36,639 nucleotides of DNA, from positions 1-36,639 of the forward strand of contig JADFZT010000047.1 in NCBI GenBank assembly GCA_015232395.1. The letters run 5' to 3'. Shown here one piece after another: positions 1 through 36,639 of this stretch (the first letter of the stretch is position 1; each line of letters begins with the position of its first letter). This DNA comes from Magnetococcales bacterium. Lineage in GTDB: Bacteria; Pseudomonadota; Magnetococcia; Magnetococcales; JADFZT01. The notes under the pieces are model-generated. The model was not told the DNA's origin, did no database searches, and worked only from the letters and a program-made list of their open reading frames with translations. Both the position numbers and the translations under genes were made by a program.

Positions 1-191
1 AGGGCGCTAAAACCAGATGACCTGAAGAGCTGATAGGTAAAAATTCAGTCACTCCTTGGATCAACGCAAGCAGTGCCGCCTGAAAAAAATCCACTGACCA
101 CCCCCCTCCCCCAGCTTAATGGTTGCCCACCATCCACCCATTCGCCACAATACAGATGATCGAATACAGGCCAACAGGGAGTCCCTTGGAA

Positions 192-413
192 ATGCCCCTT
201 ATTCAATTCAACGTCTCCGGCATGTCCTGCCAGCACTGCGCGCAGTCAGTCCAGAATGCCGTCGAAAAAAATTCTGGTGTGGCAACCTGTCAGATCAATC
301 TGGCCAAGGGAATAGTCACGGTCACCCTCTCTTCGGATGTTAACCAGAAAGCCCTGAAAAAACAGATCGAAAACGCCATTATCGCATCAGGCTATCAACT
401 CCTGGCCACTTAA
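192..413 (+). CDS. Heavy-metal-associated (HMA) domain protein, CopZ-like
   Basis: A stand-alone HMA-fold metal-binding protein of 73 residues. The signature GMSCQHC gives the Cys-x-x-Cys pair that binds a soft metal such as Cu(I) in this family, and the rest keeps the beta-alpha-beta-beta-alpha-beta pattern. Family members act as cytoplasmic copper chaperones or as detached domains of P-type ATPases. The reading frame is open from an ATG at 123, but the ATG at 192 is preferred because it starts directly before the first beta strand and has an AGGGAG ribosome site at 176-181. No copper ATPase or CueR-type regulator is visible nearby, so the metal is inferred from the family only. Confidence 0.85.
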   Translation: MPLIQFNVSGMSCQHCAQSVQNAVEKNSGVATCQINLAKGIVTVTLSSDVNQKALKKQIENAIIASGYQLLAT

Positions 414-485
414 CACACCTGCTGACCAACCAACCTGAACGCCAAGCTCACGTTATCCCCCGTCAACGCCCCTCCCAAACCAAAC

Positions 486-1259
486 TCAAAGAGAGGTTTC
501 CACAGAATCCTTCCACGGGACTTCTCCGTAGGTCACCCTGGCCAGATAGAGACCTACCGGAGGGGCCGTAGCAGCTGCCTGGGTGCGGTCCCGGGATTCA
601 AACACCTCCTGAAACCGATCCAAATCCCACCCTCCCCGCCCCACCAACACCAGGGAGCCGACTATATTGCGCACCATATGCTGTAAAAAGGCATTCGCCC
701 CGAGAATAATCCGCAGCTCATCTCCCTGCTGGATAATCTCCCCACGATAAAGAGTGCGTATCGGACTCTTCGCCTGACAAGCAGCTGCACGAAAAGCTGA
801 AAAATCATGGGTGCCCTTCAATAGCGACAGGGCTTCAATCATGATTTGAATGTCCAACGGAAAAGAGAGATGCCAGACCCGATTGCGGTCCAAAGCGGAA
901 GGGGTGGAACGGTTGAGTAGCCGGTAGTGGTATTCCCGATAGGTGGCCTGAAACCGAGCGTGAAAATCCTCCCCCACCGCTTCGGCAGAACGGATGCTGA
1001 TCCGCTTGGGCGTCAAGGCATTCAAAGCCCGGACATAAACCTCCGGAGAGCGGGGGCGGCTGGTATCGAAATGGGCCACCTGCCCCAAAGCATGCACTCC
1101 AGAGTCAGTTCGGCCCGATCCGGTCACCTGTACGGCATGACCACAGAGGGAACCCAGCGCTTCTTCCAAAGCCCCCTGGATAGTCAGCCCATCGGGTTGA
1201 CGCTGCCAGCCATAAAAACCGGACCCATCATATTCCAGAAGCAACCGGAATCGAGCCAA
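486..1259 (-). CDS. truA: tRNA pseudouridine(38-40) synthase TruA
   Basis: Isomerises uridine to pseudouridine at positions 38-40 of the tRNA anticodon stem. The 257-residue protein is full length for the family. It has the catalytic motif GRTDSGVHA with Asp52, an N-terminal LEYDGSGFYGWQRQ segment, and the C-terminal FLQHMVRNIVGSLV helix typical of TruA. The start appears to be TTG (1257-1259), preceded on the minus strand by an AGGGG ribosome site; no in-frame ATG is better placed. It lies 51 bases downstream of the rnfH-like gene on the same strand, so co-transcription is likely. Confidence 0.96.
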   Translation of the reverse strand: MARFRLLLEYDGSGFYGWQRQPDGLTIQGALEEALGSLCGHAVQVTGSGRTDSGVHALGQVAHFDTSRPRSPEVYVRALNALTPKRISIRSAEAVGEDFHARFQATYREYHYRLLNRSTPSALDRNRVWHLSFPLDIQIMIEALSLLKGTHDFSAFRAAACQAKSPIRTLYRGEIIQQGDELRIILGANAFLQHMVRNIVGSLVLVGRGGWDLDRFQEVFESRDRTQAAATAPPVGLYLARVTYGEVPWKDSVETSL

Positions 1260-1310
1260 ATGACCCCTACCTTCTCAAATTTGGGGTGATTTCAGATAGT
1301 GATGCCAAAA

Positions 1311-1958
1311 TCAGGTGGATTTGCGAGAAGCCGCGACCCGAGCCTTGGCTGCTGCAGCTCGAGCCTTGGCTGCGGCCATCTTGGTCGCCTGGTCGTCACC
1401 GGCCCCACTCTTTTGGGCACCCGCTTCAGCTGCCTGACCATCCCCAGCCGCCTTTTTGGCCTTGGCAGCTGCCACTCGGGCCTTGGCAGCCTTGATCTTC
1501 GCTGCCCGTTCGTCAGCAGCAGGTGCCGCCTCTTTGGCATCACCCTCAGCAGCCGGAGCTGCCTCTCCCTTGGCAGCCGCTACACGGGCCTTGGCAGCCG
1601 CTACACGGGCCTTGGCAGCGGCAGCTTTGGCGGCGGCACCCTGGGGTGCTGCACTACCGTCTGCGCTGTCTGCCTTGGCAGCAGGCTTGGCAGGGGCTTT
1701 CCGGGGCGGACGGTTTTTCTTGGGTGGCTTACCCAGTGCCGGACGGTAGATCTCCACACGATCTCCCTCCTGAAGCACCTGATCCAGGGTTGTTACCTTG
1801 CCAAAAATACCGATCTTGTTCGTACCCAGATCAATTCCGGCATATTTCCCCAAAATCCCTGATTTTTGAATCGCCTGTTCAGCGGTTGTGCCTTCATCAA
1901 CAACAAACTCCAACAAAGCCTGGCTCTTGGCTTCGGCATAGGTCACGGCTACTTTCAT
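1311..1958 (-). CDS. RnfH-family ubiquitin-like protein with long Lys/Ala-rich tail
   Basis: Residues ~1-85 match the RnfH family (UPF0125), a small beta-grasp fold: an opening MKVAVTYA strand, a TAEQAIQKSGIL segment, and a closing GDRVEIYRPALGKPPKKNR. Family members are normally ~90-110 residues and have no firmly assigned role. This one is 215. The extra ~130 residues are almost only Ala, Lys, Arg, Gly and Asp/Glu, with a recurring KARVAAA unit, resembling histone-H1-like or other basic Lys/Ala proteins. A GGAGGA ribosome site lies 8 bases before the ATG. It precedes truA on the same strand. The domain call is good; the function of the tail is unknown. Confidence 0.85.
   Translation of the reverse strand: MKVAVTYAEAKSQALLEFVVDEGTTAEQAIQKSGILGKYAGIDLGTNKIGIFGKVTTLDQVLQEGDRVEIYRPALGKPPKKNRPPRKAPAKPAAKADSADGSAAPQGAAAKAAAAKARVAAAKARVAAAKGEAAPAAEGDAKEAAPAADERAAKIKAAKARVAAAKAKKAAGDGQAAEAGAQKSGAGDDQATKMAAAKARAAAAKARVAASRKST
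1568..1624. repeat. 21-bp tandem repeat inside the rnfH-like tail
   Basis: Two perfect 21-bp copies (1568-1588 and 1589-1609) and a diverged partial third encode the KARVAAA repeats of the Lys/Ala tail. In-frame unit length (7 codons) means copy-number change would lengthen or shorten the tail without a frameshift. Confidence 0.85.
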
Positions 1959-2132
1959 GGGGGTGTTCCTCCATCTAAAAACAGACTTAAGTCACCATTT
2001 TCTTCGATCACGGGGACAACCCGGGAAGCATAGCTGCATTAACGACTTCCTTTCAACCCGCGTTGCCTGTATATATGTATCCGTCGCAGGCGGGCTAAAC
2101 AATATTGGAACCCTGGAGCAAACCGTAAGCTC

Positions 2133-2873
2133 ATGAAAATCTTCGCGGTCTACAACATTAAAGGTGGCGTCGGCAAAACCACCACCTCTGTCAACCTGGC
2201 CTATCTTTCCGCAGCCCAAGGCACCCGAACCCTGATTTGGGATGTGGATCCACAAGGTGGCTCCAGCTACTATCTCTGCGTCAAACCAAAAATCAAGGGG
2301 GGGGTCAAAGAGCTTCTCAACAAAAAACCCTCCCTGGACACCATGCTGCGCATGACCGGCTATTCCAACCTGGATCTCCTGCCGTCAGATCTTTCCTACC
2401 GGCGCATGGATGAATTTCTCCAGGCCAAGGGCGACCCTCGCAAAGCATTGATGCGACTCGTCAAACCCTTAAGCAAAAAATATGACACCCTCTTTCTCGA
2501 CTGCCCTCCCGGGCTCTCCCAGGTGACTGAAAGCATCTTCGAGATTGCCGACGGTTTGATCGTGCCACTCATCCCCACACCCCTCTCCCTGCGGGCCTAC
2601 AACCGCTTGGTGCGCTTCCTGATCAACAAACGTTCCCGGAAGCTGGTGGTGATGCCCTTCTTCAACCACGTCAACCTCGACAAACCCATCCACCGGGTGG
2701 TCACCAAAAACGTTCAGAAAAAACACTCGATCTTCCTCAAGGGATCCATCCCGGAATCCAGCATCATCGAAGCCATGGGTGTCAAACGAGCGCCCCTCTT
2801 CACCTACGCCCGGGAAAGCTCGGAGTCCGACGACTACAAAATTCTCTGGTCGCAAATCAAGGATCGCTGCTGA
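2133..2873 (+). CDS. ParA/MinD-family ATPase (orphan)
   Basis: A deviant-Walker P-loop ATPase of 246 residues. KGGVGKTT at residues 10-17 carries the signature Lys, WDVDPQG follows at the switch strand, and FLDCPPGLS is the Walker B region. ParA proteins position DNA, polar complexes or organelles by ATP-driven patterning on the nucleoid. No ParB, centromere-like repeats or other partition gene is visible next to it, so it is an orphan and its cargo is unknown; chemotaxis clusters, carboxysomes and chromosomes all use such ATPases. It is divergent from the rnfH-like gene and followed by two hairpins at 2916-2967. Confidence 0.9.
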   Translation: MKIFAVYNIKGGVGKTTTSVNLAYLSAAQGTRTLIWDVDPQGGSSYYLCVKPKIKGGVKELLNKKPSLDTMLRMTGYSNLDLLPSDLSYRRMDEFLQAKGDPRKALMRLVKPLSKKYDTLFLDCPPGLSQVTESIFEIADGLIVPLIPTPLSLRAYNRLVRFLINKRSRKLVVMPFFNHVNLDKPIHRVVTKNVQKKHSIFLKGSIPESSIIEAMGVKRAPLFTYARESSESDDYKILWSQIKDRC

Positions 2874-2915
2874 TCCCCGCTGCTGGCCTATAATTCGCCA
2901 TCCGCTTTCACACCA

Positions 2916-2967
2916 CCGATATCCACTCCACAAGGATATCGGATGGTTTCGTTTGTCGTTAAACGAA
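2916..2967 (+). other. Two consecutive hairpins downstream of the parA-like gene
   Basis: A perfect 9-bp stem (2916-2924 with 2934-2942, loop of 9) is followed by a 7-bp stem (2948-2954 with 2961-2967, loop of 6). Neither has a T tract, so they are not a classical intrinsic terminator. They could be 3' end stabilisers, a Rho-assisted end, or protein-binding palindromes. Confidence 0.5.
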
Positions 2968-3071
2968 GTCAACGGATACTGGCTCTCAGCAACCAGTCAT
3001 GACCAAGCCGGAAAAAAGCTGTGCGTGGTTTGGAAAAGCCAGAAAACCACTCAAACAGCCTGCCGATTGAC

Positions 3072-3959
3072 TCAGCCAAAAATATCAGTGGAAAGATAGC
3101 GGTCCCCCCGATCAGGGAGAATCACCGCGATGCGAGCTGATGGCTGACAGGTTTCAGCCAAGCGCATGGCAGCAGCCACTGCTCCCCCTGCAGAAAGGCC
3201 TACAAAAATCCCCTCTTCCCGGGCCAAACGGTTGGTCACATCCAGAGCTTCGTCTGTGGTGACATCCAGCACCTCATCCACTCGTTTGGGTTCAAAAATT
3301 TTCGGCAGATAGGCTGCTGGCCAACGACGGATACCCGGAATGGCCGACCCTTCCGCTGGCTGCACCCCGACAATCATGATTGAATTGTTACGCTCTTTGA
3401 GCGCCCGTGAAACCCCCATGATGGTGCCGGTAGTGCCCATGGCACTGACAAAGTGGGTCACCCGTCCGCCGGTCCCTTCCCAAAGTTCAGGCCCTGTGGT
3501 GCGGTAGTGTACCCGCCAATTGTCCGGGTTGGAAAACTGATCGAACATGATTCCCTCACCGGCCTCCACCATCTCCCGGGCGCGATCAATGGCCCCTTCC
3601 ATGCTGGCTTTGGCTGGGGTCAATTCAATATCGGCCCCATAGGCCAGCATCACGGCACGCCGCTCCACGGTCATACTCTCCGGCATCACCAGGGTGATGG
3701 GATAGCCACGCTTGGCGGCGATCATGGCCAGAGCAATGCCGGTATTGCCACTGGTCGGCTCAATGATCCGGGTGCCGGGTGCCAACACGCCACGGGATTC
3801 CGCCCCCATGAACATGCCGAGAGCAGCACGATCCTTGACCGAACCGCCGGGATTGGAGCCTTCCAGCTTGGCGAGAATTCGAACCCCATCGTAGGGGGCA
3901 GAAAGGCGGTTGAGGTCTACCAGGGGGGTATTGCCAATGACTGATTCCAAAGTTACCAT
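3072..3959 (-). CDS. cysM: Cysteine synthase B (O-acetylserine sulfhydrylase), PLP-dependent
   Basis: Makes cysteine from O-acetylserine and sulfide or thiosulfate. The 295-residue protein has the GNTPLV opening motif, the PLP-binding Lys42 in GGSVKDRA, the substrate loop PTSGNTGIALAM, and the glycine-rich phosphate-binding segment GTTGTIMGVSRAL. Length and lack of a C-terminal CBS domain fit CysM better than CysK or cystathionine synthase. An AGGG ribosome site precedes the ATG. The gene stands alone, separated from the operon behind it by ~200 bases. The CysM versus CysK substrate preference cannot be fixed from sequence reading alone. Confidence 0.92.
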   Translation of the reverse strand: MVTLESVIGNTPLVDLNRLSAPYDGVRILAKLEGSNPGGSVKDRAALGMFMGAESRGVLAPGTRIIEPTSGNTGIALAMIAAKRGYPITLVMPESMTVERRAVMLAYGADIELTPAKASMEGAIDRAREMVEAGEGIMFDQFSNPDNWRVHYRTTGPELWEGTGGRVTHFVSAMGTTGTIMGVSRALKERNNSIMIVGVQPAEGSAIPGIRRWPAAYLPKIFEPKRVDEVLDVTTDEALDVTNRLAREEGIFVGLSAGGAVAAAMRLAETCQPSARIAVILPDRGDRYLSTDIFG

Positions 3960-4155
3960 AATCTTACCCTTGATGATGAAAAAACCTGCCAGCCAAGGGA
4001 AGGGAGTCGTCTGGATCTGAAGTGATAAGGGCTGGTTCTAAAATAGTGACCACGGAAAAAAATCATCCGGCCAAAAAAAAAGGAGCCAGATAGACCTGCC
4101 CCCATACTTCCACGAACCTATTTCATCACGTTTCAAGCGACCGACGCCCGTCCAA

Positions 4156-5265
4156 TCAGCATTCCAATACTTCGCTAAAGCCGTTATTGCCACTTTTTTT
4201 CATTTTTTTCAAGTCCCGATCCAGCTTCTGAAAAAGATGCGACCAATCGATAGTACGGGTATCGATATGGTTCCACAACCCGGGACGTTCGGGGCGCAGG
4301 TTGGATAGATCCTTCAAACCGTTGTGAAAATTTTTCTTACTTAAATGCTCGCTCAACACCCGCAAGGCTTCCCGGACACACTTGGTCAGCTTAAACTTGA
4401 CGATCACCTTCAGAAGGGTGGAATAGGTAAAAATAGGCGCGCCACTGCTAATACTTTCCCCATGAAGTTGCCGCACTTTCATGGAGACCAACGCCCCCAG
4501 CAAAACCAATGTACCGTGGCGGAGATTGACGCCGTTGGTGGTGCAGGTTTTTTCAAACTCGTGCTCCGAGCGACTGCAAAGCTCAGAACCCCGACGCATG
4601 AGGGAGGAATATTGATAGAGCGCTGTAGTCAGGCGGAATAAAAATTCCCGGTCGTTATAGTCATGGATGGTAAAGTCCCGAAACAGCAGGTCGTAGAGAG
4701 CTTCCAGGGGCTGACAAAAGATGCGTTCGATCTTTAGTTGGTCATACTCGAAGCGCAAATCTTCCATCACCTGCAGCTTGGAAATCGCCTCTCCCAGGCC
4801 GCTCAGGATAAATTCCCGGGGCATGCGCGATATCAACTCATGAAAAGCAAAAACCATGGCCGGCTGGCGGGATTGGACCGTGACGAAATCCTTACCTTCA
4901 TCCTCCGGCAGAGCCGAACAGCCTGAAGCAAAACCGTCGTTGGAAAGATTGGTCAGAACAACGCACAGCTCTGCATCAAAATGGGCGCACGCCACCTTGG
5001 AAAAATCGATCAGCCGTCCACCACCCAGCACCAGCAGGCTTTTAAAGGGGGTTCCCTCAAACGTCTTTTCCACCGAGGCCATATTCAGATGGCTCGACAT
5101 GAAGCGCACCGGGACATCCTGCTTGGAGAGGACCTTTTTAACGTCTGCGTAGAGGCTGTTATCCCGGACGAAACCGCTGGCAACAATCAGGTCTACCCTG
5201 CGGTCTGCCAGGATTTCCTTCAGACCTTTTTTGAATGGTCGATCGCTAAAGATCAAATCAGCCAT
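4156..5265 (-). CDS. Glycerol-1-phosphate dehydrogenase-like protein (iron-ADH fold)
   Basis: The 369-residue protein resembles the AraM/EgsA glycerol-1-phosphate dehydrogenase branch of the iron-containing alcohol dehydrogenase/dehydroquinate synthase fold. It has an NAD-binding GGGRLIDFSK (residues 81-90), LTNLSNDGFAS where family members have PTaaShDGiAS, a GLGEAISK segment, SRSEHEF with His235 and RHG with His250. The Asp metal ligand of classical members appears to be Glu159 here, so activity or metal may differ. The start at 5265 is chosen because it overlaps the upstream stop by 8 bases, a translational-coupling arrangement; an open frame further upstream to 5388 only shadows that gene. 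Last gene of the three-gene operon. Confidence 0.7.
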   Translation of the reverse strand: MADLIFSDRPFKKGLKEILADRRVDLIVASGFVRDNSLYADVKKVLSKQDVPVRFMSSHLNMASVEKTFEGTPFKSLLVLGGGRLIDFSKVACAHFDAELCVVLTNLSNDGFASGCSALPEDEGKDFVTVQSRQPAMVFAFHELISRMPREFILSGLGEAISKLQVMEDLRFEYDQLKIERIFCQPLEALYDLLFRDFTIHDYNDREFLFRLTTALYQYSSLMRRGSELCSRSEHEFEKTCTTNGVNLRHGTLVLLGALVSMKVRQLHGESISSGAPIFTYSTLLKVIVKFKLTKCVREALRVLSEHLSKKNFHNGLKDLSNLRPERPGLWNHIDTRTIDWSHLFQKLDRDLKKMKKSGNNGFSEVLEC

Positions 5266-6112
5266 TGCCACTCGCGCAAATCCGTTGGAGTCGGGAGAGA
5301 AAAGCTTCTTCCCGGCCTTTGGGCAGGGCCACCGCAGCCGGGTGCCGAAAGGGAGGCTGGGCAATGGAGCCAAAATCAACCCCCACACCTTTCAGATCCA
5401 CCACATGACAGCCCATTTTATCCAACAGCAGGGAGGAAGGCCCGATATCCCAGATGTAGACATCCTTACTCATGTAGGCAAACGTTTGCCCCTCCAAAAT
5501 ACGCTTGAGAATGTAGGTCGCCGAACGGGGATAATCCACCACCCCCACCCCCAGAGCTTCGTGGATCGCCTCCGGGCTCCGATGTTCCGGGGAGAGCAGG
5601 TCATAGAAGCTTACCGATAGATAACATTCCGGCAGCCATTCCCTGGCCGGGGTAAGGGGCTTGCCGTCTCGATCCATCACCCCTTCGCTATCGGCAAAGG
5701 CCCAGTAAAATTGATCCAGACCTGCATAAAAATTGCCACCAAAAACAAATTCACGCCCCTGCATCAGGCCGATGGAGATGGAAAATTCCCGTTTGCCTTC
5801 GAGATAGGGCTTGGTGCCGTCCAGGGGATCCACCACAAAGCGAAATTCCCCGGGGGCGGGAGGGGCCTTGTTGTTAAACTCTTCGGAGATTACCGGGATG
5901 TCGCCAAAAGCCTGTTTTAAAAAAGCCAGCAGCTCTTTTTCGGTGTGGAGATCCACTTCAGAGACCACATCGTTGGCCCGCCATGCCTCTTTGAAGCTGG
6001 CATCGGATTTTAGCTGGGCCTGAACATCCTGCTGGCGATGCAGCTGATAGGCTCCAAGCTCTGCAAGCTTGGTCGTCAGGGCATCCATCTGATCGTGGAG
6101 TCGATCAATCAT
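5258..6112 (-). CDS. Inositol-monophosphatase/CysQ-family phosphatase
   Basis: A Mg-dependent, lithium-sensitive-type phosphatase of 284 residues. Glu77-Glu78 in ISEEFN, the DPLDGTKPYL motif (Asp95, Asp98, Gly99, Thr100) and WDIGPSS with Asp222 provide the metal-binding carboxylates. Family substrates include inositol phosphates, PAP and fructose-1,6-bisphosphate. The neighbours point instead to a phospholipid head-group phosphate. Its start overlaps the phosphatidyltransferase stop by 4 bases (ATGA) and its end overlaps the next start by 8. cysM lies downstream beyond that gene, so a CysQ role in sulfur metabolism is the main alternative. Confidence 0.85.
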   Translation of the reverse strand: MIDRLHDQMDALTTKLAELGAYQLHRQQDVQAQLKSDASFKEAWRANDVVSEVDLHTEKELLAFLKQAFGDIPVISEEFNNKAPPAPGEFRFVVDPLDGTKPYLEGKREFSISIGLMQGREFVFGGNFYAGLDQFYWAFADSEGVMDRDGKPLTPAREWLPECYLSVSFYDLLSPEHRSPEAIHEALGVGVVDYPRSATYILKRILEGQTFAYMSKDVYIWDIGPSSLLLDKMGCHVVDLKGVGVDFGSIAQPPFRHPAAVALPKGREEAFLSRLQRICASGNG

Positions 6113-6831
6113 ACGCCCTTGCTCTCGGAAAAGAGGAGATCCCAGCTATTCCAAAAATAGAGGGCTGCCGAGCCCCAGACCGCGATCAGGGTCATCCAGG
6201 TGTAGATGGTTTCATAGTAAACAGCGAGTTCAATTTCCTCAGGACGCAGCCAAAAAATCACCGCGAGCACCACCAGGGCAGCCCGAAGGGTCACAGTGTG
6301 CTCGTAGGTCGCCTTGAAAATATATTTGAAAGAGAGAAGATAGACTACGATTCCCAGCAAAATCAGGGGCTGTATGGTGGCATCCACCACGTTCATCAGG
6401 TAGAGGCAGGCCAGGGGCACCGAAACCAGTTCTGCCTTGGCCTTGGCCAAAAAAGAGGCTTTGATCACTTGGTTCATGGCGGCGGCATATTGTTTGATAA
6501 AAACCACCAGCAGATCCCGGATAATGATCAGGAAAAGAAACCACAAGGAGAGGTAACCGGCATCAATCAACATGATGCACAAGGCAAAATAAGAAATATG
6601 ATCGACGATGGGATCAAAGTAGACCCCGAAGGTGGAGCCCATGTTGTAAGTGCGGGCCACCAGACCATCCACGGCGTCGAAAGCAAAAATCAAGGTAAAA
6701 GTAAGGCAGATGAGAGTGCGGGTGGTAACATCCGGCATGGCAAACCACAGGGCGAACAGGGGGAAGATCAGAACAAACCGCGAAACGGTGATCTGATTGG
6801 GTGTCAGCAGTGGTTTTTTCAGGTTTCCCAT
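6109..6831 (-). CDS. CDP-alcohol phosphatidyltransferase family protein
   Basis: An integral membrane enzyme that transfers a phosphatidyl-type group from a CDP-linked lipid to an alcohol. The full signature D-x2-D-G-x2-A-R-x8-G-x3-D-x3-D is present (Asp52, Asp55, Gly56, Ala59, Arg60, Gly69, Asp73, Asp77) and about six hydrophobic segments follow. At 240 residues it is longer than typical PgsA and has an extra C-terminal hydrophobic region. The ATG at 6831 is preferred over 6864 because of a GGGGGA ribosome site just before it. It heads the three-gene overlapping operon; the acceptor could be glycerol phosphate or inositol phosphate, which sequence alone does not decide. Confidence 0.88.
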   Translation of the reverse strand: MGNLKKPLLTPNQITVSRFVLIFPLFALWFAMPDVTTRTLICLTFTLIFAFDAVDGLVARTYNMGSTFGVYFDPIVDHISYFALCIMLIDAGYLSLWFLFLIIIRDLLVVFIKQYAAAMNQVIKASFLAKAKAELVSVPLACLYLMNVVDATIQPLILLGIVVYLLSFKYIFKATYEHTVTLRAALVVLAVIFWLRPEEIELAVYYETIYTWMTLIAVWGSAALYFWNSWDLLFSESKGV

Positions 6832-7005
6832 GCTTTTCCCCCGGGGGATGACAGTGCCATACAAGTGGATAAAGCGGTACCGCAGGATCGGAAGATCCCG
6901 TTTGGCCCGCTCGAAACGCCCTCATTAATGTGTCCATAACCTTACCTCAAGATAGCTCAATTGGCAAAGGTTCCCCCCCTTAAACCTCTTCCAGTCACCT
7001 CACAA

Positions 7006-8409
7006 TCACTCTTTCAGCCTGGTTGTAAAGAGTTTTTTTTCTTGAAGGTTCAGGGAGTTCACCCCCATGGTTGATAAAAGCCGTTGCAAAAAGCCATGGG
7101 CGGCCAATCGTCCCAGCCCCCCATCCCGACAGGCGCGCTCCCCATAAAGCGAAACCCCATCCCCGGGCTGGTTCGGGGAAACCAAAATCACCGGCACCGG
7201 ATCACCACTGTGGCGACCCGTGGCAGAGGGGGTGGTATGATCGGCGGCTATGGCGATGCAGGCCTTGCCGGAGATCCGGACCAAAGGGGCCAAAGCCTGA
7301 TCGATCTGTTCAATGACCTTTTTTTTACCCAAGGGATGGCCATCGTGGGCAAAAAGGTCCGGCCCCTTGATGTGAAGAAATACCAGGTCGTGGGTTTTCA
7401 ATGCGACCAGGGCCATTTTGACCTTGGCCTCCAGATCGGTTTTGATCCCACCAGTAAAACGGGCATCCGTCAAAACCTTGAAACCCAGTAGCCGCCCCAG
7501 GCCAATCACGGTTCGCTCCCCTGCCACCACCGCTCCCTTGAGTCCCAGAGAACCGAGCACTCCCCTCCCCGACCAAGCCCCTCCAGCTTTGCGGGGCAGA
7601 AGGATATTGCCGGGCAAAAGCCCCTCCTCCAGCCGGCGGCGATTGATGGGATGATCCCACAACAGATCGAAGGAACGCTTCACGAACTGATTGACCGCCT
7701 CGGCGGCCTTCCAGGAGGCTTCGGTGGATTTCCCAGGTTGAGGCAGGCACGCCAACACACCAGCCCCCTCCCCCCCCGCACCGGGGTCTGCATCGGTGAT
7801 ATCGGCAGAGAGCCCCTTCCCCCTCAAAAGCATCACGGCCCGGTGGCCTGTCGCGGCTTTGATACGCACCCCGATTCCCTGCCACACCCCCATCTCCCGG
7901 TTCAGGGTTTCGGCCAGGGCGACCGTATCCGGAGGTTGGATGCGGCCCGCTCGGCGATCAATAATCCGCCAGGGGTTGCTTGAAGGCCTTTCCGTCGAAG
8001 GATCTCCCAAAGCAGGCCGGTCAGAGGACTTTTGCGCCAGGTCTTGGAGTTGGACTGTGGCAAAATTACAGCGGAGCGCCACATCCCCGGCTTGCAGTGG
8101 CCAACCGATCCCGGCTGCCTCGACCACGCCCCGGGCTGGCACTTTAGCCATGGAGGGAAAAAAGCCCATCAACTGCCCCACCCCCACATCGGTGGAGACT
8201 GCGATACCCGGCGCTATGGGATCCACAAGCCCTGTGAGGCCCTGCTCTGCCAACTGGTCCAGATGGGGGGTGAGTGCCGCTTCCAGGGGCGTTTGGCCCG
8301 CCAGTTCGGCCACGGGACGATCCCCCAAACCATCCAGTATGACCATCAATCCAGGCTGCTCTCTATTCACGGCATTCTTCCCAAAACCAGATATTGCCCC
8401 AACTCCCAC
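7006..8409 (-). CDS. apgM: 2,3-bisphosphoglycerate-independent phosphoglycerate mutase, archaeal (ApgM) type
   Basis: Interconverts 3- and 2-phosphoglycerate; alkaline-phosphatase superfamily. The 467-residue protein has LDGLGDRPV at ~25-33 (metal-ligand Asp26), TPHLDQLAEQG, GDVALRCNFATV, FLHIKGPDLFAHDGHP and ADHTTPSATGRHSGDPVPV, the last two holding the Asp/His metal ligands of the family. Aligning the conserved APGI segment by eye, the nucleophile of classical ApgM (Ser in PGSDTAH) corresponds to Thr73 in VSTDVGV. Thr is used as nucleophile elsewhere in the superfamily, so activity is possible but may be altered. The start appears to be GTG, with AGGAAGG 7 bases upstream. Confidence 0.88.
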   Translation of the reverse strand: MGVGAISGFGKNAVNREQPGLMVILDGLGDRPVAELAGQTPLEAALTPHLDQLAEQGLTGLVDPIAPGIAVSTDVGVGQLMGFFPSMAKVPARGVVEAAGIGWPLQAGDVALRCNFATVQLQDLAQKSSDRPALGDPSTERPSSNPWRIIDRRAGRIQPPDTVALAETLNREMGVWQGIGVRIKAATGHRAVMLLRGKGLSADITDADPGAGGEGAGVLACLPQPGKSTEASWKAAEAVNQFVKRSFDLLWDHPINRRRLEEGLLPGNILLPRKAGGAWSGRGVLGSLGLKGAVVAGERTVIGLGRLLGFKVLTDARFTGGIKTDLEAKVKMALVALKTHDLVFLHIKGPDLFAHDGHPLGKKKVIEQIDQALAPLVRISGKACIAIAADHTTPSATGRHSGDPVPVILVSPNQPGDGVSLYGERACRDGGLGRLAAHGFLQRLLSTMGVNSLNLQEKKLFTTRLKE

Positions 8410-8971
8410 CCCACAGCCTTCCTCTCCCCACTACTTCCATCAAACCCTAACCCTGTCCCTCAAACGCTGTCCACGCCATTATCATGCACCGATATTTCAG
8501 AAAATCTGAAAAAATCTCACTCCCCATTTGATTACATAACGCCAAAAATTTCCTCTGACCCGATATCACCCAAAAACCATATCAAATAGCAAACCGACTA
8601 TCCGCCCCCCTCTTGACTATTCACAAACATTTCAGGCAACACTGAAAAATCTCTTGTTCATCAACCATCTCAAAGGCCACACCCTCCCACCATGATCGGG
8701 ACGCAAGCCATCAGCAGGCAGACTTGTTTCCTCCCCAACCAAAGCCAAATGGCCCCTTCCCCAAAAAAAGTGAGGGTGATTGCGAATAATCCGTTGCCAA
8801 ACCCCCCAAACCCCCTTAATCTGTGCGCCCCGAGGGTCAAGGGGGTTTGGAAAGATTTGCCGGGAGACGAAATCAGCTGTTTTTATTCGTTCTACGGCAA
8901 TGGCCTGATGCATTGAATTATCCATATGTGCATCAGGAAACAGAGCACGATCCTTCTCGCCTAACGGTTAT
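8410..8971. other. Gene-poor intergenic region upstream of tRNA-Glu
   Basis: About 560 bases without a convincing gene. It is more A/T-rich than the flanking coding sequence. A minus-strand frame at 8632-8925 (97 codons) shows no recognisable motif and is not called. The region holds a small hairpin near 8486-8502 and a perfect 9-bp inverted repeat at 8904-8937 close to the tRNA. No transposase remnant or clear promoter was recognised. Confidence 0.5.
8904..8937. repeat. 9-bp inverted repeat 34 bases upstream of tRNA-Glu
   Basis: CCTGATGCA at 8904-8912 is matched by TGCATCAGG at 8929-8937, separated by a 16-base A/T-rich spacer. The arrangement (arms with centres 25 bases apart, just upstream of the tRNA) could be an operator or a cruciform-type site. 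Confidence 0.5.
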
Positions 8972-9047
8972 GTCCCGTTCGTCTAGTGGCCTAGGACACT
9001 GGCCTTTCACGCCGGCAACAGGGGTTCGATTCCCCTACGGGACGCCA
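8972..9047 (+). tRNA. tRNA-Glu (anticodon UUC)
   Basis: A complete cloverleaf. The 7-bp acceptor stem GTCCCGT (8972-8978) pairs with ACGGGAC (9037-9043), followed by discriminator G and an encoded CCA (9045-9047). The anticodon stem-loop CTGGC-CTTTCAC-GCCGG places TTC at positions 34-36, and the T arm reads AGGGG-TTCGATT-CCCCT. It is free-standing with no other tRNA next to it. Confidence 0.97.
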
Positions 9048-9058
9048 TTTTATATCTC

Positions 9059-9105
9059 AGCAGCACCTATTCCAAACTTGGGTCCGACCTGGATAGGGTG
9101 CTGCT
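9059..9105 (+). terminator. Hairpin downstream of tRNA-Glu
   Basis: AGCAGCACC (9059-9067) pairs with GGTGCTGCT (9097-9105), with further pairing of TATTCC against GGATAG inside. It lies 12 bases after the CCA end. There is no clear T tract, so it may be a terminator or a 3' processing hairpin. Confidence 0.45.
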
Positions 9106-9180
9106 CTTAAGGATAACGCGCCTCTGGCTCATCACGCCAAGCGCCGCCGCCTCTCTGGATCCGATTTTCGGGAACCTGCC

Positions 9181-9696
9181 ATGCCCCGTCAGCTACTCAT
9201 TATGCGCCACGCAAAGTCGGCCTGGGACACCAATGCCCCCAGTGACTTTGAACGTCCACTGGCCAAACGTGGACTACGGGACGCCCCAAGGATGGGCAGC
9301 TGGCTGAAAAAACAGAAGCTGACCCCTGATCTGGTGATCAGCTCTCCAGCAGAGCGGGCCAAGCAGACCGCCCAAATCGTCTCCAAGGCCATGGGCCTCA
9401 AAAAAAAGCGGATCCAGTGGGATTCCCGGGTTTATGGGGCGGGCACCGAAGATCTTCTGGAAATTCTGGCTGAACTTGCCAAAAAAAACAAATCAGTCAT
9501 CCTGATCGGCCACAACCCTGGTCTGGAGTTTCTCTACGCCTATCTGGTGGGGCCGGAAGGAATGATGGGCATTGATGCGGGTCTCATCAAAACCGCCACA
9601 GTCGTACAACTGGAAATGCCCGAAGACTGGAACGACCTGAAATCCGGTTCAGCCAAGCTGATAACGGTGCAAAACCCCGGAGATCTGCCCAGCTGA
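9181..9696 (+). CDS. SixA-like histidine phosphatase
   Basis: A histidine-phosphatase (phosphoglycerate-mutase-like) fold protein of 171 residues. MRHAKSAW with catalytic His10 is the SixA-type form of the RHG motif. Typical family segments follow: FERPLAKRG, ISSPAERAKQTA, and LIGHNPGLE with the second His. SixA removes phosphate from phosphohistidine in HPt domains or from the nitrogen phosphotransferase system; many relatives have unproven substrates. GGGAA lies upstream of the ATG. It is followed at a short distance by the M20 peptidase gene on the same strand. Confidence 0.88.
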   Translation: MPRQLLIMRHAKSAWDTNAPSDFERPLAKRGLRDAPRMGSWLKKQKLTPDLVISSPAERAKQTAQIVSKAMGLKKKRIQWDSRVYGAGTEDLLEILAELAKKNKSVILIGHNPGLEFLYAYLVGPEGMMGIDAGLIKTATVVQLEMPEDWNDLKSGSAKLITVQNPGDLPS

Positions 9697-9761
9697 CAGC
9701 CATACCGCACCACCTCCAAATCGTTGGCGACCCCAGCGTTTGACGGGCCATTCGAAAACCC

Positions 9762-11144
9762 ATGGAACAGACCCTCAAACACCTGCGTGCCAATCGCGCC
9801 GCCAACCTTGAAACCCTGAAACGCTATCTGGAATTTCCCTCGGTCTCTGCCAATCCCCAACGGGCAGGCGATATTTCCCGTTGCGCTGATTTTACCGCCA
9901 AACTCCTGAAACAGGCTGGGCTGGATGAGGTCGCTGTTCACCCAACCCCGGGCCACCCCCTGGTGACCGCTGCCTGGCGAGGTGCCCCTGGCAAACCCAC
10001 GGTGCTGATCTACGGCCACTACGACGTACAGCCCGAAGATCCCCTTGATGCCTGGGAGCAGCCCCCCTTCGCCCCCTGGATCAAGAACGACCGGATCATT
10101 GCCCGGGGTTCTGCCGATGATAAGGGGCAGATCCTGATGCACATCCAGGCCATCGAGGCCATGCGCCGGGAAAACCGCCCCCTGCCGGTCAACGTGGTTT
10201 TTTTGATCGAAGGGGAGGAGGAGATCGGCTCCCCCAATCTGCCCCCCTTCATTCAAACCCATCAAAAAGACCTCCAGGCCGACATCTGTCTGGTCTCCGA
10301 CTCCGCCATGTGGAGTACTGAAATCCCGGCGATCACCATGGGGCTGAGAGGTCTGGTGGTGATGGAGGTGACGGTCACCGGCCCCAGCCTGGATCTCCAC
10401 TCCGGTACTTATGGTGGTGCTGTCGCCAACCCCCTGGAAGCCCTCTCCCGAATGATCGCCTCCCTAAAAGACGATCAGGGGCGCATTCAGGTGCCGGGCT
10501 TCTATGATCGGGTGCAGCCCATCACTGAAGCCGAACGCCGGGATCTGGAAGAAATCCCTTTTGATGAGAAAGCCTACCTGAAAAAAATCGGCCTGGATAT
10601 CGGCTGGGGTGAAGAGGGACACACCCTGCTGGAACAGCTCTGGTATCGCCCCACTCTGGAGATCAACGGCCTTTGGGGGGGATTTACCGGGGCTGGTATC
10701 AAAACCGTCCTCCCCTCCCAAGCCCACGCCAAAATCACCCTGCGCCTGGTGCCGGATCAGGATCCCGCAGAAATGGCCGATCTGGTCTTGGAGCACCTGC
10801 GTCGCATTGCCCCCCCCTGGGTCTCGGTTGAAGCCAACCGCCTGCCTGGTGGCGGCTCAGCGGTGGTGGTCCCCCGAGAAATCCCCGCCATGGCAGCCGC
10901 CACCCAGGCGCTGACCGAAAGTTTCGGCCACAAGCCCCTCTTCATCCGGGAGGGCGGATCCATTCCGGTGGTGGCGGAATTTAAAAACCTTCTCAACGCC
11001 TACACCCTGCTGATCGGCTTCAGCCCCCCCAACGCCAAAACCCACTCCCCCAACGAAAATTTCCACCTGCCCACCTTCCATACCGGCACGGAAAGCCTGG
11101 TCAGACTGCTCCACCACCTGGGGGAACAGAATCCTTCGGCCTGA
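9762..11144 (+). CDS. M20-family metallopeptidase (dipeptidase type)
   Basis: A di-zinc amidohydrolase of 460 residues resembling carnosinase/PepV-type dipeptidases. GHYDVQPED has zinc ligand His86 and the following Asp88; RGSADDKGQ has the bridging Asp; LIEGEEEIGS has the catalytic Glu and the Glu ligand; VSDSAMW provides the next Asp; and the C-terminal THSPNE has the final His. The middle part (~200-370) is the lid/dimerisation domain with SLDLHSGTYGGAVANP, a very typical M20 dipeptidase segment. No signal peptide is seen, so it is probably cytoplasmic. Substrate cannot be told from sequence. Confidence 0.92.
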   Translation: MEQTLKHLRANRAANLETLKRYLEFPSVSANPQRAGDISRCADFTAKLLKQAGLDEVAVHPTPGHPLVTAAWRGAPGKPTVLIYGHYDVQPEDPLDAWEQPPFAPWIKNDRIIARGSADDKGQILMHIQAIEAMRRENRPLPVNVVFLIEGEEEIGSPNLPPFIQTHQKDLQADICLVSDSAMWSTEIPAITMGLRGLVVMEVTVTGPSLDLHSGTYGGAVANPLEALSRMIASLKDDQGRIQVPGFYDRVQPITEAERRDLEEIPFDEKAYLKKIGLDIGWGEEGHTLLEQLWYRPTLEINGLWGGFTGAGIKTVLPSQAHAKITLRLVPDQDPAEMADLVLEHLRRIAPPWVSVEANRLPGGGSAVVVPREIPAMAAATQALTESFGHKPLFIREGGSIPVVAEFKNLLNAYTLLIGFSPPNAKTHSPNENFHLPTFHTGTESLVRLLHHLGEQNPSA

Positions 11145-11297
11145 CTCCGCCTGGTCGGTTCACTACGGTACTTTCACTGACTAAAACTGAGCTTCCCCTC
11201 CAGGACAGCAGCCCACCCAAACCACCGTCATTCCACACTTTCCGCCCCAGCCAACCCAAAAAAACAGTCTCTCAAAAAATATATGGTTGCAAACATA

Positions 11298-11313
11298 CAT
11301 ACCGGTCGGTATG
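11298..11313. promoter_or_regulatory. Operator-like palindrome 1 (TetR-type)
   Basis: CATACC-GGTC-GGTATG: two perfect 6-bp arms around 4 bases. Spacing and dyad symmetry fit TetR-family operators, and the site recurs 29 bases downstream with the same arms, about 150 bases before the tetR start. Binding is inferred from position. Confidence 0.7.
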
Positions 11314-11326
11314 CTCTTCCAGCATA

Positions 11327-11342
11327 CATACCGGTTGGTATG
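11327..11342. promoter_or_regulatory. Operator-like palindrome 2 (TetR-type)
   Basis: CATACC-GGTT-GGTATG, the second copy of the palindrome at 11298-11313, differing by a single central base. Both copies are also preceded by CATA, so the repeated unit is ~20 bases. Two sites with centres 29 bp apart could hold two repressor dimers. Confidence 0.7.
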
Positions 11343-11465
11343 TTATAGGTAGACATCAAAGAAGATCTCTCAAAACGGTTGGTGTGTTGTCGATGGCTGT
11401 TGAAGCCGATCAGCTGACACTGATCCACGGTAGCCCATCCATCACACCGTCAGCTGGGGAGCACC

Positions 11466-12065
11466 ATGAAACGCAATGCCGACCAAACCCGGGAGCGGCT
11501 GCTGGAAGCGGCTCACTATGAGATCCATCGCAAGGGATTTCAAGCCGCTTCCCTCACCGACATCCTGTCTCGGGCCGGGCTTACCAAAGGGGCCATGTAT
11601 CACCATTTTGCCAACAAAAAAGCCCTGGGCTATGCCGTGGTGGAAGAGCGAATCAAACTCGACATGGAGGAGGTTCTCCTTCGACCGCTCAAAGAAAATG
11701 TGCACTTTATCGACGGTTTTCACCAATCCCTTAAAGATGGCTCCGAGCTGCACGGGGAGGACCTGGTCACCTTGGGGTGTCCGTTGAACAATCTGGCCCA
11801 GGAGATGTCCCTGATCGATGAGGGGTTTCGTTTGCGGTTGGATGCGGTTTTTCGCTGGTGGCGTGATCGGATGGCCGAAGGCTTCCGCCAGGCCCAGAAG
11901 CGAGGGGAAGTCCGCCGGGAGATCGACCCGGAAAAAACCGCCATCTTCATACAAGCTTCCATGGAGGGGTGTGTCAGCATCGCCAAAAATGCCCAGAGCC
12001 GGGAGATTTTCCAAAACTGTCTCACCTCCCTGAGCGACTATCTCAACACGCTACGCGCTACCTGA
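11466..12065 (+). CDS. TetR/AcrR-family transcriptional regulator
   Basis: A 199-residue regulator with an N-terminal TetR helix-turn-helix: TRERLLEAAHYEIHRKGF, then SLTDILSRAGLTKGAMYHHF and NKKAL, which is the classic YxxFxxK-type ending of the DNA-binding domain. The C-terminal ~140 residues form the ligand domain. It precedes the MMPL transporter by 30 bases on the same strand, so it probably controls its own operon through the twin palindromes upstream. The ligand is unknown; a substrate of the transporter is the natural guess. Confidence 0.93.
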   Translation: MKRNADQTRERLLEAAHYEIHRKGFQAASLTDILSRAGLTKGAMYHHFANKKALGYAVVEERIKLDMEEVLLRPLKENVHFIDGFHQSLKDGSELHGEDLVTLGCPLNNLAQEMSLIDEGFRLRLDAVFRWWRDRMAEGFRQAQKRGEVRREIDPEKTAIFIQASMEGCVSIAKNAQSREIFQNCLTSLSDYLNTLRAT

Positions 12066-12095
12066 ATCAAGCCCTATTCAAAAGGAATTATTCTC

Positions 12096-14381
12096 ATGTT
12101 GGAACGTTTTTCCCGAGGAGTCATTCGCCTGCGCTGGTTGATCATCCCTCTGACCCTGATTTTGGTGGCCGCAGCTGGGTCTGGGGTGAAAAATCTGCGA
12201 TTTGACAGCGATTACCGGATCTTTTTCAGTGAAGAAAATCCCCAACTCCTGGCCTTCGATGCCCTGCAAAACACCTATACAAAAAATGACAATGTCCTCT
12301 TTGTGCTGGCCCCCAAGGGGGGGGATGTCTTTACCGGGGAACTACTCCAGGCGGTGGTGGAGTTGACCGAGGAGAGCTGGCAGATTCCCTACTCCATCCG
12401 GGTGGACTCCCTCACCAACTATCAGCACACCCAGGCCGAAGAGGATGACCTGATCGTCGCCGACCTGGTAGAGGATCCCCTCTCCCTGGATCAGACGGCC
12501 CTGGATCGCATTCGTAATATCGCCCTCAACGAACCCCGACTTAAAAACCGCACGGTCTCTCCCCAAGGAGATGTCACCGGGGTCAACGTCACCATCCAAC
12601 TTCCCGGCAAACGGCCTGATGCGGAAGTACCGGAGGTGGCCGCCTTTGCTCGTCAGATAGCCGAAAAACTCCGCAACGCCCATCCCGATATTGAGATCCA
12701 TCTTACCGGCATGTCCATGATGAACAACGCCTTTCCCGAGGCTTCCATCAAGGATATGTCCACACTGATTCCGGGAATGTTTTTGGTGGTGATCCTGGTA
12801 TTGGGCACCCTGTTACGCTCCCTCTGGGCGACGGTGGGCACGGTGCTGGTTATCTTTTTGTCCATCATCACCGCCATGGGGCTTACCGGCTGGCTGGGCA
12901 TCGGCCTCTCCGGCCCCACCTCTGCCGCTCCCACGATTATTTTGACCATGGCGGTAGCCGATAGCGTCCATATCCTGATCACCTTTCTCACCGCTCTGCG
13001 ACGCCAAGGTTTGAATCGTAAAGAGGCGCTGCTTGAAAGCCTGCGCATCAACATGCAGCCGATTTTTTTGACCAGCCTTACCACAGCCATCGGCTTTTTG
13101 AGCATGAATTTTGGCGATGTTCCCCCCTTCCGGGATCTGGGCAATATCGTTGCCATGGGGGTGGTGGCGGCCTTCATACTGTCGGTCACCTTTTTGCCCG
13201 CCTTGATCTCCCTTTTGCCGGTCAAGGTCAGCTTTTCCCGCACCCGAACGGGGATGGCCATGGAGCGATTGGGGGATTTTGTGGTTCAGCGTCGTAACGG
13301 GCTTCTTTGGGGGATGTCGGCGCTCGCTCTGGGGTTGGTGGCTTGCATTCCCCTCAACGAACTGAACGACGAATTTGTCAAATATTTCAGTGAGGAAGTC
13401 GAATTTCGCCGGGCGACTGATTTTTCCTCGGAGCGGCTGACCGGCATCTATCAGATCGAATATTCCATAGAATCCGGTGAGAGCAACGGGGTGGCCAAGC
13501 CGGATTTTCTCAAGGATGTGGATCGTTTTGCCGACTGGTATCGCCAACAGCCGGAGGTGATCCACGTCAACACCCTGACCGACACCTTCAAGCGTTTGAA
13601 CCGCAGCATGCATGGAGACGATCCCGCCTACTATCGACTCCCCGAGGCCAGGGATCTGGCGGCGCAATATCTCCTGCTCTATGAGATGTCCCTCCCCTAT
13701 GGCCTGGATCTGAACAATCAGATCAACGTCGATAAATCCGCCACCCGCTTTACCGCGACCCTGCAAAACATCTCCACCAACGAAGTGCTCGCTCTGGCGG
13801 ATCGGGCCAAGGCCTGGCTCCAGGCCAACCTGCCCCCGGTGATGCAGGCGGAAGGGTCGAGCCCCACGATCATGTTTGCCCATATCGGCAAGCGTAACAT
13901 TCAGTCCATGCTCACAGGGGCCACCATCGCTCTGGTGCTGATCTCCGGGATTCTCATCATCGCCTTGCGCTCCATCAAAATCGGCCTGATCAGCCTGATA
14001 CCCAACCTGGTCCCCATGGGCATGGCTTTCGGCTTTTGGGGCATCGTGGAGGGAGAGGTGGGGCTTGCCCTCTCAGTGGTGACCGGCATGACCCTCGGTA
14101 TCGTGGTGGATGATTCGGTGCACTTTTTATCCAAATATCTGCGTGCCCGGCGTGAAAATGGCGGCCTCTCTTCGGCAGAGGCGGTGCGCTATGCCTTTGC
14201 CAATGTCGGTACCGCCCTTTGGGTCACCTCTCTGGTGCTGGTCGCCGGCTTTTTCGTGCTGACCTTTTCTTCCTTCAAACTCAACTCCGGCATGGGGCTG
14301 CTGGCCGGTATCACCATCTCCTTTGCCCTGATCGCTGATTTTCTGCTCCTGCCCCCACTGCTGATGAAACTGGAGGATTGA
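12096..14381 (+). CDS. MMPL/RND-superfamily transporter
   Basis: An inner-membrane proton-driven exporter of 761 residues with two-fold internal symmetry: a TM helix at ~12-30, a large periplasmic loop, five helices (~220-375), a helix at ~400, a second periplasmic loop, and five helices to the end. Acidic residues in the membrane core, MAVADSVHILITF and GIVVDDSVHFLSKY, occupy the RND motif that carries protons. Single-polypeptide RND proteins of this kind are linked to lipids, hopanoids or other hydrophobic cargo. The following LolA-like and barrel genes suggest that cargo is passed across the periplasm to the outer membrane. Confidence 0.9.
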   Translation: MLERFSRGVIRLRWLIIPLTLILVAAAGSGVKNLRFDSDYRIFFSEENPQLLAFDALQNTYTKNDNVLFVLAPKGGDVFTGELLQAVVELTEESWQIPYSIRVDSLTNYQHTQAEEDDLIVADLVEDPLSLDQTALDRIRNIALNEPRLKNRTVSPQGDVTGVNVTIQLPGKRPDAEVPEVAAFARQIAEKLRNAHPDIEIHLTGMSMMNNAFPEASIKDMSTLIPGMFLVVILVLGTLLRSLWATVGTVLVIFLSIITAMGLTGWLGIGLSGPTSAAPTIILTMAVADSVHILITFLTALRRQGLNRKEALLESLRINMQPIFLTSLTTAIGFLSMNFGDVPPFRDLGNIVAMGVVAAFILSVTFLPALISLLPVKVSFSRTRTGMAMERLGDFVVQRRNGLLWGMSALALGLVACIPLNELNDEFVKYFSEEVEFRRATDFSSERLTGIYQIEYSIESGESNGVAKPDFLKDVDRFADWYRQQPEVIHVNTLTDTFKRLNRSMHGDDPAYYRLPEARDLAAQYLLLYEMSLPYGLDLNNQINVDKSATRFTATLQNISTNEVLALADRAKAWLQANLPPVMQAEGSSPTIMFAHIGKRNIQSMLTGATIALVLISGILIIALRSIKIGLISLIPNLVPMGMAFGFWGIVEGEVGLALSVVTGMTLGIVVDDSVHFLSKYLRARRENGGLSSAEAVRYAFANVGTALWVTSLVLVAGFFVLTFSSFKLNSGMGLLAGITISFALIADFLLLPPLLMKLED

Positions 14382-14385
14382 ACCA

Positions 14386-15174
14386 ATGAAACGTATTGCC
14401 TGGCTTTTTATACTCGCTCTTTTGCCCCTCTCGCCCCTCTCCGCCGAGGCTCAAACCCCTGAGGAAAAGGGGCTTGCCATCGCCCGGGAAGCGGATCTGC
14501 GGGATACCGGATTTGCTGATCAGAGCAACCAGATGGTCATGACCCTGAAAAACCGCCATGGGGAGAGCAGTGTTCGCCACATGCGGCTCAAAGTGCTGGA
14601 AGTAGAGGGGGATGGGGACAAAAGCCTCTCCATTTTCAACCGCCCCCGGGATATCAAAGGCACCGCCATGCTCACTTTTTCCCACGCCACCGAGCCGGAC
14701 GACCAGTGGATGTATCTCCCCGCCTTGAAAAGGGTCAAACGCATCTCCTCCCGCAACAAGTCCGGCCCCTTCATGGGCAGCGAGTTTGCCTTTGAGGATC
14801 TGGGCAGCCAGGAGGTCGAAAAATATACCTACCGCTGGCTTCGGGACGAACCCCTGGATGGTCGGGACTGCTTTGTCATCGAGCGGATTCCAGCCTACAA
14901 ACATTCCGGCTACACCAGCCAGACCGTTTGGTTGGACAAACAGATGTATCAACCCTTGAAGGTGGACTATTTTGACCGCAAAAAAGCCCTGCTCAAGACC
15001 CAGACCTTTGGGGAATATCGCCAATATCTGGATCAATTTTGGCGGGCCCATGACATCCACATGGTCAATCATCAAACCGGCAAATCCACCCATCTCGAAT
15101 GGTCGGATGTGCAGTTCAAGACCGGCCTGTCTGAGCGGGATTTTAATCGCAACAGCCTGAAGCGGGCCAAATAA
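14386..15174 (+). CDS. Periplasmic LolA-like outer-membrane lipoprotein-sorting family protein
   Basis: A 262-residue exported protein with a clear signal peptide (KR, then a hydrophobic stretch, cleavage after AEA near residue 22). The body matches the LolA-like family often annotated as outer membrane lipoprotein-sorting protein: RLKVLEVEGDGDKSL, DQWMYLPALKRVKRI, and MGSEFAFEDL, the last being very typical. These open-barrel proteins bind acyl chains. The gene starts 4 bases after the transporter stop with GGAGG upstream, indicating tight co-expression. It is not LolA itself but probably a periplasmic shuttle dedicated to the adjacent MMPL transporter. Confidence 0.88.
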   Translation: MKRIAWLFILALLPLSPLSAEAQTPEEKGLAIAREADLRDTGFADQSNQMVMTLKNRHGESSVRHMRLKVLEVEGDGDKSLSIFNRPRDIKGTAMLTFSHATEPDDQWMYLPALKRVKRISSRNKSGPFMGSEFAFEDLGSQEVEKYTYRWLRDEPLDGRDCFVIERIPAYKHSGYTSQTVWLDKQMYQPLKVDYFDRKKALLKTQTFGEYRQYLDQFWRAHDIHMVNHQTGKSTHLEWSDVQFKTGLSERDFNRNSLKRAK

Positions 15175-15250
15175 TCCCAAAGAAGAGCGAGGAGGCTTTT
15201 AAGCTCAGCCCCTCTTTTCCCTCTTGCAAACGGTCCCCGTGGAGCAGCGG

Positions 15251-16579
15251 ATGTCAAAGGCGACTCATTTTAACCACTCAGGCAAACCCTCTCAGGATGC
15301 CTCTACAAATGCTCAGATGACAGCCAGCACCAGGACCAAACGATGTTGGCTGCATGGGGGGGGTGGCCTCTTGCCAGCTGCGATGCTTTTGGGGCTGCTC
15401 TCCCTCCTGCTGCCGGGAACCCTCCGGGCTGAAGGGAGCGAGTGGGACCATTGGGAGGTTTCCGGACATATTGCCGCCCAAACCCAGTGGTTTCCCAAAA
15501 GCCCCGGGGATTCGTCCCAACGCCGTTTTTACCCCTCCCTCTCCTTTCAACCGGAGTTTTACCGGGAGTGGGATGGGGGTAATCAGAGCCTGACTTTCGT
15601 CCCCTTTGTGCGTCTTGATGCCCACGATACCGAGCGGACCCATGGGGATATTCGAGAGCTGACCTGGCTTAAAGCAGCCGATTTTTGGGAGTTCCGGGCG
15701 GGATTGCGCAAGGTTTACTGGGGGGTGACTGAATCCCAACACCTGGTGGATGTGATCAACCAGACCGATCTGGTGGAGAGCCCGGATGGCGAGGAAAAGC
15801 TGGGCCAACCCATGGTCAATCTCTCCCTCAGCCTCGATTGGGGCACCCTGGATCTCTACTGGCTCCCCTGGTTTCGGGAGCGCACTTTTCCGGGCCGGGA
15901 GGGACGCCTGCGCACGCCGCTGGTGGTGGATACCGATCAAACCCGTTATGAATCCGCAGCGGGAGAGAGCCATCAGGATTTTGCCATTCGCTGGTTTCAA
16001 ACCCTGGGAGATTGGGAGGTGGGGCTCTCCCATTTTTCAGGAACCAGCCGGGATCCCTCTCTGATCCCCGGTACCAACGACCAGGGAGAGGCGGTACTCA
16101 TCCCCTACTATGAAAAGATCGATCAGACCGGGGTGGATGTTCAAGGCACCTTCGAAGCGTGGCTCTGGAAGGGGGAGATCATCTCTCGCAGCGGTCAGGG
16201 AGATCGCTACACGGCCCTCACCGCAGGCTTGGAATATACCTTCGTAGGGATTTTGGAATCAGATGCCGATCTGGGGGTGATTGCTGAATATCTGTTCGAT
16301 GACCGTAACAATCAGGCCACTTCCCCCTTTGAAGATGACATCATGGCCGGATTCAGGTTGGCCCTCAACGACACCCAAAGCAGCGATCTGTTGCTGGGAG
16401 CCATCGTTGATCGGGAGAGCGGTGCGGTGGCTTCCAGCCTGGAAGCCAATCGGCGTCTCTGGGACGATTGGAAAATCTCTCTGGAAGGCCGCTATTTTGG
16501 CAACATTCCCTCAAATGACCCCCTCTACGCCTTCAAACGGGATCACTATCTGCAACTGGAACTGGCTCGTTACTATTGA
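15251..16579 (+). CDS. Outer-membrane beta-barrel protein of the export operon
   Basis: A 442-residue protein with a long basic n-region and a hydrophobic signal segment ending LRA|EG. After it come many alternating-hydrophobicity strands rich in aromatic residues (for example FYPSLSFQPEFYREW), and a C-terminal amphipathic strand LQLELARYY that could act as the assembly signal, though ending in Tyr rather than Phe. It resembles barrel proteins found beside MMPL transporters and LolA-like proteins (DUF1302-like). The ATG at 15251 is chosen for the GGAG six bases before it; 15317 is an alternative giving a more normal signal peptide. Last gene of the TetR-MMPL-LolA-like operon. Confidence 0.78.
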   Translation: MSKATHFNHSGKPSQDASTNAQMTASTRTKRCWLHGGGGLLPAAMLLGLLSLLLPGTLRAEGSEWDHWEVSGHIAAQTQWFPKSPGDSSQRRFYPSLSFQPEFYREWDGGNQSLTFVPFVRLDAHDTERTHGDIRELTWLKAADFWEFRAGLRKVYWGVTESQHLVDVINQTDLVESPDGEEKLGQPMVNLSLSLDWGTLDLYWLPWFRERTFPGREGRLRTPLVVDTDQTRYESAAGESHQDFAIRWFQTLGDWEVGLSHFSGTSRDPSLIPGTNDQGEAVLIPYYEKIDQTGVDVQGTFEAWLWKGEIISRSGQGDRYTALTAGLEYTFVGILESDADLGVIAEYLFDDRNNQATSPFEDDIMAGFRLALNDTQSSDLLLGAIVDRESGAVASSLEANRRLWDDWKISLEGRYFGNIPSNDPLYAFKRDHYLQLELARYY

Positions 16580-16665
16580 CCCTTTTCCTTCTGTTTTGTG
16601 ATCTAAAATCATCTATCGGACAGAAAGTTGAACAATTTTTAAACGCAAATAAAACTCATTCTTAC

Positions 16666-16694
16666 TTGACTCTTTTTCCAGACCGGGCTATCTA
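16666..16694 (+). promoter_or_regulatory. Sigma-70-type promoter for the CheX-like gene
   Basis: TTGACT (16666-16671), a 17-base spacer and TATCTA (16689-16694) give a near-consensus promoter. The start of transcription would be near 16701, about 40 bases before the first ATG of the CheX-like frame. Confidence 0.55.
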
Positions 16695-16740
16695 CCCTAT
16701 TGATGGTGTCATTCCAGACTATTCACAAAAATGATGTGGA

Positions 16741-17334
16741 ATGATGGATATTTCAATAGGTGCAGGCTTTACCACTCGGGGGAGGTGGTTGGGCTATTTT
16801 CCTGTGGGCGGCTTCAGCCGAACGGCAGGGTGCATCAGAAGCCGTGTTGGGGGGGCGTTCGTTTTGGAAAAGCAGATAGCGACGATTATTGTCGAAGCCG
16901 TTAAAGAGATCACCTCCGCCTATCTCTTTATGGAAATAGAAGCAGGCCCTGCTATCAACAAACCCATCGACGACACCTATCGTCCACCAAACTCAGAAGC
17001 CACTGCCTTGATCGGATTGGATGGCGGCCTTCAGGGAGGCATTTTTCTTTCGGCCCCGGAGCACATGGCAGATTATCTGGCCAGCGCCATGGCCGGAGAG
17101 GAGTTGAACAATTTTGATGAAATGGTTCGGGACGCCTTTGGGGAGATCGCCAACATGATTGCTGGCGGCATTCAAACCAATCTCTCCACTGAACTGGGCG
17201 CCATTGAACTATCCCCCCCCTCCATCATCTCCCATGGGGATGCCGAGGCGACCTACCAAGGCTATAACCGCAGTGTCCGGCAATTTTTCAAAACCGATTC
17301 CGGCCCCTTCTTCGTGGAAGTTTTCTACACCTGA
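16741..17334 (+). CDS. CheX/CheC-like chemotaxis phosphatase domain protein
   Basis: Residues ~45-197 match the CheX fold: a long first helix (KQIATIIVEAVKEI), a GLDGGLQGGIFLSAP strand pair, and DAFGEIANMIAGGIQT carrying the Glu-x-x-Asn pair that dephosphorylates CheY-P in CheC/CheX/FliY proteins. The protein could lower CheY-P or another response regulator. The first ~41 residues (Gly/Arg-rich) do not look like CheX. A TTG at 16864, preceded by a G-rich run, may be the true start. It converges on the SCO1-like/chemoreceptor pair, consistent with a signalling role. Confidence 0.8.
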   Translation: MMDISIGAGFTTRGRWLGYFPVGGFSRTAGCIRSRVGGAFVLEKQIATIIVEAVKEITSAYLFMEIEAGPAINKPIDDTYRPPNSEATALIGLDGGLQGGIFLSAPEHMADYLASAMAGEELNNFDEMVRDAFGEIANMIAGGIQTNLSTELGAIELSPPSIISHGDAEATYQGYNRSVRQFFKTDSGPFFVEVFYT

Positions 17335-17354
17335 TCCGCTCCGGGACTGAACAC

Positions 17355-17969
17355 CTAAAGGGATTTCATTGCCCCCAGCAGCGCCTCGGATTGGGGGGGA
17401 TAGACCAGATATGTGGAGACAAACGCCCATTGGCTGGCAGCCCTGCGCAAAAAATAGATAAAGCCCCCATGCCCCACCTGATAGGGGTCGGCCAGGGAGG
17501 GGGTGGCATAGACACCAAACTGTCGTGCCATCTGCTTAAGCTCCATCGGCGGCAGATCCACTCCCCGAAAATCGGGGTGAAAGGCCTTGGCATAGGAGTC
17601 GGCCATATCGTTTAGTTCCGGATGATGATTGGCTGCCAGGTTAACGAAAGTAACCCCGACCGATGCTGTCGGATTTTCCCCTGAAAACGGCTCGTAAGCC
17701 CGGGCCAGGGCATTGAGGGCTACGGGGCAAGCGACATCACACCCCACGAAACCAAAATAGACCACCTCCCCGGCATGGGGGGAACGATCCAGAAAAGGGG
17801 CTTGAATGCGTCGGTTGGTGGTGAGAAAACCATCGCCGTCACCATTAAAAACCGGCAGGGCCAATACAAAAAGCCACGCCAGGTTGAGTCCAATCAAAAA
17901 AATGCCAAAAATGACCTTTTTTCGCCCCCCGCCACCATTTTCAAACGCTGCCTTTTCCGAAGTGGCCAT
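17355..17969 (-). CDS. SCO1/SenC-family thioredoxin-fold protein
   Basis: A 204-residue membrane-anchored protein with one N-terminal helix (~18-38) and a periplasmic thioredoxin-like domain. GFVGCDVACPVAL has the SCO-type Cys-x3-Cys-Pro (Cys77, Cys81), and GHGGFIYFL provides the region where SCO proteins carry their copper-binding His. SCO proteins deliver copper to the CuA centre of cytochrome oxidase or act as thiol reductases. No oxidase gene is visible. It begins ~15 bases after the chemoreceptor stop on the same strand, so the two are probably co-transcribed. The ATG at 17969 is preferred to an in-frame TTG at 17978. Confidence 0.82.
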   Translation of the reverse strand: MATSEKAAFENGGGGRKKVIFGIFLIGLNLAWLFVLALPVFNGDGDGFLTTNRRIQAPFLDRSPHAGEVVYFGFVGCDVACPVALNALARAYEPFSGENPTASVGVTFVNLAANHHPELNDMADSYAKAFHPDFRGVDLPPMELKQMARQFGVYATPSLADPYQVGHGGFIYFLRRAASQWAFVSTYLVYPPQSEALLGAMKSL

Positions 17970-17984
17970 TTGGCTCAACAGGAC

Positions 17985-19904
17985 TCAATAGGAAAATTGA
18001 TTTTGGGCGGCATGGAGCTGCTCACCGCTCTGCTCCAAAGAAGCGATGATGGCACTGAGGCTGTCCAAGGCATCCCGCTGCTGGGTGATCAATTCAAACA
18101 CCCCGCTGACACTTGCCATCACCTGACTGGAGGCTGTGTCGGTTCGCCCGGCGGCATCACGGATGGTCTGAGAGAGGGCTCGGGATTCGGAGCTTTTTTC
18201 TGCTACCTGACCGGCTGAATCGCTGGCATGCGCCACCGCCTCGGTGATCTCCTGGGTGTTGTTGACGGCATTATCCGAGGCTATACCCAACTCCTGGGAA
18301 ATCCCCTCCAGATCCCGGGCGCTTTGGGTCACCACATTCACATCCGCCTGCACCTCTCCCATGGAAGTGGCCAACTGCCCCATGGTAGCCTCTTGATTTT
18401 CCATGGCAAAGTTAATCGTATCGTTGGTGTGGTGAATTTTTTCCACGATAGCGGTGATCTCGATGACAGCCTCAGTAGACTCTTTGGAGATGGATTGCAC
18501 CTGGGCTATCTTTTGGGAGATGGCCCGGGTGGCGTTGGCGGTCTGGTGGGCAAGCTCCTTGACCTCATTGGCCACCACCGCAAACCCCTTCCCCGCCTCC
18601 CCGGCACCAGCCGCCTCAATAGAGGCATTCAAGGCCAGCATGTTGGTCTGATCGGCAATGTCGTTGATTCCCTCCACCACCAAGTCGATTTCACCGGCAG
18701 AATCAGTCAGTTTTTTGGAGACATCCAGAATATCCCGGGCGCGATGGCTCGCCTGGCCTGATTCGGCCTTGGCGGCCTTGAGGCGTATGCGAAAGTCGGC
18801 CAGAGTCTGGGTCATACCCTGGAGGACACTGGAAACGTGCCCCACCGACCGGTTGACCCGCTCCTGACTTTCGTTGACCCCGTAGAGGTTGCTTTTGATC
18901 TGCTCGGCAGAATCGGTGACACTGCCTACGACGTCGCTGGTGATCTGGGTTGATTGTAGAATGGTGCCCAGATGAGAGGAGAGATCCACCGCTGCATCTG
19001 AAATCACTTCGATATGTCCGGAAGAGCTCTCCACAGAGGTGCGAATGCCGGAGATATCCCCCCCCAGGCTCTTATTCTCTTCCACCACCTCCTGGGCAAT
19101 GGCCCGGGTCTGCTCGGAATTACCGTTGAGTTGCGTTTGAATGGTAACAAGCTCCCGAATCAACCCCTCCACCTGCCCGGCCTGCTCCCGAATGGCGTTA
19201 AATATTTGACCCAGGGTATCCAAAAATTGATTGACCAGGATCCCCTTACCACGGCTATCCGCCACCCGGATGGAGAGATCCTTTTCGGTAATAATGCGCT
19301 GGATGGCCGCTGAAATACCGCTGTCGGTGATAAACTGACCGGTGATCTGCAAGATGATCATGGAGAGTGCCACAGTCGCTGCAATCACGAACACACCGTG
19401 GAGTAAAACGATATCCCAACCATAGCCGTAGTTGAACACCAGGAGGGGAATGTCAAAAAAGCGGGTATCGTAGATCTGGAAAAGATTGAACAGGCCGTGA
19501 TGAATCACTGCTGTGGCAGAAGCCGCCAGGAGGGGCAGGATATCCTTATAGCGCACCAAAAAGGAGAGAGAGACAAAGACATGAAAGTGCATCTCGATCC
19601 GCCCCATGTGCTGCTGGATCATGATGGCGGAAAAAACAATAAAAGAAATACCGATAAGGGTACGTGAAACGGCACTACCTGGAAAAAAACGATATCCCAC
19701 ATAAGCTATTCCGGTCGTCACCCCCCCACCGATAAAGCCCAGCAGGTAAAACCCATGCGTGTAAGCCGTGAGTGTGGAGACAATCCCCCACTGAATTCCC
19801 AAAAGAAGCAGCATAAAGCGATCGGTTTGAATAAAATCAGCCTCAAGCACCTTTCGGGTTTCCTGGGGAAGGTGGGCATCATAAGCTGGAAAAAAGTTGA
19901 TCAT
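17985..19904 (-). CDS. Methyl-accepting chemotaxis protein with multi-helix His-rich membrane sensor
   Basis: A 639-residue chemoreceptor. Residues ~28-190 hold about six membrane helices with no large periplasmic domain, and His residues cluster in and near them (His99, His106, His108, His135, His136, His169). A HAMP-like stretch and a long coiled coil follow. The signalling tip reads DIADQTNMLALNASIEAAGAGEAGKGFAVVANEVKELA (given here only as DIADQTNMLALNASIEA and GKGFAVVANEV), the CheA/CheW-binding hairpin. No C-terminal CheR-binding pentapeptide is seen. The ATG at 19904 fits relatives that begin shortly before the first helix; an open frame to 20051 adds 49 residues that look unrelated. 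Confidence 0.88.
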   Translation of the reverse strand: MINFFPAYDAHLPQETRKVLEADFIQTDRFMLLLLGIQWGIVSTLTAYTHGFYLLGFIGGGVTTGIAYVGYRFFPGSAVSRTLIGISFIVFSAIMIQQHMGRIEMHFHVFVSLSFLVRYKDILPLLAASATAVIHHGLFNLFQIYDTRFFDIPLLVFNYGYGWDIVLLHGVFVIAATVALSMIILQITGQFITDSGISAAIQRIITEKDLSIRVADSRGKGILVNQFLDTLGQIFNAIREQAGQVEGLIRELVTIQTQLNGNSEQTRAIAQEVVEENKSLGGDISGIRTSVESSSGHIEVISDAAVDLSSHLGTILQSTQITSDVVGSVTDSAEQIKSNLYGVNESQERVNRSVGHVSSVLQGMTQTLADFRIRLKAAKAESGQASHRARDILDVSKKLTDSAGEIDLVVEGINDIADQTNMLALNASIEAAGAGEAGKGFAVVANEVKELAHQTANATRAISQKIAQVQSISKESTEAVIEITAIVEKIHHTNDTINFAMENQEATMGQLATSMGEVQADVNVVTQSARDLEGISQELGIASDNAVNNTQEITEAVAHASDSAGQVAEKSSESRALSQTIRDAAGRTDTASSQVMASVSGVFELITQQRDALDSLSAIIASLEQSGEQLHAAQNQFSY

Positions 19905-20364
19905 GGCAATATATCGATCCAGTGGAGGTGTTGAAATACTGGTTGAAAAGGGTATGCGATAAAGATGATCGTAGGATTTTCCAGGCTCCCCCCCGGTCAA
20001 ACCGACTGATTGCGACCGATAATATCCCATATCCCCTGGAAGTAACAGCAAATCCAGCCTTTTTACTTCAAGAGCTGTTTAAAAAAATATTTTCACCCCT
20101 CAGCTGGACATAACCCACCGCCAAGAATCCGACTCCCCTCCCCCCGCCGCCTCATCACACATTGACCCAAAAAATACCGGAAGCAATCCCCCCGAGCCCA
20201 GCCTACATGCCAGCCCACACCGATCCACACGCCTCCCTCCCAGGCAGCCCTCATATTGTGTTGGCATGATTCCTGCTGTAAGTGCCTCATCAAAACATCG
20301 TTTTTGAGATGATACTAAAGAGGCTCGCCAAAGAACTTTTAATTCGTTCTCAATGGATTGGGAC
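19905..20364. promoter_or_regulatory. Divergent control region between the chemoreceptor and the surface-protein operon
   Basis: 460 bases between two divergent transcription units. The clear element is the sigma-54-type site at 20262-20277 facing the surface-protein operon. Open frames here overlap and show no known motif. The chemoreceptor may start further upstream (20051), which would take part of this region. Confidence 0.5.
20262..20277 (+). promoter_or_regulatory. Sigma-54 (RpoN)-type promoter
   Basis: TGGCATGATTCCTGCT matches the RpoN consensus TGGCAYR-N4-TTGCW except for one base (C for T before TGC). GG (20263-20264) and GC (20275-20276) are exactly 10 bases apart. The start of transcription would fall near 20288, leaving a ~77-base leader before the small exported protein at 20365. 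An upstream activator site was not identified. Confidence 0.6.
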
Positions 20365-20712
20365 ATGAACAACACTCAAAACAAAATCAAGATGATGCTC
20401 GCAGCCACCCTGGTCGGCACCGTCATCACCGCCAATACCGCCAAATCGGATGTGCTGTTCACAGTACCTGCGGTGGCGACTGTAGCCGGTATCGCCGCCT
20501 ACTCGGGGTATCAATTTGGGGAGCAGCTGTTGAACGGCACCCAGCAGCATTGTCAGGCGGTCTCTTACCAGAGCGATCCGGTCTGCCAAAACGTCGAACA
20601 TCTCCCGGAGCCCTACTCCCGCTCAGCCCTTCCCGACGTACCACCACCGGTACTCTTTTCGCCTGGTCAAAACCCACAGGCGGGTACAGATCAGCTGCGA
20701 TTTTATCGGTAA
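20365..20712 (+). CDS. Small exported protein of unknown function
   Basis: A 115-residue protein with an N-terminal signal segment (basic MNNTQNKIK, hydrophobic MMLAATLVGTVI, small residues to about TAKS). A second hydrophobic stretch (VPAVATVAGIAAYSGYQF) follows, then a Pro-rich C-terminus with two Cys residues. I do not recognise the family. An in-frame ATG lies 12 bases earlier (20353); the one at 20365 has GGA at a normal distance. It is the first gene after the sigma-54-type promoter and ends just before the giant surface protein, so it is probably part of the same surface-protein operon. Confidence 0.7.
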   Translation: MNNTQNKIKMMLAATLVGTVITANTAKSDVLFTVPAVATVAGIAAYSGYQFGEQLLNGTQQHCQAVSYQSDPVCQNVEHLPEPYSRSALPDVPPPVLFSPGQNPQAGTDQLRFYR

Positions 20713-20790
20713 GGCCCGACTCATTCCCATCTGGATATGAGCGGTTCCCAATCAAGCATTCAACGCTTTTTAAAAAAAGACGTGACGACC

Positions 20791-23700
20791 ATGAATAAAC
20801 GACTCGGACCTGTTTTTTCCGCCCTTTTCGCCGCCTCCATCTTTGCCACCGGCCCGGTTCAGGCAGAAGCCCCGGTGGCTTCAGCGCTGGCTACCTTGGA
20901 TGGCAGCATTGTCGAATTGGTTGGCGAGGGGGATGCCGTCACACTGGACGCCTCCACCTCCACCGATATCGACGACGACATCGCCACCTATTATTGGCAA
21001 CAAACCGAAGGGAGCAGCGTCACCCTGGATGACGCCAACGCCGAAACAGCCGGCTTCACCGCTCCCACCGATCTGGGGACGGGAGAGGCACTGATCTTTT
21101 GGCTTACGGTCACCGACAACGAAGGTGACACGGACATGGACATGGTGATTGTCAATGTCTCGGATGAGAGACCCCCTCCCACTGCCGAGGCAGGCCCCAC
21201 CCAGACTGTTTCGGAAGGGGAGAGCGTCACCCTCTACGGCTCCGGCTCCCGGGATGAAAACAGCGACATAGAGAGCTACTCCTGGAACCAGATTTCCGGC
21301 CCCTCGGTAACCCTCTCCAGCTCCACCGCCGCTGACCCTACCTTCACCAGCCCCGAGCTGGAAGATGGCTCCACCTCCCTGGTGTTCCAGCTGACGGTAA
21401 CCAATGACTACGGCCTCAAATCCAACGATGAAGTAATCATCAACCTGGTCAATCTCAATCAAGCCCCATCCGCCGATGCCGGAGACGACCAGAGCGCCGA
21501 TGCCGGGGACACCGTCACCTTGGACGGCAGTGGCTCCAGCGACAACGAAGATGCCTCGATTACCTACGTCTGGAGTCAGACCGCAGGCACCAGCGTCACC
21601 CTGGACAGCCTCAACACAGCCTCCCCCACTTTCACCGCCCCCACCACCGATAGCGACGGCGAGGCCCTGCGCTTCAGCCTGAAAGTGTCCGACAGTGAAG
21701 GACTGTCTGACATCGACACGGTGATCGTCAACATTACCGGTGACGACCAAGTCCCCATTGCTGATGCCGGTGAAACGCAAACCGTCAACGAAGGGGAGAT
21801 CGTCACCCTGGATGGCTCAGGCTCCCTGGATGAGGAAGATCAGATCACCCTCTACAGCTGGGAGCAGACCGACGGCCCTTTCGTACTCCTGGACACGCCG
21901 GATAGCGCCACAACCACCTTCACCGCCCCCTTTATCAGCGGCTCCACCACCTCTTTTACCTTTGAGTTGGATATCACCGACGCTGCTGGTTTGTCAGACA
22001 CCGATATCGTCACAATCAACATTACCGATACCAACGAAGCCCCCATTGCCGAAGCCATGGTGCTGGATGCCAATGAGGTGATCGTTACCCAATCCGTAGC
22101 AGAAGGAACCACCATCACCCTGGATGCAGGGGCTTCCAGCGATACCGAAGGCAATGTGGCCAGCTACAGCTGGGTTCAAACCAGCGGCACCAGCGTCACC
22201 CTCTCCAGCAACTCCGAAGCCCTGGTCACCTTTGACACCCCCACCGATACCGATGACGGCGAAGCCCTCACCTTTGAGCTCACCGTAACCGACGCCGATG
22301 GGAAGAGCGATGCCCTGACGGTTTATGTCAACGTTTCCGAATCAGACGAGGCCCCCACCGCTGAAGCCGGTCCCAATCAGAGCGTCATCGAAGGCGATGC
22401 CGTCACCTTGAACGGCAGCGGCTCCCGGGATGGTGAAGGGAATATTGCCAGCTACCAGTGGACTCAGCTGGAAGGCCCCACAGCGGTCATTTCCGATACA
22501 TCCGCTGCCAGCCCCACCTTCACCGCCCCCGCAGCCGATGCCGAAATGGGAGCCATGCTGTTTCAACTGGTGGTGACCGATGAAACCGGCCTGATGGATC
22601 AGGACTGGGTGATCATCAACATCACCGACGACAACACCGCCCCCCATGCCGATGCCGGTTCCGACCAGACCGTGGCCAGCGAAACCGCTGTGACCCTCTC
22701 TGGAAGCAACTCTGGAGATGCTGACGGGGCCGTGGTTGAATTCCAATGGATTCAAATGAGCGGCCCCCTGGTGGACCTCTCCGATCCCACCGACATGGAC
22801 CCCTCCTTTGTCAGCCCCACCATCAGCGGCAACGGAGCTTCATTGACCTTCATGGTGATCGTCTCCGACAGCGACGGACTGGCCGACTATGATTCGGTCG
22901 TGGTCAATGTGACCGATGGCGATGTCTCTCCTCCCGAGGCTGATGCTGGTGCGGAGCAGAGTGTCGATGAAGGGGAGAGTGTCACCCTGAACGGCTCCAA
23001 CTCCCGAGATAACGAAGATGACGTGGTGAGCTATAGCTGGGAACAGGTCAGTGGCCAGACAGTCACCCTTTCCGATGCCACCGACGCCAAACCCACTTTT
23101 ACCGCACCCGATGTCAGCACCGACGGTGAAGTGCTCACCTTTGATCTCACAGTGACCGACAGCGACGGGCTTTCGGGAAGCGATTCGGTGTTGGTTAACG
23201 TTTCCGAGAGCAACCAAGCCCCCATTGCCATCGTAGGATCCAGCGAAACAGGAAGCAACGTTGATATCCAAACAGCTGAGGGAGGTAGCTTCGTCACCCT
23301 GAATGCCTCCCACTCATCAGATCCCGAAGGAGGTGAACTCACATTTCAGTGGATCCAAACGATGGGTGATACGGTCATTCTGGCTGACCCAACGGCCTCA
23401 CAGACCATTTTCTCTGCACCGTTAATTACCGATAGCAGCCTCTCTTTGGCCTTTTCGGTGACCGTCACCGATAGCGCCGGGCTCTCTGCCACCGGATCAT
23501 CCACCATCAATATCACCGATGGGAGCAACAACGCTCCCACCGCCTATGCCGGTAGCGATCAAGCCGCTGAAGAAGGCAGTACCGTCACCCTGGATGGCTC
23601 CGGCTCCAGCGATGAAGAGGATGGGGCCAACATCACCTATGCCTGGAGCGCTTCCCTGGCGGATGTGACCTTTTCCGATCCCGCTGCGGCCAACCCCACT

Positions 23701-26700
23701 TTTGTAGCCCCCACGATCAGTGATGAAACAGCCATCACCATCACCCTGGAAGTGACCGACACCACCGGGCTTAAAAGTGCCGATCAGATGATCGTGACTG
23801 TCTCTGACAACGGCCAAAGCGCAGGAAGCTTTACCGTGGATCTGCCGGATGACGCCCTCATCATCACCTCCGCCAGCACCGATCAGGATCCCATCGCCAT
23901 CGGCAGCCTGACCGGTGGCAGCCTGGTGAATCTGGCGACCGTGCACCAATCCACCCTGACCACCGATACCGACAACCAACCCTCGGAGATGCCCTACGGC
24001 CTGATCGATTTTTCCATCAAGTCCACCGACGCCGAAGGGGTGGCCACCATGACCGTCTACCTCCCCTCCCCGGCCAACTCCGATATGAGCTGGTACAAGT
24101 ATAATGAAACCACCGGCTGGAGCGATTATGGAGATAATGTGGTCTTCAACGACGAACGCACAGCGGTCACCATCACCCTGACCGACGGCGGTACGGGTGA
24201 CGATGACGCCACCGTCAACGGCCTCATCGTCGATCCCTCGGGACTCGGTTCCGCCAAGGTCGCTGCTGAAGAAGCTGCCGTGGTCGCTGCGGTCACCGTG
24301 ACAGCCACCGAATCTTCCACCATCACCGATGTGGTGGCGAGCGGGGATGTGGTCACCCTGGACGCCTCCGGCTCCTCCAGCACCAACGGCGACATCACCA
24401 CCTATGCCTGGACCCAGACCGAAGGGGATAGCGTCACCCTCTCCGATTCCGCTGCAGCCATCGTCACCTTTACCGCCCCATCGGATGTGGGCACCGGCAC
24501 GGTCCTCACCTTTGAGCTGACCGTCACCGACGATACCGATGAGAGCGCCACCACCACGGTAGTGATCAATGTTTCCGAACTCACCGAAACCCCCACCGCC
24601 GAAGCAGGCCCCACCCAGACCGTGGAAGAGGGTGAGACCGTGACTCTCTACGGCTCGGGATCGTGGGATACCCAGGGCGCCATCGCAAGCTACGCCTGGA
24701 CCCAGATCGATGGCCCGGCTGTGACCCTTTCGGATGCCACCGCAGCAGAGCCCACCTTTGTCAGCCCCACCCTCACCGGCGCCAGCAGCTCGCTGACCTT
24801 CCAGTTGATGGTGACCGACAGCGACGGGCTGGTCAATTCCGATACGGTGATCATCAACGTCACCGACCTCAATCAATCCCCCAGCGCCGATGCCGGAGAG
24901 AACCAGAATGTCAATGAAGGGGATACCGTCACCCTGGACGCCAGCGCCTCCTGGGATACCGACGACACCACAGTCAGCTACTACTGGACCCAAACCTCAG
25001 GCCCGGCAGTGGTCTTGAGTGATCGCAGCGCCAGCCAGCCCACTTTCAGCGCACCAACCACCGACGACAACGGTGCCTCCTTGGGCTTCACCCTGCAGGT
25101 TTCCGACAGCGAAGGACTCTCCACCACCGATACGGTGATCATCAACGTGATTGCCAATAACCAAGCCCCCAATGCCGAAGCCGGATATGATGAGACGATT
25201 GACGAAGAGACCGTCGTCACCCTCAATGCCGCCTTCTCCTGGGATGCCGAAGCGGATATTGCCAGCTACAGCTGGGAACAAACTTCCGGCCCCTATGTCG
25301 CCATCACCAACCCCGAAAGCGCCGAGGCTTCCTTTACCACACCCGGAGTCAATAGTGCCGGCGCCTCGTTGATCTTTGAACTCACCGTCACCGATGCCGC
25401 CGGGTTGACCGACAGCGACACCATCACCATCACCGTCGCCGACACCAATGAACTCCCCGAAGCCTCGGTCACCGCCTCTACGCCCGACTACACCATTATC
25501 ACCAATACCGTAGACGAGGGAGAAGTGGTCACCCTGGATGGCTCCGGCTCTTCGGATGCCGAAGGCACCATCGTCTCCTACGCCTGGACCCAGATCGACG
25601 GCACCACGGTAACCCTCTCCAATGCAGATACTTCCATTGCCACCTTCACCGCCCCGGACAGCGTAGGAGATGGCGTCGCCCTGACCTTTGAGCTGACAGT
25701 GACCGACAGCGAAGGCGAAACCGATACCGTGACGGTTATCATCAACGTCTCCCAGGTCAACCAGGCCCCCACCGCCGAAGCCGGCCCCAGCCAATCTGTT
25801 GAAGAGGGTGAAACCATCACCTTGAATGGTGCTGGATCGTGGGATACCGAGGGAGATATCGCCAGCTACGAATGGACCCAGACCGAAGGGCCCTATGTAA
25901 TCCTTTCCGATGCCAACGACGATAGCCCCACTTTCACGGCCCCGCTCCTCACCACCAGTGATACATCGACCTCCCTCACCTTCCAGCTGGAAGTGGCGGA
26001 TGCCGATGGCCTCCTGGCCCGGGATACGGTGATCATCAATGTCACCGACCTCAATAACGCCCCCAACGCCGATGCCGGATCTGACCAGACCGTGGATGAA
26101 GCCGAAATTGTCACCCTCTCCGGTGCCAACTCCTGGGATACCGAAGAGGTGCTGACCGACTTTCACTGGACCCAGACCAGCGGGCCTTATGTGGCACTCT
26201 CCGATCGCACCGCCATGGAGCCCACCTTTACCGCACCCGACGTCACCGGCACCGGCAAATCTTTGGGCTTTACCCTGAAGGTGACTGACAGCGAAGGGTT
26301 GAGCGACACGGATACCGTGGCCATCAATGTCACCACCAGCGATGATCAAGCCCCCGTGGCCGAAGCCGGGGCCAGCCAAACCGTTGAAGAAGGGGATTCC
26401 GTCACCCTGAATGGTTCCAACTCCTGGGATGATCAAGCCGCCGTTTCGGCCTACAGCTGGGAGCAGACCAGTGGACCCTATGTGCAGCTTTCCGATGCCA
26501 CCGACGCCCGCCCCACCTTCACCGCACCCAATGTCACCGATGACGGCTCCTCTCTCATCTTTGAGCTGACGGTGACCGACAATGGTGGTTTGACCGGCAG
26601 TGATTCGGTGATCATCAACGTCACCCAAACCAACCAGGCGCCCACAGCCAGCGTGAATGAGAGCAGCATCGATGTGCAAGAGGGCTCCACCGTCGCCCTG

Positions 26701-27882
26701 GATGCCAGCGACTCCACCGACGTGGATGGCGACGACATCACCTTCGCCTGGACCCAGACCGACGGCACCACCGTCACCCTGGCCGATGCAACAGAATCCA
26801 TTACGACCTTCACAGCACCCACCATCGATGAAGACAGCGAATCCCTCTCCTTCACGGTGACAGTAACCGACAGCCAGGGGCTTGCAGCCAGCAGCACGGT
26901 GGTGGTCAATGTATCCGACACCAACACCACCCCCGAGGCCGATGCCGGGGATGATCAGAGCGCCGAAGAGGGCAGCACTGTCACCCTCGATGGCTCCGGC
27001 TCCACCGATGCCGAGGACGGCTCTGCCATCACCTACGCCTGGAGCGCTTCCTCTTCCAGTATCACCTTTTCCGATCCCACCAGCGCCACCCCCACCTTTG
27101 TCGCCCCTTCGGTGAGTGACGATGAGGAGATCACCATTACTCTGGAAGTGACCGACAGCAACGACCTGGTGGGTTCTGACATGGTGGTCATCACCGTGAC
27201 CGACAACGGCGTGGCTAAAACCGATGTCTCCGAAAATCTCCCGGATAGCGCCTATCTGATTGAATCCGCCAGTTCCGACCGCACTCCTCTGGGTATCGGT
27301 GACATCTCCGGCGGCAACATGGTGGCGTTCGATACCGTGCACCCCTCGACCCTCACCACCGACACCGCCAACCTGCCAGCGGAGATGCCTTACGGCTTGA
27401 TCGACTTTGAGATCAAGGTAACCCAGGCGGATGGTCTGGCCACCTTTACGGTCTATTTCCCTGAAGCGGTTTCCGAGGAGATGAGCTGGTGGAAGTATGA
27501 CGCGACCAGTGGCTGGAGCGAATATGACAATGTGGTCTTCAACGACGAGCGGACTGAAATGATTGTCACCTTGGTGGATGGCGGTATCGGTGACGATGAC
27601 GACACCATCAACGGCATCATCGTCGATCCGGCCGGACTGGGCACCAAGACCACCGATACCACCACCGATACGACGACGGATACCACGACGGATACCACGA
27701 CGGATACCACCACCGACACCACCAGCAGCAGCGATTCTGGCAGCTCCGACACGGTGGTGGGTTGCACCTTGAACCCCAACGCCCCTGGCAACGATCCCAT
27801 GTTGCCGATGATGGTGATTCTCTCCTCCTTCTACCTCCTACGCCGCCGGTTTGGGTTTGGCGGCATGGGAGAGGATAAGTAG
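20791..27882 (+). CDS. Giant PKD/Ig-repeat surface protein, duplicated architecture, JDVT-CTERM-type tail
   Basis: A ~2,363-residue exported protein. It has a signal peptide (MNKRLGPVFSALFAASIFA, cleavage near VQAEA). Next come two parallel blocks, each of ten ~95-residue PKD/Ig-like repeats closed by a choice-of-anchor-U-type domain (MPYGLIDF, WYKY or WWKY, VVFNDERT, DGGxGDDD, IVDPxGLG). The typical repeat reads AxADAGxxQxVxEGxxVTLxGSxS, then SWxQTSGPxVxLSDxxxxxPTFTAP, then LTFxLTVTDSxGLxxxDxVIINV. After block two there is a Thr-Asp repeat, and then a sorting tail: GCTLNP with Cys, DPMLP, a hydrophobic helix and RRR. It is strongly acidic and probably a surface adhesin or matrix protein. The ATG at 20791 gives the best signal peptide; 20737 is an upstream in-frame alternative. 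The adjacent protease gene is the likely processing partner. Confidence 0.93.
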   Translation: MNKRLGPVFSALFAASIFATGPVQAEAPVASALATLDGSIVELVGEGDAVTLDASTSTDIDDDIATYYWQQTEGSSVTLDDANAETAGFTAPTDLGTGEALIFWLTVTDNEGDTDMDMVIVNVSDERPPPTAEAGPTQTVSEGESVTLYGSGSRDENSDIESYSWNQISGPSVTLSSSTAADPTFTSPELEDGSTSLVFQLTVTNDYGLKSNDEVIINLVNLNQAPSADAGDDQSADAGDTVTLDGSGSSDNEDASITYVWSQTAGTSVTLDSLNTASPTFTAPTTDSDGEALRFSLKVSDSEGLSDIDTVIVNITGDDQVPIADAGETQTVNEGEIVTLDGSGSLDEEDQITLYSWEQTDGPFVLLDTPDSATTTFTAPFISGSTTSFTFELDITDAAGLSDTDIVTINITDTNEAPIAEAMVLDANEVIVTQSVAEGTTITLDAGASSDTEGNVASYSWVQTSGTSVTLSSNSEALVTFDTPTDTDDGEALTFELTVTDADGKSDALTVYVNVSESDEAPTAEAGPNQSVIEGDAVTLNGSGSRDGEGNIASYQWTQLEGPTAVISDTSAASPTFTAPAADAEMGAMLFQLVVTDETGLMDQDWVIINITDDNTAPHADAGSDQTVASETAVTLSGSNSGDADGAVVEFQWIQMSGPLVDLSDPTDMDPSFVSPTISGNGASLTFMVIVSDSDGLADYDSVVVNVTDGDVSPPEADAGAEQSVDEGESVTLNGSNSRDNEDDVVSYSWEQVSGQTVTLSDATDAKPTFTAPDVSTDGEVLTFDLTVTDSDGLSGSDSVLVNVSESNQAPIAIVGSSETGSNVDIQTAEGGSFVTLNASHSSDPEGGELTFQWIQTMGDTVILADPTASQTIFSAPLITDSSLSLAFSVTVTDSAGLSATGSSTINITDGSNNAPTAYAGSDQAAEEGSTVTLDGSGSSDEEDGANITYAWSASLADVTFSDPAAANPTFVAPTISDETAITITLEVTDTTGLKSADQMIVTVSDNGQSAGSFTVDLPDDALIITSASTDQDPIAIGSLTGGSLVNLATVHQSTLTTDTDNQPSEMPYGLIDFSIKSTDAEGVATMTVYLPSPANSDMSWYKYNETTGWSDYGDNVVFNDERTAVTITLTDGGTGDDDATVNGLIVDPSGLGSAKVAAEEAAVVAAVTVTATESSTITDVVASGDVVTLDASGSSSTNGDITTYAWTQTEGDSVTLSDSAAAIVTFTAPSDVGTGTVLTFELTVTDDTDESATTTVVINVSELTETPTAEAGPTQTVEEGETVTLYGSGSWDTQGAIASYAWTQIDGPAVTLSDATAAEPTFVSPTLTGASSSLTFQLMVTDSDGLVNSDTVIINVTDLNQSPSADAGENQNVNEGDTVTLDASASWDTDDTTVSYYWTQTSGPAVVLSDRSASQPTFSAPTTDDNGASLGFTLQVSDSEGLSTTDTVIINVIANNQAPNAEAGYDETIDEETVVTLNAAFSWDAEADIASYSWEQTSGPYVAITNPESAEASFTTPGVNSAGASLIFELTVTDAAGLTDSDTITITVADTNELPEASVTASTPDYTIITNTVDEGEVVTLDGSGSSDAEGTIVSYAWTQIDGTTVTLSNADTSIATFTAPDSVGDGVALTFELTVTDSEGETDTVTVIINVSQVNQAPTAEAGPSQSVEEGETITLNGAGSWDTEGDIASYEWTQTEGPYVILSDANDDSPTFTAPLLTTSDTSTSLTFQLEVADADGLLARDTVIINVTDLNNAPNADAGSDQTVDEAEIVTLSGANSWDTEEVLTDFHWTQTSGPYVALSDRTAMEPTFTAPDVTGTGKSLGFTLKVTDSEGLSDTDTVAINVTTSDDQAPVAEAGASQTVEEGDSVTLNGSNSWDDQAAVSAYSWEQTSGPYVQLSDATDARPTFTAPNVTDDGSSLIFELTVTDNGGLTGSDSVIINVTQTNQAPTASVNESSIDVQEGSTVALDASDSTDVDGDDITFAWTQTDGTTVTLADATESITTFTAPTIDEDSESLSFTVTVTDSQGLAASSTVVVNVSDTNTTPEADAGDDQSAEEGSTVTLDGSGSTDAEDGSAITYAWSASSSSITFSDPTSATPTFVAPSVSDDEEITITLEVTDSNDLVGSDMVVITVTDNGVAKTDVSENLPDSAYLIESASSDRTPLGIGDISGGNMVAFDTVHPSTLTTDTANLPAEMPYGLIDFEIKVTQADGLATFTVYFPEAVSEEMSWWKYDATSGWSEYDNVVFNDERTEMIVTLVDGGIGDDDDTINGIIVDPAGLGTKTTDTTTDTTTDTTTDTTTDTTTDTTSSSDSGSSDTVVGCTLNPNAPGNDPMLPMMVILSSFYLLRRRFGFGGMGEDK
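20872..24249 (+). repeat. Block 1: ten PKD-like repeats plus anchor-U-type domain
   Basis: About 1,126 codons. Repeats 1-10 are followed by the domain from SAGSFTVDLP to IVDPSGLG. Repeat n here is most like repeat n of block 2; for example, both second repeats carry VTLYGSGS, both fifth repeats have a longer insert before VxEG, and both tenth repeats have ITYAWSAS instead of WxQTSG. Confidence 0.85.
24250..27642 (+). repeat. Block 2: ten PKD-like repeats plus anchor-U-type domain
   Basis: About 1,131 codons, collinear with block 1 through all ten repeats and ending with the domain from SENLPDSAYL to IVDPAGLG. Copies have diverged, so the duplication is not recent. Confidence 0.85.
27643..27725 (+). 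repeat. 12-bp microsatellite encoding Thr-Thr-Asp-Thr
   Basis: A run of GATACCACGACG-type 12-bp units encodes the TDTT repeats that link the last domain to the sorting tail. Unit length is a multiple of three, so slippage changes stalk length but not frame. Confidence 0.85.
27760..27879 (+). other. C-terminal sorting tail (JDVT-CTERM type)
   Basis: The last 40 residues: GCTLNP with Cys (codon 27763-27765), NDPMLP, a hydrophobic helix of about 13 residues, then Arg-Arg-Arg and a short tail. Cys / Asp-Pro-x-Leu-Pro / helix / Arg cluster fits CTERM tails of the JDVT-CTERM kind, which are processed by a CAAX-like glutamic protease. Assignment to this subtype is from memory of the pattern. Confidence 0.7.
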
Positions 27883-27897
27883 AGTCGATTGTGATCC

Positions 27898-28386
27898 ATG
27901 CCGGTGAGCAGACAACCAGCCCGACCCCTTGACCGGCTAATCCCTGATCCCCATCTCTGGGGAGCGCTTTTGGCTCCCCTGGGGGTTTGGGGGTGGTTGT
28001 GGAGTCAGGGGGGGGGCGAACATTTCCAACCGGGGTGGATTTTGATCCATCCCGGTATTTTTTTGGGGCAGGCGCTTCTCTATCCGGTTTTGGAAGAGTT
28101 GGTTTTCCGGGGGATGATGCAAGGGGGGCTCAAACGAATCAAAAGGCTGCAAACGCCTCTCCTGGCAACTCTCCTCACCCCGGCCAACCTGCTCACCTCC
28201 ATCGCCTTCTCAATGGCTCACCTCTACCTCCGGGATCCCTGGACCGGGCTGATGGTATTTTTTCCCTCGCTCCTTTTCGGCCACTTCCGAGACCGCTACA
28301 ACCATCTCGCTCCCAGCATCGGACTGCATATTTTATTCAATGCAGGCTATTTTTGGCTTTTCTTCAATCCAGCCACCTTTGGCTGA
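27898..28386 (+). CDS. mrtJ: CPBP/CAAX-type intramembrane glutamic protease, MrtJ-like
   Basis: A small (162-residue) membrane protease with all three motifs of the ABI/CPBP family: EExxxR (Glu66, Glu67, Arg71 in LEELVFRG), FxxxH (Phe104, His108) and HxxxN (His144, Asn148). About four hydrophobic segments surround them. In CTERM systems such proteases cleave next to the C-terminal sorting helix of their substrates. It begins 15 bases after the stop of the giant protein bearing a JDVT-CTERM-type tail, so that protein is the obvious substrate. The gene symbol rests on this context as well as on the motifs. Confidence 0.8.
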   Translation: MPVSRQPARPLDRLIPDPHLWGALLAPLGVWGWLWSQGGGEHFQPGWILIHPGIFLGQALLYPVLEELVFRGMMQGGLKRIKRLQTPLLATLLTPANLLTSIAFSMAHLYLRDPWTGLMVFFPSLLFGHFRDRYNHLAPSIGLHILFNAGYFWLFFNPATFG

Positions 28387-28445
28387 TGCCGTAATCGGGT
28401 ACCAATTACAGAAAAAATGACTGAGCTCAATCTCTCAGACTGCAA

Positions 28446-28787
28446 TCAATCCATTTCAACCGTATTGGAGAGCTTGGTTGCCACCAGAGCATTCAAGCTG
28501 GTACCAGCTCGGGACGCCTCCATAGCCAGAGCCCGATGCAGCCGCTTATCGATCCTGATATTAAACTGACCACTATATATCTTCCGAGAGGGCGCAAGGG
28601 GTACCTTCTCTCCTTGAGACTGATAGCTCTCCTTCACCCCTTTCCAGGCGCTCTCAAGCTCTATTAATGCCTCTTCTGGCGAGGCTCCAAAAGCAGAAAC
28701 AGTCGGCAGCTCCTCAAAATGAGCCAACCAGTCGCCATCCTCATCCAAAAACAGCTCTACTGTAAAACCATTATAGCGATCATCCAT
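28446..28787 (-). CDS. hicB: HicB-family antitoxin
   Basis: A 113-residue antitoxin. The N-terminal ~60 residues form the degenerate RNase-H-like HicB domain (GFTVELFLDEDGDWLAHFEELP and SAFGASPEEALIELE, shown here as parts). The C-terminal part (SGQFNIRIDKRLHRALAMEA) is a ribbon-helix-helix DNA-binding domain, so it should repress its own operon as well as block HicA. The ATG at 28787 is 8 bases after the hicA stop region; a TTG at 28796 overlapping the hicA stop is an alternative start. Confidence 0.9.
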   Translation of the reverse strand: MDDRYNGFTVELFLDEDGDWLAHFEELPTVSAFGASPEEALIELESAWKGVKESYQSQGEKVPLAPSRKIYSGQFNIRIDKRLHRALAMEASRAGTSLNALVATKLSNTVEMD

Positions 28788-28792
28788 GGCGA

Positions 28793-29020
28793 TCAACCTT
28801 CCTGGATCTTTAAAAATTGCTTAACTTGATACCCTTTGCCCATCCCTTTTCGGTTTTGGATGGAAAGCCGCGTTCTATCCGGAGCAATCCAAATCCGATG
28901 ACTGCCTGACTGCCGGTCAAAAACCCATCCAGATATCGTAAGTAGATTTTCAAACTCAGCAAAAGAAAGCCCGCTTGGATTAGTCCGAGCTTTCAAAATA
29001 AATTTGTCATTTTTACCCAT
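28793..29020 (-). CDS. hicA: HicA-family mRNA interferase toxin
   Basis: A 75-residue double-stranded-RNA-binding-fold toxin that cleaves mRNA when free. SGSHRIW holds the catalytic His41, preceded by the family FENLLTISGWVFDRQ segment and followed by NRKGMGKGYQVKQFLK. It is slightly longer at the N-terminus than many HicA proteins. It comes first in the operon, with hicB directly behind it. The pair sits between the surface-protein operon and the MamD-like gene, and may stabilise this accessory region. Confidence 0.9.
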   Translation of the reverse strand: MGKNDKFILKARTNPSGLSFAEFENLLTISGWVFDRQSGSHRIWIAPDRTRLSIQNRKGMGKGYQVKQFLKIQEG

Positions 29021-29098
29021 ACCAGTAACTATATTCAGTCACAAAAAGCAGATCAACCCCATTCTAAAATTGAAACAAATACTGAGACAGATACCATC

Positions 29099-29134
29099 AA
29101 AAAACCCGCCCAGGAGTGCCCAGGCGGGTTTTTT
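29099..29134. terminator. Bidirectional intrinsic terminator
   Basis: AACCCGCC (29103-29110) pairs with GGCGGGTT (29123-29130), with an A run on the left and a T run on the right. It works as an intrinsic terminator in both directions; on the minus strand it ends the MamD-like transcript, 63 bases after that gene's stop. Confidence 0.88.
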
Positions 29135-29196
29135 GTGTTTCGCTTATCGCCAGCCTGCTTTTATCCGCAGGCTGATGGATAGTCAGTTACAGCTGA

Positions 29197-30165
29197 TTAT
29201 TCGACCTCTTCAGCAGCGTTTTTGTTCATGTAGCCATAGACGCCCACGCCCACAGCAGCAGCACCCAACAGCAGCACCGGGCCCCAGGCACCAAGTCCCA
29301 GACCCAATCCCAGGCTGAGGCCGGAGCCGTTCCAGATGGTTCCGGAAGCACCTGCACCCTTTGCAGCAGCAGCTTTGGCAGCGGCTATCTTGGTGGGGAC
29401 GGCAGCTTTGGCGGCGGGAGCAGCAGCCTTGGCAGCAGGCGCAGCGGCTTTGGCGGCAGGAGCGGCAACCACGGGGGCGGTAGCGGCGGCAGCGGCGACC
29501 GGGGCAGCGGCGGAAGCCTTGGCAGCCGGGGTGAGCACGATCCACTTGCCAGCCTGTCCGGCAGCGATGGGGGCTTTGGAGATGGTGAAGGTTTTACCAA
29601 TCAAAGTTGCATTCTGCGCTGCGGTGGCGTTCATCTTGAGGGCATAAACCTGGGAGCCAGCCGTACCGGAAGCAGGCTTCAGGAAGAGCCAGCCCTTGGC
29701 CTTGGCGGCGCTCATGGGAGGCTTCATCACGGTGAAGGATTTTCCGGAGACCGCTTTGAGCTGGGCCATCTGCTGGGTGCCATCCAGCTCCATCATCACC
29801 ATTTGGCTGGCGGAGGCGGCTTTGGCGGCGGCTGCACCGGTTCCGGCGGCAGCAACAGCGGCCCCCTTGCCCGATGAGAGCACCAGCCATTTACCCGTAC
29901 CACCAATCACGGCGGGGGATTTACCGACTGTGAAGGTTTGGCCTGCCAACTTGGAGAGCTGGGCTACCTGCCGGGTGCCTTCGAGCTTGATGGCCACGGT
30001 GCCTTTACCGGCGGCTGTTCCGGCTGGATCCAAAAAGAGCCATTTGCCCAATCCCGGACCTGCCGAGGTGACTTTACCCACCGAATAGGATTTGCCAGCC
30101 AGCCCAGAGAGTTGGGTGGCTTGGGTTGCGCCTTCAATCTTGAACATCAACGTATTTGCTGCCAT
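29197..30165 (-). CDS. mamD: MamD/Mms6-like magnetosome protein
   Basis: A 322-residue protein of the MamD (Mms7)/Mms6 group, which sits on the magnetosome membrane and affects magnetite crystal growth. Four ~45-residue repeats occur at about 6-48, 57-98, 122-165 and 175-214. Each has the form (L/M)xGTxQxAQLxxLxGKxFTVxKxP then GKWLxL. An Ala/Pro/Lys linker (~215-272) follows with an APAAKA repeat, then GTIWNGSGLSLGLGLGLGAW, the Gly-Leu repeat typical of Mms6 and MamD, a membrane helix (~293-311) and a short acidic tail (AEEVE). GGAG lies 8 bases before the ATG. No other mam or mms gene is in the window. The symbol is assigned by architecture; mms6-like naming is also defensible. Confidence 0.85.
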   Translation of the reverse strand: MAANTLMFKIEGATQATQLSGLAGKSYSVGKVTSAGPGLGKWLFLDPAGTAAGKGTVAIKLEGTRQVAQLSKLAGQTFTVGKSPAVIGGTGKWLVLSSGKGAAVAAAGTGAAAAKAASASQMVMMELDGTQQMAQLKAVSGKSFTVMKPPMSAAKAKGWLFLKPASGTAGSQVYALKMNATAAQNATLIGKTFTISKAPIAAGQAGKWIVLTPAAKASAAAPVAAAAATAPVVAAPAAKAAAPAAKAAAPAAKAAVPTKIAAAKAAAAKGAGASGTIWNGSGLSLGLGLGLGAWGPVLLLGAAAVGVGVYGYMNKNAAEEVE

Positions 30166-30416
30166 CGTTTCATCTCCCCCGAATCAATCAGAGCGTATTT
30201 CTCAGGTGTATTCCCCGGCCCCGTCAGCCATCGACGCAAAGGCCTGTCAATTAAACTTGGTCGATCTTTTTTGGCCAGGCTATCAGTGACTGATCGGTAG
30301 GGGCAGTGACTGTCGGTAGGGGCCGGCGCGGTGAGTTCAAACAATGACCACTCCCAGCCTCCACTCTCGTAAAGCCTTACCAGAATGACCCGGGAAGCCG
30401 AAAAATCATTCTTCAT
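30149..30416 (-). CDS. Possible small protein upstream of the MamD-like gene
   Basis: An 89-codon frame starting MKNDFSASRVILVRLYESGG, with AGGA 7 bases before the ATG. Its 3' end overlaps the MamD-like start by about 17-19 bases, which would allow translational coupling. It contains no domain I recognise, and a 20-bp tandem repeat falls inside it. It may equally be an untranslated leader of the MamD-like gene. Confidence 0.3.
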
Positions 30417-30699
30417 TTGCATATCCTGGGTCAAACGGGGGCTACTCTAACACAACTCTTGACAAAGGAAAAAGTCTTTTTTTTCAATCAGTCAGGAACA
30501 GTTCTTATTTCTATTCACAACCATCGAATCGTTCACTCATCCTGCTGAACAAAAAACGAATGGTCCTCAACCTTTACTGAATGAATAGAGAGGAGAAGAA
30601 AAAAGGCCAAACGACAATCCATGAATGATTTTGCACGGAAAAACCGGCTGTCAGCAGGGAATGGAAACCGTTTTTCACCCCCCATGCCCCCCTGAAAGA
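30166..30699. other. Gene-poor region between the MamD-like gene and cheR
   Basis: 534 bases with at most one small doubtful frame (30149-30416). It holds an imperfect 20-bp tandem duplication (30284-30322) and A/T-rich sequence with T and A runs around 30470-30500 and 30540-30620. No promoter could be assigned with confidence. Confidence 0.5.
30284..30322. repeat. Imperfect 20-bp tandem duplication
   Basis: CAGTGACTGATCGGTAGGGG (30284-30303) is followed immediately by the same sequence lacking one A (30304-30322). It lies ~120 bases upstream of the MamD-like start. Confidence 0.75.
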
Positions 30700-31578
30700 T
30701 CAGATATCCTCCTCGTGCATCAGCCTCTTTCGAAAGATCCGCAGTTTTTTCACAACCGGCTTGAAGCGGTTCCGAACATCCGAATAATCAAGACTTTCCT
30801 TATCTCCCAAGCAGAGAAAACCACCCGATACCAAGCTCTCGTTGAAAAGCCCCAGCACCCGTTCCTGGAGGGAACGATCAAAATAGATCAACACATTGCG
30901 GCAGAGAATCAGATGCATCTCACCAAACACCCCGTCAGTGACCAGATTATGCCGAACAAACATCACCTCCCGGCACAACTCCGGATCCATCTCCACCTCC
31001 CCCCCCTTGATCCGGCAATGGTCGGTAAAAAGCCCGCTTCCCCCCGCTTTTTGATAGTTTTCGGAAAATTCATTCAGGGAATCGATGGAATAGAGGCCGG
31101 TGCGGGCCTTGGCCAAGGCGATTTCATTGAGATCGGTGGCATAAATCTGCACCCGCTTTAAAAGTCCCTCCTCCCGAAGCATGATCGCCATGGAGTAGAC
31201 CTCCTCACCGGTGGAACAGCCCGCATGCCAAATATTGACCAAGGGATAGGTCTTGAGCAGCGGCAGCACCTTTTCCCGCATTCCCTGATAGATCTTGGGA
31301 TCCCGAAACATGGTGGTAACGGAGACGGTCATGGCCGCAATCAGGCGATTGTGAAAACGTCCTTCATGGAGCAGGCGGGGGATAATATCGGCAATGTTGT
31401 CGAGCATGCAGGAGGCCAGGCAGCTGCGAATCCGCCTGTTCAGGGAAGCCTTGGCATAGTTGTGGAAGTCGTAGCCAAACCGAAGCCGGAGGGTTTCCAG
31501 CAGTAGATGAATTTCGATCTCTTCAATCTTTTCTGGATCCATACCGAAACGCTCTGGAGGCTGGCTATCCAACACCAT
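30700..31578 (-). CDS. cheR: CheR-family protein-glutamate methyltransferase
   Basis: Methylates glutamates of chemoreceptors using S-adenosylmethionine. The 292-residue protein has the N-terminal helical domain (GYDFHNYAKASLNRRI), the substrate motif MTVSVTTMFRDP, the SAM site IWHAGCSTGEEVYSMA, ATDLNEIALAKA, and LILCRNVLIYFDR. This is full length for CheR with no fused domain. It is not in a visible che operon; the chemoreceptor at 17985 and the CheX-like gene at 16741 are the nearest signalling genes. It lies on the same strand as the MamD-like gene, over 500 bases upstream of it. Confidence 0.94.
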   Translation of the reverse strand: MVLDSQPPERFGMDPEKIEEIEIHLLLETLRLRFGYDFHNYAKASLNRRIRSCLASCMLDNIADIIPRLLHEGRFHNRLIAAMTVSVTTMFRDPKIYQGMREKVLPLLKTYPLVNIWHAGCSTGEEVYSMAIMLREEGLLKRVQIYATDLNEIALAKARTGLYSIDSLNEFSENYQKAGGSGLFTDHCRIKGGEVEMDPELCREVMFVRHNLVTDGVFGEMHLILCRNVLIYFDRSLQERVLGLFNESLVSGGFLCLGDKESLDYSDVRNRFKPVVKKLRIFRKRLMHEEDI

Positions 31579-31626
31579 AGGGGCTCAAATCCTGAAAATG
31601 AAGGTTGGGAGTGGCGATGCCGTGAC

Positions 31627-31678
31627 AATCCCCCTCTTCCCTTGAAAAAAGCCACTATAAAAGGGAAAGAGGGGGATT
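31627..31678. other. Long hairpin between the TauD-like gene and cheR
   Basis: AATCCCCCTCTTCCCTT (31627-31643) pairs with AAGGGAAAGAGGGGGATT (31661-31678), an almost perfect 17-bp stem with one bulged base and a 17-base loop. It lies between two minus-strand genes. No T tract follows on the minus strand, so it may be a Rho-independent-like end, an RNA stabiliser or a small repeated palindrome. Confidence 0.6.
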
Positions 31679-31806
31679 GAAAGAGGAAGGTTTGACTATC
31701 AATTTTCCAGCTTGGCCAGGGGATTGGCAAAAATGACAGCCACACCAATCAGCTGCCGAGCAGCCTGGCTTTCCCAAATGCTCAAGCTATCTGGAAATCA
31801 ACCCGG

Positions 31807-32712
31807 TCAGGAGGGGGCTGGCAGGGAATCAAAATAACGCGCCCGGTAGAGCACCCGCCGGGCATCATCGGAGTCATCCTTGAACGCCTCCCGGGTGTGG
31901 AGCACATTGGAACTGATCAACCCCCAGCCCGCTTCAAGACGCCCCTGAAACATCAGCGGATCCGGCTTCTCAAAGAGGGTTTTCAAAGCGGTCACAGCAG
32001 CGGTGGAGGTCTCATCCTGCCGCCAGCGGATAGAGATGGTGCGGCTGGTATAACGCATCTGCAACCGGCCATCCGCCTGAACAAAAAAGACCGGGCCGCT
32101 GCGGTTGGGGCGGGCGATATTTTCACCATCCATTCGCGCCGGAATGGTCATCAGGCCGTTGACCATCAAAGCACGAATCACCTCTGGATTTTCATCCCGC
32201 AGGCGAATATAGGCGATATCGTGATCCCAAACGCGATTTTCACCCCCCTCATCCGCAGGCCGCTCACAATAGAGGGTCAAGGTGCGGGTTTGACGCTCCC
32301 AGGGGTGATAGTAGCCGTCCGTATGCCAGCCGATGGCCCGCTTGGAGTAGGGAATATAAGCGGCGGTCTTGTCGCTGGCCGAACCACCAGGAGAGAGAGC
32401 GGAGAGCCCCCGACTGTCTGCACCGTCGTGATGATCCAGCTCTTTGACACCCAGCTGCTCAATAATGGCCAGGTGGGGGTGTCGTGACTCTTTTCCCGTA
32501 GCGGGCTTGGTGACATAAAGAGCCATGTTGGCTTTGGCACCAAGAGCCAGAATTTTCTCTTTTTCCCCGAGGCTCAAGGCAAAGGGGTCGGCGATTTCCA
32601 CCACCAAATCCCCCAAAGATTGGGGATAGCCTGCCAGTTTTTGCTCTTTCCACTCCGCATAACCCGCTTCGTTATCCAGATCGAAGGGGTTCAACCGTTT
32701 GATCTCGCTCAT
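31807..32712 (-). CDS. TauD/TfdA-family Fe(II)/2-oxoglutarate dioxygenase
   Basis: A 301-residue non-heme iron oxygenase. His130-x-Asp132 in GWHTDGYYHP and the distal His272 in NVLHTREAF form the iron triad, and ARRVLYRARYF supplies the Arg that holds 2-oxoglutarate. The family hydroxylates small molecules such as taurine, carnitine precursors or amino acids; the substrate here is unknown. The ATG at 32712 follows a GGAG ribosome site; upstream frame to 32832 is not needed. It stands alone between cheR and the SPOR-domain gene. Confidence 0.88.
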   Translation of the reverse strand: MSEIKRLNPFDLDNEAGYAEWKEQKLAGYPQSLGDLVVEIADPFALSLGEKEKILALGAKANMALYVTKPATGKESRHPHLAIIEQLGVKELDHHDGADSRGLSALSPGGSASDKTAAYIPYSKRAIGWHTDGYYHPWERQTRTLTLYCERPADEGGENRVWDHDIAYIRLRDENPEVIRALMVNGLMTIPARMDGENIARPNRSGPVFFVQADGRLQMRYTSRTISIRWRQDETSTAAVTALKTLFEKPDPLMFQGRLEAGWGLISSNVLHTREAFKDDSDDARRVLYRARYFDSLPAPS

Positions 32713-32864
32713 GTCATCTCCAGTCGAATGGTCCAGCCAAAAGTGGGGCTCCCGTGAATCTCTCATTTGGATTCTTGAGAGGAGGCTTTGAACGAAAGCG
32801 GGTATGACGAAGAGAAATGAGACCCTATACATCGCAGGCCTGATGAAACAAACAAAAAAAGGCC

Positions 32865-33578
32865 CTACCCCCCCGAGACACGCTGGATAATGGCGGAAAC
32901 CCCCGGCATTTTCCAGCGTACGAGTGCATTGGCGGCACTATCCCGGGAATTAAAGGGCCCCAGACGGACTTTATATTGGCTGCTGCCACTGCCACTCCGA
33001 ACCCGCACGATGCTGGCAGGAGCCCCTTTTCTTTGTAGATTGCCAGCCACTTTGGCGGCTTGGCGAAAGTTGGGATAGATGGCAATCTGCACCACATAGA
33101 CCCCGCCCTTGGACGCTTTCCGACTGGCGGTAGTCTGGGAGGGGCTGGATGTTTGACGGTTGGCCTGGCTTACGGAAGCGGGACGCCGTTTGATGATCCG
33201 ACGCACCTGTTTTTTAACCTGGACCGGCTCCTCCTCCACCGGCAGCACCACAGACCGCTTGGGCAGCTCGTTGTAGAAGGTGAGGCTCACCTGCTCTTCC
33301 TTGGCGCTCTCGGGCCGGGTTTTGGGAACAGCCGCCGTTTCCGGGGGGATGGCCGGTGGCTCGGGAATCGGCTCTTCCACCTCCTCCACCACAAACTCCT
33401 CCAAAATCTGCTCCTCCACCGGCACCGCCGCCCCCTCGGGATCCACTGAGGACTCCGGCCCCCAATAGTTCCAGAGAATAAGCAGCACGCCCGTCAGCAC
33501 AAACCAAAAGACAGCTCTGGGAGAGCCCTCCTTACGGTGCCTGCGGTAGCGATTGGATGTGGGATAACGGGGAGTCAC
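32865..33578 (-). CDS. SPOR-domain membrane protein (FtsN/DedD-like)
   Basis: A 237-residue single-pass protein: a basic cytoplasmic start, a membrane helix at about 22-40, and a Glu/Pro-rich periplasmic linker (~45-155). The C-terminal SPOR domain spans ~158-235 (YVVQIAIYPNFRQAAKVAGN, then YKVRLGPFNSRDSAANAL). SPOR domains bind denuded peptidoglycan at the division septum, so a cell-division or envelope role is likely. It starts with GTG whose last bases overlap the argS stop (GTGA), so the two are translationally coupled; argS-SPOR pairing is common in proteobacteria. Confidence 0.9.
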   Translation of the reverse strand: MTPRYPTSNRYRRHRKEGSPRAVFWFVLTGVLLILWNYWGPESSVDPEGAAVPVEEQILEEFVVEEVEEPIPEPPAIPPETAAVPKTRPESAKEEQVSLTFYNELPKRSVVLPVEEEPVQVKKQVRRIIKRRPASVSQANRQTSSPSQTTASRKASKGGVYVVQIAIYPNFRQAAKVAGNLQRKGAPASIVRVRSGSGSSQYKVRLGPFNSRDSAANALVRWKMPGVSAIIQRVSGG

Positions 33579-35317
33579 ATGCTTTCCGGAGCTGTCACGC
33601 CGAGTAGGTTCAAGCCGTTGGCGATCACTTGCCTGACCGCCGTGATGAGGGAAATGCGGGCACCTCTGATACCGGCATCCTCATCCAAAATCCGATGGCC
33701 GTTATAGTAGACATGAAAGGCTCCGGCCAACTCCAAAAGATAATAGGGAATCCGATGGGGCTCATGGGCGGCTGCCGCCCCTTCCACCACTTCCGGCCAA
33801 GTGCCCAGCAGACGGATCAGATCCAGCTCAGCCGTGGCCGTCAATCGGGAAAGATCCCCGCCCCCTGCATCCAGCCCCTTCTCCTTGAGCTGCCGCCACA
33901 CCGAGCAGACCCGGGCGTGGGCATACTGCACATAAAAAACCGGATTGTCGTTGCTGCGGGAGACCGCCAGATCCAGGTCAAAATCGAGCCGCGCGCCCCC
34001 TGAGCGGATGAGAAACCAAAACCGTACCGCATCCGCTCCCACCTCATCGATCACTTCCCTCAGGGTCACAAAGGTACCCGCCCGTTTCGACATGCGTACC
34101 GGCTTCCCCCCCCGGGTGAGATTGACCAGCTGGACGAGCTTGACATCCAAGCGTTTTTTCTGCCCGGTCAGGGCTTCGAGAGCCGCCTCTACCCGCTTGA
34201 CATAGCCGCCATGGTCCGCCCCCCAAACGTTGACCAGTTGGTCAAATCCCCGCTGGGCCTTGTGCCAGTGATAGGCGACATCTGCGGAAAAATAGGTATA
34301 GCCCCCGTCGGGCTTTTTCAGAGGCCGATCCACATCGTCCCCAAATTGGGTCGAACGAAAGAGCATCTGGGGCCGTGGCTGCCAATCCCGGCTCTCCTCC
34401 TCACTCAATCCCTTGGGCCGCTCCAAAACCCCTTCATAGATCAATTCCTTGGCTTTGAGCTGATCCAAAGCAACCTCAATGCCATTGTTTTCATGCAACG
34501 AACGTTCCGAAAACCAGGAATCGAAGATGATATCCATCTTTTCCAAATCCCCACGGATATCGGCCAGCACCCCTTCCATGGCAAAATCGACCACTTCCCG
34601 GGGGGGCTTGGGCAGGGGGAGATCGGAAGGGGCGGCAAAGGGCTCGCTTTCAGCCAGCCAACGATCCCCATCCCGATCATAGAGTTCCCGGGCAATCCGG
34701 GTGACATACTCCCCGGGGTAGGATTCTTTGGGTGGGTGGCTGGGCAGCCCCTGCACCTCCCGATAGCGGTGGAGCACGCTATGGCCCAATACATCGATCT
34801 GGTTGCCCGCATCGTTGATATAATATTCCCGCTCCACCGAACAGCCCACCGCCGTGAGCAGCCTGGCCATCACATCCCCAAACACCGCCCCACGGCCATG
34901 CCCCACATGCAGGGGACCGGTGGGGTTGGCGGAGACAAACTCCACCTGCACCCGTTTTCCCTGACCCGAATCAGAGCGGCCATACGCTGTGCCTGCCTCA
35001 AGAATTTCCGGCACCAATTTTTGCAGGCGCGCTGTGGCGACAAAAAAATTGATAAAACCAGGCCCCGCCACCTCGCAACGCTCAATGGCGCCGGCCTCCC
35101 CCCGGGGTAGTGCTGCGATCAGCTTTTCCGCCAAATCCCGGGGTTTCATCCGCGCCAGGCGACAGAGCACCAGGGCGGCATTGGTGGCAAAATCCCCATG
35201 TCCCTTTTCCCGGGGCCTCTCCACCTTGAAATTTGCTGGTATATCCTCTGGCAACACCCCGTCGCTTTTCAGCTGTTCCAAAGCCAGGGATACCTGCCCT
35301 TCAATGATCCGCCGCAT
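33575..35317 (-). CDS. argS: Arginyl-tRNA synthetase
   Basis: Class I synthetase charging tRNA-Arg. The 580-residue protein has an N-terminal tRNA-recognition domain (KGHGDFATNAAL), the HIGH motif as HVGH (His137, His140) in SANPTGPLHVGHGRG, a KMSKS equivalent PVRMSKRAG, and a C-terminal DALR anticodon-binding domain ending LLGVTAPESM. The start at 35317 is supported by GGGAG five bases before the ATG; the frame stays open to 35542 but that extension is not ArgS-like. Confidence 0.97.
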   Translation of the reverse strand: MRRIIEGQVSLALEQLKSDGVLPEDIPANFKVERPREKGHGDFATNAALVLCRLARMKPRDLAEKLIAALPRGEAGAIERCEVAGPGFINFFVATARLQKLVPEILEAGTAYGRSDSGQGKRVQVEFVSANPTGPLHVGHGRGAVFGDVMARLLTAVGCSVEREYYINDAGNQIDVLGHSVLHRYREVQGLPSHPPKESYPGEYVTRIARELYDRDGDRWLAESEPFAAPSDLPLPKPPREVVDFAMEGVLADIRGDLEKMDIIFDSWFSERSLHENNGIEVALDQLKAKELIYEGVLERPKGLSEEESRDWQPRPQMLFRSTQFGDDVDRPLKKPDGGYTYFSADVAYHWHKAQRGFDQLVNVWGADHGGYVKRVEAALEALTGQKKRLDVKLVQLVNLTRGGKPVRMSKRAGTFVTLREVIDEVGADAVRFWFLIRSGGARLDFDLDLAVSRSNDNPVFYVQYAHARVCSVWRQLKEKGLDAGGGDLSRLTATAELDLIRLLGTWPEVVEGAAAAHEPHRIPYYLLELAGAFHVYYNGHRILDEDAGIRGARISLITAVRQVIANGLNLLGVTAPESM

Positions 35318-35451
35318 AAACGCTCCCGTTCGTTGATCAAAAAAATGGATGATTCTAAGGGGCCAGAGCGGTTGAAGGCAATGGCCTCCCAAAGAGAATC
35401 GCAGCTCTTCGACCGGGAATATTCGGGAAAGGGGATGGATGCTGCCTGGCC

Positions 35452-35479
35452 TTGATTCCCAAGGAGGGATATTTATTAT
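35452..35479 (+). promoter_or_regulatory. Possible promoter for the cobC-like gene
   Basis: TTGATT (35452-35457), a 16-base spacer and TATTAT (35474-35479) lie about 110 bases before the histidine-phosphatase start, in the divergent gap with argS. Confidence 0.35.
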
Positions 35480-35587
35480 CAGTGAGAACAGAGGCAACAA
35501 TCCCGATAACCGGCTTGCCAGACTGCCCCGCTCCTGGCTCACTCCTCTTTAACAGAAAATCCCTTTTACGATGATGAATCACTCACC

Positions 35588-36220
35588 ATGATCAAAAAAT
35601 CGTCCCACTCTCCCCAATACCCTTCGACCCTCATCGACCTCATCCGCCACGGTGAACCCGCCGGGGGGGATAAATATCGAGGCAGCCTGGATGACCCCCT
35701 GAGCCCCACAGGATGGGGGCAGATGCGTGGGGCGGTGGGGGATCACAACCCCTGGGACAGCCTCATCACCTCCCCCCTGCTGCGCTGCCGGGAATTTGCC
35801 CAGGAGGTGAGCCACAAACATGCCCTGCCTTTGAAAATAGACCCCCGTTTCCAGGAAATGAGTTTTGGCGACTGGGAGGGAAAAACCGGCGAGGAGTTGA
35901 TGGAACGGGATCGGGAACGCTTAACCCGCTTTTGGAAAAATCCCCTGGACAATCCACCACCAGGGGGAGAACACCTGCTGGATCTCGAAAAACGGGTAGG
36001 AGCCGCCTGGGAGGAGATGATTCAAGACAACCTCGACAAACATCTGCTTTTGGTGGCCCACGGTGGGGTGATCCGCATGATCCTGAGTCTGGTGATGGCC
36101 ACCCCCTTGATCCACCTCTCCCGCTGGACTGTGCCCTATGCAGGACTGACCCGCATCCGGGTGGATCAAGTGGAAGAAACCACCATGCCCCGGCTTATCT
36201 TCCACTGTGGGGCGCTCTGA
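35588..36220 (+). CDS. cobC: Histidine phosphatase, probable alpha-ribazole phosphatase
   Basis: A phosphoglycerate-mutase-fold phosphatase of 210 residues. LIRHGEP with His21 is the catalytic motif. TSPLLRCREFA, FGDWEGKTGEEL, PPGGEHLLDLEKRV and LLVAHGGVIRMIL follow, the last with the second His. PPGGE and FGxWEG are shared with CobC, which removes phosphate from alpha-ribazole phosphate late in cobalamin synthesis. The convergent neighbour looks like the C-terminus of CobS, which supports this role. A general acid phosphatase or broad-specificity PGM-like enzyme is the alternative. Confidence 0.8.
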   Translation: MIKKSSHSPQYPSTLIDLIRHGEPAGGDKYRGSLDDPLSPTGWGQMRGAVGDHNPWDSLITSPLLRCREFAQEVSHKHALPLKIDPRFQEMSFGDWEGKTGEELMERDRERLTRFWKNPLDNPPPGGEHLLDLEKRVGAAWEEMIQDNLDKHLLLVAHGGVIRMILSLVMATPLIHLSRWTVPYAGLTRIRVDQVEETTMPRLIFHCGAL

Positions 36221-36313
36221 CGGGTCCGCTGGGGGGACTTATGAAATTGGGACCGCAGGGAAGTGCTCTGACCTAAAAAACAGCAGAGCAAAAATCAGGT
36301 CAATTCCATCATT

Positions 36314-36637
36314 TCAAAAAGCCAGCCAGATCAATACCGATGTTTCCAAAATTTCACAGCCAGCCCCGGCTGCATCCCCGGTAAGCCCCCCCAAACGTGC
36401 CCGAAAACTTGAGATGAGAACCAGCAGAGCCCCCCCCCAAACCCCCACCAGGGGCAGGGTCATCTCCCCCGACAATAAATAGAGCGCCCCCCCGGAAATC
36501 CCCACCAACCCCCATCCCCCACCCCCGGACAACCCCGCCCCCACACCCCCCCCCCCCCCCCCCCCGCCCACCCAAGGGAGCCCCCAAAAAAAACCCAACC
36601 CCCCCCCCCCCCCCCCAAGCGCCGGCACCGCCCACAA
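36314..36637 (-). CDS. cobS: Adenosylcobinamide-GDP ribazoletransferase (cobalamin synthase), C-terminal part only
   Basis: The last ~56 codons (36314-36484) read as a membrane segment followed by ARLGGLTGDAAGAGCEILET and a hydrophobic end, matching the C-terminal RLGGxTGDxxGAxxE signature of CobS. CobS joins adenosylcobinamide-GDP to alpha-ribazole in the inner membrane. Upstream of 36484 the frame stays open but becomes Gly-rich, because the DNA is a C-rich run with almost no T; this part is probably not true sequence. The gene is cut by the window end. Confidence 0.7.
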   Translation of the reverse strand: MWAVPALGGGGGGLGFFWGLPWVGGGGGGGGVGAGLSGGGGWGLVGISGGALYLLSGEMTLPLVGVWGGALLVLISSFRARLGGLTGDAAGAGCEILETSVLIWLAF

Positions 36638-36639
36638 CA
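36485..36639. other. C-rich, T-poor low-complexity end, probably a sequencing or assembly artefact
   Basis: The last ~155 bases contain long C runs and at most one or two T. This composition begins inside a recognisable gene (cobS), whose protein becomes poly-Gly there, so the sequence is probably unreliable. Confidence 0.8.

Follow-up and report, generated by a model that had tools for sequence, protein, structure and literature searches.

Organisation of the locus

The window, the whole 36,639-nucleotide stretch of Magnetococcales DNA analysed here, carries three overlapping open reading frames on the minus strand, whose translations are free of internal stops. They encode a PgsA-like CDP-alcohol phosphatidyltransferase (CDP-AP; P0003, positions 6109-6831, 240 aa), an inositol-monophosphatase-family (IMPase) phosphatase (P0002, 5258-6112, 284 aa) and a protein of the iron-dependent alcohol dehydrogenase superfamily resembling glycerol-1-phosphate dehydrogenase (G1PDH) (hereafter DH; P0001, 4156-5265, 369 aa). 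The first-pass annotation had recognised these three kinds of gene, and all of them scored above the Pfam gathering thresholds (PF01066, 84.0 bits, cut-off 22; PF00459, 83.5 bits, cut-off 27; PF13685, Fe-ADH_2, 53.7 bits, cut-off 28, respectively). The overlaps it described are both present in the sequence: ATGA (4 bases) between the CDP-AP and phosphatase genes, and ATGGCTGA (8 bases) between the phosphatase and DH genes. Its start codons were consistent with the N termini of relatives for DH (MADLIFSD versus MAELIFED) and CDP-AP, and longer GTG or TTG starts are unneeded. Promoter and terminator scans gave signals no higher than those of shuffled sequences. Two minus-strand neighbours provide context, namely cysM (cysteine synthase B, 3072-3959, above the NCBIfam CysM cut-off), which lies outside the proposed pathway, and, upstream, the phosphoglycerate mutase gene apgM (7006-8409; TIGR00306, 342.5 bits, cut-off 320). 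The cysM gene also adjoins the locus in both relatives described below and marks it as a common locus.

Features of the dehydrogenase-like protein

G1PDH was the closest named family of DH, as had been proposed, with 60.8 bits on the equivalog model NF002022 against a cut-off of 413. The score thus falls 352 bits short, which counts against a route through sn-glycerol-1-phosphate (G1P); the DH of one relative (L007) obtained 54.4 bits on the same model. The profile match to the solved G1PDH 5fb3 spans the metal site, and Glu159, His235 and His250, singled out earlier for the active site, coincide in the alignments with residues that bind the metal in relatives with a solved structure or an annotated site. 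The first of these positions is Glu in all three rows of the DH clade and Asp in all 20 G1PDH-type and GldA-type rows. DH therefore departs from the Asp/His/His triad, and the replacement of Asp by Glu is a further point against the G1P route. In the motif table, AroB likewise has Glu at the position of E159. Metal sites of AroB that contain Glu do support catalysis. A cyclase resembling 3-dehydroquinate synthase was nevertheless rejected as the identity of DH, because the aroB match reached just 12.5 bits and was found in one relative only, although the Glu is common to both.

The nucleotide-binding motifs GGGR and SNDG, which fit the GGG and SxDG patterns, were found in all three DH sequences. 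Like all 10 G1PDH-type rows, and unlike any of the 10 GldA rows, DH has a Gly following SxD. Near its C terminus it carries (R/K)-(P)-x-R, a motif shared by nine of the 10 G1PDH-type rows. The C-terminal half of P0001 matches known relatives poorly in both Pfam and the named-family models. Phylogenetic trees fixed no position for DH, either with G1PDH (AU p 0.38-0.39 for grouping) or with a different enzyme class, the latter an outcome named beforehand as refuting the proposal. Its branch measured approximately four changes per site, and both points count against the G1P route; the small and unsystematic sampling of the trees comprised six of 18 weak-match loci and hand-picked rows from plasmid hits, with AroB and one long Rubrobacter row excluded from the second tree. 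The AlphaFold model of DH, built from a three-sequence input, had a mean pLDDT of 52.8, too low to interpret.

These features bear on a rather doubtful alternative, in which the architecture of the pathway is the same and the divergent DH reduces a different phospho-ketone, so that the head group would be a polyol other than glycerol. The Asp-to-Glu change at the metal site, the very long branch and the poorly matched C-terminal half all speak for it, but the G1PDH-type motifs retained by DH speak against it, as does the CDP-AP, which is nearest to PgsA, a glycerol-phosphate enzyme.

Features of the phosphatidyltransferase and the phosphatase

The model nearest to P0003 was pgsA (TIGR00560; 75.5 bits), although its cut-off of 109.1 was not reached, and the nearest solved structure was PgsA 7drj. 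The CDP-AP signature D52..D55G56..A59R60...G69...D73...D77 (pattern D..DG..AR.{8}G...D...D) is complete. R105, K113, K130 and K132 occupy the basic positions of PgsA, K113 being replaced by Arg in PgsA itself. The residue following the last signature Asp, which is Lys in the PgsA rows, is His78 in P0003 and counts against a PgsA-type reading. The alignment consisted of 16 rows; from a set of 30 loci, duplicates and those unread by the motif were left unused, and the Streptomyces CDP-AP was excluded because the motif did not detect it. At the position of R105, Arg was found in all three DH-linked CDP-APs and in 9/9 PgsA-type rows, and it was lost in all three unlinked paralogues. A separate, canonical PgsA is encoded beside uvrC in the window genome, which leaves the trio free for another role. 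The AlphaFold model of the CDP-AP (three-sequence input, mean pLDDT 57.3) was also too low in confidence to interpret. Plasmid searches with the CDP-AP and with the phosphatase returned only general PgsA and general IMPase relatives, respectively, among the matches listed.

P0002 retains the motifs of the inositol monophosphatase family intact (EE77-78, DPLDGT95 and WD221-222). Its scores were below the cut-offs of the named IMPase equivalogs (CysQ, 62.1 of 228.8 bits; HisN, 56.0 of 275.15 bits). IMPases usually act on soluble substrates, which counts against a role as a lipid phosphatase.

The family of this phosphatase, together with the 38.7 bits obtained by P0003 on the archaetidylinositol-phosphate-synthase model, would suit a phosphatidylinositol-type pathway, the alternative offered in the first-pass annotation. 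We consider it highly improbable, as P0003 scored higher on the pgsA model and no inositol-phosphate synthase (PF07994) was found in four genomes by a search whose control was positive in 5/14 known genomes. The lack of this synthase disfavours both an inositol-lipid and a di-myo-inositol phosphate (DIP) pathway. PcrB/GGGPS (PF01884) was equally lacking from the four genomes (control positive in 7/14), which disfavours an archaeal-type or AraM-PcrB use of G1P in ether lipids.

Conservation of the locus

Close homologues of DH and of the CDP-AP were confined to the same three of 398 genomes of the phylum, namely the window's own and two Magnetococcales metagenome-assembled genomes (MAGs). The two genes were adjacent in all three genomes holding a close homologue of either, which takes their pairing beyond chance. 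An orthologue of the phosphatase was found in none of the 398 genomes other than the window genome (1/398). Both related loci (L006 and L007) lack the phosphatase and contain a nucleotidyltransferase gene, located between DH and cysM, whose product is nearest to inositol-1-phosphate cytidylyltransferase. Among these genomes, the full trio occurs in the window genome only and the DH/CDP-AP pair alone is conserved; a trio seen nowhere else was one of the outcomes named beforehand as refuting the proposal. The phosphatase is not kept with the pair, and this counts against the proposed three-step route. When genome contigs were scanned, P0001 alone gave no matches and the DH alignment (A1) recovered only the same two MAGs. 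The next 17 genomes contained weak DH matches (E 9e-6 to 9e-4) at 18 loci, 16 of which carry the GldA-type G-x-(G/A)-D, the other two (L017 and L024) giving no clear motif.

The nucleotidyltransferase of the sister loci hints at a route with a CDP-alcohol donor, which, starting from G1P, would give the opposite head-group stereochemistry and so counts against the proposed route. In such a Kennedy-type scheme, the cytidylyltransferase would turn the DH product into CDP-X, the CDP-AP would transfer X-phosphate to a lipid hydroxyl, and the IMPase would be an accessory in the window genome. The cytidylyltransferase-like gene in two of the three loci points this way, as do the combination of DH, nucleotidyltransferase and CDP-AP in Streptomyces and Nonomuraea and, in another genome (G022), a P0003-type paralogue adjoining an AEP-transaminase-like gene and a nucleotidyltransferase gene. 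However, the window cluster has no nucleotidyltransferase, the best one in its genome being a fusion, 29% identical, on a different contig, and the PgsA-type Arg, missing from the unlinked paralogues, is retained in the CDP-APs linked to DH; we regard the scheme as quite unlikely. A phosphonate head group was disfavoured, since PEP mutase (PF13714), present in G022 and G027, was not found in the window genome.

The same sister-locus gene, together with the IMPase-type phosphatase of the window and a weak DIPPS-type match of P0003 (22.1 bits), would also suit the formation of a soluble phosphodiester, e.g., diglycerol phosphate, by the logic of di-myo-inositol phosphate synthesis, in which CDP-X is joined to Y-phosphate and the product is dephosphorylated. 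This is improbable, given that inositol-phosphate synthase is absent, the DIPPS score lies far below its cut-off of 580, and the cytidylyltransferase and the phosphatase occur together in none of the loci.

Proposed pathway

The gene content and residue patterns tentatively suggest that the trio forms a side pathway for building a phospholipid head group, with G1P as the most likely acceptor. At its Glu/His/His metal site, DH would use NAD(P)H to reduce dihydroxyacetone phosphate or a closely related phospho-ketone, and its product would be a chiral alcohol phosphate, most likely G1P. In the membrane, the free primary hydroxyl of this acceptor would displace CMP from CDP-diacylglycerol on the PgsA-like CDP-AP, where R105 and nearby lysines may hold the acceptor phosphate. 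The phosphatase would finally strip the terminal phosphate. Ordinary bacterial phosphatidylglycerol has an sn-glycerol-1-phosphoryl head, as reasoned from PMC7086022. A G1P acceptor would therefore yield phosphatidylglycerol whose sn-glycerol-3-phosphoryl head mirrors the usual bacterial one. GlpQ cleaves exclusively sn-glycerol-3-phosphoryl ends (PMC7086022). By this reasoning, the head-group stereochemistry given in the first-pass annotation had the right direction. Its reading is partly supported, by the gene kinds, the metal residues, the likeness of DH to G1PDH and of the CDP-AP to PgsA and the weakness of the inositol option, and is not supported as regards the trio, which is not conserved elsewhere.

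Judged from sequence, a modified form of the PgsA/Pgp route is plausible, and its product may be mirror-image phosphatidylglycerol. The stricter proposal of an operon dedicated to this lipid, combining a new Glu-ligand G1PDH clade, a specialised PgsA paralogue and an IMPase-type lipid phosphatase beside the ordinary route, is unlikely. Bacterial phosphatidylglycerol with both head-group enantiomers has been reported, the enzymology of mixed lipid stereochemistry being called unclear (PMC13400652), and the use of G1P versus G3P by the archaeal archaetidylglycerol synthase is described as untested (PMC9385802). A locus with G1PDH-like and PgsA-like proteins would open both stereochemistry questions to tests with few purified proteins. 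If the product differs, it would probably be an undescribed head group in Magnetococcales.

Comparison with known systems

The locus resembles the bacterial PgsA and Pgp route to phosphatidylglycerol in that its CDP-AP is nearest to PgsA, has Arg and Lys at positions known from PgsA, and precedes a phosphatase gene. It differs in that the CDP-AP is below the pgsA cut-off, with Lys replaced by H78, and in the type of its phosphatase, an IMPase rather than PgpA/B/C. The locus also includes a dehydrogenase, and the genome encodes a separate PgsA. With AraM and archaeal G1PDH, the window DH shares GGG, SxDG, the SEH and HG metal residues and the C-terminal RPxR, but it reaches 60.8 of 413 bits, has Glu for the metal Asp and lacks a PcrB/GGGPS partner. 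Compared with di-myo-inositol phosphate synthesis (IPCT/DIPPS), the sister-locus cytidylyltransferase kind, the CDP-AP and the window IMPase-family phosphatase are alike; however, there is no inositol-phosphate synthase, a DH stands in its place, and the CDP-AP is nearer to PgsA.

A Streptomyces cluster (NZ_CP023408) contains a DUF5941 gene, a phosphocholine-cytidylyltransferase-family gene, an Fe-ADH-family gene and a CDP-AP gene. The synteny of these DH, nucleotidyltransferase and CDP-AP kinds is already in print (PMC13118837), and a literature search based on listings and selected passages, with few subscription journals covered, returned no paper on the gene set beyond that remark. As in our locus, a G1PDH-like DH adjoins a CDP-AP, and the nucleotidyltransferase is shared with the two Magnetococcales relatives. 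In contrast, the Streptomyces DH is much nearer to G1PDH (230 bits), its CDP-AP is nearer to the DIPPS type (55.7 bits), and the stretch shown has a second CDP-AP domain, a glycosyltransferase and an ABC transporter, and no IMPase.

Gene organization and conservation of the locus

The CDP-alcohol phosphatidyltransferase P0003 (6109-6831), the IMPase-family phosphatase P0002 (5258-6112) and the G1P dehydrogenase (G1PDH)-like protein P0001 (4156-5265) are encoded on the minus strand, each with a clean translation and a Pfam match above the gathering score (CDP-OH_P_transf, Inositol_P and Fe-ADH_2, respectively). These analyses bore out the three overlapping ORFs of the first-pass annotation, with overlaps of 4 bases (transferase/phosphatase) and 8 bases (phosphatase/dehydrogenase). 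The set is flanked by cysM downstream and apgM upstream, on contig C47 of a 4.94-Mb, 99% complete genome. Elsewhere in the window, a 2381-aa ORF (20737-27882), whose product combines roughly 20 PKD-type repeats with Ig-like domains, encodes a probable giant surface protein.

Among 398 genomes of the phylum, strong P0001 matches (E 1e-131 or better) were obtained in three, namely the window genome and two Magnetococcales MAGs, G022 and G027; 17 further genomes gave weak matches (E 9e-6 to 9e-4). P0003 was detected at E 1e-20 or better in the identical three genomes. In each, the dehydrogenase and transferase genes are neighbours upstream of cysM, with only the phosphatase gene between them in the window. 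P0002 matched seven of the 398 genomes at E 1e-15, with identities of just 27-31% besides itself; its closest relatives showed 27% identity in G022 and 30% over 76 residues in G027. The phosphatase gene is absent from the G022 and G027 clusters, and the trio, whose recurrence the first-pass annotation had proposed as a check, was not recovered elsewhere among the 398 genomes. Since P0001 and P0003 co-occur in the same genomes and P0002 matches elsewhere are weak, the pair is conserved, whereas the trio is not. The three genomes are related, so this co-occurrence represents few independent events. The three-gene set is real and partly conserved, and its function is putative.

Relationship of the dehydrogenase to G1PDH

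Among named models, P0001 scored best against G1PDH (60.8 bits), followed by glycerol dehydrogenase (37.6 bits), both far under cut-offs. A profile of the three dehydrogenases (residues 68-262) aligned to the solved G1PDH 5fb3, and the previously named metal residues E159, H235 and H250 fell on its metal-site Asp, SEH and HG residues. Motifs of the clade were compared with 10 G1PDH-type rows (five annotated as sn-glycerol-1-phosphate dehydrogenase, five so labelled by us), 10 GldA-type rows and AroB. The Gly following the SxD motif is present in the clade and in all G1PDH-type rows, but in none of the GldA rows, which also lack the segment that the clade carries before the first His. The clade ends in a C-terminal RPxR, and nine of 10 G1PDH-type rows contain (R/K)-(P)-x-R. 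In all three clade rows the metal-site Asp is replaced by Glu, as in AroB, vs none of the 20 G1PDH-type and GldA-type rows. The clade itself is firmly supported (100/100), and its branch spans about 4 changes per site. One tree places it close to the Streptomyces type and GldA, whereas the second places it close to other G1PDH-type rows; two alternative placements gave AU p-values of 0.38-0.39. The earlier G1PDH-like assignment is upheld by the best model and the shared motifs; the scores far under cut-off and the metal Glu count against G1PDH proper and, together with the differing trees, leave P0001 G1PDH-like rather than a demonstrated G1PDH.

Acceptor of the transferase and role of the phosphatase

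The CDP-alcohol phosphatidyltransferase signature is complete in P0003, for which PgsA is the nearest model (75.5 of 109.1 bits) and structure (7drj). R105, K113, K130 and K132 land on PgsA basic residues in the profile alignment. In a 16-row alignment, the R105 position is Arg in all three dehydrogenase-linked copies and all nine PgsA-type rows, Val or Ala in the three paralogues without an adjoining dehydrogenase, and Ala in PssA. This pattern fits a phospho-alcohol acceptor for the linked copies, by analogy with PIP synthases, in which a pair of pocket arginines hold the phosphate group of the acceptor (excerpt of PMC4634129), with R105 as a candidate counterpart. However, after the last signature Asp, the PgsA rows have Lys and P0003 has H78. 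A separate PgsA is kept beside uvrC in the window genome (151.6 bits, above cut-off). P0002 has intact IMPase-family motifs and scores below every named equivalog. A lipid phosphate is an unusual substrate for an IMPase, and P0002 could alternatively act on a soluble intermediate.

Two unlinked P0003-type paralogues adjoin an N-formylglutamate-amidohydrolase-like gene (Pfam run on one of the two), at L028:1131-2917 (G000:C143) and, with QEGLA-type and glutathione-synthetase-type genes, at L072:2303-8118 (G022:C283). Another lies in a row with an AEP-transaminase-like gene and a nucleotidyltransferase gene (L071:5378-8441, G022:C332); this row, in a MAG with PEP mutase, is a possible phosphonolipid operon. 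PEP mutase matches in G022 lie in ORFs of at least 539 aa (L075:9587-14001 and L076:2836-7458; C177 and C23), adjoining ORFs labelled by eye as phosphonopyruvate decarboxylase-, Fe-ADH- or transaminase-like and nucleotidyltransferase.

Candidate head groups

In ordinary phosphatidylglycerol, G3P serves as the PgsA acceptor, and the subsequent loss of its 3-phosphate leaves an sn-glycerol-1-phosphoryl head (excerpts of PMC7086022). Applied to G1P as acceptor, this logic predicts an sn-glycerol-3-phosphoryl head, and a variant PgsA/Pgp-type branch with G1P is our best, though tentative, reading. One main rival, only slightly less likely, is a different head group. Among other alternatives tested, inositol-phosphate synthase was found in none of the four genomes searched, nor was PcrB/GGGPS, and PEP mutase is absent from the window genome and present in G022 and G027. 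Between the dehydrogenase gene and cysM, both MAGs carry a nucleotidyltransferase gene, nearest to CTP:inositol-1-phosphate cytidylyltransferase; the most similar sequence of the window genome (29% identity) lies in a 495-aa fusion of a nucleotidyltransferase domain with a HAD-IIA phosphatase domain (L073:5301-6788, G000:C105). A CDP-activated route, which via CDP-(sn-1)-glycerol would give the ordinary head, is the other main rival and rated somewhat lower than the first. If both begin with G1P, the window, with its phosphatase, and the sister loci, with their nucleotidyltransferase, would yield opposite products, yet their transferases are 62-63% identical; any single story is therefore strained, which lowers our confidence.

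Comparison with known gene clusters

No published account of the IMPase-containing trio or of this dehydrogenase clade turned up in the literature searched. In Streptomyces fungicidicus, four consecutive genes (DUF5941, phosphocholine-cytidylyltransferase family, Fe-ADH family and CDP-alcohol phosphatidyltransferase) are followed by a glycosyltransferase and an ABC transporter. The Streptomyces DUF5941 protein (L083:7189-9006) itself contains a CDP-alcohol phosphatidyltransferase domain; its gene adjoins G1PDH-like, nucleotidyltransferase and CDP-alcohol phosphatidyltransferase genes, with hopanoid genes near. Nonomuraea shows the same gene order as S. fungicidicus (ORFs and Pfam). Together with the synteny of araM, CDP-alcohol phosphatidyltransferase, nucleotidyltransferase and tagGH mentioned in an excerpt of PMC13118837, these clusters indicate that gene sets of this type are already on record.

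Follow-up and report, generated by a model that had tools for sequence, protein, structure and literature searches.

Among the systems that act on C-terminal sorting tails, the exosortase of PEP-CTERM proteins is unrelated to the CPBP-family proteases, and its substrates carry a different tail, marked by the PEP motif. In these PEP-CTERM systems, a target gene is known to be under RpoN control (PMC9850573). The MYXO-CTERM proteins are exported by Sec, retained by their tails, cut in a cysteine-dependent manner by the CPBP protease MrtX and carried to the surface by the type II secretion system (T2SS) (PMC11980579). Closest to the locus described here is JDVT-CTERM/MrtJ, summarised as a sporadic two-gene neighbourhood of beta- and gammaproteobacteria (PMC11980579, for Haft 2024, doi 10.1128/jb.00173-23). 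The requirements of myxosortase-type sorting beyond protease and substrate, and its regulation, constitute an open gap, and the literature searched yielded no report on the regulation of JDVT-CTERM.

We analysed a stretch of 36,639 nucleotides from a Magnetococcales bacterium, hereinafter the window. As in JDVT-CTERM/MrtJ, a single substrate with a Cys-DP-helix-Arg tail adjoins a CPBP-family protease in the window, both exceeding the cut-offs of the respective models (NF033191 and NF033192); the locus is thus a confirmed new member of this kind, and its substrate-protease pair is of an already published kind. Unlike the JDVT-CTERM/MrtJ loci as summarised in the above source, it belongs to the Magnetococcales and includes a further, third gene together with a sigma-54-like site, both of them conserved, and these are what is new here. 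With the MrtX/MYXO-CTERM system of Myxococcus xanthus it shares a cysteine-containing tripartite tail, a related CPBP protease and the presence of a T2SS; unlike the window MrtJ, MrtX is a longer protein that serves dozens of substrates genome-wide. With the PEP-CTERM/exosortase systems having RpoN-dependent target genes (PMC9850573) it shares a C-terminal sorting tail and sigma-54 control, the latter being predicted in our case. We consider it likely that the small gene, the giant gene and the protease gene form a three-gene operon that serves one giant protein, displayed at the surface and sorted by the mechanism proposed below. An operon of this sort, in which one protease serves one substrate, a third gene strictly co-occurs with the two and the promoter site is conserved, offers a small, testable version of the above gap. 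It also extends this sorting chemistry to magnetotactic bacteria, a largely uncultured group about whose surface adhesins little is known.

The locus and its gene products

The features of the locus are as follows:

20262..20276 (+): predicted sigma-54 (-24/-12) promoter site TGGCATGATTCCTGC, GG-N10-GC, with 2 mismatches against the consensus TGGCACGNNNNTTGC
20365..20712 (+): small exported protein, 115 aa, retrieved by the profile of the small-protein family and by no Pfam or NCBIfam model
20737..27882 (+): giant JDVT-CTERM surface protein, 2381 aa, with NCBIfam and Pfam matches and an internal duplication
27760..27852 (+): JDVT-CTERM sorting tail within the giant (NF033191), with a whole-genome match at the same coordinates
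27898..28386 (+): MrtJ-type glutamic intramembrane protease, 162 aa (NF033192), with EExxxR, H108 and HxxxN

The three genes lie on the same strand, with a gap of about 25 nt between the small gene and the first ATG of the giant gene, and one of 15 nt between the giant and MrtJ genes. The giant ORF ends in GCTLNPNAPGNDPMLPMMVILSSFYLLRRRFGFGGMGEDK; near this extreme C-terminus lies the sorting tail GCTLNPNAPGNDPMLPMMVILSSFYLLRRR, comprising a cysteine, a DP motif, a hydrophobic stretch and then Arg-Arg-Arg. A prior reading of this DNA from its letters alone (the sequence-only reading) had recognised such a tail and proposed checking it and the protease against the CTERM models. Both exceed their cut-offs, the tail scoring 32.3 bits against NF033191 (cut-off 27), and 39.9 bits in the genome search. 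Its cysteine, C2343, is the sole one in the 2381-aa giant. The N-terminus, MNKRLGPVFSALFAASIFATGPVQAEA, is signal-peptide-like, as judged by eye and hydropathy alone, and a second in-frame ATG at 20791 opens straight into a signal-peptide-like stretch.

The giant contains around 20 PKD-like repeats and two choice-of-anchor U domains, and its 403 acidic and 35 basic residues give it a net charge of about -372. Residues 57-1172 align with residues 1195-2303 at 55% identity over 1118 positions, with one choice-of-anchor U domain near the end of each half and the sorting tail in the second half only. Since the halves align at this level and each has such a domain, the giant arose, on the strength of this alignment, from a shorter ancestor by duplication and fusion; the homologous giants of two related genomes, G029 and G028, are shorter (643 aa and about 816 aa, respectively). 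The identification of the giant as a JDVT-CTERM-type substrate stands, with the correction that the protein is duplicated in tandem and carries in its middle another choice-of-anchor U domain, which lacks a tail. Of the NCBIfam models, 'myxosortase-dependent M36' and 'rhombosortase-dependent M36' score highest on the giant; as these matches lie in its PKD-like repeat region and a Pfam peptidase domain was not found, we rejected M36 peptidase as a name for it.

The ORF at 27898-28386 scores 88.8 bits against the MrtJ model NF033192 (equivalog cut-off 75), and also matches the Rce1-like family PF02517 of Pfam. The MrtX, MrtC and MrtP models match it only far below their cut-offs, the next best being MrtP with 69.9 bits against a cut-off of 250. 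The three CPBP motifs that had been noticed in this 162-residue protein (EExxxR, H and HxxxN) are all present, and the catalytic-type residues E66/E67/R71, H108 and H144/N148 are invariant in the four homologues. A solved-structure search with the MrtJ profile returned nothing credible. Throughout the window genome we recovered a single MrtJ and a single JDVT-CTERM tail over the cut-off.

The small ORF extends from 20353 to 20712 (119 codons), but its homologues and their profile start at the ATG at 20365. The encoded protein has a signal peptide with predicted cleavage at AKS|D, a Gly-rich hydrophobic segment at approximately residues 30-50, a Cys-x10-Cys motif and a C-terminal Tyr-Arg. Its family comprises four proteins of 103-148 aa, which share a signal peptide ending in AKS, followed by [DE][VL][LV]FT and a hydrophobic, Gly-containing stretch, and also the terminal Tyr-Arg; Cys-x10-Cys is found in three of them. 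By eye, the AKS|[DE] junction looks suited to signal peptidase I. The small protein was matched by none of the Pfam and NCBIfam families, and a solved-structure search with its profile gave nothing credible. An AlphaFold model built from three sequences shows, at low confidence (pLDDT 56), two helices with the remainder mostly irregular.

Distribution of the three genes

We surveyed 48 Magnetococcales genomes, including the window genome (G000). MrtJ exceeds its cut-off in four of them (G000, G028, G029 and G039), and the JDVT tail does so in exactly the same four. The small-protein profile again retrieves these four alone, at E values from 1e-56 to 2e-16 with the next best at 0.13. Two independent four-of-48 sets would coincide with a chance of about 5e-6, a figure to be read with the caveat that genes in linkage do not vary independently. 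The order small gene, giant, MrtJ on one strand is seen in each of the three loci with continuous sequence, namely those of G000, G029 (L022) and G028 (L024), the giant and MrtJ genes overlapping by 4 bp in the last. In G039 the same order is spread over two contigs, with the small gene and the front half of the giant at the end of L041 and the tail and MrtJ on L023. The break falls inside the choice-of-anchor U region, and since the end of L041 and the start of L023 bear the same terminal repeat, this giant gene was probably interrupted by an insertion sequence. Thus, MrtJ adjoins the tail in every tail-bearing Magnetococcales genome, homologues of the giant without the neighbouring protease being what would have spoken against a dedicated pair. 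The proposed status of the small exported protein as an undescribed component likewise gains comparative support, as the protein is present in all four genomes with the pair and in none of the 44 others.

In the vicinity of the trio we noticed by eye an apparent tyrosine recombinase in G029 (L022 17584-18753, plus strand, about 6 kb from the trio) and an apparent CRISPR-Cas locus, with repeats before it, about 4 kb away in G028 (L024 4247-12638, minus strand). With such neighbours, the trio could travel in variable regions. A tree of the MrtJ proteins, which are short and divergent and of which two of the four from Magnetococcales were missing, is compatible with both a single acquisition and vertical descent.

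A search of 398 genomes of the phylum yielded no convincing homologue of the small protein beyond these four genomes, the further matches being at chance level (E at least 0.0018) and the top ones having internal stop codons. A pattern-limited scan of 84,980 species gave 134 pattern matches, among which there were two relatives, both from Magnetococcales MAGs (PDZX01000024 and JADGBT010000057). Likewise, 21 MrtJ loci from outside the Magnetococcales contained no homologue of the small protein, and the JDVT genes checked outside the order have scattered matches but no conserved sigma-54 site close upstream. As both are absent from these loci, the small protein and the site are dispensable for JDVT sorting in general. 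Moreover, the strict one-to-one pairing of the Magnetococcales is not universal, since a family of the same phylum (f18; G077, G167, G086, G265 and others) has up to four JDVT-CTERM tails per genome among the matches listed and one MrtJ, often apart from the substrates. This family represents a multi-substrate use of the JDVT-CTERM/MrtJ system. In two of its loci, a gene for an outer-membrane beta-barrel lies directly upstream of the JDVT gene (L078 8986-9606, minus strand; L082 2716-3369, plus strand), occupying the position of the Magnetococcales small protein, to which it is unrelated.

These patterns bear on what the small protein does. The pair might work as we propose while the small protein is unconnected with sorting. 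It would then be another component of the surface or matrix, encoded in the same operon and partnering the adhesin structurally. We regard this as a real possibility, if somewhat short of an even chance: much of the small protein is variable in sequence and has little predicted structure, sorting loci of other taxa manage without it, and the beta-barrels of L078 and L082 look as if lineages add their own exported partners. Nevertheless, its conserved parts are the N-terminal membrane-like segment and the Tyr-Arg end, which fit a membrane role at least equally well. In our view the small protein most likely serves the giant as a periplasmic partner bound to the membrane, or as an assembly factor.

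The sigma-54-like site and its surroundings

In the four trio loci we looked for GG-N10-GC in the upstream region that separates the small gene from the divergent gene, with P values obtained by dinucleotide shuffles of this region. In all four the best site lies on the strand of the trio, with 2 mismatches in three loci and 3 in one: TGGCATGATTCCTGC in the window (P 0.011), TGGCATTCCCCTTGC in G029 (P 0.0075), CGGCATTGCCTTTGC in G039 (P 0.083) and TGGCATTGCAATTGC in G028 (P 0.035). The product of the four values, 2e-7, is uncorrected for common descent and overstates the case, as the loci are related; as the loci number just four and two belong to the same genus, the conservation of the promoter is in part shared descent. 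The near-consensus RpoN site claimed in the sequence-only reading is indeed present in the window; taken alone it is weak (P about 0.01, one upstream region) and it stays a prediction, but its equivalents in all four trio loci lend comparative support to RpoN control as a property of the pair. RpoN itself (TIGR02395) exceeds its cut-off in all four genomes. That both the trio and the site, as the same reading had proposed to look for, recur in three other Magnetococcales indicates that the small protein and the putative promoter are part of the unit rather than accidents of one genome.

In G029, G039 and G028 the divergent gene codes for an XRE-type regulator, and two 17-bp palindromes, TCTnCG-N5-CGnAGA, flank the sigma-54-like site. 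One stops exactly 2 bp short of the first base of the site, and the other lies roughly 70-105 bp downstream (L022, L041 and L024). These six are the only exact copies in the 290 kb searched, with two relaxed matches elsewhere. The window, whose divergent gene encodes a methyl-accepting chemotaxis protein, has neither the XRE gene nor the palindromes in its upstream region and has kept the site. The exact 2-bp spacing from a palindrome beside a divergent XRE gene in three of the four loci raises the alternative that the GGCATT-N4-TTGC element is no sigma-54 promoter but belongs to an extended XRE operator or to the XRE gene's own promoter. We hold this to be unlikely, as the site faces the trio in the window although the XRE gene and palindrome are absent there, it agrees with the sigma-54 consensus in spacing and bases at all four loci, and there is no comparable site on the opposite strand. 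We thus retain the sigma-54 reading; the same proximity of site and palindrome beside the XRE gene in three loci suggests, as the simplest reading, dual control by sigma-54 activation and XRE repression, the latter added or lost in some lineages. By extension, and more tentatively, the small protein may be a dedicated third JDVT-CTERM sorting component, needed for the processing or surface assembly of the giant, in a unit switched by sigma-54 activation plus, in some lineages, XRE repression at operators flanking the promoter.

In the window, an imperfect palindrome, TCAAAACATCGTTTTTGA (20290-20307), lies shortly past the predicted -12 element, 28 bp downstream from the site's first base; it is possibly an operator for another regulator.

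A proposed route to the cell surface

Given the conserved site and the gene spacing, the sigma-54 holoenzyme would most likely transcribe the small gene, the giant and the protease together. The N-terminal signal peptide would direct the giant to export by Sec, and the C-terminal helix would keep it in the inner membrane, its Arg-rich end on the inner side. A housekeeping Lgt-like enzyme may then lipidate its one cysteine, MrtJ may remove the helix beside the lipidated cysteine, and the T2SS may carry the lipid-anchored giant to the cell surface, a route already proposed for the Myxococcus myxosortase. There, the acidic PKD-repeat rod might act as an adhesin or a surface-layer fibre. The small protein would be exported with the giant, with one hydrophobic, Gly-rich segment left after cleavage of its signal peptide. 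As GspD and Lgt exceed their cut-offs in all four trio genomes, a MYXO-CTERM-like route is open to the giant. The description of the locus as self-contained proved too strong, because Lgt-like lipidation and outer-membrane transport by the T2SS must be supplied from outside it, where both genes are found.

Alternatively, MrtJ might release the giant instead of anchoring it, cleavage without prior lipidation yielding a free extracellular matrix protein. Even for MYXO-CTERM proteins, lipidation of the cysteine, perhaps by Lgt, is so far a proposal (PMC11980579). Yet, in experiments with MrtX, C-terminal cleavage requires the cysteine and surface anchoring is impaired without the protease (PMC11980579), and the sorting cysteine is the only one kept in the entire giant; we accordingly deem release improbable and prefer the lipid-anchored giant.

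On the far side of the locus, 0.8 kb beyond MrtJ, the window codes for the magnetosome protein MamD (29197-30165, minus strand; NF040916, 306 bits). No magnetosome gene other than this was noticed in the window, and a second full-length MamD is encoded on contig C36 of the same genome.
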